64,000 nt of DNA from an uncultured Alphaproteobacteria bacterium (GTDB lineage Bacteria; Pseudomonadota; Alphaproteobacteria; HIMB59; GCA-002718135). Shown piece by piece: positions 1-64,000 of the stretch. The notes beneath the pieces were generated by a model, which was not told the origin of the DNA, ran no database searches, and worked only from the letters and a program-made list of their open reading frames with translations. The stretch lies in the NCBI GenBank assembly GCA_902577425.1, contig CACGZD010000001.1:177860-241859 (forward strand), written 5' to 3'. Positions within the stretch are counted from its first letter, which is position 1. The number at the start of each line of letters is the position of its first letter. Made by a program: the position numbers and the translations under genes.

Positions 1-305
1 TTTAACCTCACGATTCCAAATGCAGCTAAAAAAGCAAAAATTACTGCTAGAGAAGAGCCACAAAAACCATATATTAGACTATTTACAACTCCATCCCCTA
101 TCCCCTTGTTCCAAGCTTTAATTGCATTATCAATAAAAGCAGTACCAAAAATTATTTCTGTTTTATCTCCCTTAGAATATTGAGAGGCAGTTTTATTAGC
201 ATTAACAATAAGAAAAAAAACTGGATATATCCATGCCATAACAACTATTATCATGCCTATATATCCAACAGTTAAATTAACTTTTTCTTTAGTTTTATAA
301 TTCAT
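1..305 (-). CDS. Sugar ABC transporter permease, MalG-type (partial, C-terminus outside window)
   Basis: Only the first 101 codons are visible because the gene runs off the left edge. The ATG lies 3 bp after the stop of the upstream permease gene, so the two are in one operon. The visible part has a short cytoplasmic N-terminus, a strongly hydrophobic first membrane segment at about residues 11-32, a polar periplasmic loop containing a DNAIKAWNKGIGDG stretch, and the start of a second membrane segment from about residue 79 (VVNSLIYGFCGSSLAVIF). This matches the N-terminal architecture of MalG/UgpE-type inner-membrane permeases, the usual partner of the MalF-type subunit encoded just before it. 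Substrate cannot be read from this part. Confidence 0.82.
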   Translation of the reverse strand, partial: MNYKTKEKVNLTVGYIGMIIVVMAWIYPVFFLIVNANKTASQYSKGDKTEIIFGTAFIDNAIKAWNKGIGDGVVNSLIYGFCGSSLAVIFAFLAAFGIVRL

Positions 306-308
306 AAT

Positions 309-1181
309 TTAACTAACATCCTCTTTAGTTAAAACTGATTTTAAATAATAATAAGAAAATACTAGACCTACCAAACTTATTAATACTGCTACCGCCGCCG
401 CATAACCAAGATCAAAAATGATAAAACCTTCACGATACATTGTTACTGCTAGTGTTTCAGAATATCTTCCAGGACCTCCCATTGTCATAACCCACACTGA
501 GTCAAAGATTCTAAAACTATTAATTAAAGCAAGTAATGATGCTATAACAAAGTATGGCATGATCATTGGAATAACTATTTTAAAAATTAAAGTAAAACCT
601 TTTGCTCCATCAATTTTTGCTGCTTCCATTGGTTCTTTAGGCAACCCTTGTAAGCCTACTAAAAAAATCATCATATTTATACCTGTTGCTTGCCAAGTAT
701 ATGCACCAATCATTGAGTAAGTATTTTCTGGTGCTCTAAATAACCAATCTCTATTTAAATGTTCGAATCCAATTAATGCTAAGACCTGATTAAATAGCCC
801 ACTTTTATCAAGTATAAAACCAAATAATACTCCTGCAGCTGCGGCAGAAACTGTTGCGGGAATATAAATTAATATTTGAAAAAAATTTGACCTAGGTAAA
901 AATTGTATAGAATAAGCAAATAAAAATCCTATTGAAACTGGAAAGACTGTTGCTAGAACAGTCCAAATTATTGTATTTTTAATTGGTATTATATAATTTG
1001 GGTCAAGAAATAGTTTAATGTAATTATCAAATCCAATAAAGTTTGCAGGATTAAGTCCGTCATTATCTGTAAAGCTCATTATCAAAGTTCGAATAATTGG
1101 ATAAATACAAATTAATGAAACTAAAATAACTGCAGGAGCTATATATAAATAAGCCTGATTAGTATCTTTATTAAAATTCAT
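309..1181 (-). CDS. Sugar ABC transporter permease, MalF/UgpA-type
   Basis: This 290-residue protein is an inner-membrane subunit of a carbohydrate importer. It has six apparent hydrophobic segments, the first at about residues 10-32, and the EAA loop that contacts the ATPase at about residues 186-205 (EAAKIDGAKGF followed by IPMIMP). A GGPG motif near residue 235 is typical of the MalF/UgpA branch (binding-protein-dependent permease family). It lies 57 bp downstream of the binding-protein gene, separated by a hairpin, and 3 bp before the second permease. No ATPase gene is visible; it may lie beyond the left edge or be shared with another system. Confidence 0.9.
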   Translation of the reverse strand: MNFNKDTNQAYLYIAPAVILVSLICIYPIIRTLIMSFTDNDGLNPANFIGFDNYIKLFLDPNYIIPIKNTIIWTVLATVFPVSIGFLFAYSIQFLPRSNFFQILIYIPATVSAAAAGVLFGFILDKSGLFNQVLALIGFEHLNRDWLFRAPENTYSMIGAYTWQATGINMMIFLVGLQGLPKEPMEAAKIDGAKGFTLIFKIVIPMIMPYFVIASLLALINSFRIFDSVWVMTMGGPGRYSETLAVTMYREGFIIFDLGYAAAVAVLISLVGLVFSYYYLKSVLTKEDVS

Positions 1182-1207
1182 CTAAATACAGTTTTGAAAA
1201 AAATAAA

Positions 1208-1224
1208 GCCCCTATAAAAGGGGC
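1208..1224 (-). terminator. Intra-operon hairpin with T-tract between binding protein and permeases
   Basis: Read on the minus strand, GCCCCT and AGGGGC form a perfect 6-bp GC-rich stem around a 5-nt loop, followed at once by TTTATTTTTTTT. This is the form of an intrinsic terminator. It lies inside the operon, between the binding-protein stop and the permease start. It probably acts as a leaky terminator or 3' stabiliser so that binding protein exceeds permease. GC runs of this kind are rare in this AT-rich sequence. Confidence 0.7.
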
Positions 1225-1238
1225 CTTAAATAAATTAA

Positions 1239-2471
1239 TTAGTTATTTGACCAATAGTTATCAGCTAAAGTTTGTAAATTTGCCATTACATCTTTGTAGC
1301 TTGTTGGATCAAGTACAAATTTTGAAATTTCATCAACAGCAGCCTCACAAATTTCTGTTGGAGTAGCTTCCCAATATCTATTTATTTGGCGATAGCCTCC
1401 TTCATTAATTTCTTTAACTAATTCTCCTACCTCTCCTCCTGGTAAACCAGCATTTAGGTTATGAGGTGGGAAGAACATAAGCTCTGTCCACTTAGCTGAA
1501 GCAGCTTCTGACATCCAAAAATCAATCGCATCTAATGCTGCGTCTTTATCTTTAGCATTTTTAGCAACCATTATTGGACCAGCTTCAAAAATTACTGATG
1601 GAGGAAGAGATGCATCTTTATTGGGTAATACAAAGTATCCCCATTCATCTCCTTCTTTAATTCCACCTCCAGTAACAGTAGAAGCGAACCAAGTACCAAC
1701 TAACATGTGAACTACTTCTCCTTTAGAGAAACTATTATTCATTGAGTCACCAGTAGTGAATCCAAAAGCTGCACTTCCATCATCCATCCAACCTTTGTCC
1801 ATCCAAGATTTCCAAGTTAAAAATGCTTCCTCGACTTGGGGGTCAGTATATTTAGCTCTTCCTTCTACTAAATCTTCATAAAAATCTGGGTCAGAACGAA
1901 TTAAAAACTCTTCAAACCAAATAAATGCAGGCCATCTGCCTTCTATTGTTTGTCCAACAGGAGTTCTGCCAGAAGCCTTTATTTTTTCAAAATTTGATTC
2001 TAGTTCTTCCCAAGTTTTTGGTTCACTGAGTCCAAGTTCTGCATAAACAAGTTTATTGTAATACATAGGCCAAAAGGCGATTAAACTTGGAACAGCATAA
2101 GTTTTTCCGTCAAATTGAAAAGCTTTTGCTAAGTCAGGAGAAACTTCGCCTGCTGCAATATACTTATCCCATATTGGACTTAAATCCTCAACTAAACCTG
2201 CATCAACCATATCTTTCATTCTGTATCCAGCCCACCAAGTAAATAAACCTGGAGGATCAGCTCTTAAAGATTGTCTGACAGTGGCTTGGAAACTAGAAGT
2301 GTCTGCAAATGGAGTAATCTCATAACTATTGTTAGAGTCTAAATCAAAAGTTTCAATCCACCAGTCTTGCCAGCCAGCTTTGTCATGATAAAGTTGAACA
2401 TCTCCTGCTAAAGAAAAATTAGCAGAAAAAAACAACATTAAACCAAATAATATTGAAGTTAATTTTTTCAT
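1239..2471 (-). CDS. Sugar ABC transporter substrate-binding protein (family 1)
   Basis: This 410-residue periplasmic protein starts with a Sec signal peptide (two lysines, a hydrophobic core to about residue 19, predicted cleavage after SLA at residue 22). The mature part has the family 1 solute-binding features: an early YHDKAGW / FDTSSFQ region, a Trp-rich middle (TWWAGYRMKD, FWPMYYNKL) and a YNKLVYAELGL-PKTWEEL motif typical of oligosaccharide/glycerol-phosphate binding proteins. Many aromatic residues suggest sugar stacking. It is the first gene of the left-edge operon and has an AGGAGG ribosome site 8 nt before its ATG. The ligand is not determinable; other family 1 ligands are possible. 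Confidence 0.9.
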   Translation of the reverse strand: MKKLTSILFGLMLFFSANFSLAGDVQLYHDKAGWQDWWIETFDLDSNNSYEITPFADTSSFQATVRQSLRADPPGLFTWWAGYRMKDMVDAGLVEDLSPIWDKYIAAGEVSPDLAKAFQFDGKTYAVPSLIAFWPMYYNKLVYAELGLSEPKTWEELESNFEKIKASGRTPVGQTIEGRWPAFIWFEEFLIRSDPDFYEDLVEGRAKYTDPQVEEAFLTWKSWMDKGWMDDGSAAFGFTTGDSMNNSFSKGEVVHMLVGTWFASTVTGGGIKEGDEWGYFVLPNKDASLPPSVIFEAGPIMVAKNAKDKDAALDAIDFWMSEAASAKWTELMFFPPHNLNAGLPGGEVGELVKEINEGGYRQINRYWEATPTEICEAAVDEISKFVLDPTSYKDVMANLQTLADNYWSNN

Positions 2472-2479
2472 TATAAATT

Positions 2480-2485
2480 CCTCCT
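2480..2485 (-). promoter_or_regulatory. Strong Shine-Dalgarno site of the binding-protein gene
   Basis: AGGAGG on the minus strand, 8 nt before the ATG at 2471. Exact AGGAGG sites are rare in this window; I noticed them mainly before binding proteins, atpE and the ABC ATPase, all of which are expected to be highly translated. Confidence 0.75.
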
Positions 2486-2658
2486 ATTAAAATAGTAATT
2501 ATAATAATAAACATATTGAAGTAATTAATCGAATAAGGAAACTAAATAATATATATATAAAAATTATACATTAATTATTATATGATAACTATTAATTACA
2601 TTATAGCTAAATTGCTTTGTTTTTAATTTCAATATTTTAATCTATAAAAATATAAACA

Positions 2659-3675
2659 ATGTTCAAGAAAGAGGATTATAACTCTTATTATCACTCAGGA
2701 TTATCATGCTGGAATCAGCTAAAGATTGAAGATGCAATAATATATTTTAGAAAAGCATTAGAAAAAAAACCTGATTTTGTTCTTGCAAAAAAAAAACTTA
2801 ATGAAGCAATAAAAGAAAGGGAAGATTTAATATCTTATCTAACATTTTTCAATCCTCAAAACAATTCTTCAAATTCAATAATCTTAGCTAATCAGAAATT
2901 ACAAAATATAAAAAACAATATTGATTTAGAAAAAAAAATTTCCAATGAAGAGATAATAAATTTATATAATAAAATTCAAAAAATACTAATTAGCGAAAAT
3001 ATTTTACTAGAAATTGAATCAACACAAATTCATAGAGAGAGTTTAATAAAATATCAATGTAATAGACATCATGAAGTTTTTAAAACTTATAATATTATTC
3101 CTGAAAATTGCTTTGGTTGTTTTAAAGTACAGATTCAACCTAAAAATATAATTGATTTTTTAAAATTATACTTAGTTTTTGACAATCTAAAATTAAAAAA
3201 AAACTTAGCTAGAAAATGCATGATTGAAACAAGAAAGAATATAGAAGGCTCTTATAAAGGTCTAATTTTTTGTATAGGATTAGAGGAAGCTAATCAGACA
3301 ATAAATAAAATACGACCTATTATTGAAAAAACCATTGGCAAAGATTTAAATATAGAAATAAAAAGAGGTTGCTCAGAATTTGGTTTAGCTTACCCTGAAT
3401 ATAAAAATATCAATCCAAAAAATAAAATGTTTATGAGTTATAAAGCTGAATGGAAAGAAAAAGAAAACTTAGTTGATAAAAAAATTAAAAAAAGAGGAGT
3501 TGAAAAAGTAATACCTAATGAAACATTAAGAGGAATTACTCTTAAAGATAGCCTCATTATAATTAATTGGCTCTTTTATGCTCAAAAGATAAATGACAAA
3601 TATCTTCATATGTTAACAGATAATATTTATTATTCTAAATATGTAGACAATTTATTAATAATGAAAAAAAAATAA
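2659..3675 (+). CDS. Unrecognised TPR-like protein with conserved-looking Cys/His region
   Basis: I do not recognise this 338-residue protein. Residues 7-42 look like a single tetratricopeptide unit (pattern YYHSGLSCWNQLKIEDAIIYFRKALEKKPDF). A charged helical stretch follows to about residue 130. The centre holds C134, H137 and H138, then C151 and C154 in NCFGC, then C187, C205 and C238, which could bind a metal. The region 155-245 alternates beta-like and helical segments. There is no signal peptide, so it is probably cytoplasmic. It stands alone on the plus strand between a divergent sugar transporter operon and an aldolase gene 27 bp downstream, with which it may be co-transcribed. Long runs of lysine codons reflect the AT bias. 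Confidence 0.7.
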   Translation: MFKKEDYNSYYHSGLSCWNQLKIEDAIIYFRKALEKKPDFVLAKKKLNEAIKEREDLISYLTFFNPQNNSSNSIILANQKLQNIKNNIDLEKKISNEEIINLYNKIQKILISENILLEIESTQIHRESLIKYQCNRHHEVFKTYNIIPENCFGCFKVQIQPKNIIDFLKLYLVFDNLKLKKNLARKCMIETRKNIEGSYKGLIFCIGLEEANQTINKIRPIIEKTIGKDLNIEIKRGCSEFGLAYPEYKNINPKNKMFMSYKAEWKEKENLVDKKIKKRGVEKVIPNETLRGITLKDSLIIINWLFYAQKINDKYLHMLTDNIYYSKYVDNLLIMKKK

Positions 3676-3702
3676 CTTCTGTTATGATATTAAAGTTTTA
3701 AA

Positions 3703-4467
3703 ATGTTTAATAAGTACTCAAATAAAAATTTTGTAAAAAATAAATTAGCTAATAATGAAATATGCCTTGGCATTTGGTCAATAATATCATCTGAGAGCAA
3801 TCTTGATATTTTCTCCAAATCAAATCTTGATTTTATACTTTTAGACATGGAGCATGGTAACTATGTGCACAACATAGAAAATGCAATTAGAATAATTGAG
3901 TCAAATAATTGCTCACCTATTTTAAGACCTCCAACTTTCAACTCTCATTTTATTCAAAATGCTTTAGATTTTGGAATACATGGATTAATTGTTCCTCAAA
4001 TTAAGTCTATAGAAGAAATTCAACGATATATAAGCAATACTGTATTCCCTCCAAAAGGAATTAGAGGTTTTAATCCTTTTGTTAGATCAGCTTCTTACGG
4101 TATGAAAAATAATTTAAATAATAATAATGATGAATTCGCATTAAGATCGATAATACTTGAACATAAAGATCTTTTAAATAAGCTTGATGAGATTAGTAAA
4201 TTAGAATTTTTAGATCTAGTTTATATTGGTGCTTATGATTTATCCAAGTCATTAAATATTGATCCAACAGGAAATGAAATGAAAAAAATTATAAAAGATG
4301 CAACTCAAATTCTTAGGAAGAATAATATTAATGTTGGAGCTATTGTATTTAATAAAGAAGATTTCAAAGAATTAACAAATTATGGTGTTAATTTTATAGT
4401 TTATTCTGTCGACTCTAAGATAATTGCCTCAGGAATAGATTCATTTATTAGTGATATTGAAATATAA
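3703..4467 (+). CDS. HpcH/HpaI family 2-keto-3-deoxy sugar-acid aldolase
   Basis: This 254-residue cytoplasmic enzyme belongs to the class II pyruvate aldolase family (HpaI, GarL, RhmA), which splits 2-keto-3-deoxy acids into pyruvate and an aldehyde. The expected residues are present: the catalytic His in DMEHG (H51), the pyruvate-binding Arg in LRPP (R75), and metal ligands E153 (IILEHKD) and D179 (GAYDLSKSL). The conserved RGFNP segment near residue 121 fits the substrate loop. Length is normal. Its stop is 8 bp from the convergent ispE stop. Given the sugar-acid dehydratases elsewhere in the window, a 2-keto-3-deoxy-aldonate is a plausible substrate, but specificity is inferred only. Confidence 0.87.
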   Translation: MFNKYSNKNFVKNKLANNEICLGIWSIISSESNLDIFSKSNLDFILLDMEHGNYVHNIENAIRIIESNNCSPILRPPTFNSHFIQNALDFGIHGLIVPQIKSIEEIQRYISNTVFPPKGIRGFNPFVRSASYGMKNNLNNNNDEFALRSIILEHKDLLNKLDEISKLEFLDLVYIGAYDLSKSLNIDPTGNEMKKIIKDATQILRKNNINVGAIVFNKEDFKELTNYGVNFIVYSVDSKIIASGIDSFISDIEI

Positions 4468-4474
4468 ATATAAC

Positions 4475-5284
4475 TTATAAATAATTTATATTATTTACAC
4501 ATACATGGGTCCAAAGTTTACTATACTTTTTTTTAAAAATTTCATAAGCCTTTAAAACTTCTAATTTTTTTTCAAATGCTGCATAAAAACAAGAGCCTGT
4601 TCCTGTCATTCTTGTAAAAAGAGTATTATCAAAAGTCTTTAAATAACTAAAAATTTCATTGAAGTATAAATTTTCTTTTAATACAATTTTTTCAAAATCG
4701 TTTCCTTTATCATCACTATTTTCATGATTATTTTTTATATCTAATTTTTCATACATTTCTTTTGTTGAATTATTAAAATTAGGTTTAATTAATAAAAAAT
4801 ATAATTTTGGAAAAATAGCTGGAGAAATTTTTTCTCCAATTCCAGTAATTATGCAATTTTTTGCAAATAGAAAACTAGGGATATCAGATCCTAAGGAAAC
4901 ATAAGCACTTGGCTCTTTTAGATGAATATAATTCATAGCATTTAATCCTTTTATTAATCCTGCCGCATTGGTAGAAGCTGAACCAAGACCTCCCTGCACG
5001 GGAATATTTTTAGTTACAGTAACATCAAAATGCAAATTCTTATCTAAGTTTAAAAACTTTAGCGTTTTTAAAATAATACAATCACTGTAGTTATTGTTTT
5101 TAGGTTTAAAAAATCCTTTATATTTTATTTTTGTTTCATCACTTTTTTTAATTTCAATTTTATCATATAAATCAATAAAAGTTATTCCTGATCTTAGTGA
5201 ATGGTACCCATCTTTTCTTTTATTTAAAACTTTTAAAAATATATTTAATTTAGCAGGTGCTAAAATAGTCTTACTATCCAGCAT
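4475..5284 (-). CDS. ispE: 4-diphosphocytidyl-2-C-methyl-D-erythritol kinase
   Basis: This GHMP-family kinase phosphorylates CDP-methylerythritol in the non-mevalonate isoprenoid pathway. It shows PAKLN near residue 10 (catalytic Lys region), the glycine-rich ATP loop GGLGSAST at residues 98-105, and the catalytic Asp in LGSDIPSFLF (D134). A late TGTGSC motif is the third GHMP element. The length of 269 is slightly short for the family but complete. It overlaps the end of the upstream TPR-protein gene by 11 bp, which implies translational coupling. The second MEP-pathway gene of the window is ispH. Confidence 0.93.
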   Translation of the reverse strand: MLDSKTILAPAKLNIFLKVLNKRKDGYHSLRSGITFIDLYDKIEIKKSDETKIKYKGFFKPKNNNYSDCIILKTLKFLNLDKNLHFDVTVTKNIPVQGGLGSASTNAAGLIKGLNAMNYIHLKEPSAYVSLGSDIPSFLFAKNCIITGIGEKISPAIFPKLYFLLIKPNFNNSTKEMYEKLDIKNNHENSDDKGNDFEKIVLKENLYFNEIFSYLKTFDNTLFTRMTGTGSCFYAAFEKKLEVLKAYEIFKKKYSKLWTHVCVNNINYL

Positions 5285-6599
5285 TATTTTTTTCCAACTT
5301 TTTCTTTATATCGTTTACAATTGTATCTTCCGGATTTGCTAAATCTAAAACTTGTTTCCATAAATAAATGGCTTCTCTTTTTCTATTTAAAGCTAAATAT
5401 ATGTCGGCCAAATGATCTAAAGATATTATCTCGCTTGGAGCAATTGATATAACTTCTTCCATTAATTCAGCTGCTTTTTTAAAATCCTTTTTTTTATAAT
5501 AGGCCCAAGCTAAACTATCTAAAATATAATGATTATCAGGCTCGTTTTTATTTGCCTTAATTAACATTTTCATTGCTTTATCAATATTAATATCTCTTTC
5601 CAGCCATCCATAAGCTAAATAATTTAAAATATCTGCAGATTCATAATTAGTTAACTCTAAAGATTTAATAAAATCTTTTTCTGCCAAATTCCATTTATCT
5701 AATCTTTCAAAACAAATACCCCTTAGATATAATATATTCCAGTTTCTATCAAAAGATTGATTAGTATTATCAATTATTTGAGAATAATAAAAAATTGCAT
5801 CTTGGTATTTTTTTTTTAAACGGTAAAGCTCAGCTAAAGCAAGTTTAAGTTCAAGATTATCTTGATAAATATTTGCTAATTTTAAAAGTTTTTCTTCACC
5901 TTGTTGAAAAAAACCTTCCTTACTTTTATTAATTGCTATATTTTTCTGACTTTCAATATAAAGAGTGTGGTTTGAGCTAATTTTTTTATAATAATACTCA
6001 GCTTTAGAATAATTTTTTAAGAATTGGTAAATTTGAGCAGTATAGAAGTTTGTTTCATGAAAATTTTCATCCAAAATATTTGCTATAGATAGATAAAATA
6101 ATAAATAATTATAGTTTACCTTTTTGCTTACCAAACTTTCATTAGATGTCTGAATAATTTCAAAAATAGATTTGGAATTTTCAGTATTTGTTTTTATTTT
6201 TCCATCAGGCAAAAAGAAAATATAATTTAACATTTCTAGATTATATTTTTTAATATTTTTACTATACTTTTTAAATGTATGAGTATCCCTATTAGATTTT
6301 GCATAACTTAAAATTACTAACAATGCTTCTTCATGATCATCATTAATATCTATTAATTTTAAAGCTATCTTTTGAGCTTCTTCTAAATAATTAAGATTAA
6401 TTGAAACTAGAAGCTGGTTTTCTAATTCTGATTTACGCAAATCTTTATCAGTAGATGAAAGTTCAGTATATGCTGTTTCGTAGTCAAACAAATTAATAGC
6501 AGTTTTTGAAATTAAAAAAGAAGAAGAACTCAAGGCAAAAGCTGAGTTAACAAATAAAATTGTCAATATAAAAGCAATTTTTTTATAATTTTTACACAT
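5274..6599 (-). CDS. Exported tetratricopeptide-repeat protein
   Basis: The 441-residue product begins with a probable Sec signal or N-terminal anchor (lysines then a hydrophobic core to about residue 24). It is otherwise helical repeats. Clear TPR units occur in the second half, for example the stretches around YYYKKI, AEKDFIKSLEL, ADILNYLAYGWLERD, HYILDSLAWAYYKKKDFKKAAELMEEV and IISLDHLADIYLALNRKREAIYLWKQVL. The pattern YLAYGWLERD...LDSLAWAYYK is typical of a TPR protein found next to ispE in alphaproteobacteria. The likely role is an envelope scaffold. The 3' end overlaps ispE by 11 bp. The divergent neighbour starts about 50 bp away. Confidence 0.85.
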   Translation of the reverse strand: MCKNYKKIAFILTILFVNSAFALSSSSFLISKTAINLFDYETAYTELSSTDKDLRKSELENQLLVSINLNYLEEAQKIALKLIDINDDHEEALLVILSYAKSNRDTHTFKKYSKNIKKYNLEMLNYIFFLPDGKIKTNTENSKSIFEIIQTSNESLVSKKVNYNYLLFYLSIANILDENFHETNFYTAQIYQFLKNYSKAEYYYKKISSNHTLYIESQKNIAINKSKEGFFQQGEEKLLKLANIYQDNLELKLALAELYRLKKKYQDAIFYYSQIIDNTNQSFDRNWNILYLRGICFERLDKWNLAEKDFIKSLELTNYESADILNYLAYGWLERDINIDKAMKMLIKANKNEPDNHYILDSLAWAYYKKKDFKKAAELMEEVISIAPSEIISLDHLADIYLALNRKREAIYLWKQVLDLANPEDTIVNDIKKKLEKNNAG

Positions 6600-6649
6600 T
6601 TACAAATTTACATTCTAAATTAAAGGTACTAAAAATAATAATCGCTAAT

Positions 6650-7354
6650 ATGACTAATATTTCTATTAATTCCTATATAAAATTTCTTAAAAATATTGGT
6701 ATTTATTCTTTTTTGCAAGATCAACCGAATAATTACTTCAATATAAAGAATACTAAAAGATTAAATAGAAATTTAGATACAATTGAAGAGATAAAAAGTC
6801 TTAATGATCTTGAATCCCATATTAAAAACTCAGAAATATGTAATTTAAAAAAGACAGCTATTAATACTGTTATAGGTGATGGAAATGAAAATGCTAATAT
6901 TATGCTTATAGGTGAAGCTCCTGGAGCAGAAGAGGATAAAGTTGGAAAACCATTTGTTGGAGCTGCAGGAATTTTGCTAAATAAGATGATAAATGCAATA
7001 GATTTAAAAAGAGAGGATATCTATATTACAAATATTATACCTTGGCGTCCTCCTAATAATAGAACTCCCACAAATGAAGAAATTTTACAATGCTTACCTT
7101 TTGTGCAAAAAATTATTGAAATTGTAAAACCTAATTTGATTCTACTTTTAGGAGCTACATCAGCTAAAGCAATACTTAATTCAAATTTAAGTCTTGCAAA
7201 ACTAAGAGGAGAATGGCATGAGTATCAAAGCATCAACCATAAAGAGAAAGTAAATTGTCTTGTAACTTATCATCCTGCTTTTTTGTTAAGATCTCCAAAT
7301 TATAAAAAAGAATCATGGAAAGATTTACAGGAATTTCAAAAAAATTTTCAATGA
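6650..7354 (+). CDS. Uracil-DNA glycosylase, family 4-like
   Basis: This 234-residue repair enzyme removes uracil from DNA. It carries the water-activating motif GEAPGAEED at residues 88-96, the PFVGAAG motif following it, the PWRPPNNRTP loop and the C-terminal THPA-type motif as YHPAFLLRSP (HPA at 208-210). The usual Fe-S CxxC near the N-terminus reads CNLK (C64 with Lys at the second position); a second candidate ligand is C148. From memory, alphaproteobacterial members often show this variant, so I do not treat it as decay. Its stop overlaps the start of the transglycosylase gene in an ATGA. Confidence 0.9.
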   Translation: MTNISINSYIKFLKNIGIYSFLQDQPNNYFNIKNTKRLNRNLDTIEEIKSLNDLESHIKNSEICNLKKTAINTVIGDGNENANIMLIGEAPGAEEDKVGKPFVGAAGILLNKMINAIDLKREDIYITNIIPWRPPNNRTPTNEEILQCLPFVQKIIEIVKPNLILLLGATSAKAILNSNLSLAKLRGEWHEYQSINHKEKVNCLVTYHPAFLLRSPNYKKESWKDLQEFQKNFQ

Positions 7355-9108
7355 TATTTAAAAATTATTTATTTTTTTTATTTTGTTTATTTTTATCATT
7401 TAATAGTACGGCAAATATAATTAATGATCAAATAAGCAGTAAATATGATCAAATTTTCTCTGATAAATTATTATCAAACTCAGATATAAAAAGTTATCAA
7501 AAAATCTTTGAGTTTCAAGAAAGTTGTAAATGGAAACAAGCAAATAAAAATATTTTATTGTTAAAAAATAAAATTTTAATGGGCCATGTATTAGCACACC
7601 GATACCTCCATCCAAACTGCTATAAATCAGAGTTTTTAGAACTTACATTTTGGTTAAAAAAATATAATGACCACCCTCAAGCTAAAAGGATTTATAGATT
7701 GGCTATAAAAAGAATGCCAAAAGGTTATAAATCTCCTAATAAACCAATTAAACCTATAGGGATAAAAAAACAAAAATTAAACAATTACAAAAAAAATTCT
7801 GACTATAAAACTACTTTAAAACTCTCCAAAAATCAAAGGCTTGAAAAACAAAAATTAATAAATGCAATTAAATCTCGAGTAAATAGGGGTTGGCCTACTG
7901 GAGCAGTTAAATTACTTAATCAAAGAGATGTTATTATTTTACTTGATCAAGTAGAAATAGATCAACAAAAAGAGTTAATTGCAAAAGGATATTTTCTTGC
8001 AAATAAAAATGAATTAGCAATAAAATACTCTGCAGAAGCTCTTGAAAATTCATCTCATTATGTACCTTATGCCGGATGGACTGCAGGATTAGCAGCATGG
8101 AGACTAGAACAGTATGAATTAGCTGCTGAATATTTTTCAAATTTCTCTATTTCTCTAAGGGATGATGTTTGGCATCAAGCTTCAGGTGCGTTTTGGGCTG
8201 CAAGAGCGTATTCAAAACTTAATAAATATGAGGATATAAATTTTTGGCTTAATAGAGCTGCAAAAAATCCAGTTAGTTTTTATGGATTATTAGCTTCTGA
8301 AATATTAGGAATTAATAATCCAATAGATTGGACTTCTGAAATATTATCTGAAACAGATGATATTAATCTTTTTTCATTACCTAGTGGAAAACGTATTAAA
8401 GCTCTTATACAAATCGGACTACCTTATCAGCTAGAAGATGAAATAGTTTATATGAATTCAGTAATGAATAAAAGTGTTGCGATAAAATCACTTGATGTTG
8501 CACAACATTTTAATCTAGCTTACACTCAACTTAAAATAGTAAATACACTAATGAGATATGGTGTAGATGTTCCAATAAGACTATTATATCCTACTCCTAT
8601 TTGGAAACCTAAAAATGGCTTTACTTTAGAACAGGAGTTAATTTATGCATTTATGCACCAGGAGTCACTATTTAATGAAAATGCTAAAAGTCATAGGGGT
8701 GCTATTGGATTGATGCAAATTATGCCTTCAACTGCAAAATTTATTTCAACAAATAAAGAAGTAAAAAGAAACAATTCTAATATTTTAAAAGTTCCAGAAA
8801 TTAATCTTGATGTTGGTCAAGAGTATATTGAATATTTATTAAAATTAAAAATTGTTGATAATAATCTTATTTTTTTAACTGCGGCATATAATGGAGGTCC
8901 TGGCAATTTACAAAAATGGAAAGAAAATATTAATTATTTGGATGATCCTTTATTCTTTATGGAGAGTATACCTTCCAGAGAAACAAGATGGTTTATTGAA
9001 AAAGTTTTAACAAAATATTGGATATATAAAAACAAATTTGGCTCTGAAGCTAACTCTCTAAAATTACTCGCTTACGGAAAAAATCCAATCTATAAAACAT
9101 ATGAATAA
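7351..9108 (+). CDS. Soluble lytic murein transglycosylase (Slt-like)
   Basis: I place the start at 7351, not the earlier in-frame ATG at 7315. The 7351 ATG overlaps the previous stop as ATGA and gives a proper signal peptide (short basic start, FFLFCLFLSF core). The 585-residue periplasmic protein has a long alpha-helical superhelical region to about residue 400. A C-terminal lysozyme-like domain follows, with catalytic Glu in HQES (E438), GAIGLMQIMPSTA about 14 residues later and AAYNGGPGN about 75 residues later. It cleaves peptidoglycan to 1,6-anhydromuropeptides. It overlaps the next gene by 8 bp. Confidence 0.92.
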   Translation: MIFKNYLFFLFCLFLSFNSTANIINDQISSKYDQIFSDKLLSNSDIKSYQKIFEFQESCKWKQANKNILLLKNKILMGHVLAHRYLHPNCYKSEFLELTFWLKKYNDHPQAKRIYRLAIKRMPKGYKSPNKPIKPIGIKKQKLNNYKKNSDYKTTLKLSKNQRLEKQKLINAIKSRVNRGWPTGAVKLLNQRDVIILLDQVEIDQQKELIAKGYFLANKNELAIKYSAEALENSSHYVPYAGWTAGLAAWRLEQYELAAEYFSNFSISLRDDVWHQASGAFWAARAYSKLNKYEDINFWLNRAAKNPVSFYGLLASEILGINNPIDWTSEILSETDDINLFSLPSGKRIKALIQIGLPYQLEDEIVYMNSVMNKSVAIKSLDVAQHFNLAYTQLKIVNTLMRYGVDVPIRLLYPTPIWKPKNGFTLEQELIYAFMHQESLFNENAKSHRGAIGLMQIMPSTAKFISTNKEVKRNNSNILKVPEINLDVGQEYIEYLLKLKIVDNNLIFLTAAYNGGPGNLQKWKENINYLDDPLFFMESIPSRETRWFIEKVLTKYWIYKNKFGSEANSLKLLAYGKNPIYKTYE

Positions 9109-9631
9109 AATTGATAATTCCATAAAATTTGTTTCTATTAATATTGGTTTAGTTACTATTTCAGATAGTAGAAATGAAGATAATGATAAATCAGGAAATC
9201 TGCTAAAAGAAAAAATTAAAAACTTTGGTCACATAGTTTATAAAAAAATTATTATTAAAGATGATTTAGATTTAATTAAAAAAACAATTTTAGATTTAAC
9301 AAATGATACTAAAATAGATGCAATAATTACTACAGGTGGAACTGGTTTAACAGGTAGAGACTCAACACCTGAAGCTATAATAGAAATGGCAGATAAAATA
9401 ATTGATGGATTTGGTGAATTATTTAGACAACTTAGTTATGAAAAAATAGGAACTTCTACTATTCAATCACGTGCAGTAGCTGGGGTAATTAATAATACAT
9501 ATATTTTTTCTCTTCCTGGCTCGCCAGGTGCTTGTAAAGATGGTTGGGATCTAATTTTAAAATATCAACTTGATATTAGACATAAACCCTGTAATTTTAT
9601 TGAAATCATGCCAAGGTTGAAAGAAAAATAA
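9101..9631 (+). CDS. Molybdenum cofactor biosynthesis protein, MoaB/MogA family
   Basis: The 176-residue protein has the molybdopterin-binding fold: an early VTISDSRNEDNDKSG motif, the central TTGGTGLTGRDSTPEAI glycine-rich site, and a late SLPGSPGACKDGWDLI motif. These mark the MoaB/MogA family, which adenylylates or inserts molybdopterin. Its ATG lies within the last codons of the transglycosylase gene (8-bp overlap), so it is probably co-translated. No other molybdenum cofactor gene is in the window. I cannot separate MoaB from MogA by sequence alone; the length is that of MoaB. Confidence 0.88.
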   Translation: MNKIDNSIKFVSINIGLVTISDSRNEDNDKSGNLLKEKIKNFGHIVYKKIIIKDDLDLIKKTILDLTNDTKIDAIITTGGTGLTGRDSTPEAIIEMADKIIDGFGELFRQLSYEKIGTSTIQSRAVAGVINNTYIFSLPGSPGACKDGWDLILKYQLDIRHKPCNFIEIMPRLKEK

Positions 9632-9632
9632 T

Positions 9633-10259
9633 TTGCCAGATTTTAGTATTGAAAAAGAATACAATAAAAATGTAGTGGGAATAGATGAGGTAGGTAGAGG
9701 ACCTTTAGCTGGGCCTGTGATAAGTAGCGCTGTTATTTTTTTTGATCATGAAATGAATAATGATATTTTTAAATTAATCAATGATTCTAAAAAATTATCA
9801 ATAATAAATAGAATAAAAATTTTTAAGTTAATTTATAGATTACAAGAAACAAAAAAAATTAAATTTAGCTTGGGAATGGCTAGTGTTAAAGAAATTGATG
9901 AATTAAATATTTTAGAGGCTACTAAATTATCAATGAAAAGGGCTGTTATAAAACTCAACCGCCCTCCTATACCTTTAATAATTGATGGTAATATAGATCT
10001 TAAATTAAAGAACTATCCCAGTCATGGGATTATAAAGGGTGATCAAAAATCTTTAAGTATTGCTACTGCATCAATTATAGCCAAAGTTCATCGTGACAGA
10101 TATATGCAATTTTTATCTTATACTTTCCCTTATTATAAATGGTCCTCTAATGCTGGATATGGAACAAAAAAACATATTGAACAAATATGCAAAAAAGGAA
10201 TCACTATTCATCATCGTAAAAGTTTTGAGCCTATAAAGTCGCTTATCCATAACAAATGA
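9633..10259 (+). CDS. rnhB: Ribonuclease HII (TTG start)
   Basis: This enzyme nicks RNA in RNA/DNA hybrids and at single ribonucleotides. The motif GIDEVGRGPLAGPV near residues 17-29 carries the first catalytic Asp-Glu pair (D18, E19). A third Asp lies in IIDGN and the fourth in KVHRDRYM. No ATG fits before the GIDEV motif, so the TTG just after the moaB stop is the best start. Length of 208 is normal. It immediately precedes ccrM, an order also known in Caulobacter. Confidence 0.94.
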   Translation: MPDFSIEKEYNKNVVGIDEVGRGPLAGPVISSAVIFFDHEMNNDIFKLINDSKKLSIINRIKIFKLIYRLQETKKIKFSLGMASVKEIDELNILEATKLSMKRAVIKLNRPPIPLIIDGNIDLKLKNYPSHGIIKGDQKSLSIATASIIAKVHRDRYMQFLSYTFPYYKWSSNAGYGTKKHIEQICKKGITIHHRKSFEPIKSLIHNK

Positions 10260-10312
10260 TTCTTCTTGTTGATAACTTAGGTTGACCTGATTCCATAACA
10301 AGTTAAAGATTC
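10258..10312 (+). promoter_or_regulatory. ccrM promoter region with three GATTC (GANTC) sites
   Basis: GATTC occurs at 10258-10262, 10289-10293 and 10308-10312, all in the short gap before ccrM. The first site overlaps the rnhB stop. GANTC is the target of the CcrM enzyme encoded just downstream. A -35-like TTGACC lies at 10282-10287, and the third GANTC falls where the -10 would be, so methylation could affect transcription. The -10 itself is not clear. The ATG at 10319 would leave a very short or no leader. Confidence 0.6.
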
Positions 10313-10318
10313 TATGAG

Positions 10319-11392
10319 ATGATTAAAAAAAATTCTATTATTAAAGGAGATTGTTTAGAGTTATTAAAAAAAATTCCTGATAAATCTGTTGATCTTGTTT
10401 TTGCTGATCCCCCCTATAATCTTCAATTAAAAGATACTTTATATCGACCAGATCAAACAGCAGTTGAAGCTGTTACAAATGATTGGGATAAATTTGACAC
10501 ATATAAAGCTTATGATAAATTTTGTCTAAAATGGTTAAGAGAATGTAAAAGGGTTTTAAAAGATGGGGGGGCTCTTTGGGTCATAGGTAGTTATCACAAT
10601 ATACTGCGTTTAGGAACTGCTATACAAGATTTAGGCTTTTGGATCCTCAATGATATTATTTGGCACAAAACTAATCCTATGCCGAATTTTAGAGGAACAC
10701 GTTTTACAAATGCTCATGAAACATTGTTATGGTGTACAACTTCACGCAAAGCAAAATATACTTTTCATTATCAGAACCTAAAAGAACTTAATGAAGGAAA
10801 ACAAATGCGAAGTGATTGGCACATACCTATTTGCGCAGGAAAAGAACGTCTTAGAGAGAAAAATAATCAAAGATCCCATCCAACTCAAAAACCTGAAGCT
10901 CTACTTTATCGAATACTTGTTTCTTCATCAAACATAGGAGATACTATATTAGATCCTTTTTTAGGATCAGGAACTACAGCAGTTATAGCAAAAAAATTAC
11001 AAAGAAATTTCATTGGGTTTGAACAAGATAAAGATTATATCAAGCTTGCACAAAAACGTCTAAAAGAAGTTAAGCCCCTTGATGATGAGATATTAACTAT
11101 CTCAAAAAGTAGAAAAGATTTACCTAAAGTTCCTTTTGGCGAATTAGTAGAACAAGGGATTATTCCTCCAGGTGCAGTGTTAACAGATAAAAAAGAGCGT
11201 TACAAAGCGAAAGTAGCAATCGATGGAAGTATCAAAATAAGTAATATTTCAGGATCAATTCATCAAGTTGGAGCTAAAATTCAGAATTTACCGAGCTGCA
11301 ATGGATGGGATTTTTGGCATTTTAAAAACAAGAATGCATCAATACTACTTGATGAAGTACGTTCTCAATATAGGAGTAAAAAACTTAATTAA
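10319..11392 (+). CDS. ccrM: CcrM-type DNA adenine methyltransferase (GANTC)
   Basis: The 357-residue protein matches cell-cycle-regulated methyltransferase CcrM in length and layout. The catalytic DPPY motif is at residues 30-33. The target-recognition region follows. The AdoMet-binding motif DPFLGSGTT lies near residue 217, a beta-class order. The extra C-terminal domain of about 90 residues (PFGELVEQGIIPPGAVLTDKK onward) is characteristic of CcrM orthologs and is needed for DNA recognition. It methylates adenine in GANTC and links replication to GcrA/CtrA-type transcription control in alphaproteobacteria. Its upstream region holds three GANTC sites. Confidence 0.95.
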   Translation: MIKKNSIIKGDCLELLKKIPDKSVDLVFADPPYNLQLKDTLYRPDQTAVEAVTNDWDKFDTYKAYDKFCLKWLRECKRVLKDGGALWVIGSYHNILRLGTAIQDLGFWILNDIIWHKTNPMPNFRGTRFTNAHETLLWCTTSRKAKYTFHYQNLKELNEGKQMRSDWHIPICAGKERLREKNNQRSHPTQKPEALLYRILVSSSNIGDTILDPFLGSGTTAVIAKKLQRNFIGFEQDKDYIKLAQKRLKEVKPLDDEILTISKSRKDLPKVPFGELVEQGIIPPGAVLTDKKERYKAKVAIDGSIKISNISGSIHQVGAKIQNLPSCNGWDFWHFKNKNASILLDEVRSQYRSKKLN

Positions 11393-11421
11393 TTTATTTA
11401 AATTTATTAATAAAAATACAG

Positions 11422-12171
11422 ATGGAAAATATTTTAAACATTCTTCCAAATAATTTTATATTGTTAATGTTAACTATTTTATTTGCAGGCTTTGTTAGAG
11501 GATTTTTAGGTTTTGGATCAGGCCTTATTATAATGCCAATATTGTCTTTTTTATATTCACCTATATTTGCAATTGTGTTTAGTATTATTATAGAAATTCC
11601 ATCTACTATTTATTTAACTATTATAGGGGCGCGAACATGTAAATTTAAAGAAATAATGCCTATGTTTTTTTCAATGATGGTAGCATTTCCAATAGGTATT
11701 TTCTTTCTGATTTCTATCAATGCTGAAATAATCAAAATTATAATGTCTATTTTTGTAATTTTTTTTGTTATTTTAATTGCAACTGGATGGAGATTAAAAA
11801 CTACAATTACAAAATATGTTTTGGTAATTAGCGGTGCACTTGGAGGACTGATGGGGGGTATCGCAGGTATTGCAGGACCTCCAATAGTAACAGTTCTGCT
11901 TTCAAAAGGAGATAACAACGATGTAACAAGAGGCAATATATTAATAATGTTTACTGGAGTAGTTTTAATCGCAATTATTAGCTTATATTATTTTAATTTG
12001 TTTTCTAAATCTTTGTTATTAATAGGAATTATTACATCACCTTTTTATATTATTGCAGTAATTGCAGGATCAAAATATTATCGTTTTTCAGGCAATAAAT
12101 ATTATCGTAATATCTCTTTGTTAATTCTTGGTATTATAGGAGTTTCAACATTGATAGGCGCAATTTTTTAA
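11422..12171 (+). CDS. TauE/SafE-family membrane permease
   Basis: The 249-residue protein is almost entirely hydrophobic with about eight membrane segments. It has the family's glycine motifs in both halves: GFVRGFLGFGSGLIIMPIL near the N-terminus and GGLMGGIAGIAGPPIVTVLL in the middle. TauE/SafE (TSUP) proteins export or import sulfite, sulfoacetate, taurine-derived anions or other organic anions; substrate is not predictable here. It starts 29 bp after ccrM and its stop abuts the convergent mutY stop with no gap. Confidence 0.88.
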   Translation: MENILNILPNNFILLMLTILFAGFVRGFLGFGSGLIIMPILSFLYSPIFAIVFSIIIEIPSTIYLTIIGARTCKFKEIMPMFFSMMVAFPIGIFFLISINAEIIKIIMSIFVIFFVILIATGWRLKTTITKYVLVISGALGGLMGGIAGIAGPPIVTVLLSKGDNNDVTRGNILIMFTGVVLIAIISLYYFNLFSKSLLLIGIITSPFYIIAVIAGSKYYRFSGNKYYRNISLLILGIIGVSTLIGAIF

Positions 12172-13233
12172 TCAAATAGCAACTTCAATAATTTTTTTCA
12201 TTACTGTTGGTAATCCTGATTTTTTAAAATTATTTTTTTTCATCCATTTATATTTTAAAAAATGATTTTTTTTAACATTAGCAAAGAAAACTTCAGTTTC
12301 TAAATCAAAATGACTAAATGAATACTCAATGCTACCTTTATATTGAATTTTCTTTGTTAGATTTTGAACAATTTTATCATATACGAGTTTGTTTTTATCA
12401 ATTACCCATTTATCATTTGGAATCTCCAACATAGATGCAAGCATTCCCTTAGATGAGCGTCTCCTTACAAGAAACTCATTCTCCTCATTATAAAAAATAT
12501 ATGCTCTTGAATATTTTTTCTTTTTTAATTGATTAGATTTAGATTTAATCGGAATAGTTTTTTGAAGATTTTTTTTAAATGCTATACAATTATGTTTAAT
12601 TATACAATTAATACAATCTGGATTTCTAGGAGTACAAATTATAGATCCAAAATCCATAAAACCCTGGATTAATTGATTGGAAAATTTTTTTGAAATATAA
12701 TTATTTGATAAAATTTTTAATTCAGATTTAATTTTTGATATAGGGCTCTTAAAACCATATAACCTAGCAAAAATTCTTTCAATATTCGCATCAAGAGGCA
12801 TAACAGATTTATTATACGCGATACCTAAGATTGCTTTAGCCGTATATTCTCCTATTCCAGGCAAAATAATCAAATCATTGAAATTATCTGGTATTTTGCT
12901 TTCATGTTCTTTTTTAATAATTTTAGCAGCTTTAAGAAGATTTCTAGCTCTAGAATAATAACCTAAGCCAGACCAAAAATTAAGAATTGTAGATTCTGAT
13001 TTACTAGCCAAATCATTAAGAGAAGGCCACTTATTGATAAATTCATTAAAACGTTTTTTTACCGTACCAACAGTTGTCTGCTGAAGCATAAATTCACTTA
13101 CAAATATATGATATGGATTAGGGAGACTTTTACCAGATGTTTTTCGCCACGGTAAATCTCTTTTATTTTTTTTATACCAATTAAGAATGTCTGATTTGAT
13201 TAAAATTTCTTTACTTTTTTTAGATAAATTCAT
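12172..13233 (-). CDS. mutY: A/G-specific adenine glycosylase
   Basis: MutY removes adenine mispaired with 8-oxoguanine. The 353-residue protein has the catalytic Glu in SEFMLQQT (E47), the helix-hairpin-helix LPGIGEYTA at 124-132, the catalytic Asp D148 in MPLDANIER and a 4Fe-4S loop with cysteines 200, 207, 210 and 216 in the canonical C-x6-C-x2-C-x5-C spacing. A C-terminal NUDIX-like domain (about 230-350) recognises 8-oxoG. It is divergent from the DUF721 gene, as is usual in alphaproteobacteria. Confidence 0.95.
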   Translation of the reverse strand: MNLSKKSKEILIKSDILNWYKKNKRDLPWRKTSGKSLPNPYHIFVSEFMLQQTTVGTVKKRFNEFINKWPSLNDLASKSESTILNFWSGLGYYSRARNLLKAAKIIKKEHESKIPDNFNDLIILPGIGEYTAKAILGIAYNKSVMPLDANIERIFARLYGFKSPISKIKSELKILSNNYISKKFSNQLIQGFMDFGSIICTPRNPDCINCIIKHNCIAFKKNLQKTIPIKSKSNQLKKKKYSRAYIFYNEENEFLVRRRSSKGMLASMLEIPNDKWVIDKNKLVYDKIVQNLTKKIQYKGSIEYSFSHFDLETEVFFANVKKNHFLKYKWMKKNNFKKSGLPTVMKKIIEVAI

Positions 13234-13285
13234 AACTTTAACTTATTAATATCATAATTTAAAAATATTGAGATAATCAACTAAA

Positions 13286-13810
13286 ATGATCAATAAAAAT
13301 GAAAAAAGAAAGCGCACTTTTAAGCCAGTACCAATTTCAGATAAGCTAAAAGATATAAACAAAAAATTATTATATAAATTCGGACAGCTTGATTATGTTA
13401 TTTATGCAAAGTGGAGAGATATTGTGGGAGAATTCTTTATTCAACATTCAGAGCCTATAAAAATTAATTCCGTACTTTCAACAACTAATGAATTAGGAGA
13501 AAAAATTTATGATAAATTTTTGCATGTTAATGTTTCGCCTCCAATAGCGCTAGAATTTCAGCATTTTCAAAATAAAATTATTGAGAAAATTAACTCATAT
13601 TTTGGCTACAAAGCTATAAAAGGAATTAAAATTCATCAAACTTATGTAAAAAAAGAATTATTAAAAAAAACTACTAAACAAGTAAATCTGATCAAAGAAA
13701 AACAAGACAAATTAAAAATTCGTGAAACTACTCCTAATTTAAATAATAAAGAATTAGAAGAATCTATTGTGAAATTAGGATTATCTATTACTAAGGATGA
13801 AACAATATGA
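13286..13810 (+). CDS. DUF721 / DciA-like protein
   Basis: The 174-residue basic protein has the DUF721 core: YKFGQLDYVIYAKWRDIVGEFFIQHSEPIKI, then a stretch ending in HVNVSPPIALEFQHFQNKIIEKINSYFGYKAIKGIKIHQ. DUF721 includes DciA, a replicative-helicase loader or operator in bacteria lacking DnaC. The C-terminal 50 residues are charged and probably disordered. Its position between mutY and a thioredoxin-fold gene upstream of smc is a conserved alphaproteobacterial arrangement. Its stop overlaps the next ATG as ATGA. Confidence 0.85.
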   Translation: MINKNEKRKRTFKPVPISDKLKDINKKLLYKFGQLDYVIYAKWRDIVGEFFIQHSEPIKINSVLSTTNELGEKIYDKFLHVNVSPPIALEFQHFQNKIIEKINSYFGYKAIKGIKIHQTYVKKELLKKTTKQVNLIKEKQDKLKIRETTPNLNNKELEESIVKLGLSITKDETI

Positions 13811-14418
13811 CTAAAGCATATAATTTTCTTTTTTTTACATTTTTCTTTGTTTTTATTTTAACGCCTATTTACGGAGAATCGGCTCTGGATATTACTGAAA
13901 AAGATTTCGTTATAGGTAATGAAGATGCTAAAATTACAATAATAGAATATGCTTCTTTATCATGTAGTCACTGTGCTGACTTTCACGTAAATACCTTAGA
14001 AACCTTAAAAAAAGAGTACATTGATACTGGAAAGGTTAGAATGGTTTTTAGAGATTATCCTTTCAATTACCCAGCATTATTAGGAAGTATGGTCCTAAGA
14101 TGCATTCCTGAAAATTATCGATATGATTATATGAATGCTTTATTTAAACTTCAACCTGATTGGGTAAATAAAAAGAATAAAAAAACTATACAAGAACTTT
14201 ATAAAATCATGCAAAGTGGTGGAATGACAAAAGAGGTATATGATGCCTGTATTTACAATACTGAACTAGAAAATGAAATTCTAGAGGGTGTTATGGAGGC
14301 TCAAAATCAATTTAATATTAAATCTACGCCCTCCTTTATAATCAATGGAAAACTCATAGAAGGGAATAAATCTATAAAAGAATTTAGACAAATCATTGAT
14401 AAAATATTATCACAATAA
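13807..14418 (+). CDS. DsbA-like periplasmic thiol oxidoreductase
   Basis: The 203-residue protein has a signal peptide (hydrophobic core about residues 7-20) and a thioredoxin fold with insertion, the DsbA layout. The active site is CSHC at residues 53-56 in IIEYASLSCSHCADFH, and the cis-Pro region is STPSFIINGKLIEG. It probably oxidises or isomerises disulfides in envelope proteins. The family in this genomic place is usually annotated as DsbA family or thioredoxin domain protein. It is coupled to the DUF721 gene by a 4-bp overlap, and smc starts 3 bp after it. Confidence 0.9.
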   Translation: MTKAYNFLFFTFFFVFILTPIYGESALDITEKDFVIGNEDAKITIIEYASLSCSHCADFHVNTLETLKKEYIDTGKVRMVFRDYPFNYPALLGSMVLRCIPENYRYDYMNALFKLQPDWVNKKNKKTIQELYKIMQSGGMTKEVYDACIYNTELENEILEGVMEAQNQFNIKSTPSFIINGKLIEGNKSIKEFRQIIDKILSQ

Positions 14419-14421
14419 TTA

Positions 14422-17052
14422 ATGATTAAATTTAAAAAGCTTAAGGTTAAAGGCTTTAAGTCATTTGTTGAGCCAACTGAAATTATTATTGAAAATGGCC
14501 TTACTGGCATTGTTGGCCCCAATGGCTGTGGAAAATCAAATTTGGTAGAAGCTTTTAGATTTGTAATGGGGGAATTATCCCCTAAACAAATGAGAGGTAG
14601 CGAGTTAGATGATGTTATATTTAATGGCACCTCAGACAGACCTGCTTGGGATATTGCAGAAGTAACAATTGAGCTTGATAATTCTGAAAGAAAAGCTCCA
14701 AATCTCTTTAATGATAATAGTGAAATAGAAGTAACTAGAAGAATATGGAGAGGAGAAGGATCAGAATATAGAGTTAATGGTAAAGAAGTTCGCTTAAAAG
14801 ATGTACAGCTGTTATTTGCAGATGCTTCTACAGGAGCGCGTTCTACTTCTATGGTTAGTCAAGGAAGAGTTGGTGCTATAATTGCTGCTAAGCCTGAACA
14901 AAGAAGAAGCCTATTAGAAGAAGCCGCTGGAATTACCGGATTACATTCTAGAAGGCATGAAGCTGAACTAAGGTTAAATTCAACTGAAAATAATTTAGAG
15001 AGAGTTAAAGATGTTCTAAAAGCTCAGGATGAACAACTAACAATATTAAAAAAACAATCTAAACAAGCAGAGAGATATAAGAATATTCAAAAAGATATAA
15101 CTAAAGCAAGAGCAGCAGTTTTTTATCAGAAATGGCAAATAGAAAAAACAAAAATTGAAGAAACAAATAAAAAATATGAAGAACAAAAAAAGCTTGTAGC
15201 TGATCAAACACATTTAGTTGCCGAAGTTAATGTTGAATATGAAAATATTCAACAAAGTCTTCCTGAAATAAGATCTCAAGAAAGTTATTTAGCTGCAGAA
15301 TTACAAAAAAATACAATAAATTTTAATAATCAGGAAAAGGAAATTGAAAGAGCAAATAATGCAGTTGAAGAAATACAGATTCGATCAGAACAAATTAAAA
15401 ATGATAACAATAGAGAACAATTTTTATTTCAAGATGCAAAAGAAAATTTAAGTCGAGTAAGAGAAGAAAAATCTCTTTTAGAAAAACAACAAGGAGATCT
15501 TTTTATTGAAGAAGAAACAGAAGAAATGGATAATCGAACTAAGTCAAAAAATAATAATCCTGTAATTGATTATCTAGATTTTGAAGATGGTTATGAAAGA
15601 GCTATTGCAGCTGTCTTTTCAGATGAACTAATGGCATCTATAAATGAAGAACATTCAAGTTACTGGAGATCTCTTGATACTTTAGAGGAACCTTCTTTTG
15701 AAAAAGATATAACCCCATTTTCAAACCTTATTAAAGCTCCAGATAATCTTAAAAAAAGGCTAAACTATATAGGTTTAGTAAAAAATAAAGAAAATATTTT
15801 TCAACTTCAATCAAATCTCAAAGATGGACAAATTCTGGTTAGTCAAAATGGAGAGGTTTGGAGATGGGATGGGTATGTGTCTAAAGGCAAACAAAGTTCA
15901 TCAACTAAAGCAGTTTTGGAACAACTTAAAACTAGGAGATTAAAACAATTATCAGCTGAAGAAAAAAAATGGTTAGAAATAATGAATACAGCTCAAAAAA
16001 GAATTAGTGAACTAGATGATAGACTCGAATCTCTAAAAAAAGAATTAAAAACAATGCAGTCAATGCCTAATAATATTTCATCAGAAAAAATAAGATTACA
16101 AAAATTGATTGAAGAAAACAAAAAAGAATATGAGATTATTTCTACTAAATTGCGTGAAACGGAACAACAAGCAAATGAGATTAATAAAAAATTGAAAATT
16201 GAAGAAGTTAAACTTAATGAAATAAGAGAAGAAAAAATTCGAATTGAGGGTGTTTTAGATACTTTAAATGAAACCATTAATCAAATTACAGATCAAGTTC
16301 GTGAAAGACTAAATGCTAGTATTGAAGAATTGTATGATTTAGCTGAAATAGATGAAAAAAAATTACTAAGACCTTTAGAAGAATTAGAAAAAAAACTTGA
16401 ACGACTTATTGGTGAACAAGAAAGATTAGGAGGAGTAAATTTATTGGCAGAAAAAGAAGCTGTAGATTTAGAAGAAAAAGTAAATAAAATAAAAAAAGAT
16501 CAGTCAGACCTTTTAGGGGCAATTGCAAAACTTAGAGAAGCAATTGATACATTAAATACTGAAGGTCGTCAAAGATTGTTAGCTTCTTATGGTATAGTCA
16601 ATGAAAATTTTCAAAAACTATTTGTGCAACTTTTTGGAGGAGGCAAAGCTTATCTTAAATTTACTGATGAAAGTGATCCTTTACAAGCTGGCTTAGATAT
16701 ATTTGCTAGTCCTCCAGGAAAAAAATTACAAAATTTAAATTTAATGTCTGGAGGTGAACAAGCATTAACTGCGCTTTCATTACTTTTTGCTGTATTTATG
16801 TCTAACCCAGCACCAATTTGTGTTTTGGATGAGGTGGATGCTCCTTTAGATGATACTAATGTCGATAGATTTTGTTCTTTAGTAGAAGAGATTTCAAAAA
16901 ATTCACTGACGAAATTTTTAGTTATTACTCACCATAGAATGACAATGGCAAGAGTAAATAGATTATTTGGAGTAACAATGCCTGAAAAAGGAGTATCTCA
17001 ACTAGTATCAGTTGATTTAGAAAAAGCGGTACAAATTAGAGAAAATGAATAA
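14422..17052 (+). CDS. smc: Chromosome segregation SMC ATPase, short-armed
   Basis: SMC organises and segregates the chromosome. Walker A GPNGCGKS is at residues 32-39, the signature MSGGEQALTA starts at 775 and Walker B with catalytic Glu (CVLDEVDAP) is at about 800. The hinge is about residues 378-490 (PVIDYLDFEDGYERAIAAVF onward). Coiled arms of only about 200 residues each lie on either side. The total of 876 residues is far below the usual 1150-1200. Both heads and the hinge are intact, so it is a shortened functional form rather than a fragment. The atpI-like gene overlaps its end by 8 bp. Confidence 0.95.
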   Translation: MIKFKKLKVKGFKSFVEPTEIIIENGLTGIVGPNGCGKSNLVEAFRFVMGELSPKQMRGSELDDVIFNGTSDRPAWDIAEVTIELDNSERKAPNLFNDNSEIEVTRRIWRGEGSEYRVNGKEVRLKDVQLLFADASTGARSTSMVSQGRVGAIIAAKPEQRRSLLEEAAGITGLHSRRHEAELRLNSTENNLERVKDVLKAQDEQLTILKKQSKQAERYKNIQKDITKARAAVFYQKWQIEKTKIEETNKKYEEQKKLVADQTHLVAEVNVEYENIQQSLPEIRSQESYLAAELQKNTINFNNQEKEIERANNAVEEIQIRSEQIKNDNNREQFLFQDAKENLSRVREEKSLLEKQQGDLFIEEETEEMDNRTKSKNNNPVIDYLDFEDGYERAIAAVFSDELMASINEEHSSYWRSLDTLEEPSFEKDITPFSNLIKAPDNLKKRLNYIGLVKNKENIFQLQSNLKDGQILVSQNGEVWRWDGYVSKGKQSSSTKAVLEQLKTRRLKQLSAEEKKWLEIMNTAQKRISELDDRLESLKKELKTMQSMPNNISSEKIRLQKLIEENKKEYEIISTKLRETEQQANEINKKLKIEEVKLNEIREEKIRIEGVLDTLNETINQITDQVRERLNASIEELYDLAEIDEKKLLRPLEELEKKLERLIGEQERLGGVNLLAEKEAVDLEEKVNKIKKDQSDLLGAIAKLREAIDTLNTEGRQRLLASYGIVNENFQKLFVQLFGGGKAYLKFTDESDPLQAGLDIFASPPGKKLQNLNLMSGGEQALTALSLLFAVFMSNPAPICVLDEVDAPLDDTNVDRFCSLVEEISKNSLTKFLVITHHRMTMARVNRLFGVTMPEKGVSQLVSVDLEKAVQIRENE

Positions 17053-17329
17053 TGATCAAAATTCAATAAAAGATCTCAAATCTAAAATTGAGACTATTGA
17101 GAAAAAAAATAAAAACGAATCGCTACCAAAAAAAGAAAAGGCTCTAAATTTTGGATTTAAAATTAGCACAGAAATAGTTGCGGCATTAGTAGTAGGCGTA
17201 GGTATTGGCATACTTGTGGATAAATTTCTAGGAACTAAACCATTTGGATTAATTATTTTCTTTATTTTTGGTGCATTAGCTGGATTTTTGAACATATATC
17301 GTGTAATGCGTCGGATTGAAAAACAATAA
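17045..17329 (+). CDS. atpI: F0F1 ATP synthase assembly protein AtpI-like
   Basis: The 94-residue protein has a charged N-terminal 35 residues and two membrane segments, about 42-62 (ISTEIVAALVVGVGIGILVDKFLG) and 68-88 (PFGLIIFFIFGALAGFLNIYRVM). This is the AtpI / Q family pattern, and it lies directly upstream of atpB. AtpI helps assemble the c-ring and F0. It starts inside the last codons of smc (8-bp overlap), so the ATP synthase genes may be read from the smc transcript. Confidence 0.87.
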   Translation: MNNDQNSIKDLKSKIETIEKKNKNESLPKKEKALNFGFKISTEIVAALVVGVGIGILVDKFLGTKPFGLIIFFIFGALAGFLNIYRVMRRIEKQ

Positions 17330-17355
17330 TTTTATTTAATATTTATCTTTAATAA

Positions 17356-18114
17356 ATGGCATCATCAGGAGAACATTCAGGTCACGAAAAACATAGTCCA
17401 CTTGACCAATTTGAAATCAATCCGCTTGTTAATTTTGAGGTTGGAGGAGTTGATTTAGCTTTTACAAATTCATCAGTATCAATGGTTATAACTGTTTTAT
17501 TTATTACTTTGTTTCTTACTCTAACTGTAAATCCTCGTTCAATAGTACCAAGCCGTATGCAATTAATCTCAGAATTATGTTATAATTTTATCGCTCAACT
17601 TCTTAATGATACCGTAGGAGATCAGGGGAAAAGATACTTTCCTTTTGTATTTTCTCTTTTTATGTTTGTATTAATTGGAAATATGGTTGGAATGATTCCT
17701 TATCAATTTACATTCACTAGTCATATTATTGTTACTTTTGCTTTAGCAACTGTTGTGTTCATTGGAGTAACAATTCTTGGATTTGTAAATCATGGTATTC
17801 GCTTTTTTACTTTCTTTTATATACCCGGTGTACCATTTTATATGCATCCATTATTAATACCTATCGAAGTTATATCTTATTTGTCACGTCCAATCAGTTT
17901 GTCTGTAAGACTCTTTGCTAACATGCTAGCGGGTCATACATTACTAAAGGTCTTTGCAGGTTTTGTTGTATCAATGCCTTTTTTTACTGGCGTATTGCCT
18001 TTAACTTTCATTGTTGCACTAACCGGCTTAGAAATATTAATCGCATTTTTGCAGGCGTATGTATTTGCTATTTTGACATGCTTATATATTAACGATGCAT
18101 ATCATTTACACTAA
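17356..18114 (+). CDS. atpB: ATP synthase F0 subunit a
   Basis: The 252-residue inner-membrane protein forms the proton half-channels. The essential Arg lies in SRPISLSVRLFANMLAGH in the fourth helix, and the following helices carry the typical LEILIAFLQAYVFAILTCLYI end. The N-terminal HSPLDQFEI motif is that of alphaproteobacterial subunit a. It is followed 15 bp later by atpE. Confidence 0.96.
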   Translation: MASSGEHSGHEKHSPLDQFEINPLVNFEVGGVDLAFTNSSVSMVITVLFITLFLTLTVNPRSIVPSRMQLISELCYNFIAQLLNDTVGDQGKRYFPFVFSLFMFVLIGNMVGMIPYQFTFTSHIIVTFALATVVFIGVTILGFVNHGIRFFTFFYIPGVPFYMHPLLIPIEVISYLSRPISLSVRLFANMLAGHTLLKVFAGFVVSMPFFTGVLPLTFIVALTGLEILIAFLQAYVFAILTCLYINDAYHLH

Positions 18115-18119
18115 ACTCT

Positions 18120-18125
18120 AGGAGG
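18120..18125 (+). promoter_or_regulatory. Strong Shine-Dalgarno site of atpE
   Basis: AGGAGG ends 4 nt before the atpE ATG at 18130. Subunit c is needed in many copies per complex, so a strong ribosome site relative to its operon neighbours fits. Confidence 0.75.
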
Positions 18126-18129
18126 AATT

Positions 18130-18354
18130 ATGGAAATTGAAGCAGCAAAAGTAATAGGAGCGGGATTAGCCGTTATTGGTGTTATTGGCTCTGGTATTGG
18201 AATTGGAAATATATTTTCTTCATTCATTGAAGCAGTAGGAAGAAATCCTGCAGCAAGAAGTGAGGTATTTACAATGACCATGTTAGGGTTTGCTCTTGTA
18301 GAAGCAATAGCACTATTTGCACTTGTTATAGCGCTAGTAATATTATTTGGATAA
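18130..18354 (+). CDS. atpE: ATP synthase F0 subunit c
   Basis: This 74-residue hairpin of two membrane helices forms the rotor ring. The polar loop is GRNPAARSE (about 37-45) and the ion-binding acid is E58 in ALVEAIALFAL. The residue after E58 is Ala, not Ser/Thr, which argues for protons rather than sodium as the coupling ion. A strong ribosome site precedes it. Confidence 0.97.
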   Translation: MEIEAAKVIGAGLAVIGVIGSGIGIGNIFSSFIEAVGRNPAARSEVFTMTMLGFALVEAIALFALVIALVILFG

Positions 18355-18374
18355 AATAATTAGGAATAATATTT

Positions 18375-18869
18375 ATGCCTCAGTTAAACCCTGAATTTTT
18401 TGCATCCCAACTTTTTTGGTTAGTAATAACTTTTGTATTTTTATTTATTTTTTTATGGCGAGTTTCCTTGCCTAGAATCAATAGTGTTCAAACAAAAAGA
18501 GAAAATAAAATTAAGGAAGATATTAAAAAAGCAAAACAACTGCAAGCTGAGGCAGAGGATATTCAAGAACAAATTAATAAACAATTAGATCAAGCAAAAT
18601 CTGATTCAGCAGAATTAATTAAATCTGCTTTTGTAAAACTCCAAGATGAATCATCAAAAAAATTAGAGGAGCTTGATAAAAGTTTATCTACCAAAATTGA
18701 TGCGACATATGAAGCAATTGAAAAAAATAAAACTGAATCTATGAACCAAATTTATGAACAAATTAATGATATTACAAAATTAATGATTTCAAAAATTTCA
18801 AATATACAAGTTAATGAAGGAGAAATTAAAATGGCAGTAGAGAAAATTCGTCAGAAAGTAATACATTAA
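18375..18869 (+). CDS. atpF': ATP synthase F0 subunit b' (first b-type subunit)
   Basis: The 164-residue protein has one N-terminal membrane helix (about 9-29, LFWLVITFVFLFIFLWRV) and a long charged coiled coil, the stator-stalk form. The PQLNPEFFASQLFWL start is typical of subunit b' of alphaproteobacteria, which have two unequal b subunits. It ends 2 bp before the second b gene. Confidence 0.92.
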   Translation: MPQLNPEFFASQLFWLVITFVFLFIFLWRVSLPRINSVQTKRENKIKEDIKKAKQLQAEAEDIQEQINKQLDQAKSDSAELIKSAFVKLQDESSKKLEELDKSLSTKIDATYEAIEKNKTESMNQIYEQINDITKLMISKISNIQVNEGEIKMAVEKIRQKVIH

Positions 18870-18871
18870 AA

Positions 18872-19357
18872 ATGTTTTCTGATCCGAAATTTTGGGTAGC
18901 AATTTCATTTATAATTTTTGTTGCGGTAATTTTCAATCCTATTAGAAAAATATTAGGAACTTCATTAGACTCAAAAATTAAAGAAATAAAAGATAGTATT
19001 GATGAAGCAGAAAATCTTAAAAATGAAACACAAGCAACTCTTAGTGAAATAAGAAAAAGACAAAACGAAGTTAAAACTGAAATTCAAGAAATTCATTCAA
19101 ATGCTAATTTAAAAATTAAAAATTTAGAATCAGAGGCTCATAAAAAATTAAATGAACAAATATCAAAAAGAGAATTAATGGCAAAATCTAAAATAGAGCA
19201 AATGGCAAGGGATGCTAATATTTCAATTCAAAAAAATATTTCAGATACTTCAATAAAAGTTGCTATTAGTTTAATTGAAGAAAAACTAGATGATAGTGAA
19301 AAAAAGAATTTAATAAATCAGTCTATTAAAGATTTAGGCTCTGTTTTAAAAAATTAG
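18872..19357 (+). CDS. atpF: ATP synthase F0 subunit b
   Basis: The 161-residue stator subunit has an N-terminal membrane helix (FWVAISFIIFVAVIF, about 7-22) and a coiled coil rich in Glu/Lys. The FSDPKFWVAISF start is the typical alphaproteobacterial b sequence. It is the last gene of the F0 operon; the F1 genes are elsewhere, as normal in this class. Its TAG overlaps the convergent lipoprotein stop by 4 bp. Confidence 0.93.
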   Translation: MFSDPKFWVAISFIIFVAVIFNPIRKILGTSLDSKIKEIKDSIDEAENLKNETQATLSEIRKRQNEVKTEIQEIHSNANLKIKNLESEAHKKLNEQISKRELMAKSKIEQMARDANISIQKNISDTSIKVAISLIEEKLDDSEKKNLINQSIKDLGSVLKN

Positions 19358-19881
19358 TTTAATAGCTCAATTCTTTTTTTATCTAAAATAAAACCAATTA
19401 AAAAAGTAGTATCTTCATCTATAAGGTCAGCATCAACTTTGATGGGAATAGTTTTTGTTATTTCTGTTTCAATCAAATCTTTTGAATCTAAATCTTTTTT
19501 TGTAGTTCCGGATGCAGAATAGTATTCTATACTATTTGTTTTTTTATTTTTATCAATCATAGCAATATAAAATGGCAGTATAAATTCTTGTTTTGATTGA
19601 TCTATTGGATTGATAACAAATAATAATGAAAGATTAGTAGAAAAAATATTATTTTGAATTGTGCATTCTTCAGAAAAAATTGCATTGTTTATTTCAGCTT
19701 GTAAACTTAGATTATCTAGAGTTAATATTTCTTGAGAGCTATCAATATAATTTTTATGTTCTGCAGCAAATAATATTTTGGGACAACTAATATTAGTAAT
19801 TTCTGCCTCTTTGCTTGAATATGGTGCACATCCATATATAAAATATAGAAATATTAATATTATTGCGTTAATTTTTTTCAC
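19354..19881 (-). CDS. Putative lipoprotein of unknown function
   Basis: The 175-residue product has a lipoprotein signal: two lysines, a hydrophobic core and a lipobox-like IYGC with the modified Cys at 18. The mature region is predominantly beta and contains a Cys pair (SCPKIL and EECTIQ) and a late WLIGF-like strand (TTFLIGFILDKKR). I do not recognise a named family. Membrane-anchored proteins of this size between atpF and ispH are plausible envelope factors. It shares a TTAG with the atpF stop in a convergent overlap. Confidence 0.75.
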   Translation of the reverse strand: MKKINAIILIFLYFIYGCAPYSSKEAEITNISCPKILFAAEHKNYIDSSQEILTLDNLSLQAEINNAIFSEECTIQNNIFSTNLSLLFVINPIDQSKQEFILPFYIAMIDKNKKTNSIEYYSASGTTKKDLDSKDLIETEITKTIPIKVDADLIDEDTTFLIGFILDKKRIELLN

Positions 19882-19938
19882 TATCTAATTTAATTAATAT
19901 AAATATAAAAATAAATTCAAGATATCATTGTCATAATT

Positions 19939-20889
19939 ATGAATACACATCAAATCAAAATTTATCTTGCTGGTCCTAGAGGCTTTTGTGCTGGTGTAGA
20001 TCGAGCAATACTCATGGTTGAAGAAGCATTAAAAAAATATGGAAGTCCAGTTTATGTTCGCCACGAAATAGTACACAATAAATATGTTGTAGAAGACCTA
20101 AAAGAAAAAGGAGCAATATTTATTGATGAACTAAATGAAATAAAAGACCTTTCTAGGCCAGTAATTTTTTCTGCTCATGGAGTTCCCAAATCAGTACCAG
20201 AAGAGGCAAAAAATTTAAACTTATTATATTTTGATGCCACCTGTCCTTTAGTTAGCAAAATTCATAGAGAAGTAGAGAATTTTGAAAAACAAAATCTTCC
20301 AATTATTCTTATAGGGCACCGTAATCATCCTGAAGTTATTGGTACAATGGGGCAAATAAAATCTTCTATTCATCTTGTTGAAAATGAAAAAGATGTCGAA
20401 TTATTAAAATTAGATAAAAATAAAAAAATTGCTTATGTAACACAAACTACACTCTCAGTTGACGAAACAAAAGAAATTATAAAAGCTATAAAAAAAAAAT
20501 TTAATGATGTAATTGAACCTCGCAAGAATGATATTTGCTATGCTACAACTAATAGGCAAGAAGCAGTTAAAAAAATAGCATCTAATTGTGAAGTTTTTTT
20601 GGTTATTGGAGCTTATAATTCTTCTAATTCTATTCGATTAGTTGAGGTTGCAAAAAAATATGGTGCAAGAAAAAGTATCTTACTTGAAAACATAGAGCAA
20701 TTTGATGAAAAAATTTTTAAAAATATTTACTCTATTGGTATTACGGCAAGTGCTTCTGCTCCTGAAATATTAGTACAAAACTTTATTGAATTACTAGAAA
20801 AAAAATTTGATATTGAACTTATTCAAGATGATTTTATAAAAGAAGATGTGAATTTTAAAATACCTCAAAAACTTAAAGAAGCAATTTAA
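19939..20889 (+). CDS. ispH: 4-hydroxy-3-methylbut-2-enyl diphosphate reductase
   Basis: IspH performs the last step of the MEP isoprenoid pathway, giving IPP and DMAPP. The three Fe-S cysteines are present: C17 in PRGFCAGVDRAI, C102 in DATCPLVSK and C200 in NDICYATTNRQ. Substrate-binding residues such as the His in RHEIVHN and SAHGVP, and the TQTTLS motif, are intact. Length 316 is normal. The next gene, thrB, starts 1 bp after its stop. Confidence 0.96.
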   Translation: MNTHQIKIYLAGPRGFCAGVDRAILMVEEALKKYGSPVYVRHEIVHNKYVVEDLKEKGAIFIDELNEIKDLSRPVIFSAHGVPKSVPEEAKNLNLLYFDATCPLVSKIHREVENFEKQNLPIILIGHRNHPEVIGTMGQIKSSIHLVENEKDVELLKLDKNKKIAYVTQTTLSVDETKEIIKAIKKKFNDVIEPRKNDICYATTNRQEAVKKIASNCEVFLVIGAYNSSNSIRLVEVAKKYGARKSILLENIEQFDEKIFKNIYSIGITASASAPEILVQNFIELLEKKFDIELIQDDFIKEDVNFKIPQKLKEAI

Positions 20890-20890
20890 A

Positions 20891-21841
20891 ATGGCTGTAT
20901 TCACAAAAATATCAAAATCAGAAATTGAGTTTTTTTTAAAAGATTATTCCATTGGTAATTTAATTTCTTTTGAAGGTATTGTTAAAGGAACAGAAAATAC
21001 AAACTATAAAGTTGTTACTACTAAAGATAATTACATATTAACATTATTAGAAAAAAGAGTAGAGCCAGAAGAACTTCCTTTCTTTATGAGTCTCCAAAAA
21101 GAGTTAGCTGCCAATGGTTTTACTTGTCCACTACCAATTAAAAATAAAGAAAATTCAGTAATCAATAAATTAAAAAATAAAAATGCTGTAATAATTTCTT
21201 TTTTACAAGGTGAAAATTTATCTACAGTTAACGCTGAACATTGTAGAGAGCTTGGGGGAAAAATTGCAGAATTTACAAATATTACAAAAACTTTAAATTT
21301 ATCAAGATCAAATGGTTTAGGATATGATGCATGGGTAAATATTTATAATAGTTTCAAAACTGTAAAGGATAGTGCTTATGAAGAATATTTGCAAATATTG
21401 GATAAAGAATTAATTTTTTTAAAAAATAATTGGCCAATTAATTTGCCCAAAGCGATAATTCATGCTGACTTGTTTATAGATAATGTACTATTTACAAATA
21501 ATAAAATTTCGGGAGTAATTGACTTTTATTTCTCCTGTAATGATTTTATAGCTTATGAACTAGCTCTAACTATAAATGCATGGTGTTTTAATGAAAATGG
21601 AATATTTAATTATGAAAACTTTAATTCATTTATAATAGGTTTTAATAGTGTTTCATCATTAAATAATGAAGAAAAAGAATCAATGAACATTTTGTTAAGA
21701 GGTGCAGCCGTGCGCATTTTAGTAACCAGACTACATGATAAAATTTTTCATCCAAATGATGCATTAGTTGAACTTAAAAACCCAAAAGAATATTTAAATA
21801 TTTTAAAATGGCATCAAAAAAATAAAAATCTTAATATATGA
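20891..21841 (+). CDS. thrB: Homoserine kinase (aminoglycoside-phosphotransferase fold)
   Basis: The 316-residue protein is the APH-fold homoserine kinase of alpha- and some gammaproteobacteria, not the GHMP type. It starts [22 protein letters not shown], has the ENTNYKV glycine-loop region near residue 36, and the catalytic [11 protein letters not shown] (Brenner motif HxDxxxxN) followed by [10 protein letters not shown] (DFG-like Asp). It phosphorylates homoserine on the way to threonine. The ispH-thrB-rnhA order is typical for this class. Its stop overlaps rnhA as ATGA. Confidence 0.93.
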
Positions 21842-22263
21842 TAACGATTTACACTGATGGAGCTTGTTCTGGTAATCCAGGTATTGGAGGATGGGGAGCA
21901 GTCATAATTAAAGAAAAAAAAATTACCCATCTTTATGGCGGCCTTGATGAAACAACAAATAATCAGATGGAATTAACAGCTGCAATCAAAGCTCTAGAAT
22001 ATTTTAAAGAGCCTGAAAAGATTGAAATACATACAGATAGTAAATATGTAATGAATGGTATTGAAAGTTGGATCATTAATTGGAAAAAAAATGGATGGAA
22101 AACAGCATCCAAAAAACCTGTTAAAAATAAAGAGTTATGGATGGCTTTAGACACTGTTATATCAAAACATGAGATAGAATGGCATTGGGTAAAAGGACAT
22201 TCTGGAGATGAAAATAATGAAATAGCAGATCAATTAGCTCGAAAATATATTGAAAAATATTAA
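21838..22263 (+). CDS. rnhA: Ribonuclease HI
   Basis: RNase HI degrades RNA in RNA/DNA hybrids. The DEDD catalytic set is visible: Asp in [12 protein letters not shown], Glu in NQMELTAA, Asp in HTDSKYV and Asp in NEIADQLAR. The basic handle ([20 protein letters not shown]) and WHWVKGHSG loop are intact. Length 141 is normal. The yceI start shares the last base of its stop codon. Confidence 0.96.
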
Positions 22264-22838
22264 TGAATTTTTTTTTTATTTTCTTATTTTTTTTAACTAT
22301 AAATTTTTCTTTATCAACAAAAGTTTTTTCAAAAGAAAGTTGGTTATTAGATAAAAATCTTTCTAGTATTGAGTTTGAATTACCTGTTTTATTTGCTAAT
22401 AATGTACAGGGTAAATTTGAAGAAATAAATGGGATCATAGAAATAGATTTAGCAAATAAAGAAAATAATAAAGCAATTTTTTCTGTTAAAATAAATAGTA
22501 TAAATATGAACTACAAAAAATATAAAAATTTATTACTAAGTGATATTTTTTTTGATAGTTATAATTTTCCAGTTGCCTTAGTAGATACAAAAAAATTTTC
22601 ATATAAAAACGAAAATGAGTTTTCTTTAGAAGTAGAATTAACAATTAAAGGTAAAACTGAAATAGTTCCCTTAGATATAGAAATAATACACCTAGCAAAT
22701 GAATTAATACAAATTAAAACAGATTTAGATTTTTCAAGAACATTATTTAATATAGGTACAGGCAAGTGGAAGTCTACAGCAATACTAAAAGACAAAGGAG
22801 TGATAAAAACTAATCTATTTTTATTCAAACAAGAATAA
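22263..22838 (+). CDS. YceI-family periplasmic protein
   Basis: The 191-residue protein has a signal peptide (hydrophobic core about residues 2-19). Its mature part has the YceI lipocalin-like pattern: WLLDKNLSSIEFELP, VQGKFEEINGIIEID, FSVKINSINM, LLSDIFFDSYNFPVALVDTKKF, LTIKGKTEIVPL and a terminal DLDFSRTLFNIGTGKW. YceI proteins bind isoprenoid-type lipids and are linked to acid or osmotic stress. The location downstream of ispH may be coincidental. The gene is convergent with the dehydratase that opens the sugar island, with a 5-bp gap. Confidence 0.88.
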   Translation: MNFFFIFLFFLTINFSLSTKVFSKESWLLDKNLSSIEFELPVLFANNVQGKFEEINGIIEIDLANKENNKAIFSVKINSINMNYKKYKNLLLSDIFFDSYNFPVALVDTKKFSYKNENEFSLEVELTIKGKTEIVPLDIEIIHLANELIQIKTDLDFSRTLFNIGTGKWKSTAILKDKGVIKTNLFLFKQE

Positions 22839-22843
22839 GATAA

Positions 22844-24346
22844 TTATACAGTAGCTCCAATTACCCACGGATTAAATTCATCATCACCATATTCGTTGAT
22901 TTCACTTTTTGACGGTTTTCCTGAAGCCGTATCAATAATCATCTCAAAAATATCTTTGCCAATCGAAGTTACATCTGATTCTCCATCCATTATAGAACCA
23001 GCATTTATGTCCATATCTTCTTCAAGATTGTTGTACATATTAGTGTTAGTAGCTATTTTTAAACTAGGTGAAGGCTTAAAGCCAAAACAAGATCCTCTAC
23101 CAGTTGTAAAACAAATAACGTTAGAACCAGAAGCAACTTGACCAGTAACTGAAACAGGATCATAACCCGGAGAGTCCATATAATTAAACCCTTTTTTCTT
23201 TAAAGGTTCGGCATAGCTAAGTACATCAGTCATAACTGAAGTACCACTTTTTGCTACAGCTCCTAAAGATTTTTCGAGAATAGTTGTTAAGCCTCCTCGT
23301 TTATTTCCAGGTGATGGATTGTTATCAAGACTAGCATTATTTATAGTTGTATAGTTTTTCCACCAGTCTATTTGTTTTTCTAGCTTTTCAATTATTTCAT
23401 TATTATCAGCTCTTTCAATTAATAAATGTTCTGCACCATAAATTTCAGGGGTTTCAGCTAAAATTGTACTGCCTCCATATTTGACAAGCAAATCAGAAGC
23501 ATATCCTAAAGCAGGGTTAGCAGTAATACCTGAATAGGCATCTGATCCTCCACATTGTAAAGCAACTGTTAATTCAGATATGGGTATTTGAACTCTTTTA
23601 TCTCTATTTAAATCGGGTAATATTTCTAAAATTTGAGATGAAACTTTGTTAATGATTTCTTTAGTTCCACCCTCATCTTGTATATTCATATATACAACTG
23701 GATCATTTTCTTCCTTATCTTGATATAAAGAAATTTGTGCACATTCACAGCCTAAACCAATCACAAATACTTTAGAAAAATTTGGATGTTTTTTAAATCC
23801 CTCTATTGTTTGGTTAAAAACTGTCATGCCATATCCTTGGTTGTTCATGCCACAACCAGAAGAATGTTTCAAACAAACAGCTCCATCAATATTTGTATAT
23901 TCTTTTAATTTGGGATTGCTGTTAATTCTGTCAGCAATTTTTTTTACAACTGTAGCAGAACAATTTACAGTACTCAAAAGCCCAATATAATTTCTTGTTC
24001 CAGATTTGCCATTAGCTCTTTTAAAACCATTAAAAAATCTACTTTCTAAAACTTCATCAGTGCCATTAATCTTATTTTTCCGTTCAGTTATTCTTTCAAA
24101 TTCTGCAAATTCCAAATTATGTGAATGAACATGATCTCCGGGTAATATTTCTTTTGTTGCCACACCAATTATTTGTCCATATTTGTAAACATAGGAGTTT
24201 TGTTCTATCTTTGTAAGAGCGATTTTATGACCAAATGGTATTTGAGTTCTAGATACTAAATCATTTTCAACTTTAGTATTATTGGGAATATTCATTGGAG
24301 CTACAGCTACATTATCTTTTTTATTAAGTTTGATGAGGTTATACAT
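22844..24346 (-). CDS. UxaA-family sugar-acid dehydratase (altronate dehydratase-like)
   Basis: The 500-residue protein has the UxaA/GarD layout: an N-terminal SAF-like domain (about 1-95, with GHKIALTKI and LPGDHVHSHN), then the large catalytic domain starting SGTRNYIGLLSTVNCSATVV. The HSSGCGM motif, FVIGLGCEC, ALQCGGSDAYSG and the CFTTGRGSCFGFKPSPSLKI motif match iron-dependent altronate/galactarate dehydratases. It converts an aldonate or aldarate to a 2-keto-3-deoxy acid in the cytoplasm. It is 5 bp downstream of an aldo/keto reductase gene, which suggests an oxidise-then-dehydrate pair. The exact stereochemistry of the substrate is unknown. Confidence 0.9.
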   Translation of the reverse strand: MYNLIKLNKKDNVAVAPMNIPNNTKVENDLVSRTQIPFGHKIALTKIEQNSYVYKYGQIIGVATKEILPGDHVHSHNLEFAEFERITERKNKINGTDEVLESRFFNGFKRANGKSGTRNYIGLLSTVNCSATVVKKIADRINSNPKLKEYTNIDGAVCLKHSSGCGMNNQGYGMTVFNQTIEGFKKHPNFSKVFVIGLGCECAQISLYQDKEENDPVVYMNIQDEGGTKEIINKVSSQILEILPDLNRDKRVQIPISELTVALQCGGSDAYSGITANPALGYASDLLVKYGGSTILAETPEIYGAEHLLIERADNNEIIEKLEKQIDWWKNYTTINNASLDNNPSPGNKRGGLTTILEKSLGAVAKSGTSVMTDVLSYAEPLKKKGFNYMDSPGYDPVSVTGQVASGSNVICFTTGRGSCFGFKPSPSLKIATNTNMYNNLEEDMDINAGSIMDGESDVTSIGKDIFEMIIDTASGKPSKSEINEYGDDEFNPWVIGATV

Positions 24347-24351
24347 AAATA

Positions 24352-25392
24352 TTAAATTGGAGCATTAGGGTGAATTAATTCCTTATCCTTTAATTTTGTC
24401 CAGAATTCAGGTGAAATTTTATTATTAAAATCTTCAAAATTTTCTTCCACTTGAGAAACAGAGGTCATTCCTAAAACTACACTAGCAACTACATCATTTA
24501 AATAGGGAAATTGTATTGCCGCCCTTCTAAGAGAAATATTAGAATCACTGCAAAAGTCTCTAAGTTTATAAGCTTTATTTAGCCAATAATCAGCAGACTC
24601 AAAATCTTTTGGAATTCTAACGAGACTATCGCTGAGGTTTTTTGCCCAATTTTCATCTAATTTTGAATAATCAAAATATGATTCTGGACTGGGATTAATT
24701 AGAATGCCACTATTAAATACTCCTCCTAAAATTAAAGAAATATGATTTTCTTTACAATAAGGAATCAATTCCTCAAGACTAGTTTGATCTAGAAGAGAGT
24801 ATCTTCCCGCAAGAAGAAAACAATCAAAATGTCCCATTTTTGCAAGTTCAAGTAACATTTCATTTTGATTCATTCCACATCCAAGAGCTTTAACAGCTTT
24901 TTCATCTCGTAATTTAAGCATTGCTTTTATTGCTCCTTTTTTGGCATGATCTAAGTGATCAGGATGATTATCTGGATCATGTAAATGTAAAATATCAACG
25001 CTATCTAATTGCAAACGTTTCAAACTTTCTTCAAATGAACGCATTACTGCATCATAACTAAAATCAAAAATTGTATCTTTATGGGGATCTTGTCCTTTAA
25101 ATTTTTCATTTGCCTTTTCAGTATGAACTACAAGTCTACCTACTTTAGTGGCTATAGCAAAATCTTCTCTCTTTTTTTCTTTCAAAAATTTTCCAATTCT
25201 CTCCTCTGCCATGCCTGAACCATATAAAGGTGCGGTATCAAAATATCTTATTCCACTTTCCCATGCTTTAGCAATTGTTAGTTGAGCTTCTTCAGGATCA
25301 ACTGCTACAGGCCACCCTCCTAAAGGAGCAGTTCCCATTCCTAGTTGAGAAATTTTTAAATTTGTTTTGCCTATTTTGTTTTTAGTTATCAT
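24352..25392 (-). CDS. Aldo/keto reductase, D-threo-aldose / L-fucose 1-dehydrogenase-like
   Basis: The 346-residue enzyme shows the AKR tetrad: Asp and Tyr in YFDTAPLYGSG, Lys in ATKVGRL and His in LHLHDPDN. The TAPLGGWP start and the LGCGMNQ and LLAGRYSLLDQ segments are typical of the D-threo-aldose 1-dehydrogenase group, which oxidises L-fucose, D-arabinose or L-xylose to lactones. It is transcribed with the UxaA-type dehydratase and divergent from xylitol dehydrogenase across 98 bp that holds an imperfect palindrome. Other AKR activities, for example pyridoxal 4-dehydrogenase, are possible. Confidence 0.88.
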   Translation of the reverse strand: MITKNKIGKTNLKISQLGMGTAPLGGWPVAVDPEEAQLTIAKAWESGIRYFDTAPLYGSGMAEERIGKFLKEKKREDFAIATKVGRLVVHTEKANEKFKGQDPHKDTIFDFSYDAVMRSFEESLKRLQLDSVDILHLHDPDNHPDHLDHAKKGAIKAMLKLRDEKAVKALGCGMNQNEMLLELAKMGHFDCFLLAGRYSLLDQTSLEELIPYCKENHISLILGGVFNSGILINPSPESYFDYSKLDENWAKNLSDSLVRIPKDFESADYWLNKAYKLRDFCSDSNISLRRAAIQFPYLNDVVASVVLGMTSVSQVEENFEDFNNKISPEFWTKLKDKELIHPNAPI

Positions 25393-25424
25393 TTTATATT
25401 TTTTACTTTATCATAATAAAGATT

Positions 25425-25460
25425 AAATTTTATATAAAAAAGCTTTTATAAAAGAAATTT
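25425..25460. promoter_or_regulatory. Imperfect palindrome in a divergent promoter region (possible operator)
   Basis: A 36-bp imperfect palindrome centred on AGCT (25441-25444) has outer arms AAATTT and an inner AAAAGCTTTT. About 16 of 20 positions match when each 20-nt half (sharing the AGCT centre) is compared with the reverse complement of the other. It is midway between two divergent sugar-catabolism genes. AT-rich DNA makes such symmetry easier by chance, so this is only a candidate. Confidence 0.3.
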
Positions 25461-25490
25461 TTATTTATAATTTTTATATCAATAAAATAT

Positions 25491-26528
25491 ATGAAAGCAT
25501 TAGTATTAGAAAAAAAATTAGAACTTTCTTTACGTGATATTACCATTCCAACAATTACAGGTGATGATGAAGTAAAAATAAAAATGCATACTGTGGGTAT
25601 TTGTGGTTCAGATATTCATTATTATGAACATGGAAAGATTGGTCAATGGTTAGTAAAAGAACCAATGATTCTTGGCCATGAAGGATCTGGCACAATTATA
25701 GAAATTGGAAAAAATGAAAAAAAACTCAAAGTTGGAGATAGAGTTTGTGTGGAACCTCAAATAACTGATAAGAATTCTAAAGAATATAAACTTGGGATTT
25801 ATAATTATGATCAATCAGTAAAATTTTGGGCAACTCCTCCGATTCATGGTTGTTTAGTTCCTGAAGTAATATTCCCCGCTGATTTAGTATTTAAAATTCC
25901 AGATAATTTATCCTTTGCAGAAGGTGCAATGGTTGAGCCTCTTGCAGTAGGTATGCAAGGTGCCACGAAAGCTAATATAAAACCAGGACAAATTGGATTA
26001 GTAATGGGTTGTGGACCTATAGGAATTGTAACAGCTCTAGCTGCTTTAGCAGGAGGATGTGCTAAGGTTTTTATTGCTGATATTTTATCTGAAAAATTAA
26101 AAATTTGTGAAAATTATCCTGATTTAATTCCAATAGATTTAAAAAATGAAAATCTCCAAGAAAAGGTATTGAAAGAAACAAATAACTGGGGAGTAAATTG
26201 TTTTTTTGAATGTTCAGGAGCAGTTGAAGCTTATGAGTCTATTTTTTCATGCTGTTGCCCTGGTGCAACTGTTGTTCTAATAGGAAATAATGCTACGCCT
26301 GTGCCAATGGACTGGGCAATACTATTTGCAAAGGGTTTAGATTTTAAAACTGTCCATAGATATTCACATCAATATGAGAACGCTATTCGACTTTTAAGTA
26401 ATGGAAAAATTAATCTCAAGCCATTAATTTCAAAAACTTTTGATTTTGAACAAAGTATAAAAGCTTTTGAAAGGGCTGCTGAACATAGAGCTGAAGATAT
26501 AAAATTACAAATATTGGTAAACGGTTAG
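25491..26528 (+). CDS. Xylitol dehydrogenase (D-xylulose-forming, medium-chain, no structural zinc)
   Basis: The 345-residue zinc MDR oxidises a polyol to a ketose with NAD. Catalytic zinc ligands are C38 (GICGSD), H63 and E64 (GHEG). The usual four-Cys structural zinc lobe is absent: residues 88-115 read EPQITDKNSKEYKLGIYNYD then KFWATPPIHGCL. This variant is, from memory, characteristic of alphaproteobacterial xylitol dehydrogenases rather than sorbitol dehydrogenases. The Rossmann motif is GLVMGCGPIGIV. It converges on xylulokinase with overlapping stops (TTAG), which supports a xylitol to D-xylulose to xylulose 5-phosphate route. Confidence 0.87.
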   Translation: MKALVLEKKLELSLRDITIPTITGDDEVKIKMHTVGICGSDIHYYEHGKIGQWLVKEPMILGHEGSGTIIEIGKNEKKLKVGDRVCVEPQITDKNSKEYKLGIYNYDQSVKFWATPPIHGCLVPEVIFPADLVFKIPDNLSFAEGAMVEPLAVGMQGATKANIKPGQIGLVMGCGPIGIVTALAALAGGCAKVFIADILSEKLKICENYPDLIPIDLKNENLQEKVLKETNNWGVNCFFECSGAVEAYESIFSCCCPGATVVLIGNNATPVPMDWAILFAKGLDFKTVHRYSHQYENAIRLLSNGKINLKPLISKTFDFEQSIKAFERAAEHRAEDIKLQILVNG

Positions 26529-28012
26529 ATTGAATTATATAAATTAATCACTTGATCATTACTTGAGTAAATATTTTTCCAAATTTGATATCTTTTTTGC
26601 AAAATATTTAAAAAATTATCTTTAGGAAAATAATCTTTATTTATTTTAATCTTTTTTATAATATTTTCTTTCTCGGAAATTTCATTATCTGCAAACATTG
26701 CAAGTCTTGCTACTCCTAAAGCTGCCCCATATTCACTTTGTTCACAAACATGTAAATTTCTATTTAGAGTAGAAGCTAATAAATTTATCCAAAATGAACT
26801 TCTTGAACCTCCACCTACTACAAATATATCTTTGAAATTATTATTAACTTTACTAATTGATGTTACACCATCCAATATACCAAAACTTATTCCCTCTAAA
26901 ACTGCATATTGAAGATTTGTAGCTTTAGTTGTGGTTTTAATAAAATGAAATGAACCTCTTACATGTGGATTATTGTGAGGAGTTCGCTCACCAGATAAAT
27001 AAGGTAAAAAATAAGGCGCATTAGAAATATTATCAATATCTTTAGAAAAATTTTCTACATTTTTTAAAGTATCACTAATTGAAGTTCCGGTAATTAAACT
27101 AATCCAGTCAAGACAATTACTTGCACTTAGCATAACAGACATAAGATGCCATTTATTTGGAAGACAATGGCAAAACGAATGAACAGCATCTTTGGTATTC
27201 ATAAGAAAATTTGAAGTTGGAGTAAAAAAAACACCTGATGTTCCTAAAGAAATAAATGACTGATTTTCCTCTACTACTCCTAGACCAGCTGCAGATGCAG
27301 CATTATCACCCGCTCCCCCTACAACAATTACATTTTTATTAAAATTGAATTTTTCTTTTAATTTAGAAGAGAGCATACCAGCTTCTTGATTACCTTCTAC
27401 AAGTTTAGGCATATGATTGATATTTAAATTTGAGATTTCCAGTAATTGCTCTGACCATTGTCGGTTCTTGATGTCCATCCACAATGTTCCAGAAGCATCA
27501 GACATATCTGAAAAAAATTCTCCAGTTAAATAGTATCGTAAGTAATCTTTGGGTAATAATACTTTAGATATCTTTTTAAAATTCTCAGACTCATTTTTAA
27601 TTAACCAATTAATTTTTGGTGCAGTAAAACCAGGCATAGCGATATTGCCTGAAATATTCCTTACATCAAAGTCTTGATTTTCAAATTCTTCACATTCCTT
27701 AAAAGCTCTAGTATCATTCCATAAAATACATGGTCTAATTACTTTTCCCTGATCATCAATAATTGTCGCTCCATGCATATGTCCAGAAATACCAATAGAA
27801 ATTGTATTAGAGAATTCTTTTGATTTTTGTTTTTTTAACTCTGCTAAACAAATTTCAGTAGCTTTAATCCAAGAGTTAGGATCTTGTTCATTAAATCCAT
27901 CTTGAGGACTTTGAACTGTTAGAGGTGAGTGAGCTGTGGCTAAAATATCTTGATTATAATCAATTAAGATTGTTTTTACTCCTGAAGTCCCTAAATCAAT
28001 ACCAATATACAT
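26525..28012 (-). CDS. xylB: Xylulokinase
   Basis: The 495-residue FGGY kinase phosphorylates D-xylulose at O5. The N-terminal phosphate loop is IGIDLGTSGVKTILID, followed by the XylB-typical GISGHMHGATIID and RPCILWNDTRAF motifs. VVGGAGDNAASAAGLG and FVVGGGSRSSFW form the C-terminal ATP site. Length is close to E. coli XylB. It faces xylitol dehydrogenase and is divergent from araD across 61 bp of AT-rich DNA that must hold both promoters. Confidence 0.92.
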   Translation of the reverse strand: MYIGIDLGTSGVKTILIDYNQDILATAHSPLTVQSPQDGFNEQDPNSWIKATEICLAELKKQKSKEFSNTISIGISGHMHGATIIDDQGKVIRPCILWNDTRAFKECEEFENQDFDVRNISGNIAMPGFTAPKINWLIKNESENFKKISKVLLPKDYLRYYLTGEFFSDMSDASGTLWMDIKNRQWSEQLLEISNLNINHMPKLVEGNQEAGMLSSKLKEKFNFNKNVIVVGGAGDNAASAAGLGVVEENQSFISLGTSGVFFTPTSNFLMNTKDAVHSFCHCLPNKWHLMSVMLSASNCLDWISLITGTSISDTLKNVENFSKDIDNISNAPYFLPYLSGERTPHNNPHVRGSFHFIKTTTKATNLQYAVLEGISFGILDGVTSISKVNNNFKDIFVVGGGSRSSFWINLLASTLNRNLHVCEQSEYGAALGVARLAMFADNEISEKENIIKKIKINKDYFPKDNFLNILQKRYQIWKNIYSSNDQVINLYNSI

Positions 28013-28073
28013 AAAATATACACATATAATAAAAATTTAACTTAATCATCTTTTTTATATATAAAGTAAAAAT

Positions 28074-28763
28074 ATGAAATTAATTCAGAAAAATTGTCAT
28101 GTTGCAAATGTTAGTCTGGCTAAGAGTAGTTTGGTTATTCACTCATTTGGAAATATAAGTTCTAGAATTGATGATAAATATTTTACTATTAAGCCGAGTG
28201 GGGCTAATTTAAATATTTTAAAACATACAGATTATCCTATTATTCGCATTTCTGATAATAAGATAATTAAAGGCAAGTTAAATCCCTCAACTGATACTCC
28301 TACACATTGTTTGCTTTATAAAAAATACCCTGAAATAGGGGGGATAGCTCATACTCATTCTAAATTTGCGACTGCTTGGTCACAAGCAAAAAAAAGTATT
28401 CCTATTTTGGGCACAACTCATGCTGACTATTCTCAAAAAAATATTCAAGTAACTAATCCGTTGAAAAAAAATCAAATAATAAAAAACTACGAAAAAAATA
28501 TAGGAAATAGTATTATTGATTGTCTTAAAAAATCAAAAATTAAACCTCTAGAATGTCCTGGAATTTTAGTTGCTAACCATGCCCCCTTTAGTTTTGGAAT
28601 TAATGCAAATCAAGCTTTTAAAAATGCTGAAATATTAGAGTATATAGCTGAGGTTGCTTATTTATCTCTTCAAATCAATTCAAAAAGTAAAATTGATATT
28701 AATTTAATAAAAAAACATTTTTTTAGAAAACATGGACCAAGCTCTTATTATGGTCAAAAATAA
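28074..28763 (+). CDS. araD: L-ribulose-5-phosphate 4-epimerase
   Basis: The 229-residue class II aldolase-fold enzyme converts L-ribulose 5-phosphate to D-xylulose 5-phosphate. Zinc His ligands are in AHTHSKFATAWSQA and in a later NHAPFSFG; GTTHADY is the AraD-specific catalytic motif. The C-terminus FRKHGPSSYYGQK matches AraD closely. Its stop abuts the convergent ribulokinase stop. The neighbouring kinases and XDH all feed the same product. Confidence 0.94.
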   Translation: MKLIQKNCHVANVSLAKSSLVIHSFGNISSRIDDKYFTIKPSGANLNILKHTDYPIIRISDNKIIKGKLNPSTDTPTHCLLYKKYPEIGGIAHTHSKFATAWSQAKKSIPILGTTHADYSQKNIQVTNPLKKNQIIKNYEKNIGNSIIDCLKKSKIKPLECPGILVANHAPFSFGINANQAFKNAEILEYIAEVAYLSLQINSKSKIDINLIKKHFFRKHGPSSYYGQK

Positions 28764-30440
28764 TTAATATAGATTTCTGATTAAAATTAATTCTTTCATT
28801 ATATGATGTAATGATTTTTTGTTATTAACTTTCCCAAAAACATCATGAAGATTAGAATATAATTTATATATTCGTTTATATATTTTGTTGTTTTGCATAT
28901 TAGGATGATATATTTTTTTTACCTTAACAGACATTTTTTTTTGTGTGGTTTTTAAATTTAAATACCCTTCTTTATTATTACATGCAGCTAATATAGCTGA
29001 ACCAACTGCACAAACTTGATCGCTTTTTAAAACTTTAATTTTTCTACCTGTAATATCTGCATAAATTTGCATTATAACATAACTTTGTGATAAGCCTCCA
29101 ATTGCAATAATTTCTTTAATGCTAACACCGTGCTTCTCTATTTGATCTATGATCATTAAACTTCCAAAGGCTGTTGCTTCAATTAAAGCTTTAAAAATTT
29201 CATGTTGTTTAGTTTGTAAATTTTGACCAACTAATAAACCTGATAAAGCTGTGTCTACTAATATAGTTCTATTACCATTATGCCAGTCAAGTGATAACAA
29301 ACCATGTTCACCTGGCTTTATTTGTGAAGCTAATTTTTCTAAATTTGAAAATTTTTCTTTAAAATTTTTGCCATATTTTTCTCCTACATTATTTTTAATA
29401 TAACTAGCAAAAATATCCCCAACAGCAGATTGACCTGCTTCTATTCCTAAATAATTACTTATTACTGAATTTTTAACTATACCACAAACACCAGGAATAT
29501 TTTTAATTTTCTTTTTTTGAGATTGAATTGCAATATCGCAGGTACTTGTACCCATTACCTTTACAAGGACTTTCTCTTCTATATTTGCTCCTACTGCACC
29601 AATATGAGCATCAAAACCACCCATAGCTATTTTTATATTTTTTTTAAGTCCTAGTTTTTTTGCCCAAATCTCAGATAAATATCCTGCTGGTTCTTCTGGG
29701 GAATATACATTTTTGTACAACCGATTTTTTAACACTGCTATTTTTGGATCTAACTTATTTAAAAATTTTTTATCGGGTAATCCTCCCCACTTTTCATTAT
29801 ACAAAGCTTTGTGACCTGCTGCACATGCTGATCTTTTTAATTCTAAAGGATTAGTATTTCCAGATAATAATGCTGGTATATAATCACATATCTCAACAAA
29901 ACTATAAATCGAATTAAATAATTTTGGATCAATATTTTTTAAGTGAAATATTTTACTCCAAAACCATTCAGATGAATAACGTCCACCTATATTTTTAAGA
30001 TATTCTGGAAAAAGTTTATTTGCTAAATTAGTAATAGTCTCTGCTTCTTTAAAACTAGTATGATCTTTCCATAACCAAACTAGAGCATTTAAGTTATTTT
30101 TATATTTTTTATTTAATGCCAGAGGTTTTCCTTCTTTATCAACTGGCATTGGGGAACTACCAGTTGTATCCACACCTAGACCAATAACTCTATCTGGACT
30201 AAATGTATTAATTTTTTTTTTAGCTTTTGTGATTATTTTTTTTGTACATTCAATTAATGCGTTTGTATATTCAATGGGATGTTGGCGAGCTAGAAGAGGA
30301 TTATTTTTAGCTAAAATTACACCGTTTGAACCTTTTTTATAATGATAAACATGTTCGCATTCTTCCTTACCAGAAGAGATATTGACTAAAATACCTCTGC
30401 AAGAATTTGTTCCAAAATCAAAACCTATAGAAAATTTCAT
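28764..30440 (-). CDS. araB: Ribulokinase
   Basis: The 558-residue FGGY kinase has AraB hallmarks: IGFDFGTNSCRGILVN, the LLARQHPIEYTNAL segment, GLGVDTTGSSPMPVD, a GGFDAHIGAVGA motif and IAIGGLSQSYVIMQIYADITGR. It phosphorylates ribulose at O5. It is the last gene of the minus operon that begins with the lyxose isomerase and lies 7 bp after the lipoyl-domain gene. No AraA-type arabinose isomerase is in the window, so its ketose may come from the isomerase in its own operon (L-ribose to L-ribulose is a known side activity of D-lyxose isomerases). Confidence 0.93.
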   Translation of the reverse strand: MKFSIGFDFGTNSCRGILVNISSGKEECEHVYHYKKGSNGVILAKNNPLLARQHPIEYTNALIECTKKIITKAKKKINTFSPDRVIGLGVDTTGSSPMPVDKEGKPLALNKKYKNNLNALVWLWKDHTSFKEAETITNLANKLFPEYLKNIGGRYSSEWFWSKIFHLKNIDPKLFNSIYSFVEICDYIPALLSGNTNPLELKRSACAAGHKALYNEKWGGLPDKKFLNKLDPKIAVLKNRLYKNVYSPEEPAGYLSEIWAKKLGLKKNIKIAMGGFDAHIGAVGANIEEKVLVKVMGTSTCDIAIQSQKKKIKNIPGVCGIVKNSVISNYLGIEAGQSAVGDIFASYIKNNVGEKYGKNFKEKFSNLEKLASQIKPGEHGLLSLDWHNGNRTILVDTALSGLLVGQNLQTKQHEIFKALIEATAFGSLMIIDQIEKHGVSIKEIIAIGGLSQSYVIMQIYADITGRKIKVLKSDQVCAVGSAILAACNNKEGYLNLKTTQKKMSVKVKKIYHPNMQNNKIYKRIYKLYSNLHDVFGKVNNKKSLHHIMKELILIRNLY

Positions 30441-30447
30441 AATATGT

Positions 30448-30681
30448 TTATTTAATCAAAATAATAGTTTCTCCAGTTGAAACAGTATCTCCAACTTTTG
30501 CTAATATTTTAGAAACTTCACCAGAACAAAAAGATTCTATCTCCATTGTAGATTTATCTGTTTCTATTTCAGCTAAGATGTCCCCTTCTTGTACTTTTTG
30601 TCCCATTTTAACATTTATATTAAGTATCTTGAATTCATCAGTTATTTGCCCAGCAGAAGGAATAATAATTTTATTTGCCAT
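30448..30681 (-). CDS. Free-standing lipoyl-domain protein
   Basis: The 77-residue protein is a single biotinyl/lipoyl domain with nothing else: IIPSAGQITDEF at the start, VKMGQKVQEGDILAEIETDKSTMEIES in the middle with the presumed lipoylated Lys K43, then GEVSKILAKVGDTVSTGETIILIK. The DKS context with Thr before it fits lipoyl rather than biotin attachment (biotin uses MKM). In 2-oxoacid or acetoin dehydrogenases this domain is normally fused to an E2 catalytic domain, which is missing here. It overlaps the aldolase-like gene by 11 bp and follows E1 genes, so it probably receives an acyl or hydroxyacyl group from that E1. Confidence 0.92.
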   Translation of the reverse strand: MANKIIIPSAGQITDEFKILNINVKMGQKVQEGDILAEIETDKSTMEIESFCSGEVSKILAKVGDTVSTGETIILIK

Positions 30682-31570
30682 ATAAATTTTTTTTATTTTG
30701 TGAGTTAAAAAGATTAATATATTTTGAAATTAAATCAATTATTTTTGTTTTTCCTGGTTCAAGAAAATCTTTTTCTTTTCTACTTCCTACAAAATCATGA
30801 ATATTATCAATGATCTTAATATTTTGCATATTTTTTTTTATTTCATTAAAAAATGTTTCTTTAATAATTGTTCCTACTTGAAACATTGCTACACCATTTT
30901 TAATTGCTAAATCAATTTTATCATCAGGAAAACCTGTAGTACCGTGAATCACAAGGGGTATTTCAACAACTTCATTAATTCTAGATAATAAATCTAATTG
31001 AGGATTATAATTACCTTTTGAAAACATATGTACGTTTCCTATTGATACACCTAAAAAATCTATATTAGTTAAATTGATAAAATTTTTTGCTTTATTGGGA
31101 TCTGTTAATTTATCAGAGTCATTATCTTCAATGAAATCAGGCAAATGGCCTACTTCACCCTGAACATGAGCGTCATTCGAATGAGCAAATTTTACTAACT
31201 CTTTAGTTGTCTTTATATTTTCTTCATACGAGAGATTTGAAGTCTCAAGTAGAACAGAATTAAATCCAGATTTTATTCCTCTTTTTGCATGATCTATTTC
31301 ATACACTTCATTTAAATACACAGCTGCTGGAACTGATAATGACTTTGCAAGTTCATTAGCATAACGACCTAGTGGTTCTATGCCAAAACTATTAATCCAT
31401 TGTTGGTTTACAGTCATTCCTCCAAAACCTAACACAATAGGAGAGTTTTCTTTTTCTGCCGCTAGTGCAACTGCCTCTAAAGAATATAAGTCCCAAGCTT
31501 CAAAATAACCTACCGCAAAATTATTTTTACTTGCTGTTTCTAGTAAAGTTTTTAATGAAACTAAAGACAT
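30671..31570 (-). CDS. Class II (FbaA/GatY-fold) aldolase-like protein with altered active site
   Basis: The 299-residue TIM barrel belongs to the class II ketose-bisphosphate aldolase family (GYFEAWDLYSLEAVALAAE, GVSIGNVHMFSKGN with H181, PLVIHGTTGFPDD with H209). However, the canonical catalytic Asp and first zinc His, adjacent in LHLDHH of GatY, align with N87 and E88 here (YLNEVYEIDHAKRG). The phosphate-site Asn of the VNVAT segment aligns with Gln in FQVGT. Two of three zinc His remain. So it is a family member with probably different chemistry. It sits between E1 beta (1-bp overlap) and the lipoyl gene (11-bp overlap), the place of an E2. Confidence 0.85.
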   Translation of the reverse strand: MSLVSLKTLLETASKNNFAVGYFEAWDLYSLEAVALAAEKENSPIVLGFGGMTVNQQWINSFGIEPLGRYANELAKSLSVPAAVYLNEVYEIDHAKRGIKSGFNSVLLETSNLSYEENIKTTKELVKFAHSNDAHVQGEVGHLPDFIEDNDSDKLTDPNKAKNFINLTNIDFLGVSIGNVHMFSKGNYNPQLDLLSRINEVVEIPLVIHGTTGFPDDKIDLAIKNGVAMFQVGTIIKETFFNEIKKNMQNIKIIDNIHDFVGSRKEKDFLEPGKTKIIDLISKYINLFNSQNKKNLYGK

Positions 31571-32610
31571 TAAAATAATTTTAAAACTTCTTTAACAACA
31601 TCTTTTGCTTGAGGTATAAAAAAATTTTCAAGTTTGGGTGCAAAAGGTACTGGCGTATCAGGGGCTGTTACTCTAACTACAGGTTTTTTTAAATATTTAA
31701 ATATATTCTCTTGAACTAATGCTGAAATTTCTCCAGCCCAACCTCCAGTTTTTGTACATTCATCAACTATAACTAAACGACCTGTTTTTTTTACAGAATT
31801 AAATAATAGTTTAGAGTCAAAAGGAACAATTGTTCTAGGATCAATAACTTCACAAGAAATTTTGTGTTGATCAAGAGTTTTAGAAGCTTCTAAAGCTGTA
31901 TAGACACTTCTTAATTTTCCTAATATTGTTACATCTTTACCTTTTTTTCTTATTTTAGCTTTACCAAAAGGAATGGTATAATCATAAAGAGGAACCTCTC
32001 CTACAGGGGAAATAGAGCCTTTTTCAGCTCTATTACCTTTACTGCCATATAGTAATTTGTGTTCAAAAAAAAGTACGGGACTATCATCTCTTATAGCAGA
32101 AGTTAATAGACCTTTTGCATCATAGGCTGTGGAAGGACATACAACCTTAAGACCTGGTACATGAAGAAAATAAGATTCAAGGCTTTGACTATGTTGAGAA
32201 CCTCTCGTTGTTGCTCCACCAGGTGCTCGCATTACCATTGGTACTTTTAATTTTCCACCAGACATAAATCTTAGTTTTGCAGCTTGATTAACAAGCTGAT
32301 CCATCGCGCAAAATAAAAAATCTGAATATTGAACATCTGCAATAGGGCGCATACCAGATAGAGCAGCTCCTATTGCTACTCCAGCGATACCTGTCTCTGA
32401 AATAGGTGTATCTAAAATTCTTTCATGACCAAATTGTTCGGATAAACCCAAAGTAACGGTAAATGCTCCACCAAATCCTCCCTTAATACCAATATCTTCT
32501 CCTATACAAAAAACTTTTTTATCCCTCTCCATTTCTTGTTGAATTGTTAACCTTAAAGATTCGGCTATTGTCATTTTCTGAGTAGAATTTTTGTTATTAC
32601 GCATAGACAT
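31570..32610 (-). CDS. Thiamine-dependent dehydrogenase E1 beta subunit (PDH/acetoin-type)
   Basis: The 346-residue protein matches PdhB/AcoB: ESLRLTIQQEMERDKKVFCIGEDIG, RILDTPISETGIAGVAIGAAL, DVQYSDFLFCAMDQLVNQAAK and a C-terminal transketolase domain with VIVDECTKTGGWAGEI and VTAPDTPVPFAPKLE. With the alpha subunit it forms a heterotetramer that decarboxylates or cleaves a keto substrate with ThDP and passes the acyl unit to a lipoyl group. Its operon partners are sugar enzymes rather than an E2/E3 pair. It overlaps E1 alpha by 14 bp and the aldolase-like gene by 1 bp. Confidence 0.9.
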   Translation of the reverse strand: MSMRNNKNSTQKMTIAESLRLTIQQEMERDKKVFCIGEDIGIKGGFGGAFTVTLGLSEQFGHERILDTPISETGIAGVAIGAALSGMRPIADVQYSDFLFCAMDQLVNQAAKLRFMSGGKLKVPMVMRAPGGATTRGSQHSQSLESYFLHVPGLKVVCPSTAYDAKGLLTSAIRDDSPVLFFEHKLLYGSKGNRAEKGSISPVGEVPLYDYTIPFGKAKIRKKGKDVTILGKLRSVYTALEASKTLDQHKISCEVIDPRTIVPFDSKLLFNSVKKTGRLVIVDECTKTGGWAGEISALVQENIFKYLKKPVVRVTAPDTPVPFAPKLENFFIPQAKDVVKEVLKLF

Positions 32611-33550
32611 ACTTTTTCATATTAAGAATTTTAGGATGAGGACTGGATTTAGCAAACTTTACAGCTTGATTTAATTCATGTTTAATTTCTTCATAAATTT
32701 TATCAATAGATAAAGTATCTAATATTTTTTCTTTAACTAATTTTTTTTCTATTCTGATAATTGGATCCTTTTTTTTCCAAAATATTTCTTCACTTTTTTG
32801 TCTGTACTTATTTGTATCACTACGAGAATGTCCAACAAATCTATATGTTTTGCATTCTAAAAAAAATGGGCCTTGTCCAGATTTAATTTTTTTAATCAAA
32901 TTATTAATCATGGTATAAACTTTTGTAACATCCATACCATCTACTGAAAAAGATTTTACTCCATAACCTTTTAATCTATCAGTTAATTTTTCTACACCAA
33001 TCATATTTTCAATTCTAGTTGAGGCTCCATATAAATTATTTTCACAAACAAAAATTAATGGCAAACCCCATATTGATGCCATATTTACACCTTCATGAAA
33101 AGCACCTTCATTTATTGCGCCATCCCCAAGAAAACAACAAACAACATTTTTTCTTTTTTGCATTTTAAATGACAAAGCTACTCCTGTAGCAATTGGAATA
33201 TTTCCTCCCACTATAGCTATGGCAGGAACAGAACCTTTATTAATATCACCTACATGCATTGATCCTCCAAAACCACCACAACACCCTGTTTCTTTAGCAA
33301 ATAATTCAGCCATCATAGATTGAAGAGACACTCCTTTAGCTATTGCATGACCATGAGGTCTATGAGTACTTAATATCCAATCCTTATCACTCAAGTTTTC
33401 ACAAACACCAACTGCACAAGCTTCTTGACCATTATATAAATGTAAAGTTCCAGGAATTTGTCCTTGTAAAAAAAGTGAATTTAGCTTTTCTTCAAATAAA
33501 CGAATAGTGAGCATTTTTCTATGCATTGAAAGTAATAATTTTTTGTTCAT
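32597..33550 (-). CDS. Thiamine-dependent dehydrogenase E1 alpha subunit (PDH/acetoin-type)
   Basis: The 317-residue protein has the ThDP motif GDGAINEGAFHEG followed about 20 residues later by CENN, and the phosphorylation-loop region YRFVGHSRSDTNKYR. LSTHRPHGHAIAKG and GGFGGSMH are the substrate-channel motifs shared by PdhA, AcoA and BkdA. It lacks the N-terminal extension of mitochondrial-type PdhA, so it resembles AcoA. It follows the PfkB kinase by 6 bp. The substrate is unknown; pyruvate, acetoin-like ketols or a sugar-derived keto compound are all conceivable. Confidence 0.9.
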   Translation of the reverse strand: MNKKLLLSMHRKMLTIRLFEEKLNSLFLQGQIPGTLHLYNGQEACAVGVCENLSDKDWILSTHRPHGHAIAKGVSLQSMMAELFAKETGCCGGFGGSMHVGDINKGSVPAIAIVGGNIPIATGVALSFKMQKRKNVVCCFLGDGAINEGAFHEGVNMASIWGLPLIFVCENNLYGASTRIENMIGVEKLTDRLKGYGVKSFSVDGMDVTKVYTMINNLIKKIKSGQGPFFLECKTYRFVGHSRSDTNKYRQKSEEIFWKKKDPIIRIEKKLVKEKILDTLSIDKIYEEIKHELNQAVKFAKSSPHPKILNMKKYVYA

Positions 33551-33556
33551 ATAAAA

Positions 33557-34570
33557 TTAATTTATACTTCTTATAAAATTATTTACTTTTGTTACACTAT
33601 CTAAATTTTCATTTATAAATTTTGCTACTTTATTAAAATAAGGTACATTTCCAGATGCTCCCACATACTGGATATTATTAGCTGCACACGCTGCAGAGAA
33701 TATCATGGAATAATTTAGAGAGTAATTATTTAAGGTTGCAAAAATTAAACCAGCCATAAATGCATCTCCTGCACCTGAAGTATCGACTACTTTCACTTTA
33801 AATGGAGAGCAGTATGAAGCATTACTATTATGAATAAAAATTGATCCTTCTTTTCCCATTTTAATACCTGTTAGTGGAATTTTGGTAGATTTTAAAAAAT
33901 CTATATTTTTTTTGATACTATTATATCCGGTAATTAAAGTTAATTCTTCAATACTGGGGAAAAAAATATCAAGATATGGAAAAAGATCTTTGATTAATTT
34001 TAAGCAATTAACCTTGGTATTATAAATAGTATCCATAGATATTAAAATTTTATTTTTATTTTTTTTAATTTTTTTTACAAACTCTAAAGTTTCTTTGCCA
34101 TCAAAAGTTTTCATTGCAAAAGTACCACATAAGTGAACTAAGGAATATTTTTTTATATTTGCTATTTTTAAATCTTTAATAGAATAAACATCATTGGCTC
34201 CCCAATTTGTTAGATATCTTCTTTTGCCACTTGATGATATCATTGCAAAAGTAATAGCAGTATTTTTGTTTGTTTTTATTATGTTAGAGGTATCTATTTT
34301 CCTTTTTTTTAATTGATCAAGAATATATTCACCATTTAAGTCTTTTCCTATTGCTCCAGATACTCCACAATCAAGGCCTAGAGAACATAAGTTAATTGCT
34401 GTGTTAACAGCACATCCGCCTGCTCCAAATTTAACTTCTTCAAAAGTACCTAAAGTGTCCCATTTGGGAATTTTGTCTATTGATTTAGCAAATGTATCTG
34501 TCACTGCTATTCCTAAACAAAGAGCTTTTTTATTTGATGTTTTTAAATCAAGTTTAAAGTTTTTTTTCAT
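33557..34570 (-). CDS. PfkB-family carbohydrate kinase
   Basis: The 337-residue ribokinase-fold enzyme starts with GIAVTDTFAKSIDKIPKW and KFGAGGCAVNTAINLCSLG (sugar-binding Gly-rich region) and ends with the catalytic VVDTSGAGDAFMAGLIFA. It phosphorylates a sugar or ketose, commonly at O1 or O5. It overlaps the lyxose isomerase gene by 4 bp, so the isomerase product is a likely substrate: a ketose 1-phosphate or 5-phosphate. It is one of two PfkB and three FGGY kinases in about 17 kb. Confidence 0.9.
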   Translation of the reverse strand: MKKNFKLDLKTSNKKALCLGIAVTDTFAKSIDKIPKWDTLGTFEEVKFGAGGCAVNTAINLCSLGLDCGVSGAIGKDLNGEYILDQLKKRKIDTSNIIKTNKNTAITFAMISSSGKRRYLTNWGANDVYSIKDLKIANIKKYSLVHLCGTFAMKTFDGKETLEFVKKIKKNKNKILISMDTIYNTKVNCLKLIKDLFPYLDIFFPSIEELTLITGYNSIKKNIDFLKSTKIPLTGIKMGKEGSIFIHNSNASYCSPFKVKVVDTSGAGDAFMAGLIFATLNNYSLNYSMIFSAACAANNIQYVGASGNVPYFNKVAKFINENLDSVTKVNNFIRSIN

Positions 34571-35253
34571 AGAAATGAATCATAGTCTGTAATCAATAAA
34601 TGAGTAGGGTCTTCGTCTTCTTCTATATCTGGAAATCTGCCTACTTCTTCAACAAAGACATTATCATTCACATCGTCATTAGCTAACGATACTTCTCCTA
34701 CCAAAACTTTTTCACTTGATCCCCAAAATTTATGATACACTCCTGGAACAAGCGTGATGCTCTCTCCAGGTTTTAAATAAAAATGCTCACCAGGAGAAAA
34801 TTCAACTTTTTCTCCATCTTTTGATAAAATTACATTTGAGTAATGATCTGGCGTTCCGTCTTCTTTAGAATTAAATAACTCAACTCCTAGCAAACCTCCG
34901 CCTCTATTTATTACATCTTCAATTTTCACATAATGAGTATGTGAAGGAACTTTTTGATCAACCTCTAAAAAAAATAGTTTTTCAGCATACGTTTTTCCGC
35001 TACCTTTTTTTATATTTTCTTGATTGCCATTACGTATAGTAAAAACACAAATACCTGTTTTCCAGAAATTATTATACCCAAAGTCAGTAATATCCCACCC
35101 TAAAGATCTATCAATAATCTCATGAATTTTATTTTTATTTTTTTGTTTCCAATCATTCAGATTCCAATATCCAAAGGGTGGTAATACAAAGTTGTGTTTA
35201 TTAAAAAATTTTTTTGCTTCTGTAATAATGTTATTAATTTCAGATCTTTTCAT
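34567..35253 (-). CDS. D-lyxose isomerase-like cupin
   Basis: The 228-residue protein matches D-lyxose ketol-isomerases. The metal site is PSHTHYVKIEDVINRGGG (two His and Glu) and the later His in LVPGVYHKFWGS. The N-terminal MKRSEINNIITEAKKFF, GWDITDFG and a YAEKLFF motif are characteristic. It interconverts D-lyxose and D-xylulose, and members also act on D-mannose or L-ribose. It is the first gene of the seven-gene minus operon, preceded by a promoter-like region with a 9-bp inverted repeat. The operon partner AraB would fit L-ribose use, and the xylB gene nearby would fit D-lyxose. Confidence 0.9.
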   Translation of the reverse strand: MKRSEINNIITEAKKFFNKHNFVLPPFGYWNLNDWKQKNKNKIHEIIDRSLGWDITDFGYNNFWKTGICVFTIRNGNQENIKKGSGKTYAEKLFFLEVDQKVPSHTHYVKIEDVINRGGGLLGVELFNSKEDGTPDHYSNVILSKDGEKVEFSPGEHFYLKPGESITLVPGVYHKFWGSSEKVLVGEVSLANDDVNDNVFVEEVGRFPDIEEDEDPTHLLITDYDSFL

Positions 35254-35313
35254 TTTTCTATTTTTTTCCTCTTTATTTAAAAAATATTATCTTACAAATA
35301 AATTTACACGAAA

Positions 35314-35355
35314 AGTCTAAAAATTATCTATTTTAATTATACCTACTTTTAGACT
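35314..35355 (-). promoter_or_regulatory. Inverted repeat flanking a TATAAT upstream of the lyxose isomerase operon
   Basis: AGTCTAAAA at 35314-35322 and TTTTAGACT at 35347-35355 are perfect 9-bp inverted copies 24 bp apart. A minus-strand TATAAT (35341-35336) lies between them, about 83 bp before the isomerase ATG. This resembles an operator bracketing a promoter. Alternatively it is a weak terminator for the aldo/keto reductase gene just upstream, since a hairpin there would be followed by TTTTC. Confidence 0.45.
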
Positions 35356-35370
35356 GAAAAAAAGCTAAAA

Positions 35371-36213
35371 TTAGTCCCAAACAGGTACACATGCTCCCAT
35401 TGGAGGGTCTTTATCATCCATTTTTTCTTTAGTAACTATTCTGTAATTTTCTGAATTAAGATTTGAGATTTGCTCCATTTCTTCACAAGATAATTCAAAG
35501 TTTAAGATATTAAAATTATCATTAATATTGTTAAGATTAGTAGACATAGAATTAACTATTACACCTTTTCGATAAGCCCAATGTTGAGCAACTTGAGCAA
35601 TAGAAATGTTATGTTTTATTGCGATGTTGTTTAAAGTGCTAATTTCCAAAATTTTTCCTCGAGCTATTGAGCAATAAGCAGATAAATCAATGTTCTTACT
35701 TTTTGCAAAATTTAAAATTTTTGATTGATCTATCAACGGATGAAATTCAATTTGGTTTGTAATAGGTTTTACTGTCAATTTACTAATAGCTTCAGTAAGC
35801 ATCGCTATATTATAATTACTTACTCCAATAAATTTTGCTAACCCTTTATCATGTGTTTGTTGCAATAAGTCTAAAGATAATGAATTATCTCCGCTTTTAT
35901 CTGGCCAATGCAAGAGCAAAACATCCAAATAGTCTGTATTTAAATCTTTTAAACTTTTGTGGACTGAGTTGATAAATAATTCTTCTTTATAATTATCAGG
36001 ATGCACCTTAGTGGTAATCAAAATATCAGAGCGCTTAATACCTGTTTTTTTAATTGCTTCACCTAAATCAAATTCATTCTCATACCATTGGGCCGTATCA
36101 AAAAAATTATAACCTGTTTCTAAAGCATGTTTGAAAGAAAGAACTAATTGTTCTCCTTTTAAATTAAAAGTACCAAAACATCTTCCTTGCGTTTTTTTAA
36201 AAAAATTTTCCAT
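35371..36213 (-). CDS. Aldo/keto reductase, small (2,5-diketogluconate reductase-like)
   Basis: The 280-residue AKR has the tetrad: Asp and Tyr in FFDTAQWYENE, Lys in ITTKVHP and His in LLLHWPDK. NQIEFHPLIDQ and VNSMSTNLNNI are family motifs of the nucleotide and substrate site. It reduces or oxidises a carbonyl of a sugar or keto acid with NADP(H). It is divergent from the FGGY kinase across only 29 bp and upstream of the lyxose isomerase operon on the same strand, so it probably belongs to the same pentose/pentitol module. Substrate is not predictable. Confidence 0.86.
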   Translation of the reverse strand: MENFFKKTQGRCFGTFNLKGEQLVLSFKHALETGYNFFDTAQWYENEFDLGEAIKKTGIKRSDILITTKVHPDNYKEELFINSVHKSLKDLNTDYLDVLLLHWPDKSGDNSLSLDLLQQTHDKGLAKFIGVSNYNIAMLTEAISKLTVKPITNQIEFHPLIDQSKILNFAKSKNIDLSAYCSIARGKILEISTLNNIAIKHNISIAQVAQHWAYRKGVIVNSMSTNLNNINDNFNILNFELSCEEMEQISNLNSENYRIVTKEKMDDKDPPMGACVPVWD

Positions 36214-36242
36214 TAATTGTATTTTATACTATAAATAAAAAA

Positions 36243-37763
36243 ATGATTTCAGAAAAACCTTTATTTATGGGGATTGATGCTGGAAGCTCAAAAATTAGAG
36301 CATTAATTTTTGATCAAAAAGGAAAATTAATAAGTCAAGCTAGTGATAGTCCAAAAATTTACCACTCTAATATTGGTTGGGCGCACTACGATCCACAAGA
36401 AATCTGGAAAACTACTGCAAGCGTAATAAAAAAAAGTTTAAGTTTTATAGATAACCCTAAAAGAGTTGTTTCAGTAGCTGTTGCAAGTGTAGGAGAAACA
36501 GCAATAATTTTAGATGAAAAAAATGAACCCATCTATCATTCTATTGCTTGGTTTGATAAAAGAGCAAAAGATCAGTCTGAAAAAATTGAAAGAATATTTG
36601 GTAGCGATAAATTATTTAAAATTACAGGATTAGTTCAAGAGCCCATATTTGGAATTAATAAAATGTTATGGCTTAAAGAAAATGAGCCCGATATTTACAA
36701 AAAAAGTAGTAAGTGGGTAATCATAGCAAATTATATAGCTTGGAAGCTCTCAGGTGAATTAGCTACCGACTATAGTCTAGCATGTAGAACTTTTGCATTT
36801 GATTTAAATAATCTTCAATGGTCGAACGAAATTATTGATGAATTAAAACTAAAAAAAAGTTTTTTTCCTGAAGTTAAACCTACTGGTACTAAACTTAACA
36901 ATATAACTAATGAAGCAAGTAAAATAACAGGTCTTTCCAAAAATTGTGTTGTAGGAGTTGGAGGTCATGATCATCCTTTAAGTGCTTTAATTACTGGATG
37001 TATACAACCTGGTATAATGTCAAATTCCATAGGAACTGCAGAGTGTCTGCTAACTGGAATAGATAAGCCATCGCTAGATCTTAAATTAATTGATTTAGGT
37101 TTAGTTGAGCATGTGATTGTATCAGCTGAAAAAAAATACTACTATCTTTTTGGAAGCATATGGACGACAAGTGCTTCTATAGACTGGATAAAAAGCATCG
37201 TAGCTAAAAAAGAAAGTTACGAAGAAATTATAGAAAAAGTTAAATCTGTTCCGCCTGGTTCTAATGGAGTGAATTTTTTTCCTCATCTAAGATTCGGCTC
37301 TCCTCCCAATCAAGTATTAAACTCCAGAGGAGCATTTACTGGGTTAAGCACTGAATCAAATTCTTCAAATTTATTACGATCTGTACTTGAAGGAGTTTCG
37401 CTAGATACAAAAAATGTTTTTGAAACAATGCAAAACCAAACAAATACTAATTATAATGAAATATTGACTACTGGTGGTGCAACTCAAAATAAGTTGTTAA
37501 TGCAAATAAGATCAGATGTTTTGAACAAAAAAATTAATGTACTTAATTTAGTTGAAACAGTTAGTTTAGGGGCAGCATTTTCTGGAGCAATTGCTGCAGG
37601 TTATTTTTCAAACTTTAGCGAAATAATAAATAGTTTAGATTTTGAAAATGAAATTTATTTACCTAATAAAGAAAACGCTAATTTTTATAATGAATTATAT
37701 AATGAAACTTTCTTGCCTGTTTTAAATCATATATTAAAAATTAATGAAATAATTCTAAAATAA
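36243..37763 (+). CDS. FGGY-family carbohydrate kinase
   Basis: The 506-residue kinase has the N-terminal phosphate loop MGIDAGSSKIRALIFDQKG, the substrate-region motif GWAHYDPQEIWK and AVASVGETAIILDEK, and the C-terminal ATP motif ILTTGGATQNKLLMQIRSDVLNK. It is related to FucK, GntK and XylB-like kinases, but I cannot assign a sugar; FGGY substrate specificity is carried by a few residues. It does not share the AraB or XylB signatures of the two other FGGY kinases in this window, so a third substrate is likely. The ABC operon downstream starts 155 bp later on the same strand and may be its importer. Confidence 0.87.
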   Translation: MISEKPLFMGIDAGSSKIRALIFDQKGKLISQASDSPKIYHSNIGWAHYDPQEIWKTTASVIKKSLSFIDNPKRVVSVAVASVGETAIILDEKNEPIYHSIAWFDKRAKDQSEKIERIFGSDKLFKITGLVQEPIFGINKMLWLKENEPDIYKKSSKWVIIANYIAWKLSGELATDYSLACRTFAFDLNNLQWSNEIIDELKLKKSFFPEVKPTGTKLNNITNEASKITGLSKNCVVGVGGHDHPLSALITGCIQPGIMSNSIGTAECLLTGIDKPSLDLKLIDLGLVEHVIVSAEKKYYYLFGSIWTTSASIDWIKSIVAKKESYEEIIEKVKSVPPGSNGVNFFPHLRFGSPPNQVLNSRGAFTGLSTESNSSNLLRSVLEGVSLDTKNVFETMQNQTNTNYNEILTTGGATQNKLLMQIRSDVLNKKINVLNLVETVSLGAAFSGAIAAGYFSNFSEIINSLDFENEIYLPNKENANFYNELYNETFLPVLNHILKINEIILK

Positions 37764-37785
37764 TTAATAAATCAAGGTATTTAGG

Positions 37786-37809
37786 GTTTTTTTAAAGTTT
37801 AAAAAAAAC
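37786..37809. repeat. AT-only near-palindrome before the sugar ABC operon
   Basis: A G-T7-AAA stretch and its mirror TTT-A8-C face each other around a single G, between the kinase stop and the binding-protein gene. It could be a terminator for the kinase (a T-tract is built in) or an operator. Composition alone could produce it. Confidence 0.3.
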
Positions 37810-37882
37810 AGATAAACATAAAATTTATATATATATTATTTAGTTTCTTTATTTTCTTTTTTATTCAATATCTTTTTATAAT

Positions 37883-37910
37883 TATAATATTTATAATTTT
37901 ATTTAGGAGG
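37883..37910 (+). promoter_or_regulatory. Probable -10 and strong Shine-Dalgarno of the sugar ABC operon
   Basis: Two TATAAT hexamers occur at 37883-37888 and 37892-37897; no convincing -35 is seen. AGGAGG at 37905-37910 lies 8 nt before the binding-protein ATG at 37919, matching the spacing of the other binding-protein gene in this window. The region from the kinase stop to here is T-rich and contains no other gene. Confidence 0.5.
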
Positions 37911-37918
37911 TAATTAAT

Positions 37919-39553
37919 ATGATAAATAAAGTAATTACTACTTTTGTAACATTGTTATCTGCTCTTGCAATTGCATTACCTGCGGTTGCTGGAAAACATG
38001 TTAATTGGAAAGACGACGGAACTGTTGATCTAATTCATGAAGATGGCACGGTTATAAATATAACAAGAGAACAGTTAGGTGCAGCATATGGACCTGATGA
38101 AAAACCTTTTGAAGGAGAAACTATTACTGTTTTAAGTTTAGACTCTGGACCTAAAGGTGGTATTTCTGGACCGTTGTATAGTGCACGTCCTATTTGGGAA
38201 GAACTATCAGGCGCAAAAGTTGAACTTGCTTTAGTTCCTTTTGCTGATCTTTACTCAAAGATGATGTTAGACATGAAAAATGGTACTGGTTTATATGATG
38301 CAACAATTACTGGTGCATTCTTCTATGGTGACTTAGTTGATGGAAATTATATCATTCCTGTAGAAGATATTGGTTATGGAACTCCTGACTACGGTCAATG
38401 GAGTTATGATAGCATTCCACCAAATTTAAGAAAACTACATGAATGGAATGGTGTTGGTTATGGTGTAATGAATGACTTTGATGGTCAGGTTTTCTATTAC
38501 AGAACTGATGCTATTAATAATCCAGAAATGGCAGCTCAATATAAAGCTGAAACTGGAGATGAGCTGAAGGTTCCTGAAACTCTTCAAGAACTTCTTCAAA
38601 TCTCTGCTTTCTTTAATGGAAAGAATTGGGATAAAGGTGATGACGAAACTGACTACGGTACAGTATTGCACTTAAAAGTTGGTGAACAAGGTCACTATCA
38701 CTTCCAATCTTTGTCTGCATCTTTTGCAATTACTCCAGGACCGCTTGATAAATATCATGGTGTTTATTGGTTTGATCCAGATGATATGACTCCATTAATT
38801 AATAGCCCAGGTCATAAAGCGGCTCTTAATTTCTTAAAAGAACTTCATAAAACTGGCCCTGCGGCTCAGATTGGATGGAGTCTTGGAGAAGCTTGGGATG
38901 TATTCCTAAGAGGAAAAGCTGTATTCACATTTAGCTGGGGAGATGTTGGATCTCTTTGCCAAGATGAGAGTAGATCAAATATTAAAGGTGTTTGTGGATC
39001 AATCGCGATTCCAAGCTCTACAGTATATTATGATCACGAGAAAAAAGTCATGGTTGAAACTGACAATCCAGTTACTTATGGAAATACAACTGGTGGAACA
39101 TGGCACGGTGTAGTTTCTCAATTCTCTGAAAATCCTGAAGCGGCTTATGCATATTTAGCATTTATGGCAACTGAGCCATGGCATATGTGGAGTGCTGCAA
39201 ATGGATGGACAGGTGTTGATCCAGGAGCTTACTTTAACTATCTAGAACCAAATGGAACAGCTACTATGGATCAATATGATGCATATGGTTGGGCTCCAAC
39301 TGATATCCAGATGTATAGTGATGCATATTATGATAACTATACAGCTCCAATTAGTCTTGAGTACTTAAGAATTGTTTGTACTCCAGAATATTGGGATATC
39401 ATGGACAAAAATCTATCGGCAGCTATGAGTGGTCAAAAAACTACTGATGAAGCTTTAGATGATACTGCAGCATCGTGGGAAGAAATCACTGATCGTTGTG
39501 GCAGAGATAGAGTTCTTAATATGTATCAAGAAGCTATTGGGTATAACCAGTAG
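37919..39553 (+). CDS. Large sugar ABC transporter substrate-binding protein
   Basis: The 544-residue periplasmic protein has a signal peptide with predicted cleavage after AVA at residue 24. It is long for family 1 binding proteins (usually 400-450). The core is recognisable: ITVLSLDSGPKGG, IWEELSGAKVELALVPFADLYSKMMLDMKNGTGLYDA, an IPVEDIGYGTPDYGQW region and a late EAYAYLAFMATEPWHMWS. Many Trp and Tyr residues indicate a carbohydrate site. It opens an operon of transporter genes and is followed by a GC-rich hairpin. The size suggests a ligand larger than a monosaccharide or an extra lobe, but this is inference. Confidence 0.9.
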   Translation: MINKVITTFVTLLSALAIALPAVAGKHVNWKDDGTVDLIHEDGTVINITREQLGAAYGPDEKPFEGETITVLSLDSGPKGGISGPLYSARPIWEELSGAKVELALVPFADLYSKMMLDMKNGTGLYDATITGAFFYGDLVDGNYIIPVEDIGYGTPDYGQWSYDSIPPNLRKLHEWNGVGYGVMNDFDGQVFYYRTDAINNPEMAAQYKAETGDELKVPETLQELLQISAFFNGKNWDKGDDETDYGTVLHLKVGEQGHYHFQSLSASFAITPGPLDKYHGVYWFDPDDMTPLINSPGHKAALNFLKELHKTGPAAQIGWSLGEAWDVFLRGKAVFTFSWGDVGSLCQDESRSNIKGVCGSIAIPSSTVYYDHEKKVMVETDNPVTYGNTTGGTWHGVVSQFSENPEAAYAYLAFMATEPWHMWSAANGWTGVDPGAYFNYLEPNGTATMDQYDAYGWAPTDIQMYSDAYYDNYTAPISLEYLRIVCTPEYWDIMDKNLSAAMSGQKTTDEALDDTAASWEEITDRCGRDRVLNMYQEAIGYNQ

Positions 39554-39566
39554 TTAATCTTTTTTT

Positions 39567-39590
39567 CTGGCTCGTATATTTACGAGCCAG
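39567..39590 (+). other. Perfect 10-bp hairpin between binding protein and permease genes
   Basis: CTGGCTCGTA and TACGAGCCAG form a perfect stem around a 4-nt TATT loop, starting 13 bp after the binding-protein stop. It is followed by AATAATAATA rather than a T-tract, so it looks like an mRNA-stabilising or attenuating hairpin. It would keep the binding-protein message more abundant than the downstream permease message. Confidence 0.75.
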
Positions 39591-39629
39591 AATAATAATA
39601 TATAACTTTAAAACAAAATTAATGAGATC

Positions 39630-40583
39630 ATGATTAGATGGGATAAAAGAATAAAGCTTCTGTTTTTACTACCAGCAGTTATTTGGGTTTTGGCTTTAAC
39701 AATTGCCCCTTTATTCTTTTCTCTCTATTTAAGTTTTACTGATGTTAAAAGAGAAGTTGTTATTACTGGTGTTGAAGAAATTCCAATCCTTGATAAGGAT
39801 GGAAATCCAAAGACACGGTCTGATGGATCTATTAGAACAAAAAAAGTAAAACAAAAAGAATTACAAATCAAATATGATTGGGTTGGATTTAAAAAATATA
39901 AAAGAGTTGTAAATGATCAAGAATATCAAGATGCTGCAAAGTTTACTTTTATTTATGTTATAATTTCTGTTTTTGTAGAAATTGTACTTGGTCTGTTCCT
40001 CGCATTTTTATTTAATAGGCGCATTTATGGTCGAGGATTTATGCGATCCTTAATGATACTTCCTATATTTGCTACACCTTTTGCAATTGGATTCATGTTT
40101 TTTACCATTCTCTTTGAAGTAAGCGGACCTTTAGCGTGGATGGGAATACCTTTTTTATCAAATCATAACTGGGCACCATTTTCAGTTATGCTAGTAGATA
40201 TATGGCAATGGACGCCATTTTGCTTTTTAGTTTTCCTAGCAGCGCTTCAAGGAATTCCTGATGATTTAATTGAGGCAGCAACACTAGATACAAAATCTGC
40301 TTATAAAATTTGGACTTCTGTAATCTTGCCTCTTTTACAACCTATTATTGTTTTAGTCATTTTACTAAGAGTTGCTGAATCAGCAAAATTATATGATTAT
40401 ATTGCATCACTAACAAAAGGTGGGCCAGGTACCGCAACGCAATCGGTCTCGTTTTTAGTCTTTAACAAAGCATTTAAAATGAATGATTTTGGTTATGCAA
40501 GTGCAGGATCATTCTTAATGTTAATTGTAGTAATGATTTTCGTTATGTTATTCTTTACTCGTTTGAGAAAAACTTATGAATAG
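39630..40583 (+). CDS. Sugar ABC transporter permease, MalF-type
   Basis: The 317-residue inner-membrane protein has six membrane segments, the first at about 8-31. The first periplasmic loop is enlarged by about 40 charged residues (VVITGVEEIPILDKDGNPK then RTKKVKQKELQIKYDW), a feature of MalF-type subunits near large binding proteins. The EAA loop is EAATLDTKSAYKIWTSVILPLLQP, and KGGPGTATQS follows. Its end overlaps the next permease gene by 8 bp. It is the only MalF-type subunit in an operon with three MalG-type subunits. Confidence 0.91.
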   Translation: MIRWDKRIKLLFLLPAVIWVLALTIAPLFFSLYLSFTDVKREVVITGVEEIPILDKDGNPKTRSDGSIRTKKVKQKELQIKYDWVGFKKYKRVVNDQEYQDAAKFTFIYVIISVFVEIVLGLFLAFLFNRRIYGRGFMRSLMILPIFATPFAIGFMFFTILFEVSGPLAWMGIPFLSNHNWAPFSVMLVDIWQWTPFCFLVFLAALQGIPDDLIEAATLDTKSAYKIWTSVILPLLQPIIVLVILLRVAESAKLYDYIASLTKGGPGTATQSVSFLVFNKAFKMNDFGYASAGSFLMLIVVMIFVMLFFTRLRKTYE

Positions 40584-41421
40584 GAATCAAGGAAGTTTAT
40601 TAACATCAATTTACACTATTATAGCTTTAGGTATTACGATGATTTTTTTCTTCCCCTTATGGTGGTCATTTTCTAATAGTTTAAGAATTCCAAAAGAAAC
40701 ATTCACAGTTACTGGTGTTGGAATTCCATTTATTAATTTTACACCAACATTGGGTAATTGGACTCATCAATTATCTTTTCCAGAAGCACACATAGCTCTA
40801 TATAATAGTAGCTTCATTGCTGTAGTCTCTACTGCTTTAGCTATTATTGTAGGTTTGCCAGCAGCTTATGCCCTAGCACGTTTCAGATTTCGTTTTCCAC
40901 CCAATAAAGATATTACTATTTGGTTTATCTCTCAAAGAGTGTTGCCACCAGCAGCAGCGGTTGTTCCTTTTTTCGTTCTTTGGAATATGCTTGGTATATA
41001 CGATACTAAATTTGGTATGATCATTGTTCAAACTACTTTCATTATGCCGTTTGTTGTTGTTATTGTTCGTCAAACTTTTCTTGATTTGCCTATAGAATTA
41101 GAAGAGGCAGCCATGGTTGATGGCGCAACGCACATTGGAGCATTCTTAAAAGTTGCAGTACCCTTATCAGTACCTGCAATTGCAGCTGCTTCATTGATTA
41201 TGTTTACTTTCGCATGGAATGATTATTTCTTTGTAAGTGTTTTGATGATGAAAAATTTTACTCTCCCTATTTATATTGCTGGGGGTGTAGACTCACGTGG
41301 TGTTCAATTTTGGTTTATTGCAGTACGTACAATGATTGCTGTAATACTGCCATTAATACTTTGCCTACTTGCTCAAAGGTATATAGTAAGAGGTTTAACT
41401 TTAGGAGCTGTAAAAGGATAA
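40576..41421 (+). CDS. Sugar ABC transporter permease, MalG-type (copy 1)
   Basis: The 281-residue inner-membrane protein has the MalG layout with EAA loop EEAAMVDGATHIGAFLKVAVPLSVP and C-terminal QRYIVRGLTLGAVKG. It is a close paralog of the gene at 44286: same length, no visible gap, and near-identical over the central part (GLPAAYALARFRFRFPPNKD through SVPAIAA). Differences concentrate in the first periplasmic loop and around residue 245, the regions facing the ligand path. Its ATPase partner follows 22 bp downstream. Confidence 0.93.
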   Translation: MNRNQGSLLTSIYTIIALGITMIFFFPLWWSFSNSLRIPKETFTVTGVGIPFINFTPTLGNWTHQLSFPEAHIALYNSSFIAVVSTALAIIVGLPAAYALARFRFRFPPNKDITIWFISQRVLPPAAAVVPFFVLWNMLGIYDTKFGMIIVQTTFIMPFVVVIVRQTFLDLPIELEEAAMVDGATHIGAFLKVAVPLSVPAIAAASLIMFTFAWNDYFFVSVLMMKNFTLPIYIAGGVDSRGVQFWFIAVRTMIAVILPLILCLLAQRYIVRGLTLGAVKG

Positions 41422-41424
41422 ATT

Positions 41425-41430
41425 AGGAGG
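41425..41430 (+). promoter_or_regulatory. Strong Shine-Dalgarno site of the ABC ATPase
   Basis: AGGAGG (continuing as AGGAGGTGA) lies 13 nt before the ATG at 41444, a rather long spacing. No other start fits better, since the product begins with the usual MADLTINNVNKFY. Confidence 0.65.
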
Positions 41431-41443
41431 TGAAATATTTATT

Positions 41444-42520
41444 ATGGCAGATTTAACAATAAATAATGTAAATAAGTTTTATGATAAAACACAAGTATTA
41501 TTTGATGTAAATTTATCAATTAAAGATGGAGAATTTATAGTACTTGTTGGGCCTTCTGGCTGTGGTAAATCAACACTTCTTCGAATGATTGCTGGATTAG
41601 AGGATATCAATAGTGGAGAAATTTCATTAGGAAATAAAGTAATCAATCAATTAGCTCCCAGAGATAGAGATGTTTCAATGGTATTTCAAAACTACGCTCT
41701 TTATCCTCATTTATCAGTTGCTAAAAATATTGGTTTTAGTTTACGTATGCGTAAAGTTGAAAAATCCATTATTGATAAAAAAGTGGCAGATGCTGCAGAA
41801 ATGTTAGGCCTTACTCATTTATTATCACGTCTACCTCGTAATTTATCAGGAGGAGAAAGACAACGTGTTGCAATGGGAAGAGCTATAGTTCGCGATCCAG
41901 AAGTATTTTTATTTGATGAGCCGCTATCAAACTTAGATGCTAAACTAAGAGTTATGATGAGAAATCAAATAAAAGAAATTCATTATGAAGTTAAAACAAC
42001 AACTGTCTATGTTACGCATGATCAAATTGAAGCTATGACAATGGCAGATAAAATTGTTGTACTAAATGGAGGTATTGTTGAGCAGGTAGGATCACCAGAT
42101 GAATTATACGATAATCCAAGCAATACATTTGTTGCTAGTTTTATTGGTTCTCCTTCAATGAATCAAATTCATGGTAAAATTGTTTCTGAAAAAGGAAAGA
42201 AATATTTTCAGTCAAAAGATAATTCATTATTTTTACTACCTGAAAATGCAAATATCAGTGAAGGACAAGAAATTATTTATGGTTTCCGTCCTGAACATGT
42301 AGATATTAATCAAGCTGCTTCAGACGATGCAATCAATTTAACAGTTAAAGTAGATCAACCAACAGGTTCACAATCATTAGTTTTTGCTAATGTGGGTGAT
42401 CAAGAAATATGTTTAGATGTTCCTAAATCTCATCTACTCAAACCAGGTAATGAGTTTAAGATGAGTCCTCAACTCGACAATATTCATATATTTGATAGTG
42501 AAACTGGTAAAAGAATTTAG
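41444..42520 (+). CDS. Sugar ABC transporter ATP-binding protein, MalK/UgpC-type
   Basis: The 358-residue ATPase has Walker A GPSGCGKST (about 37-45), the Q-loop in VFQNYALYPH, signature LSGGERQRVAMGRAI, Walker B VFLFDEPLSNLDAKLR and the H-loop in VYVTHDQIEAMT. A C-terminal OB/TOBE regulatory region follows (GFRPEHVDI is diagnostic of the MalK branch). It energises the import complex on the cytoplasmic face and may also serve the left-edge transporter, which shows no ATPase in the window. Confidence 0.95.
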   Translation: MADLTINNVNKFYDKTQVLFDVNLSIKDGEFIVLVGPSGCGKSTLLRMIAGLEDINSGEISLGNKVINQLAPRDRDVSMVFQNYALYPHLSVAKNIGFSLRMRKVEKSIIDKKVADAAEMLGLTHLLSRLPRNLSGGERQRVAMGRAIVRDPEVFLFDEPLSNLDAKLRVMMRNQIKEIHYEVKTTTVYVTHDQIEAMTMADKIVVLNGGIVEQVGSPDELYDNPSNTFVASFIGSPSMNQIHGKIVSEKGKKYFQSKDNSLFLLPENANISEGQEIIYGFRPEHVDINQAASDDAINLTVKVDQPTGSQSLVFANVGDQEICLDVPKSHLLKPGNEFKMSPQLDNIHIFDSETGKRI

Positions 42521-42545
42521 TATTTTATACTAATTAAATTCTTTT

Positions 42546-43439
42546 ATGGCATATCTTCGAAAAAAATTCAGATTTGATATCTGTATTTGTGGTCATACTA
42601 TGAAAGATATGATCTATACGCTAAAAAGATATCCAAAAGAATCATCTGATACAAGAGACGCAACTTTAATAACTCGATTTGGGGGAATTGCAAATACTAT
42701 TAGAGGAATTAGATACCTCAATAAAAAAATTAAAATGAAATCAGTAACAATTCTTGGAAAAGACCAAGATGGAGATAATGCAATACAAGAACTAAAAAAA
42801 TTAAAAGTTGATTATAAAAGTATTATAAGAAATGGTCTGACTAGTGACGTAGTCATTTTAATAAGCAAATTGAAAAGTACCAAAACAGTTATAGTCAGAT
42901 TTTTATCCAAAAAACCAAAAAAAATGCCGAATATTAGTGACTCATCATGGGTTCACTTTATGTATTTAGATAATGTACAATTTATAGATAAATTTGGAAA
43001 TTTAGTATTAAATAAAAAACCAGGACAATTTTTTTCCGCAGACATTTCAGATAAATCATTAAACAAATTTAATCTTGATAAATATTTAAATAAACTTGAC
43101 TGTTTAATTTTTTCAACAAAGGAATTACCAACTTTATTTAAAAATGAAAAATGTAAAGAATTTAATCAAACATCGATGAAAAATATTTTAAATTTATCTA
43201 AAAAAATTAATTATATTATTATTCATAGTAAAAAGAAGAGTATCTATGTTGATCATGGAAAAATTTTTACTGTTAAAAATAATAATAAAATAGATTACAA
43301 AAACCCAAATATATTAGGAGCAGGTGATCATTTTGCTGCAAGTATTATAAATGATATGATTTCAAAAAAAACTAACCCTGAAAATATGCTAAAAAAAGCT
43401 CACAAATTTGCAAGCGACTACTGTTTAGGAAAGTTGTAA
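42546..43439 (+). CDS. Divergent PfkB-family kinase inside the ABC operon
   Basis: The 297-residue protein has the ribokinase fold: FDICICGHTMKDMIYTLKRYP at the start, a FGGIANTIRGIRYL sugar-binding stretch, and the catalytic NILGAGDHFAASIIND with the GAGD Asp. It is shorter and more Lys-rich than the PfkB kinase at 33557 and poorly matches it outside these motifs. It is located between the ATPase and two further permease genes, ending 1 bp before the next start, so it is part of the transport operon. It probably phosphorylates the imported sugar or nucleoside-like ligand; this is inference. Confidence 0.8.
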   Translation: MAYLRKKFRFDICICGHTMKDMIYTLKRYPKESSDTRDATLITRFGGIANTIRGIRYLNKKIKMKSVTILGKDQDGDNAIQELKKLKVDYKSIIRNGLTSDVVILISKLKSTKTVIVRFLSKKPKKMPNISDSSWVHFMYLDNVQFIDKFGNLVLNKKPGQFFSADISDKSLNKFNLDKYLNKLDCLIFSTKELPTLFKNEKCKEFNQTSMKNILNLSKKINYIIIHSKKKSIYVDHGKIFTVKNNNKIDYKNPNILGAGDHFAASIINDMISKKTNPENMLKKAHKFASDYCLGKL

Positions 43440-43440
43440 A

Positions 43441-44277
43441 ATGGAGCAAAAACAAAAATCAATTTTTTATACTTTAGTTTCATATTTTTTTTTAATTATT
43501 TTTTTGTTACCTATTTTCTGGATTTGCTTATTAAGTTTAACAAAAATTGAATTTAATGGAGTTATTCAAGTTTTTGGTATTCCTGAGGATCAATATTCCC
43601 CTACATTAGCAAGTTGGATAGGAGAGCTACGAAGTCCAGAATTATATTCTTCTATAACTAGAAGTTTAATTATAGCACCAATTTCTACAATAATTGCTTT
43701 AATTCTTGGATTACCAGCTGCTTATTCTCTTGCACGCTTTAAGTTCTCTTTTAATTCAAATAAATATATTTTAATTTTTTTTTTAACTCTTAGATTAATT
43801 CCTATAATAACAGTTTTACTAACCTATCATTACATTTTTAATATAGTTTATTTATATGATACAAAAATCGCAATTATTTTTCTACAAAGTGCATTTATCT
43901 TACCTTTTGTAATTATTATTGTTCGACAAGCATTTATTGATATTCCTATAGAATTAGAAGAGGCAGCTATGGTTGATGGCGCTAATCATTTAAAATCATT
44001 TCTTTTTGTTGCCATTCCTTTAGCTATACCTGCTATAGTAGCTTCAAGCTTAATAATGTTTAGTTTTGCTTGGAATGAATATCTTATTGTTTTTGCCTTA
44101 AGTCAATTTCAAGAAACTTTACCACTATATGTAAGAACAGGTGGTCTTAGTTCAGGTTTTCATTTTGGAGGATTAGCAGTTCGTACATTTATAACAATAG
44201 CTATCCCCATGTTTTTAGCTATTCTTGCACAAAGATACATTGTTCAAGGTTTGACTTTAGGAGCAGTAAAAGGATAA
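43441..44277 (+). CDS. Sugar ABC transporter permease, MalG-type (divergent copy 2)
   Basis: The 278-residue inner-membrane protein has the same layout and C-terminus (QRYIVQGLTLGAVKG) as the two other MalG-type subunits in this operon and the EAA loop EEAAMVDGANHLKSFLFVAIPLAIP. Its N-terminal half is far more divergent (LRLIPIITVLLTYHYIFNIVYLYDTK where the others read QRVLPPAAAVVPFFV). It is the most distant of the three paralogs. It starts 1 bp after the PfkB-like gene and ends 8 bp before copy 3. Confidence 0.92.
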   Translation: MEQKQKSIFYTLVSYFFLIIFLLPIFWICLLSLTKIEFNGVIQVFGIPEDQYSPTLASWIGELRSPELYSSITRSLIIAPISTIIALILGLPAAYSLARFKFSFNSNKYILIFFLTLRLIPIITVLLTYHYIFNIVYLYDTKIAIIFLQSAFILPFVIIIVRQAFIDIPIELEEAAMVDGANHLKSFLFVAIPLAIPAIVASSLIMFSFAWNEYLIVFALSQFQETLPLYVRTGGLSSGFHFGGLAVRTFITIAIPMFLAILAQRYIVQGLTLGAVKG

Positions 44278-44285
44278 ATGATAAT

Positions 44286-45131
44286 ATGAACAAAAATCAA
44301 GGTATTTTATTAACTTCAATCTATACATTGTTGGCTTTGTTTGTAGCTATGATTTTTTTCTTTCCTATTTGGTGGTCATTTTCTAATAGCTTAAGAGTTC
44401 CACTTGATACTTTTGTTGTAAGTGGTCTTGGCTTGCCTTGGCTTAACTTTGAACCAACATTAGATAATTGGAGAACTCATTTATCATTTCCAGAAGCTCA
44501 TTTAGCTATTTATAATAGTAGTATTATATCATTAGTTTCAACAGGTTTAGCACTTGTCATTGGTTTACCTGCAGCCTATGCTCTGGCACGTTTCAGATTT
44601 CGTTTTCCACCCAATAAAGATCTTACTATTTGGTTTATCTCTCAAAGAGTATTACCGCCTGCTGCAGCGGTTGTTCCTTTCTTTGTAATTTGGAATGCAC
44701 TTGGTATATATGATACCAAACTTGGCTTAATCATTGTGCATACTACTTTTATTATGCCGTTTGTTATAGTTATTGTTCGTCAAACTTTTCTTGATTTACC
44801 TGTAGAATTAGAAGAGGCAGCCATGGTTGATGGCGCAACTCATATTGGAGCATTCTTAAAAGTTGCAGTACCCTTATCAGTCCCCGCAATTGCTGCATCA
44901 TCTTTAATTATGTTTACTTTTGTTTGGAATGATTATTTCTTTGCAAAAATTTTAACAATGAAAAATTTAACATTACCTCTTTATAGTTCTGTTAGTGTTC
45001 AAAACCGAGGGGTTGAGTATTGGTATATTGGAACAAAAACTATGTTATCAATGATAGTCCCTTTAATTCTTTGCCTACTTGCTCAAAGATATATTGTAAG
45101 AGGTTTAACCTTAGGAGCTGTAAAAGGTTAA
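44286..45131 (+). CDS. Sugar ABC transporter permease, MalG-type (copy 3, paralog of 40576 gene)
   Basis: The 281-residue protein is nearly a duplicate of the gene at 40576, alignable end to end without gaps and roughly three-quarters identical by eye. Stretches of DNA inside both genes are identical, for example around 40876-40911 and 44586-44621, which implies recent duplication or gene conversion. The loop near residue 245 (VSVQNRGVEYWYIGTKTM against VDSRGVQFWFIAVRTM) and the periplasmic loop at 40-65 differ. It closes the operon, converging on the SMP-30 gene 15 bp away. Confidence 0.93.
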   Translation: MNKNQGILLTSIYTLLALFVAMIFFFPIWWSFSNSLRVPLDTFVVSGLGLPWLNFEPTLDNWRTHLSFPEAHLAIYNSSIISLVSTGLALVIGLPAAYALARFRFRFPPNKDLTIWFISQRVLPPAAAVVPFFVIWNALGIYDTKLGLIIVHTTFIMPFVIVIVRQTFLDLPVELEEAAMVDGATHIGAFLKVAVPLSVPAIAASSLIMFTFVWNDYFFAKILTMKNLTLPLYSSVSVQNRGVEYWYIGTKTMLSMIVPLILCLLAQRYIVRGLTLGAVKG

Positions 45132-45146
45132 ATTAATATTTAAAGC

Positions 45147-46088
45147 TTATTTTCCTTGTTGATTTAATTCCATCGAGTAAAGATTTGACGAGCAAGTTAC
45201 ATAAAGAATATTATTATTTTCTCCTCCAAAAGTCAGATTGGCTACAAGATCAGGTAATAATAATTGTCCAATTACTTCACCTTGAGGATTAAAACATTTT
45301 ATTCCCTTGCCTGCACTAGTCCAGACATTATCATCTTTATCAACTCTAAAACCATCCGCAAAAAAGGGATTAAATTTGTGAAAAACTTTCCCATTCTTTA
45401 AAATTCTATTTTCAATAACATCGTAAACCATTATTTGATTTGGAGCGTTCACATCATGTGATCCTCCACTATCTGCTATATAAATTTTATCCTCATTAAC
45501 TGAAAAAGCTAATCCATTAGGTTTTAAAAAATCTTTGGAAACAACTTCTAAATTATTTTCTTTTGGATCATATCTAAATACATAACAAGCTCCATACTCC
45601 ATATCACCTTTATATCCTTCATAATCAGATAAAATACCATATGGTGGATCGGTAAACCAAATGCTTCCATCAGATTTTACAACAACATCATTTGGAGAGT
45701 TTAATTTCTTATCTAAATATTTGTCTACTAATGTAGTTGTATTACCATTTATATCTGTTTTGTATATACATCGACCGCCGTGAGAACATGAAATAAGATT
45801 ACCTTCCAAATCTTCAGTATTGCCATTAATAAAATTTGACGGGTCTTTTTCAATCTTTACACTACTACCATCCCAAGAAAGTAAATGATTATTAGGAATA
45901 TCACTAAAATATAACTTTTTATGACTCTTAATATAGCATGGACCTTCGGCCCATTTCATTCCTGAATGAATTTTTGTAAATTCTTTTGTTGTTAAATATT
46001 TTTCAAATTGAGGTTGATTTTCAATTTTCTCCATAGGAGTGTTTTTAAGATTTTCAATTATATCTGCAACAGTGATTTCGCTATTCAT
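45147..46088 (-). CDS. SMP-30/gluconolactonase family sugar lactonase
   Basis: The 313-residue six-bladed propeller has the family's metal and substrate motifs: WAEGPCYIKSHKKLYFSDIPNN (metal Glu in EGP), LNSPNDVVVKSDGSIWFTDPPYG (Asn), KPNGLAFSVNEDKIYIADSG (Asn) and FADGFRVDKDDNVW (Asp). It hydrolyses an aldonolactone to the free acid, the step between the sugar 1-dehydrogenases and dehydratases found elsewhere in the window. There is no signal peptide, so it is cytoplasmic. It lies 10 bp downstream of the aldA gene on the same strand. Confidence 0.9.
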   Translation of the reverse strand: MNSEITVADIIENLKNTPMEKIENQPQFEKYLTTKEFTKIHSGMKWAEGPCYIKSHKKLYFSDIPNNHLLSWDGSSVKIEKDPSNFINGNTEDLEGNLISCSHGGRCIYKTDINGNTTTLVDKYLDKKLNSPNDVVVKSDGSIWFTDPPYGILSDYEGYKGDMEYGACYVFRYDPKENNLEVVSKDFLKPNGLAFSVNEDKIYIADSGGSHDVNAPNQIMVYDVIENRILKNGKVFHKFNPFFADGFRVDKDDNVWTSAGKGIKCFNPQGEVIGQLLLPDLVANLTFGGENNNILYVTCSSNLYSMELNQQGK

Positions 46089-46098
46089 ATATTTTATA

Positions 46099-47541
46099 TT
46101 ACGCTCTCATATATACTGCGTGTGTTTGCATGTATTCATAAAGTCCATGCTTACCATCAGCACCGCCAATACCTGATTTTCTTAATCCTGCATGAAAAGA
46201 TTGGAAGATTTCCATGTTATCTCTGTTGATCATAGTTTCTCCAAACCGTATTTCATTACAAGCTTTTAAAGCTGTTTTTAAATTATTAGTAAAAATAGAA
46301 GAAGTAAGACCATAATCAGAATCATTTGCATATTCAATCGCTTGGTCTAAATCTTCAAATTCAACTAAAGGTAAAACTGGACCAAAAATTTCTTCTTGTA
46401 TAATTCTCATATCTTGTTTGCAATTAGCTATAACAGTAGGATGATAATAAATTCCTTCAGATGATTCATCTCTGTTTCCACCAGTTAAGATTTCTGCTCC
46501 AGAACCTTTTGCTGAATTCACTAATTCACTTACTTTCTTGGAGCCATCTTCATTGATTAAAGGCCCATAATCTATATCAGTTTTTGTATTAGGATTTCCA
46601 AACTTAGTGTTTTGCATTGCTTTAGTTAATTTTTCTGTAAATTCATCTGCAATTTTTTTATCTACATATACTCTTTCAACACAATTGCATACTTGACCAC
46701 TATTGATAACTCTTGCATCACGAATTTTAGAAACAGCTAAATCAATATCTGCATCAGCTAAAACAAGTGCTGGAGCTTTTCCTCCCAACTCTAGGTTCAC
46801 TTTAGTAATATTTTTAGCAGCTTCAGTCATAATTGCTGAACCTGTTTCTACGCTTCCAGTAAAGCTAATCATGTCAACTTTTTTACTAGAACTTAGTAAT
46901 TTACCAACTGTTTGACCTCTTCCATAAACAAAATTAACTACTCCCTTAGGCACTCCTGCTTCATCTAAGAGCTTAGAAAACATATAAGCGTTATTAGATG
47001 TTTCTTCACTAGCCTTTATAACAATTGTATTACCTGTGACTAAAGCTGGCGCTAGCTTTCTAACAATCAAAAAAAATGGAAAATTCCATGGCAAAATACC
47101 CGAAACTACTCCCATTGGAATTTTAAAAATAAAAATATTTTCGTCAGGAGAGTCACTAGTAACAATTTCTCCTTCAATTCTTCTAGCCCATTCAGCGGTA
47201 TAATCTAAATAATTTGCAGCTCCTTGAACCTCACCTTTTGCCAAATCTTTTATTTTTCCTTGTTCTTCAACAATTATTCTTACAAATTCATCTTCATTTC
47301 TTCTAATACCTTCTGCTATTTTTTTTAAATAAGAAGCCCTTTCTATAGCTGGAATTTTAGACCATTTAGATTGAGATTTTTTTGCTACATCAATTGCATT
47401 TTCTACATCCTCTATGGAAGTTTCTTTAAAAGAATTAATGATACTTAAGTCAGAAGGATTTATATTTTTGATCTCTTCAGTATTTGTAGAAACAGAAAAA
47501 CTTCCATTTATATAATTTTGAATATTATAATTATCACTCAT
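46099..47541 (-). CDS. aldA: Lactaldehyde/glycolaldehyde dehydrogenase AldA
   Basis: The 480-residue enzyme matches E. coli AldA in length and long stretches: PAIERASYLKKIAEGIRRNEDE, EWARRIEGEI, GILPWNFPFFLIVRKLAPAL, VNLELGGKAPALVLADADIDLAV, the catalytic Cys region INSGQVCNC and the tail GFHAGLRKSGIGGADGKHGLYEY. AldA oxidises L-lactaldehyde, glycolaldehyde and related short aldehydes with NAD. In this island it can use glycolaldehyde from pentose cleavage or lactaldehyde from 6-deoxy sugars. It is followed 10 bp later by the lactonase gene. Confidence 0.93.
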   Translation of the reverse strand: MSDNYNIQNYINGSFSVSTNTEEIKNINPSDLSIINSFKETSIEDVENAIDVAKKSQSKWSKIPAIERASYLKKIAEGIRRNEDEFVRIIVEEQGKIKDLAKGEVQGAANYLDYTAEWARRIEGEIVTSDSPDENIFIFKIPMGVVSGILPWNFPFFLIVRKLAPALVTGNTIVIKASEETSNNAYMFSKLLDEAGVPKGVVNFVYGRGQTVGKLLSSSKKVDMISFTGSVETGSAIMTEAAKNITKVNLELGGKAPALVLADADIDLAVSKIRDARVINSGQVCNCVERVYVDKKIADEFTEKLTKAMQNTKFGNPNTKTDIDYGPLINEDGSKKVSELVNSAKGSGAEILTGGNRDESSEGIYYHPTVIANCKQDMRIIQEEIFGPVLPLVEFEDLDQAIEYANDSDYGLTSSIFTNNLKTALKACNEIRFGETMINRDNMEIFQSFHAGLRKSGIGGADGKHGLYEYMQTHAVYMRA

Positions 47542-47659
47542 AAAAAAATTAATTAATTATAGAGAAAAACACATTTAATATATTTTACAAGATAATTTTT
47601 TTAATAAATATATTAATTATATATAAAAAATATAACTTAAAACTGTAAATATTAAAAGG

Positions 47660-48490
47660 TTATGACAACAGTTTTTTATGAAATTTTATATGATCTTTAA
47701 TATACGTAGATATAAAATAATAACCATGACCATGTTCTTTATGTTTTCTTAATAATATTTTTTGATTATTTTTCTTACATACTTTAATAAAATCATCCAA
47801 ATATAAATCTTTTATAAATTCATCACTTAATCCTTGATCAATTAATATCTTATTACTTATTTTATTTTTTTTAAATAGTTCAACAGGATTATATAAATTC
47901 CATTTATTATTTTTTTTGCCTAAATATTTAGTAAATGCATTGTAAGAAAATGCACTTTTGGAAGGATCACAAATAGGAGCAAAAGCAGAAATGGATTTAA
48001 AAATTTTCTTATTTAAAACACCACAAACTAAAGATCCCATTCCTCCCATTGAATGTCCCATTATCCCCTGATTTTTTAAATTTACATTAAAGTTTTTATT
48101 AACTATTTTTGGAAGTTCTTTGGTAATATAATCATACATATTATAATTTCTTTTCCATTTGGGTTGCGTAGCATTTAGATAAAAACCAGCGCCCTTGCCT
48201 AAAAAACTTTCTTTCAAATCCGGAACTTGATTTCCCCTTGGGCTAGTATCTGGTCCTACAATAATCATTTCTTCTTTAGATGCGTATTTTTGCATTCCAG
48301 ATTTTTGAATAAAATTTTGTTCTGTACATGTTAAGCCACTTAAAAAATATAATACAGGAAGTTTTTTATTGGTATTTGGCAAGTAGATAGAAAAACGCAT
48401 TTCACATTTATTTGATTTTGAATAGTGGGAATATACATATTGAAATCCATTAAAATTTTTGTTCTTTTCAATTAATGTAAGATTGCTCAT
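47660..48490 (-). CDS. fghA: S-formylglutathione hydrolase
   Basis: The 276-residue esterase-D-like alpha/beta hydrolase has SGLTCTEQNFIQKSGMQKYA, PDTSPRG and the nucleophile motif GHSMGGMGS. The triad Asp lies near DQGLSDEF and the His near EHGHGYYF. It hydrolyses S-formylglutathione to formate in formaldehyde detoxification. It follows the frmA-type gene by 11 bp, so the two form an operon. Confidence 0.94.
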   Translation of the reverse strand: MSNLTLIEKNKNFNGFQYVYSHYSKSNKCEMRFSIYLPNTNKKLPVLYFLSGLTCTEQNFIQKSGMQKYASKEEMIIVGPDTSPRGNQVPDLKESFLGKGAGFYLNATQPKWKRNYNMYDYITKELPKIVNKNFNVNLKNQGIMGHSMGGMGSLVCGVLNKKIFKSISAFAPICDPSKSAFSYNAFTKYLGKKNNKWNLYNPVELFKKNKISNKILIDQGLSDEFIKDLYLDDFIKVCKKNNQKILLRKHKEHGHGYYFISTYIKDHIKFHKKLLS

Positions 48491-48501
48491 AAATTTTTGT
48501 T

Positions 48502-49614
48502 TTAAAAATTTATAACAGTACGTATAGATTTTCCTTCATGCATCAAATCAAACGCTTTATTGATATCTTCTAAAGGAAATTCATGAGTAATAAGATCATC
48601 TATATTAATTTTCTTATCCATATACCAATCAACTATTCCAGGAACATCTGTTCTTCCTTTTGCTCCACCAAAAGCTGTTCCTTTCCAGACTCTTCCTGTA
48701 ACTAACTGAAATGGTCTTGTTGATATTTCTTCACCAGAAGCAGCAACGCCAATAATGATAGATTGTCCCCAACCTTTATGACAACATTCTAGAGCTTGTC
48801 TCATTACTTTTACATTACCAATGCACTCAAAACTATAATCTGCTCCACCTTCAGTTATCTCTATAATTTTTTCAATTAAATTTGCATCTCCAACTTCTCT
48901 AGGATTCAAAAAATGGGTCATACCAAATTTTTTACCTAAAGCTTCTCTATTGGAATTAATATCAATACCCAATATAGTTTTAGCTTTAGCTATTTTGCAT
49001 CCTTGAATGACATTAAGTCCAATACCTCCTAAGCCAAAAATTACAGCGGTAGATCCTTCTTCCATTTTTGCAGTATTTAAAACAGCACCAATACCTGTTG
49101 TGACTCCACAACCAATGTAACAAATTTTATTTGGAGGAGCGTCATTTCTTACTTTGGCCAATGCTATTTCTGGGACAACCGTGTAATTTGAAAAAGTTGA
49201 TGTTCCCATATAATGATAAATTGTCTGATTTTTAAAACTAAACCTAGAAGTACCATCAGGCATTAAACCCTTACCTTGTGTTTCTCTAATAGCCTGACAT
49301 AAGTTTGTTTTTCCAGATAAACAAAATTTACACTTTCTACACTCAGGAGTATAGAGTGGAATAACAGTATCATCTTTTTTTATTGAATTTACATTTTTAC
49401 CAGTTTCAACTACCACTCCAGCACCTTCGTGACCTAAAATAGAAGGAAAAATTCCCTCAGGATCTTTTCCAGATAATGTGTAGGCATCAGTATGACAAAC
49501 CCCTGTTGAATTTATTTTTATTAGAACCTCTCCTTCTTTAGGTCCTTCTAAATCAACTAATTCAATCTCCAGAGGTTTTCCTGGTTCAAATGCTACAGCT
49601 GCCCTTGTTTTCAT
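48502..49614 (-). CDS. frmA: S-(hydroxymethyl)glutathione dehydrogenase / class III alcohol dehydrogenase
   Basis: The 370-residue zinc MDR is the glutathione-dependent formaldehyde dehydrogenase. Catalytic zinc Cys in [12 protein letters not shown], His in GHEGAGVV, and the structural zinc cysteines in [15 protein letters not shown] are all present, as is [13 protein letters not shown] (NAD site). [14 protein letters not shown] is the typical N-terminus. Together with fghA it turns formaldehyde into formate. The formaldehyde source in a sugar island is unclear; methylated sugars or osmolytes are possible. Confidence 0.95.
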
Positions 49615-49830
49615 AATACTTTCTAAAAAAATTTAAAAAATTAAAAAATTTTTCTAAATTCTATCATTGAATTTCATGAAAAAAAAAGGTTTTTTTAATA
49701 TTTTTGGGAGAATTACAGTCATTTTTATACATATAAAATATATATTTTTTTAACATCTTTTTATTGTATTTTTTTTTATATCTATTTTATAAATATCTTT
49801 AATAGATTAGAATGGTTATAATTAAAAATA

Positions 49831-50238
49831 ATGATTAAAGAATTAGATATATCAGCTCTAGAACTTAATAATAACGATCTTTGGATTAGAAGATGTGATA
49901 AGTTTATAAAATCAATGAGTGAACATGAAGCTGAATCAGCTGTTCCGTTCTTTTACCAAACCTCTTCTCATATTCTTATAGCAATGATTACTCTTAAATA
50001 CTATTTTATGAATAAAGACTTGCATAAAACAGAGTTAATAGATCTAGTTATGAAACATGATATTCATCACAGAACTCCATTATCAGAAAATAAATATATA
50101 GATGATTGCATTAGTAAGGGTTATCTTCATGTTTTGCCAAGTTCTAAAGATCATAGAAAAAAAGTTATAATAGCTTCAGATAAAATGATTAAAGAAATGG
50201 CTGAGTGGTTATTAGAGCACAGCGTAACTGATACTTAA
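49831..50238 (+). CDS. MarR-like winged-helix regulator
   Basis: The 135-residue protein has a winged-helix pattern: ILIAMITLKYYFMNKDLHKTELIDLVMKHDIHHRTPLSENKYIDDCISKGYLHVLPSSKDHRKKVIIAS, where the last part is the wing and resembles MarR (KGYLxxxxSxxDxRKKxxxxT). It is the only clear transcription regulator in the whole window. It is placed between the formaldehyde genes and the second E1 operon on the same strand as the latter, 117 bp upstream, so it may control it. A ligand cannot be predicted. Confidence 0.75.
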   Translation: MIKELDISALELNNNDLWIRRCDKFIKSMSEHEAESAVPFFYQTSSHILIAMITLKYYFMNKDLHKTELIDLVMKHDIHHRTPLSENKYIDDCISKGYLHVLPSSKDHRKKVIIASDKMIKEMAEWLLEHSVTDT

Positions 50239-50306
50239 TATATTATATATAATTAATATGAAAAAATACTTTATGTATTATAGTTATTGTAAAACTATTT
50301 AATTGA

Positions 50307-50335
50307 TTGACTTAAAATTAATTGAATATTAGATT
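50307..50335 (+). promoter_or_regulatory. Sigma70-type promoter of the second E1 operon
   Basis: TTGACT at 50307-50312 and TAGATT at 50330-50335 are separated by exactly 17 bp. Transcription would start about 7 nt downstream, roughly 14 nt before the E1 alpha ATG at 50356. No Shine-Dalgarno site is seen in the leader. Confidence 0.45.
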
Positions 50336-50355
50336 TAAATCGGAATACAAATAAA

Positions 50356-51321
50356 ATGCAACTAAATAGAGAAGAATTAATAAAAGCTTATCAAGGCATG
50401 TGTCGCATACGTGAATTTGAAGATGCTGTTCATGAAGAATTTGCTTCAGGTGCTCTCCCTGGTTTTGTTCATCTATATGCAGGTGAAGAAGCTTCAGCTA
50501 TGGGCATATGCTTAAATTTAGATGATCAAGATACAATTGCAAGCACTCATAGAGGTCACGGTCACTGTATTGCTAAAGGGTGTGACAGTAAAGGAATGAT
50601 GAAAGAGTTGTTTGGAAAAAAAGATGGCATTTGTGGAGGTAAGGGCGGATCTATGCATATTGCAGATTTAACCAAAGGAATGTTAGGAGCTAATGGAATA
50701 GTTGGAGGTGGTCCTCCTTTAACTTGTGGTGCTGCCTTGACATTTAAAACTAAGAAAACAGGTAATGTGGCAGTTTGTTTCTTAGGCGATGGTGCTTCCA
50801 ATCAAGGTACTACAGCTGAATCTATTAATATGGCTTCTATTTTAAAATTGCCAGCAATTTTTGTTGTGGAAGATAATGGATATGCTGAAGCTACATCTAG
50901 TGACTATTCAGTTGGTGGAAATATAGTAGATAGAGGTAAAGCCTATGGGTTACACGCTGAAAAAGTTGATGGCACTGATTTTTTTGCAGTTCATCAAGCT
51001 GCTAAAGAAGCTGTTGAAAGAGCAAAAAATAATGAAGGTCCGACTCTTTTGCATGTAAAATTAAGTAGAGTTTATGGGCATTATGAAGGAGATGCAATTA
51101 CCTATAGATTAGATGAAGAAACCAAAGACATAAAAGAAAATAAAGATCCTATAAAGATTTTTAAAAGAAAAGTTACTGAGTCAGGTTTACTAGAAGAAAG
51201 TCAACTAGAAGAGATTGAAAAAAACATAAAAAAAGAAATTGAAGAGGCTGTTTCTGAATCAAAAGAAGCTAAATACCCTGTGGAATCAGATTTACTAACG
51301 GATGTATACGTAAAATATTAA
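50356..51321 (+). CDS. Thiamine-dependent dehydrogenase E1 alpha subunit (acetoin-type)
   Basis: The 321-residue protein has the ThDP motif GDGASNQGTTAESINMA followed by VEDNGYAEAT, and the STHRGHGHCIAKG and GGKGGSMHIAD motifs. This matches AcoA of acetoin dehydrogenase better than PdhA. The C-terminal coiled region is normal. It is followed 6 bp later by E1 beta and then by an AcoC-like E2. The neighbours (TIM barrel aldolase-like protein, xylose-dehydrogenase-like SDR) suggest a sugar-derived ketol as substrate instead of or besides acetoin. Confidence 0.9.
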   Translation: MQLNREELIKAYQGMCRIREFEDAVHEEFASGALPGFVHLYAGEEASAMGICLNLDDQDTIASTHRGHGHCIAKGCDSKGMMKELFGKKDGICGGKGGSMHIADLTKGMLGANGIVGGGPPLTCGAALTFKTKKTGNVAVCFLGDGASNQGTTAESINMASILKLPAIFVVEDNGYAEATSSDYSVGGNIVDRGKAYGLHAEKVDGTDFFAVHQAAKEAVERAKNNEGPTLLHVKLSRVYGHYEGDAITYRLDEETKDIKENKDPIKIFKRKVTESGLLEESQLEEIEKNIKKEIEEAVSESKEAKYPVESDLLTDVYVKY

Positions 51322-51327
51322 AATAAT

Positions 51328-52332
51328 ATGAGCAAAAAAACTTTTAGAGAATCAATAAACGAAGCTATTAAACAAGAAATGCGAAGAGATGAAAATGTTA
51401 TAGTTCTTGGAGAAGATGTAGCTGGAGGAGCTGGCACCAAAGGTGATCAAGATGCATGGGGAGGTCCTATGGCAGTTACGAAAGGTTTAGCTCCTGAGTT
51501 TGGTAGAGAAAGAGTCATTGATACTCCTATAACAGAAAGTGCGATTATTGGGACAGCAGCAGGAGCTGCTTTAACAGGTTTGCGTCCAATTGCTGATCTT
51601 ATGTTTGTAGACTTTATGGGAGTGTGTTTTGATCAAATATTTAATCAAGCTGGAAAATTTAGATACATGTTTGGAGGTAAGGCAGTAACTCCTCTAACAA
51701 TAAGAACAATGTATGGTGGTGGATTAAGAGCAGCAAGTCAACATAGTCAGTGTTTGTATCCTATTTTTACTCATATACCTGGTTTAAAAGTTGTTATTCC
51801 TTCTAATCCGTATGATGCAAAAGGTTTGTTTGTTCAAGCTGTCAGAGATGATGACCCTGTCGTATTCTTTGAACATAAAATGATGTATGACGATGAAGGC
51901 GAAGTACCTGATGAACTTTATACAATTCCTTTTGGAGAAGCAAACTTCACAAGAGAAGGAAAAGATGTCGCTCTTATTTCAATGGGAAGAACTGTTAATC
52001 TTTGTAATCAAGTTGCTGATGAAATAAAGAAAGATAATATATCTTGCTCTGTACTTGATTTAAGAACCCTTTCTCCTCTTGATGAAGATTCTATATTAGA
52101 AGCTGTTGAAGAAACTGGTAGAGTTGTAATTGTTGATGAATCTAGTCCTAGATGCAATGTCGCGACTGATATATCTGCTCTAATTTCTGATAAAGCTTTT
52201 TCATCATTAAAAGCTCCTGTGAAAATGATAACGCCTCCTCATACGCCAGTGCCATTTTCGCCAGCCTTAGAAGATTTATATTTGCCAAGTGCAGATAATA
52301 TTAAAAAAACCATATCTAACATTTTAAATTAA
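51328..52332 (+). CDS. Thiamine-dependent dehydrogenase E1 beta subunit (acetoin-type)
   Basis: The 334-residue protein shows FRESINEAIKQEMRRDENVIVLGEDVAGGAG, RVIDTPITESAIIGTAAGAALTGLRPIADLMFVDF and the C-terminal VVIVDESSPRCNVATDISALI with PPHTPVPFSPALED. These are AcoB motifs. It pairs with the preceding alpha subunit. The E2 gene starts 1 bp after its stop. It is clearly a different paralog from the E1 beta at 31570. Confidence 0.92.
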   Translation: MSKKTFRESINEAIKQEMRRDENVIVLGEDVAGGAGTKGDQDAWGGPMAVTKGLAPEFGRERVIDTPITESAIIGTAAGAALTGLRPIADLMFVDFMGVCFDQIFNQAGKFRYMFGGKAVTPLTIRTMYGGGLRAASQHSQCLYPIFTHIPGLKVVIPSNPYDAKGLFVQAVRDDDPVVFFEHKMMYDDEGEVPDELYTIPFGEANFTREGKDVALISMGRTVNLCNQVADEIKKDNISCSVLDLRTLSPLDEDSILEAVEETGRVVIVDESSPRCNVATDISALISDKAFSSLKAPVKMITPPHTPVPFSPALEDLYLPSADNIKKTISNILN

Positions 52333-52333
52333 A

Positions 52334-53446
52334 TTGGCTGACTCAATTATACCAATAGTAATGCCAAAATGGGGTTTGGCAATGAAAGAAGGATCTGTTA
52401 CTTCATGGCTTAAAAATGAAGGTGATAAAGTAAACAAAGGAGAAACATTTGTAGAAATTGAAACAGAAAAGGTAGTTAATGAATTTGAAAGTCCTGAAGA
52501 AGGTATATTATTAAAAAAAGTTATAGAAAATGATATTAAAGTTCCTGTTGGATCTTTAATTGCAATTTTAGGTAATGAAAACACTGATACTAATGAAATA
52601 GAAAAATTTATAGAAGATTTTCAATCAAACTTTACTCCTCCTAGTGATGATGAAGAGGATAGTAATTTAGAAAAAATTATTCAAATAAAAAATATAGATA
52701 TTAATTACTTGCAACTAGGAGAAAATAATTCAAAAAATATCGTATTTGTCCATGGTTTTGGAGGAGATTTAAACAATTGGATGTTCAACCAAGAAGAGCT
52801 CTCTTCTAATTTTAATACGTTTTCAATTGATCTCCCAGGACATGGAAAATCTTCAAAAAATATTGACCAAGGAAATCTTGAATACCTATCAGATATAGTA
52901 AAAGATTTTTGTAATCAAAATAATTTAGAAAAAATTTGTCTTGTTGGCCACTCTCTTGGAGGTGGTATTTGTTTAAATATAGCTTTAGAAAACTCTGAAT
53001 TAGTAGAATCATTAATCTTAATAAGCCCAATAGGTTTGGGAAAAGAGATTGATAATTATGTTGAAGAATTTATTAAATCTGAATCAAGAAGAGATTTAAA
53101 ACCTCAATTAGAAAAACTTTATTATAATAAGGAATTAATAACCAGAGATCTTGTCAATGAAGTATTAAAATTTAAAAGACTTGATGGTGTAGAAAAAGCA
53201 TTACAAATAATTAAAGATGGAACTTTAATTGAAAATAACAACCAAAAAACTTTTCTTGGAGACAAAATTGAAACATTAAAATCAAAAATTTCAATAATTT
53301 GGGGAGAGAATGATGAAATAATTCCTAACACACATATTAAAGAACTGCCTTCTAATATAGAAACACACATATTTAAAGAAAGTGGTCACATGTCTCATAT
53401 TGAAAAATCAAAAGAAGTGAATGAAATAATTGTAAAATTAAATTAA
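52334..53446 (+). CDS. AcoC-like E2: lipoyl domain fused to alpha/beta hydrolase (TTG start)
   Basis: The 370-residue protein has an N-terminal lipoyl domain (about 5-80, lipoyl Lys K46 in IETEKVVNE), an acidic linker (DDEEDSNLE) and an alpha/beta-hydrolase domain with HGFGGDLNNW, nucleophile S207 in GHSLGG, an Asp in WGENDEI and H352 in SGHMSHIE. The same 370-residue architecture is known for the E2 of Pseudomonas acetoin dehydrogenase. It lacks the CoA-acyltransferase domain and E1/E3 binding domain of ordinary E2. The TTG lies just after the E1 beta stop and no ATG precedes the lipoyl motif. No E3 gene is nearby. Confidence 0.9.
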   Translation: MADSIIPIVMPKWGLAMKEGSVTSWLKNEGDKVNKGETFVEIETEKVVNEFESPEEGILLKKVIENDIKVPVGSLIAILGNENTDTNEIEKFIEDFQSNFTPPSDDEEDSNLEKIIQIKNIDINYLQLGENNSKNIVFVHGFGGDLNNWMFNQEELSSNFNTFSIDLPGHGKSSKNIDQGNLEYLSDIVKDFCNQNNLEKICLVGHSLGGGICLNIALENSELVESLILISPIGLGKEIDNYVEEFIKSESRRDLKPQLEKLYYNKELITRDLVNEVLKFKRLDGVEKALQIIKDGTLIENNNQKTFLGDKIETLKSKISIIWGENDEIIPNTHIKELPSNIETHIFKESGHMSHIEKSKEVNEIIVKLN

Positions 53447-53471
53447 TAATTTATAAAAAAAGGAACCTTTA

Positions 53472-54470
53472 ATGAAATCTTTAGATCAAAAAATAAAAAA
53501 AATAAGAGAAGGCACATATAATCCAAAAGATTTTATAATTGCTGATGCAAAAGATGCAGATATGGCCATGGGAAGAAGAGCTCCTGGAATTATAAGAGAT
53601 GAAAGTGGAAAATTAACTGGAAATTTTGACTCTTTTCAAACATATCTTGATAAAATGGAAAGCCTTACTGAATCAAAGCTTGTAGATGTAATGTTAATGT
53701 CTTTAACCAGTGCGGAGAGGCTAGTAGCAAAAAATATTTTTTCTAATAGTCCAGTAACACCAGCAGTAAGATTGAATGATACTTCTTGCATTTGGGGTAA
53801 TATTAGAAATGGAGAATATGCAAAAGAGAAATCCCGTCCTTTTGCAACAACTCAATTAAGACATGCGATTAATATTGTTGATCTAGGTTTATATTCTATG
53901 ACTTTTAACAAGGATGTAGATTTAGATGTTAAAATGTTACAAACTTACAGGACTTTTAGAGATGAAGCTGATCAAATAGGTATGCGTCATTTTTTAGAAG
54001 TTTTTAATTCAGCTGTAATAAATTTAACAACTACAGAAATGGGTGAGTATGTTAATGATTGCATATTAAAAACCTTATCTGGTCAAATTTCTAAAGAAAA
54101 ACCATTATTTTTGAAAATTGCTTATAATGGAGCTAAAGCTATGGAAGAATTAGCTTCTTATGATCCTGGCAACTTAATAATTGGAATACTTGGAGGAGGA
54201 CAAGGCACAACACGTGATTGTTTTGAATTAGTAAATCAAGCGCAAAAATACGGTGCAAGAGTTGCACTTTTTGGTAGAAAAATAAACTTGTGTGAGGATC
54301 AAAACCTTATAGTTGCTTGTATGCGAAAAGTTGTTGAAGGAGACTGCACTCCTAAAGATGGAGTTAAATTTTTTCATGATGAGCTAAAAAAAATGAATCT
54401 TTCATCTGATAGAACATTAGAAGATGATTTAAAATTAACTGAAGAAATTTTGATTTCAGAAGTTGGTTAA
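53472..54470 (+). CDS. TIM-barrel aldolase-like protein of unknown function
   Basis: I do not recognise a named family for this 332-residue cytoplasmic protein. It resembles class I/DeoC-LacD-type TIM barrels at its C-terminal half: KPLFLKIAYNGAKAMEEL (a candidate Schiff-base Lys), then LIIGILGGGQGTTRDCFELVNQAQKYGARVALFGRKINLCEDQ, which looks like a phosphate-binding glycine loop and final strands. The N-terminal half has KDFIIADAKDADMAMGRRAPG and LRHAINIVDLGLYSM. It follows the AcoC-like E2 gene by 25 bp and precedes a sugar-dehydrogenase-like SDR gene by 12 bp. Confidence 0.72.
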   Translation: MKSLDQKIKKIREGTYNPKDFIIADAKDADMAMGRRAPGIIRDESGKLTGNFDSFQTYLDKMESLTESKLVDVMLMSLTSAERLVAKNIFSNSPVTPAVRLNDTSCIWGNIRNGEYAKEKSRPFATTQLRHAINIVDLGLYSMTFNKDVDLDVKMLQTYRTFRDEADQIGMRHFLEVFNSAVINLTTTEMGEYVNDCILKTLSGQISKEKPLFLKIAYNGAKAMEELASYDPGNLIIGILGGGQGTTRDCFELVNQAQKYGARVALFGRKINLCEDQNLIVACMRKVVEGDCTPKDGVKFFHDELKKMNLSSDRTLEDDLKLTEEILISEVG

Positions 54471-54482
54471 TTATTAGATTAC

Positions 54483-55262
54483 ATGACTACTATTCAAGAT
54501 TGTGCCATATATCCGAGTTTAAAAGATAAAGTAGTACTCATAACGGGTGGTGCATCTGGTATAGGATCATCAATAGTAGAACATTTTTGTATTCAGCAAT
54601 CAAAAGTAGTGTTTATCGATATCAATGATAAAGAAGCTAAAGAGGTAATTAAATATAATGCTGATACATATAACAATACACCAGTTTATTATAATTGTGA
54701 TTTAACTGATACAGAAAAATTAATTTCTACAATAAATAAAATAGGTAGTGATATAGGTGAAGTGTCGATTTTGATTAATAGTGCTGCACATGACGAAAGA
54801 CATGAAATGGATTCAGTAACAAGTGAGTACTGGGATAATAGAATGAGCGCTAATATAAAACACTTCTTTTTTGCTGCGCAGACTTGCTCAAAAATGATGA
54901 AAAATAATGGCGGAGGTACAATAGTTAATATTGGAAGCTTTTCCTGGATGATGGGTATAGGTGGTATGGTATGCTATACTACAGCAAAATCAGCAGTAAG
55001 TGGTTTAACGAGAAGTTTAGCAAGAGAGCTTGGGGAATATAATATACGGGTCAATTGTGTTGTGCCAGGATGGATAATGACAAAAAGACAATTAGATCTT
55101 TGGGTCACCCCTGAAGTAAAAAAACAACAACTTGAAAAACAGTGTTTAAAAAGATTGCTTGAACCAAATGAAATTGCGAAAGCGGTTCTTTTTTTTGCTT
55201 CTAATGATAGTTCAGCTACATCTGCACAAAATTTTGTTTTTGATGGTGGAATAGTTAATTAA
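54483..55262 (+). CDS. SDR sugar 1-dehydrogenase (Caulobacter XylB D-xylose dehydrogenase-like)
   Basis: The 259-residue SDR has the NAD motif TGGASGIGSS, catalytic Ser in IGSFSWMMG, YTTAK (Tyr-x3-Lys) and VPGWIMTKRQ. It resembles the Caulobacter D-xylose 1-dehydrogenase over its length, including AIYPSLKDK at the start, LINSAAHDERHEMDSVTSEYWDNR and CLKRLLEPNEIA near the end. It oxidises an aldopentose or related aldose to a lactone. It is the last gene of the E1 operon. The SMP-30 lactonase and the IlvD-type dehydratase elsewhere in the island would continue a Weimberg- or Dahms-like path. Confidence 0.85.
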   Translation: MTTIQDCAIYPSLKDKVVLITGGASGIGSSIVEHFCIQQSKVVFIDINDKEAKEVIKYNADTYNNTPVYYNCDLTDTEKLISTINKIGSDIGEVSILINSAAHDERHEMDSVTSEYWDNRMSANIKHFFFAAQTCSKMMKNNGGGTIVNIGSFSWMMGIGGMVCYTTAKSAVSGLTRSLARELGEYNIRVNCVVPGWIMTKRQLDLWVTPEVKKQQLEKQCLKRLLEPNEIAKAVLFFASNDSSATSAQNFVFDGGIVN

Positions 55263-55286
55263 TATTTTAATATAAAAATAGATAGT

Positions 55287-56162
55287 TTATTTAACACTCT
55301 CAGATTTTGATATTTGTTGAAGAACATAAATTCCAGAAAGGGATATGACAATTGCCCCAACAATTGTTAAAAAATCTGGCATATCAGTATAAAAAAGATA
55401 AGTCCATATAATAGACCAAAAAATAATAGTGTAATGAAAAGGCTGAACTACACTGGCTCTAGCTTTACTCAAGGCTATAATTTGAAAATAAATTCCTAAA
55501 GAAAAAAACAAACCCACTCCAATAAAAAGAATATATGAAATACTTAAAAGAGGTTGCCAATTATAATATGATAATACACTCATCAACAATATACCAACTA
55601 TAGAAGTATAAAAAAGTGATGTTTCAGTAGAATCATTTTCAGAAACTTTACGAGTTACAATTTGATATAAACCGAGAAAAAAAGCACCTACTAAAGGAAT
55701 TAAAGATTTAGGATCAAAAATTGAAAGTCCTGGACGCATAATTATTAATAATCCAATAAATCCAACAAATATTGCCAACCAAATTTTAGCAGATACTTTT
55801 TCTTTTAAAATAATAGCTGATAAAGCAACTACTATTACCGGGGTTAATCCTCCAACGCTGTGAGCGTCAACAAGAGAGATATAACGAAAAGCTAGAACAA
55901 AACATCCAGACTCAATTAAAGATAAAAGACCTCTAGTAATTTGTAAGCGAAAATTATTTGTTTTATAAAAAACATAATTTTTTTTTCGTTGCGATTCAAA
56001 AAGAGATAGGAATAAAGTAAATAAATATTTTATTAAAAGTAATTGAAAAATTGAATGATAAATAACAGCTGTTTTTTGAATGGCATCTAAAATAGAAAAT
56101 GAAAAAAAAGCTAAAATTGCAAAAAGAATACCCAATGATTCTTTTGATTTAATTAAATTCAT
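55287..56162 (-). CDS. EamA/DMT-family transporter
   Basis: The 291-residue inner-membrane protein has ten hydrophobic segments in two repeats, typical of the 10-TM drug/metabolite transporter superfamily (ILFAILAFFSFSILDAIQK at the start; a second EamA half from ISLVPLVGAFFLG-like sequence near 150). HSVGGLTPVIVVALSAIILKEKVS matches the EamA domain signature. Substrate unknown; amino acids, metabolites or sugars are possible. It starts directly after the serine hydrolase gene's stop on the same strand (0-bp gap). Confidence 0.88.
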   Translation of the reverse strand: MNLIKSKESLGILFAILAFFSFSILDAIQKTAVIYHSIFQLLLIKYLFTLFLSLFESQRKKNYVFYKTNNFRLQITRGLLSLIESGCFVLAFRYISLVDAHSVGGLTPVIVVALSAIILKEKVSAKIWLAIFVGFIGLLIIMRPGLSIFDPKSLIPLVGAFFLGLYQIVTRKVSENDSTETSLFYTSIVGILLMSVLSYYNWQPLLSISYILFIGVGLFFSLGIYFQIIALSKARASVVQPFHYTIIFWSIIWTYLFYTDMPDFLTIVGAIVISLSGIYVLQQISKSESVK

Positions 56163-57350
56163 TTACTTTAATTTTTCGTAAATAGATTGAAAAAATTCTT
56201 TATATAAAACTATATCTCCTTCAAAAACTTGCGTCATTAATACTGCTGTTAACTCATTTTTAGGGTCAACTAAAAAATATGTAGAAGCAGCTCCTGCCCA
56301 ACCAAATTCACCCATTGCGCCATAACCATTCGATTTTTTTATATCCATCATCACTCTAAAGCCATATCCCCATCCGTATGGTTCAAAAACATTTTCCTCC
56401 AGCTTTTCTACATCAAAACTTTTTATTTCATACGGTAAGTAAGTATTAGATATTTGATTTGTAGTAGCTGATTTAAGAATGTCTTGTGATAAAATAATTT
56501 TTTGATTTTTATCTTTCCCTGTAAGTAACATTTGAGCAAATTTTGAATAATCATTAGCTGTTGAATAAAGTCCAATTCCTCCTCTTGCAAATGATTTTTT
56601 ATTTATAGGATAACCATAATTTGAAATTTTTCTTGGATGAGTAATAGGATCAATTAATTTTTTATTCTCTGCATCATAATGATAGGAGGTGACTAACCTT
56701 GATTCATTTTCTTTTGTAACAGCAAAACTGGTATCTTTCATTTCTAATGGATCAAAAATTCTTTGTTTTAATTCTTCTTGAAGAGTTGAATGACATACTA
56801 CTTCAATAATTCTTGCTAAAACATCTACTGAGACACTATAAAGCCACCTTGTATTAGGTTCATATAAAAGAGGTAGAGTAGCTAATAAATTTATTTCATC
56901 TTCTAGAGTTGAATGTTCTGAATTAAAAAGACCAACATTATGATATGCTTCGCCTACAAGATCATTTAAAAAATTATAAGAAAAACCGGCAGTATGTAAA
57001 AGTAAGTCTTTAATAGTTGGATGATTTTTTACATCTTGTATATCTGAAATAGAATTAGAATTTTCTTTTAAAACTTTTAAATTCTCAAACACAGGTAAAT
57101 ATTTTTTTATAGGATCTTCTAATTTAATTTTATTTTCTTGAATAAGCTGCAAAATTACAACCGATATAATAGGCTTTGTCATAGACCAAATTCTATAAAG
57201 AGAATTGGATAACAAGGGAGTTTTTGAATTTAAATCAGAATACCCTATTTTATCATGGTATATTTCACCTTTATGAATTATCTTCCATTCTATACCTTGG
57301 TATAATCCATTATCTATATGTCGTTGAAATTTTAAATGTAAATTATTCAT
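56163..57350 (-). CDS. Serine hydrolase, beta-lactamase/class C esterase family
   Basis: The 395-residue protein has the SxxK nucleophile motif SMTKPIISVV (about residues 55-64), the YxN-like YSVSVDVLA, and a C-terminal GWGYGFRV then GEFGWAGAASTYFLVDP where the third HxG-type motif is replaced by GWAG. This is the pattern of EstB-like and other class C-related esterases. There is no signal peptide, so it is cytoplasmic, and hydrolysis of small esters or lactones is more likely than penicillin. It is adjacent to the Ldh2-type gene (1-bp gap) and the transporter (0-bp gap). Confidence 0.87.
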   Translation of the reverse strand: MNNLHLKFQRHIDNGLYQGIEWKIIHKGEIYHDKIGYSDLNSKTPLLSNSLYRIWSMTKPIISVVILQLIQENKIKLEDPIKKYLPVFENLKVLKENSNSISDIQDVKNHPTIKDLLLHTAGFSYNFLNDLVGEAYHNVGLFNSEHSTLEDEINLLATLPLLYEPNTRWLYSVSVDVLARIIEVVCHSTLQEELKQRIFDPLEMKDTSFAVTKENESRLVTSYHYDAENKKLIDPITHPRKISNYGYPINKKSFARGGIGLYSTANDYSKFAQMLLTGKDKNQKIILSQDILKSATTNQISNTYLPYEIKSFDVEKLEENVFEPYGWGYGFRVMMDIKKSNGYGAMGEFGWAGAASTYFLVDPKNELTAVLMTQVFEGDIVLYKEFFQSIYEKLK

Positions 57351-57351
57351 T

Positions 57352-58350
57352 CTATTTAAGAGAATTGATTGTATCTAGTAATTTTGTATTAATATTTCTA
57401 GGCCCTGTATCTTTTCTGTTTGTATGTCTACGTTGACCCGGTAAACGTACACCCTCTAAAGATGTCATTTGTTCAAAAAATTTTTCAGAGTGATCATTCC
57501 AATTATCTCCAGCAATTAATTGAGGTGAAAATGCCATAATAAACTCACCTCCTCTCGCAGGTCCTCCATCTTTATTGTCAGCCTCTTTAGCTTCAAAACT
57601 AAATAAATCTCCAACTAATCCTGCTGATAATAGCTCGACCATTAACGCAATAGCAGAACCCTTATAACCTCCAAAAGGAAGCAAAACTCCACCGTTAGCA
57701 ATTTCAGATGGATCGTCAGTCTCTTTTCCATCTTTATTTAATCCTGTTCCAAATGGTACTTTATGTCCGTCTCTTGCAGCAACTTGTACCTCACCCATGG
57801 CCATACTAGCAGTCGCCATATCATACACAACAGGTGTTTTATTTTTTCTTGGCCATGCAAAAGAAATTGGATTTGTTCCAAATAAAGGTTTAATCGCACC
57901 TGCTGGAGCAACACTTGGCATATATGCTGTACAAGCAATACCAATTAATTCATTTTCAGCTAAAACCTCAGTTTCATGCCACAATGCTGCAAAGTGATGG
58001 GTATTTTTAATAGTTAACACCCCAACTCCATGTTTTTTTGTTACTTTAATTAATTCCGGTATACCAATCTGAATAGCCATAGGAGCAAAACCATAATCGC
58101 CATCAATTTGAATTGCATTTTGCGATAGATTTTTTTTAGTTGGTTTAGAATTTCCTTTTACTTTTTTACTTCTTAAAGCAGCTACATACCCTGGTATGCG
58201 AAATAATCCATGTGAAATACTTCCATCACGCTCAGCATAGGTTACAGTTTTTGAAACTGCTTCAGCATTTAAATTATCGCACCCATTATTAATAAGAGTT
58301 TTTTTTGCTAAAGAGTAAATTTCATCTAAAGATACAGGTGTTGTAGTCAT
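57352..58350 (-). CDS. Ldh2/malate-ureidoglycolate dehydrogenase family oxidoreductase
   Basis: I start it at the ATG at 58350 (MTTTPVSLDEIY). An earlier in-frame ATG at 58422 would overlap the divergent gene and adds a tail foreign to the family. The 332-residue enzyme has SHGLFRIPGYVAALRSKKV, TIKNTHHFAALWHETEVLAE and AWPRKNKTPVVYDMATASMA, the NAD(P)-binding fold unique to this family. Members reduce malate, lactate, ureidoglycolate, or cyclic imines such as pyrroline-2-carboxylate. The pairs HHFA and PFGGYKGSAIALMVELLSAGLVG fit the imine-reductase branch slightly better. The substrate is open. Confidence 0.88.
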   Translation of the reverse strand: MTTTPVSLDEIYSLAKKTLINNGCDNLNAEAVSKTVTYAERDGSISHGLFRIPGYVAALRSKKVKGNSKPTKKNLSQNAIQIDGDYGFAPMAIQIGIPELIKVTKKHGVGVLTIKNTHHFAALWHETEVLAENELIGIACTAYMPSVAPAGAIKPLFGTNPISFAWPRKNKTPVVYDMATASMAMGEVQVAARDGHKVPFGTGLNKDGKETDDPSEIANGGVLLPFGGYKGSAIALMVELLSAGLVGDLFSFEAKEADNKDGGPARGGEFIMAFSPQLIAGDNWNDHSEKFFEQMTSLEGVRLPGQRRHTNRKDTGPRNINTKLLDTINSLK

Positions 58351-58383
58351 AATTTCATTGTTTTTTTTATTAATTGAATTCGT

Positions 58384-58389
58384 TATAAT
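58384..58389 (+). promoter_or_regulatory. -10 element of the GlcD-like gene
   Basis: TATAAT lies 12 bp before the ATG at 58402 in the 51-bp divergent gap. Transcription would begin only a few nucleotides before the start codon, so the mRNA would be nearly leaderless. The best -35 is a weak TTGTTT at 58359-58364 (19-bp spacing). Confidence 0.45.
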
Positions 58390-58401
58390 AGCATTAATTA
58401 C

Positions 58402-59775
58402 ATGAAAAGCGATATATTGCAAAAAGAACTTTTAAATATTCTTGGAGATAGATTTTCTGTATCTGATTCCGTAAGAACAAATTACTCTCATGGTGAAGAT
58501 ATATTTGATCCAGTACTTCCACAAGCTGTAGTTTTTCCCAATAACAACGAAGAAATTTCTAAAATTCTCAAATTATGTAATGATAATAAAATTCCTATAA
58601 CTCCATTTGGAACAGGAACTTCTTTAGAAGGTCACGCCTTAGGTAATAAAGATGGAATAACAATTTCTTTAGAAAATATGAATAAAATTTTAAAGATTAA
58701 TGAAGAAGACTTTGATTGTAGAGTGCAAGCATATGTTACAAGAAAACAACTAAATGAAGAACTAAAAGATAAGGGGCTTTTTTTTCCAATTGATCCAGGT
58801 GCTGATGCATCTCTAGGAGGAATGGCATCTACCTCAGCATCAGGAACTATGGCTGTTAGATATGGAACAATGAAAACAGTTGTTTCAGGACTTACTGTTG
58901 TGCTGCCGAATGGAGAAATTATGAATACAGGGGTTCGAACAAAAAAAACTTCAGCTGGCTATAATCTTACAAATTTATTTATTGGTTCAGAAGGAACTTT
59001 AGGAATTATTAGTGAGGTGCATTTACGTTTATCTCCAATACCAGAAGATATAATGAGTGCTGTTTGTCATTTTCCTGATTTAGAGTCTACAATATTAGCA
59101 GCACAAGAAATAATTCAATACGGTATACCTGTAGCTAGAATTGAAATGCTAAATAAAGATCAAATGGAAATATGCATTAATTATTCTAATTTACAAAATA
59201 TGGAAAAAAAACCTACTTTGTTTTTTGAATTTCATGGAAGTGAAACTTCCAATAAAGAATCAATTGATATTGCACAAGAAATTTCAAAAAATAATAATGG
59301 TACTGAATTTAAATGGGCTCAAAGCACTGATGAAAGAAATAAAATTTGGCAAGCCCGTCATGATGCCTATTATGCAGTTAAATCTCAAGGCAATAATATT
59401 AGAGTTTATACCACCGATGTATGTGTGCCTATATCTAATCTAGTCGAATGTATTAAATTTGCTGAAGAAGAAATTAGTAATTATGGATTAAAGGCACCAA
59501 TGGTTGGCCATGTAGGAGATGGAAACTTTCATGCAGCAATAATTTATGATCCAAAGAAAAAAGAAGATTATAAAATGATCAGAGATTTTAGTGATAAATT
59601 AGTAGAAAAAGCGTTATCGTTAGAAGGCACAGTTACAGGAGAACATGGTGTAGGCGTTCAAAAGAAAGATTATTTATTAAAAGAACATCCTGATAATATT
59701 CATTTAATGAAATCTATTAAAAAAACAATAGATCCAAATAATATTATGAATCCAGGAAAGATTTTTGATTTATAA
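58402..59775 (+). CDS. FAD-linked 2-hydroxyacid dehydrogenase (GlcD/D-lactate dehydrogenase family)
   Basis: The 457-residue flavoprotein has the FAD PCMH domain: PFGTGTSLEGHALG, the PIDPGADASLGGMASTSASGTMAVRYGTMK segment and TSAGYNLTNLFIGSEGTLGIISEV. The C-terminal oxidase domain ends with GHVGDGNFHA and GTVTGEHGVGVQKKDYL. These fit D-lactate dehydrogenase (cytochrome) and glycolate oxidase GlcD. It passes electrons from D-lactate, glycolate or another 2-hydroxyacid to the respiratory chain. No GlcE/GlcF partners are adjacent, which favours the D-lactate or stand-alone type. Confidence 0.92.
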   Translation: MKSDILQKELLNILGDRFSVSDSVRTNYSHGEDIFDPVLPQAVVFPNNNEEISKILKLCNDNKIPITPFGTGTSLEGHALGNKDGITISLENMNKILKINEEDFDCRVQAYVTRKQLNEELKDKGLFFPIDPGADASLGGMASTSASGTMAVRYGTMKTVVSGLTVVLPNGEIMNTGVRTKKTSAGYNLTNLFIGSEGTLGIISEVHLRLSPIPEDIMSAVCHFPDLESTILAAQEIIQYGIPVARIEMLNKDQMEICINYSNLQNMEKKPTLFFEFHGSETSNKESIDIAQEISKNNNGTEFKWAQSTDERNKIWQARHDAYYAVKSQGNNIRVYTTDVCVPISNLVECIKFAEEEISNYGLKAPMVGHVGDGNFHAAIIYDPKKKEDYKMIRDFSDKLVEKALSLEGTVTGEHGVGVQKKDYLLKEHPDNIHLMKSIKKTIDPNNIMNPGKIFDL

Positions 59776-59782
59776 TTTTATA

Positions 59783-60658
59783 TTATTTATTTTTCAAAAA
59801 TTTTTTAAAATTTTCTAGATGTTTTTTTTCAATTTTTATTGAATGTTTATTCGAAGGAAATTTATTGTTAATAACATCACTTTTATATTCTTTAAAGGCT
59901 TTAACTCTCTCTTTTTGCATTTTTTCTAAAATACGATTTTTTTCTTTTTCCATTTTTTGAATAATTGAGTGAAAATTTCTATATTGTTTTGCATGTTTAG
60001 GTAAAGCAATTGTTCCACAACCTAAAATATCTTCAGCAAACAAAAATTGAACGTCACTCTTGTTTCCAGAACCAATTGAAATTGTAACTAAAGAAGTGTT
60101 TTTTGTTATTTCTCCCATAAGATCTGAAGGTATACATTCAACCTCAACCCCCCAAGCACCAGTATTTTCAATATCTTTTATATCATTAAATAATTTTATA
60201 GCTTCATTTGTTGTTTTACCATACGCTTTCATACCTCCAATCCAAGTTGATTTTCTTGGAACTAATCCGGCATGTCCTTGAAAAGGTATTCTAAAACCAT
60301 TTAAATATTTCATAAAATCTAGATTCCATGATCCACAAGTTATTGAATCCATTCCTAAATCAATAATTTCAAGTGAATCTCTTACTATATCTTCTTTAGA
60401 TGAATATTTTATAAAAGGAACTGACACTGTCATAAAAGTTTTTGGTGCGGCTTTTCTAATTTCTTTTAACTCAGGACAAACTCTAATTAATAAAATGTCA
60501 ATATCAGCTTCTTCTGCTGCTCTAGCCTCCTCTGGAGTAGCAACATGTATTTGCGTTAATTTTTTTTTTCCTTTTAAATCTATTAAATCTCTAACAGTAT
60601 AATTTCTATATCCAGGTTCTTGACTAATAGAATAAACTTTTTTATATTTTTTTTTCAT
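59783..60658 (-). CDS. PanB-fold paralog with non-canonical active site
   Basis: The 291-residue protein is related to ketopantoate hydroxymethyltransferase. GHAGLVPRKSTWIGGMKAYGKT matches the PanB GHLGLTP...GGYKVQGR segment, and VEVECIPSDLM with SIGSGN matches the PanB LECVP...GIGAGN segment (the Glu at E181 of E. coli is kept). But the two Mg-ligand aspartates of PanB align with non-acidic residues: LVGDSLG becomes LIRVCPEL and LADLPF becomes TVSVPF. The KIEGG Glu aligns with CGSW. So it is probably not PanB. A basic, Lys-rich C-terminal tail adds about 45 residues. It is last in the sugar-acid dehydratase operon (15-bp gap). Confidence 0.82.
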   Translation of the reverse strand: MKKKYKKVYSISQEPGYRNYTVRDLIDLKGKKKLTQIHVATPEEARAAEEADIDILLIRVCPELKEIRKAAPKTFMTVSVPFIKYSSKEDIVRDSLEIIDLGMDSITCGSWNLDFMKYLNGFRIPFQGHAGLVPRKSTWIGGMKAYGKTTNEAIKLFNDIKDIENTGAWGVEVECIPSDLMGEITKNTSLVTISIGSGNKSDVQFLFAEDILGCGTIALPKHAKQYRNFHSIIQKMEKEKNRILEKMQKERVKAFKEYKSDVINNKFPSNKHSIKIEKKHLENFKKFLKNK

Positions 60659-60673
60659 TTATAAAAAACTTAA

Positions 60674-61414
60674 TTAATAAGTCGCTCTTCCTCCACTTAA
60701 ATCAAAAACTCCTGCAGTAGTATAAGAATTTTCATCTGAAGACATCCAAGCTACTAGTGATGCAAGTTCTTCAACTTTTACAAATCTATTTCGAGGTATT
60801 TTAGAAAGCATATAATCAATATGTTCTTGACTTATTTGATCAAATATTCTTGTTTTAGCTGCTGCAGGGGTTACACAATTTATGGCAATATTTTTATCTG
60901 CTAATTCTTTGCCAAGTGATTTTGTAAGAGCAATTACTCCTGCCTTTGCTGCACTATATGGCATAGCATTAGGATTTCCTTCTTTTCCAGCAATCGAAGC
61001 TATATTAACAATTTTTCCATAATTCTTCTCAATCATGTGCGGAACAACTGATTTGCAACAGTAAAATACTCCACTTAAATCAATATCTATTACTTTTTGC
61101 CATTCATCTATAGGATATTCCCATGTTTTAAAACTTGGACCTGCAATACCTGCATTATTAACTAATATATCTATAGAATTATGAATTTTAAGAGATTGTT
61201 CCGTTGCTTTAGTAACGCTATCAAAATTTGTTACATCTACTTCTACCGTATGAACATTATCTCCTAGATTTAAAGAGCTCATCATTTCTTTATCCTTATC
61301 CCAGATAATAACTTTAGCATCAGAAGCTAAAAATTTTTCAACTATAGCAAGGCCAAACCCCTGTGCTCCTCCTGTAACAACCGCTACTTTATCTTTTAAA
61401 TCTATTTTATTCAT
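60674..61414 (-). CDS. SDR dehydrogenase of the sugar-acid operon (FabG-like)
   Basis: The 246-residue SDR has TGGAQGFGLAIVEKF, NNAGIAG, Ser in VNIASIAG and YSAAKAG. The C-terminus DLSGGRATY is typical of SDRs found in L-fucose and arabinonate operons rather than of fatty-acid FabG. In known pathways such an enzyme oxidises 2-keto-3-deoxy-fuconate or pentonate at C4. It lies 14 bp downstream of the IlvD-type dehydratase and 15 bp upstream of the PanB paralog. An AGGAG ribosome site precedes it. The exact substrate is an inference from neighbours. Confidence 0.87.
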   Translation of the reverse strand: MNKIDLKDKVAVVTGGAQGFGLAIVEKFLASDAKVIIWDKDKEMMSSLNLGDNVHTVEVDVTNFDSVTKATEQSLKIHNSIDILVNNAGIAGPSFKTWEYPIDEWQKVIDIDLSGVFYCCKSVVPHMIEKNYGKIVNIASIAGKEGNPNAMPYSAAKAGVIALTKSLGKELADKNIAINCVTPAAAKTRIFDQISQEHIDYMLSKIPRNRFVKVEELASLVAWMSSDENSYTTAGVFDLSGGRATY

Positions 61415-61428
61415 AAAATCTCCTATCT

Positions 61429-63168
61429 TTAATGACTATGCCTTTTAACTACCGATCCTCTTCTGCCAACTAAAAAATCTAAATCTGCACCTTTGTCAGC
61501 TTGCATAACATGATCAACATATAATTTTTGATAACCTCCAGTAACCTCAGGTAAAACTGGATTATATTCTTTTAATCGCTTTTCAATAGTTTCACTACTT
61601 ACTAATAGTTCCATTTTTCCATTTTTAACATCAACACTAATTTCATCACCGTTTTGAACTGCTGCTAATGGACCTTTTACTGCTGCTTCAGGAGCAGTAT
61701 GTAATATTACTGTTCCAAATGCTGTGCCGCTCATTCTTGCATCCGAAATACGGATCATATCTCTTACGCCTTTTTTGAGAACTTTTTGAGGTAAAATCAT
61801 ATTTCCTACCTCAGCCATTCCAGGATATCCTTTTGGACCACAGTTTTTTAAAACCAATATGCAATTTTCATCAACATCTAAATTTGGATCATGAATCTTA
61901 GTATGAAATTCCTCTACACTTTCAAACACAACAGCGCGTCCCGTGTGTTGCATTAAATGAGGAGAGGCTGCAGAGGGTTTTAGTATCGCTCCGTTTGGAG
62001 CAATATTTCCTCTTAAAATTTTAATACCTCCATCCTTAGTCAAAGGATCTTCATAAGTTTTAATAACATCATCATTCCAACATTTTGCATCAATATTATT
62101 TTCATTAATTGTTTTTCCATTAACCGTTAAAGCATCTTTACTTAATAAACCTTTTTCAAGAAGACGTTTTATTACAACTGGAACTCCTCCTGCATAATAA
62201 AAATCTTCCATTAAATATTTTCCTGAAGGTTGAAGATTCACCATAGTTGGAATTTCTTTTCCACATTTCTCCCAATCATCTAAACTTAAATCTATTTCCA
62301 TTCTTCCAGCAATAGCAGCTAAATGAATAACAGCATTAGTAGATCCTCCTATGGCACCATTTACTTTTATAGCATTTTCAAAAGATTTTTTTGTTACTAT
62401 TTTAGACATAACTAAATTTTCTTTCACCATTTCAACTATTCGTTTTCCACTCATGTAAGCAAGCGCATATCTTCGAGCATCAACTGCAGGGATAGCAGCA
62501 TTGCCAGGTAAAGACATTCCTAAAGATTCTACCATGCTGCCCATCGTTGAGGCAGTTCCCATAGTCATACAGTTTCCTTTTGAGCGACTCATAGAAATTT
62601 CTGCTTCTACGAAATCTTCTTCTGTTATAACTCCAGCATTAAGATCAGCATCTAACTTCCAAACTCCAGTTCCAGAACCAAGAATTTCTCCTCGATGATG
62701 ACCATTTAACATTGGTCCACCAGAAACACCTATTGTTGGAAGATCAACGCTTGCTGCGCCCATTAATAAAGAAGGTGTTGTTTTATCACATCCCATTAGT
62801 AGAACTACTCCATCCATAGGATTACCTCTAATCGCCTCTTCCACATCCATACTTGCTAAATTTCGAAATAACATTGCTGTTGGTCTTAAGTTTGATTCAC
62901 TTGCAGAAAACACAGGAAACTCCAATGGAAAACCACCTGCTTCATATACTCCGCGTCTTACAGATTCAGCAATTTCTCTAAAATGTCCATTACACGGTGT
63001 AAGTTCAGACCAAGTATTACAAATTCCTATGACAGGTCTGCCATCAAATAAATGGTTTGGATGACCTTGATTGCGCATCCAGCCTCTATGCACAAAAGTA
63101 TCTCTTCTATGAGATTTAGAATTATACCAATCACTTGATCTATATTTTTTATCTTTATCTTTTGCCAT
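61429..63168 (-). CDS. IlvD/EDD-family sugar-acid dehydratase (L-arabinonate dehydratase-like)
   Basis: The 579-residue Fe-S dehydratase has cluster cysteines in CNTWSELTPCNGHF and GCDKTTPSLLMG, and C-terminal SDARMSGTAFGTVILHTAPEAA with the catalytic Ser/Lys region. HRGWMRNQGHPNHLFDGRPVIGICNTWSELTPCN and RGVYEAGGFPLEFPV are the pattern of pentonate dehydratases (L-arabinonate, D-xylonate or L-fuconate), not of IlvD proper. It yields 2-keto-3-deoxy-pentonate. The next upstream gene is a DapA-family enzyme that would act on this product. Confidence 0.93.
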   Translation of the reverse strand: MAKDKDKKYRSSDWYNSKSHRRDTFVHRGWMRNQGHPNHLFDGRPVIGICNTWSELTPCNGHFREIAESVRRGVYEAGGFPLEFPVFSASESNLRPTAMLFRNLASMDVEEAIRGNPMDGVVLLMGCDKTTPSLLMGAASVDLPTIGVSGGPMLNGHHRGEILGSGTGVWKLDADLNAGVITEEDFVEAEISMSRSKGNCMTMGTASTMGSMVESLGMSLPGNAAIPAVDARRYALAYMSGKRIVEMVKENLVMSKIVTKKSFENAIKVNGAIGGSTNAVIHLAAIAGRMEIDLSLDDWEKCGKEIPTMVNLQPSGKYLMEDFYYAGGVPVVIKRLLEKGLLSKDALTVNGKTINENNIDAKCWNDDVIKTYEDPLTKDGGIKILRGNIAPNGAILKPSAASPHLMQHTGRAVVFESVEEFHTKIHDPNLDVDENCILVLKNCGPKGYPGMAEVGNMILPQKVLKKGVRDMIRISDARMSGTAFGTVILHTAPEAAVKGPLAAVQNGDEISVDVKNGKMELLVSSETIEKRLKEYNPVLPEVTGGYQKLYVDHVMQADKGADLDFLVGRRGSVVKRHSH

Positions 63169-64000
63169 TTAAAATTTACCTAATTTTTTTGCTATTTGTT
63201 TTGATTTTATCTTACCATATTGTGTAGGTTTTAAAAAAGGTTTTCTGTCATAAATATTTTTCATTCCCATTCTATAACCACAAATTCTCTTACCATAGGT
63301 TATTAAAGTATCTATAGACTGCATAACAAAAATTATATCAGGTGCTATTTGAGTATATTGCCTATTTGCTTTCTTAATTTCTTTATTTTTAATTAATTTA
63401 TAAATTTTTATAAATTTGTCAGCCATCTCCAAAGCCGGAACAATGCCTTTACAACCAACTTGAAAATTATCGATAATTTCTTGTCCTCCTCTGCCATTAA
63501 ACATTCGTATATCTTTAGAAAGTTGCTTAATTTCTTCTTTAATAAAAACTGATGATGATTCGTTTTTAATAACTCTAAAGTTCGGAAAGGAATTAGAAAG
63601 TTTTTTTATTTTATTTACCGACAACCCAACACCTAGATACTCTTTTGCATTTTGAATTCCAACGATTGTATCATTAGCAATAGGTATTAATTTTCTAAAG
63701 AATTTATAACAATCTTCATCTGTTGTATTTTTTTTTATTAGTGGTTGTAAAATAATCCAGTCAGCTTTATTTTTTTTTGCTACATCAATTAATTTTATAT
63801 ATTCGTTTAAAGAGTTTCCATAAATCGTATACGCTTTTGGTAAATTGGGCTCCCAATTTTCTGAGACAATTTCAATTATTTTAGTTTTTTCTTTTAGAGA
63901 AAGTTTGTTTACTTCTGTAGCCAAACCAAGAGATGCTATTCCCTGCGCACCTATAGATTGGATTATTTTAATTTCTTCAATTATAGCCTTAGTATCAAGA
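63169..64000 (-). CDS. DapA-family keto-deoxy-pentonate dehydratase/aldolase (partial, start outside window)
   Basis: The frame stays open through position 64000, so a TTG at 63924 is not the start. Visible are 277 residues beginning within the N-terminal barrel (IKIIQSIGAQGIASLGLATEVNKLSLKEK, the DapA family GTTGE-like region reading GLATE). The Schiff-base Lys is in RVIKNESS and the late GCKGIVPALEMADKF follows. The usual catalytic Tyr motif YNVPGRT is replaced by GIQNAKEYLGVGL, seen from memory in 2-keto-3-deoxy-L-arabonate dehydratases. It abuts the arabinonate-type dehydratase gene (0-bp gap), so the pair probably makes 2-oxoglutarate semialdehyde. Confidence 0.85.
   Translation of the reverse strand, partial: LDTKAIIEEIKIIQSIGAQGIASLGLATEVNKLSLKEKTKIIEIVSENWEPNLPKAYTIYGNSLNEYIKLIDVAKKNKADWIILQPLIKKNTTDEDCYKFFRKLIPIANDTIVGIQNAKEYLGVGLSVNKIKKLSNSFPNFRVIKNESSSVFIKEEIKQLSKDIRMFNGRGGQEIIDNFQVGCKGIVPALEMADKFIKIYKLIKNKEIKKANRQYTQIAPDIIFVMQSIDTLITYGKRICGYRMGMKNIYDRKPFLKPTQYGKIKSKQIAKKLGKF

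Follow-up and report, generated by a model that had tools for sequence, protein, structure and literature searches.

PanB* proteins, as we call PanB paralogs that lack the metal ligands, make up a large and overlooked family that adjoins methyl-removing oxygenases and probably loads formaldehyde onto folate. One of them is encoded at 59783..60658 on the minus strand of the 64,000-nucleotide stretch of DNA analyzed here (the window). On balance, we favor the view that PanB* moves the oxidized methyl group of O-methylated sugars or cyclitols, as formaldehyde or a hemiacetal, onto tetrahydrofolate (THF), which would give methylene-THF for FolD and PurU. The family, the lost ligands, the retained residues, the clade, and the gene linkage are observations, whereas the use of folate, the substrate, the direction, and the mechanism are predictions.

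The window gene had originally been predicted, from its GHAGL, VECIP, and GSGN motifs, to encode a PanB paralog with a damaged metal site, and both parts of this description held. Its 291-aa product contains all three motifs and matches Pfam PF02548 at 127.9 bits (cut-off, 28.7); this was the sole Pfam match, and we found no homology of the protein to Fae. It misses the panB equivalog TIGR00222 (97.5–102.9 bits; cut-off, 207.55). We take Asp45, Asp84, and Glu114 of Escherichia coli PanB to be its Mg2+ ligands and Lys112 to be its keto-acid (substrate) lysine. In phmmer and two MAFFT alignments, the window protein has V/C, S, and T/G at the three ligand positions, with an acidic residue at none of them, and Lys112 is likewise replaced, so the loss extends beyond the two aspartates and one glutamate first reported. 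His136 and Glu181 are kept, as H129 and E174, and E172 aligns to E179 of the E. coli numbering. An AF2 model gave a confident TIM barrel (pLDDT 87.5, pTM 0.86), and its best PDB matches were all PanB (TM about 0.8 by target). Against two relatives, the gene showed a dN/dS of ~0.15–0.24, which indicates purifying selection. Together with many conserved orthologs and the invariant H136/E181, this value rules out a pseudogene or a decaying gene.

Across 254 distinct PanB-family sequences, drawn from about 800 genomes and public contigs, H136 and E181 were invariant (254/254), and the ligand set was missing from 219, which make up the PanB* group. PanB* sequences were gathered by similarity alone, and their neighborhoods were scored afterwards. 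In a 91-sequence tree, PanB* and true PanB separated into one clade each (100/100 and 100/99, respectively). Within the same genomes the scores left a clear gap, with PanB* at 69–113 bits and true PanB at 229–326 bits. PanB* has four nearly invariant additions: W146, R228, H229, and E179, the last of which shares a strand with E181 and precedes it by two residues. Neither E179 nor H229 is found at these positions in true PanB. The residues common to both groups sit on barrel strands 5 to 8. In PanB, the metal and the keto acid are carried by strands 2 to 4; PanB* has these strands rebuilt, and its loop linking strands 2 and 3 is shorter than in PanB. Hosts are Rhizobiaceae, Rhodobacterales, HIMB59-type marine bacteria, and a few other phyla. 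The usual database label of these proteins is PanB, with panB given in rhizobial and rhodobacterial plasmid records. We found no paper on the clade in open-access full text; an earlier description elsewhere is possible. A Rosetta stone search of long PanB* open reading frames returned no fusions to an oxygenase or a folate enzyme. We also observed a second type of PanB paralog (L145–L154, L175–L177; recognized by residue pattern in 10 sequences, of which two represent it in the tree), which keeps D45, S46, and K112, has D84 changed to Cys or Ser and E114 to Gln, and has E179 in common with PanB*. Its neighbors include PhyH with an FAD/GcvT-domain demethylase-like protein (L176) and, at L175, an MttB methyltransferase, which is once more a one-carbon setting.

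The window genome (G000; 1.52 Mb) encodes one true PanB, which has every ligand, and six PanB* that lack the set, seven PanB-family proteins in all. The separate panB that the original prediction had suggested looking for lies at G000:C1:415343-416131 (265 bits, over the cut-off), which makes a ketopantoate-forming role for PanB* unnecessary. Such a role in pantothenate synthesis is ruled out by the scores, the ligands, the clade, and the complete lack of linkage to panC, which lay within 3 kb of 15 of 22 true panB genes versus 0 of 182 PanB* loci. All six PanB* genes fall inside C1:237-327 kb. The genome also encodes FolD and formate-THF ligase (FTHFS), with no PurU over the cut-off, and 14 membrane di-iron enzymes (seven FA_desaturase and seven FA_hydroxylase). 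All seven FA_desaturases of this streamlined 1.5-Mb genome are clustered at G000:C1:281000-308300, near PanB* genes.

PanB* genes were commonly found next to oxygenases. An oxygenase lay within 3 kb of 127 of 182 PanB* loci, compared with 1 of 22 true panB loci, with the caveat that the loci are not phylogenetically independent. For di-iron enzymes the counts were 115/182 versus 0/22, and for the MocE ferredoxin 99/182 versus 0/22. The oxygenase counts are probably underestimates, because gene calls at high-GC loci came from tblastn with a reference set that failed to pick up divergent PhyH genes. Most of the oxygenases were Moc-type di-iron enzymes with a MocE ferredoxin, and the others were Rieske, PhyH, or TauD proteins, so that several unrelated types are represented (FA_desaturase, FA_hydroxylase, Rieske/VanA-like, PhyH, and TauD). 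What they could have in common is hydroxylation of a methyl group with release of formaldehyde.

The linkage holds in Rhizobiaceae, Rhodobacterales, HIMB59 relatives, Bradyrhizobium, and one Myxococcota bin, and many loci add inositol genes. Rhizobium johnstonii 3841 and Sinorhizobium meliloti pSymB carry FA_desaturase-MocE-FdR-PanB* with a divergent LacI; Gemmobacter has FA_hydroxylase-ABC-MocE-TIM barrel-PanB*-iolG; and Aestuarium and Marivivens have FA_desaturase-MocE-PanB* followed by a rhizopine-binding ABC system and iolG-iolC-iolD. In the window gene's own clade, partners include PhyH dioxygenases and a di-iron desaturase, and one genome (G008) has two PanB* genes divergent from two PhyH genes. 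The Myxococcota-assigned bin has IlvD-SDR-FA_desaturase-PanB* on one strand (L069:5942-10825), the same toolbox as in the window operon. At some PanB* loci (a marine GH4 group, Acidimicrobiia, and several alphaproteobacteria) there was no recognized oxygenase within 6 kb. In the marine group (L079 and related loci), a gene for a GH4-family glycosidase is followed directly by PanB*, with a sugar ABC importer and, once, PhyH. On Acidimicrobiia-type contigs (L074, L071, L083, and L121), PanB* follows an alkyl-sulfatase-like metallo-beta-lactamase rather than an oxygenase, a context that is outside what the demethylation model yet explains.

The window gene is the last of a seven-gene minus-strand operon, FA_hydroxylase-PanB*-PanB*-DapA-like-IlvD/Edd-SDR-PanB*, whose genes are 0 to 97 bp apart. 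The FA_hydroxylase (332 aa; L008:7727-8725) is a membrane di-iron oxygenase encoded 9 bp upstream of a PanB* gene. The DapA-family aldolase/dehydratase gene (63169..64000, minus strand; PF00701, 50.7 bits) starts beyond the end of the window and is complete at L008:5028-5948 (306 aa). Next come an IlvD/Edd-family sugar-acid dehydratase resembling L-arabinonate dehydratase (61429..63168, minus strand; 910.8 bits to NF004784 and 839.2 to NF009559, under that family's cut-off of 882) and an SDR-family dehydrogenase (60674..61414, minus strand; PF00106/PF13561) 15 bp upstream of the window PanB*, an arrangement that agrees with the original description. The MocE ferredoxin and its reductase are absent from the operon; elsewhere in the genome, they occur at locus L010, with a MocE-family match just under the cut-off (TIGR02377, 134.1 versus 136.15). 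A sugar ABC importer is divergent to the operon, and the best match of its binding protein is the rhizopine-binding family, at 80 bits and well under the cut-off. On the other side, a GlcD-like FAD-linked oxidase gene (58402..59775, plus strand) is convergent with the window PanB*, and the same oxidase adjoins the orthologous PanB* in a relative (L206 in G006).

Further off, 47660..49614 (minus strand) encodes an S-formylglutathione hydrolase (TIGR02821, 331 bits; cut-off, 282) and a glutathione-dependent formaldehyde dehydrogenase (TIGR02818, 632 bits; cut-off, 544). The formaldehyde-oxidation role proposed for these genes is thus borne out, and the proposed link between PanB* and formaldehyde is likely, but these genes, the closest frmA/fghA to PanB*, sit 10 kb off and are a separate formaldehyde detoxification system outside the PanB* operon. 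An SMP-30/gluconolactonase-type protein and an aldehyde dehydrogenase (45147..47541, minus strand) may catalyze sugar-acid steps upstream or downstream. A 332-aa open reading frame at 53472-54470, lying between pyruvate-dehydrogenase-like genes and an SDR gene, had no Pfam or NCBIfam match.

Folate genes accompany PanB* in a minority of loci. We found purU in 12 PanB* clusters, with folD in six of these, in several independent arrangements. In Rhizobium and Ensifer, the cassette runs on as PanB*-purU(-folD), giving operons of the form FAdes-MocE-FdR-PanB*-purU-folD, and other cassettes hold folD-purU in the divergent half. Neotabrizicola has MocE-TIM-FdR-PanB*-folD-purU-iolG, G175 has PanB*-Gfo/Idh-iolG-purU-iolC, and purU adjoins PanB* in G955 and G1073. 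A nicotine demethylation operon, mabO-folD-purU, drains demethylation-derived methylene-THF to formate (PMC6214936), and the PanB*-purU/folD linkage mirrors it, which provides a precedent for folate-coupled demethylation. By genome, purU was present in 9 of 25 PanB* genomes, as a single copy, and lay within 10 kb of PanB* in four of the nine, a count biased by four genomes chosen with prior knowledge of purU near PanB*, although the neighborhoods themselves were fetched blind to context. Neither folD nor purU was found beside PanB* in the window gene's own clade.

We propose that PanB* is a neofunctionalized PanB that would carry out the one-carbon half-reaction minus the keto acid. PanB transfers a hydroxymethyl group between methylene-THF and a keto acid held by Mg2+, and the metal both holds and enolizes 2-ketoisovalerate. 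In the proposed route, an oxygenase (of the MocD/FA_hydroxylase type with MocE and a reductase, or a PhyH, TauD, or Rieske enzyme) would act on a methylated sugar or cyclitol taken up by the cell, hydroxylating its O-methyl group to give R-O-CH2OH, which can fall apart to R-OH and formaldehyde. His136, Glu181, and the new Glu179 of PanB* would move the CH2OH or CH2O unit to THF, and the resulting 5,10-methylene-THF would pass to formyl-THF through FolD and then to formate and free THF through PurU or formate-THF ligase working in reverse. With an alkoxide or water as the leaving group in place of an enolate, the reaction would not call for Mg2+. A donor such as R-O-CH2OH or formaldehyde needs no stabilized enolate, and the metal and keto-acid site could therefore go while the His and Glu that handle the one-carbon unit stay. 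Ligand loss with retention of this pair is what we observed.

Given its SDR, sugar-acid dehydratase, and DapA-like protein, the window operon probably handles a sugar or sugar acid that carries an O-methyl group, and the demethylated product would enter this SDR/IlvD-Edd/DapA route. In rhizobia and rhodobacteria, the gene content of the operons suggests O-methyl inositols. In Rhizobium mesoamericanum, mocDEF homologs are upregulated with Mimosa exudate, the richest component of which is pinitol (PMC5789663). As a more tentative variant, which we regard as possible but rather doubtful, PanB* proteins may be substrate-specific transferases that pass R-O-CH2OH straight to THF with no free formaldehyde, each paralog serving one methylated sugar or cyclitol. 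We raise this variant because the presence of several paralogs in so small a genome suggests that they are substrate-specific; six in 1.5 Mb seem excessive for plain formaldehyde capture, and specific action fits better.

Other roles can be imagined for PanB*. It might merely aid the breakdown of R-O-CH2OH, or support the oxygenase as a scaffold or chaperone, with free formaldehyde going to frmA/fghA and folate unused. The close pairing of PanB* with oxygenases, the frmA/fghA genes in the window, and the window genome's lack of a PurU over the cut-off all agree with this, but we consider it unlikely, since linkage to purU/folD recurs in several arrangements and PanB* derives from a folate-using enzyme whose catalytic pair it retains. 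A new metal site (e.g., Glu179/Glu181/His136/His229) supporting metal-dependent chemistry on another substrate would account for E179 and H229 being nearly invariant in PanB* and absent there in PanB. Those four positions all differ from the PanB metal site, however, and among the roles considered here we give this one the least credence.

The original suggestion was that the window protein might cleave or condense a keto-deoxy acid. An enzyme that works without the usual metal, as an aldolase or lyase on a keto-deoxy acid or some other sugar acid, would suit the sugar-acid dehydratase and SDR of the window operon and the similar IlvD-SDR-FAdes-PanB* run at L069. Nevertheless, most relatives occur with oxidative O-demethylation, inositol catabolism, and folate one-carbon enzymes and with no keto-deoxy acid; most PanB* operons carry inositol genes, not a sugar-acid dehydratase. 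The window operon also already has a DapA-family protein for aldolase/dehydratase chemistry, and the Mg site with which the superfamily binds keto acids is lost, so we judge this role quite improbable. We hold the same low opinion of a carbon-carbon hydroxymethyltransferase that would place the one-carbon unit of methylene-THF onto a sugar or cyclitol ketone, in the biosynthetic direction of PanB. Its PanB ancestry and the neighboring Gfo/Idh dehydrogenases, which could produce a ketone, are in keeping with such an enzyme, but the operons look catabolic (ABC uptake, iolG/C/D, and LacI regulators), and PurU drains formyl-THF rather than supplying methylene-THF. The transfer of a demethylation-derived one-carbon unit to THF remains the role that we prefer for PanB*.

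If this role is correct, many database entries now labeled panB would be put right, the use of O-methylated cyclitols and sugars by rhizobia and abundant marine bacteria would be explained, and efforts to engineer formaldehyde assimilation would gain PanB* as a part. The direct-transfer variant, if true, would represent a new enzyme activity and widespread folate-coupled oxidative O-demethylation in the oceans and in legume symbionts. The condensation of formaldehyde with THF is spontaneous but too slow in vivo for much flux, and no THF-using formaldehyde-activating enzyme is known, with PanB having been considered a possible promiscuous catalyst (PMC7073904). PanB* would be the first strong candidate for this missing enzyme.

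PanB* resembles parts of several known systems. It shares with PanB (PF02548, TIGR00222) the TIM-barrel fold, His136, Glu181, and probably the one-carbon carrier; unlike PanB, it lacks the Mg ligands and the keto-acid lysine, scores far under the panB cut-off, forms a separate clade, has a shortened strand 2–3 loop and the new E179, W146, R228, and H229, and is never adjacent to panC. As in rhizopine catabolism (mocCABRDEF), loci of PanB* relatives carry a MocD-like desaturase, a MocE ferredoxin, a reductase, and inositol genes, and the importer beside the window operon has its below-cut-off match to the rhizopine-binding family (80 bits). The moc units listed in PMC10107442 are mocDEF, mocR, mocBA, and mocC, with PanB not among them, whereas here PanB* is a regular partner and PhyH, Rieske, or TauD proteins replace the di-iron enzymes in some loci. 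The mabO-folD-purU operon of Paenarthrobacter pAO1 (PMC6214936) similarly unites oxidative demethylation with folD and purU and drains methylene-THF, but its flavoenzyme itself forms the methylene-THF, a step for which we propose the separate PanB*. Finally, the proposed role resembles that of Fae, which acts with tetrahydromethanopterin, in that formaldehyde would be condensed enzymatically with a pterin carrier; PanB* belongs to an unrelated protein family, and its proposed carrier is THF.
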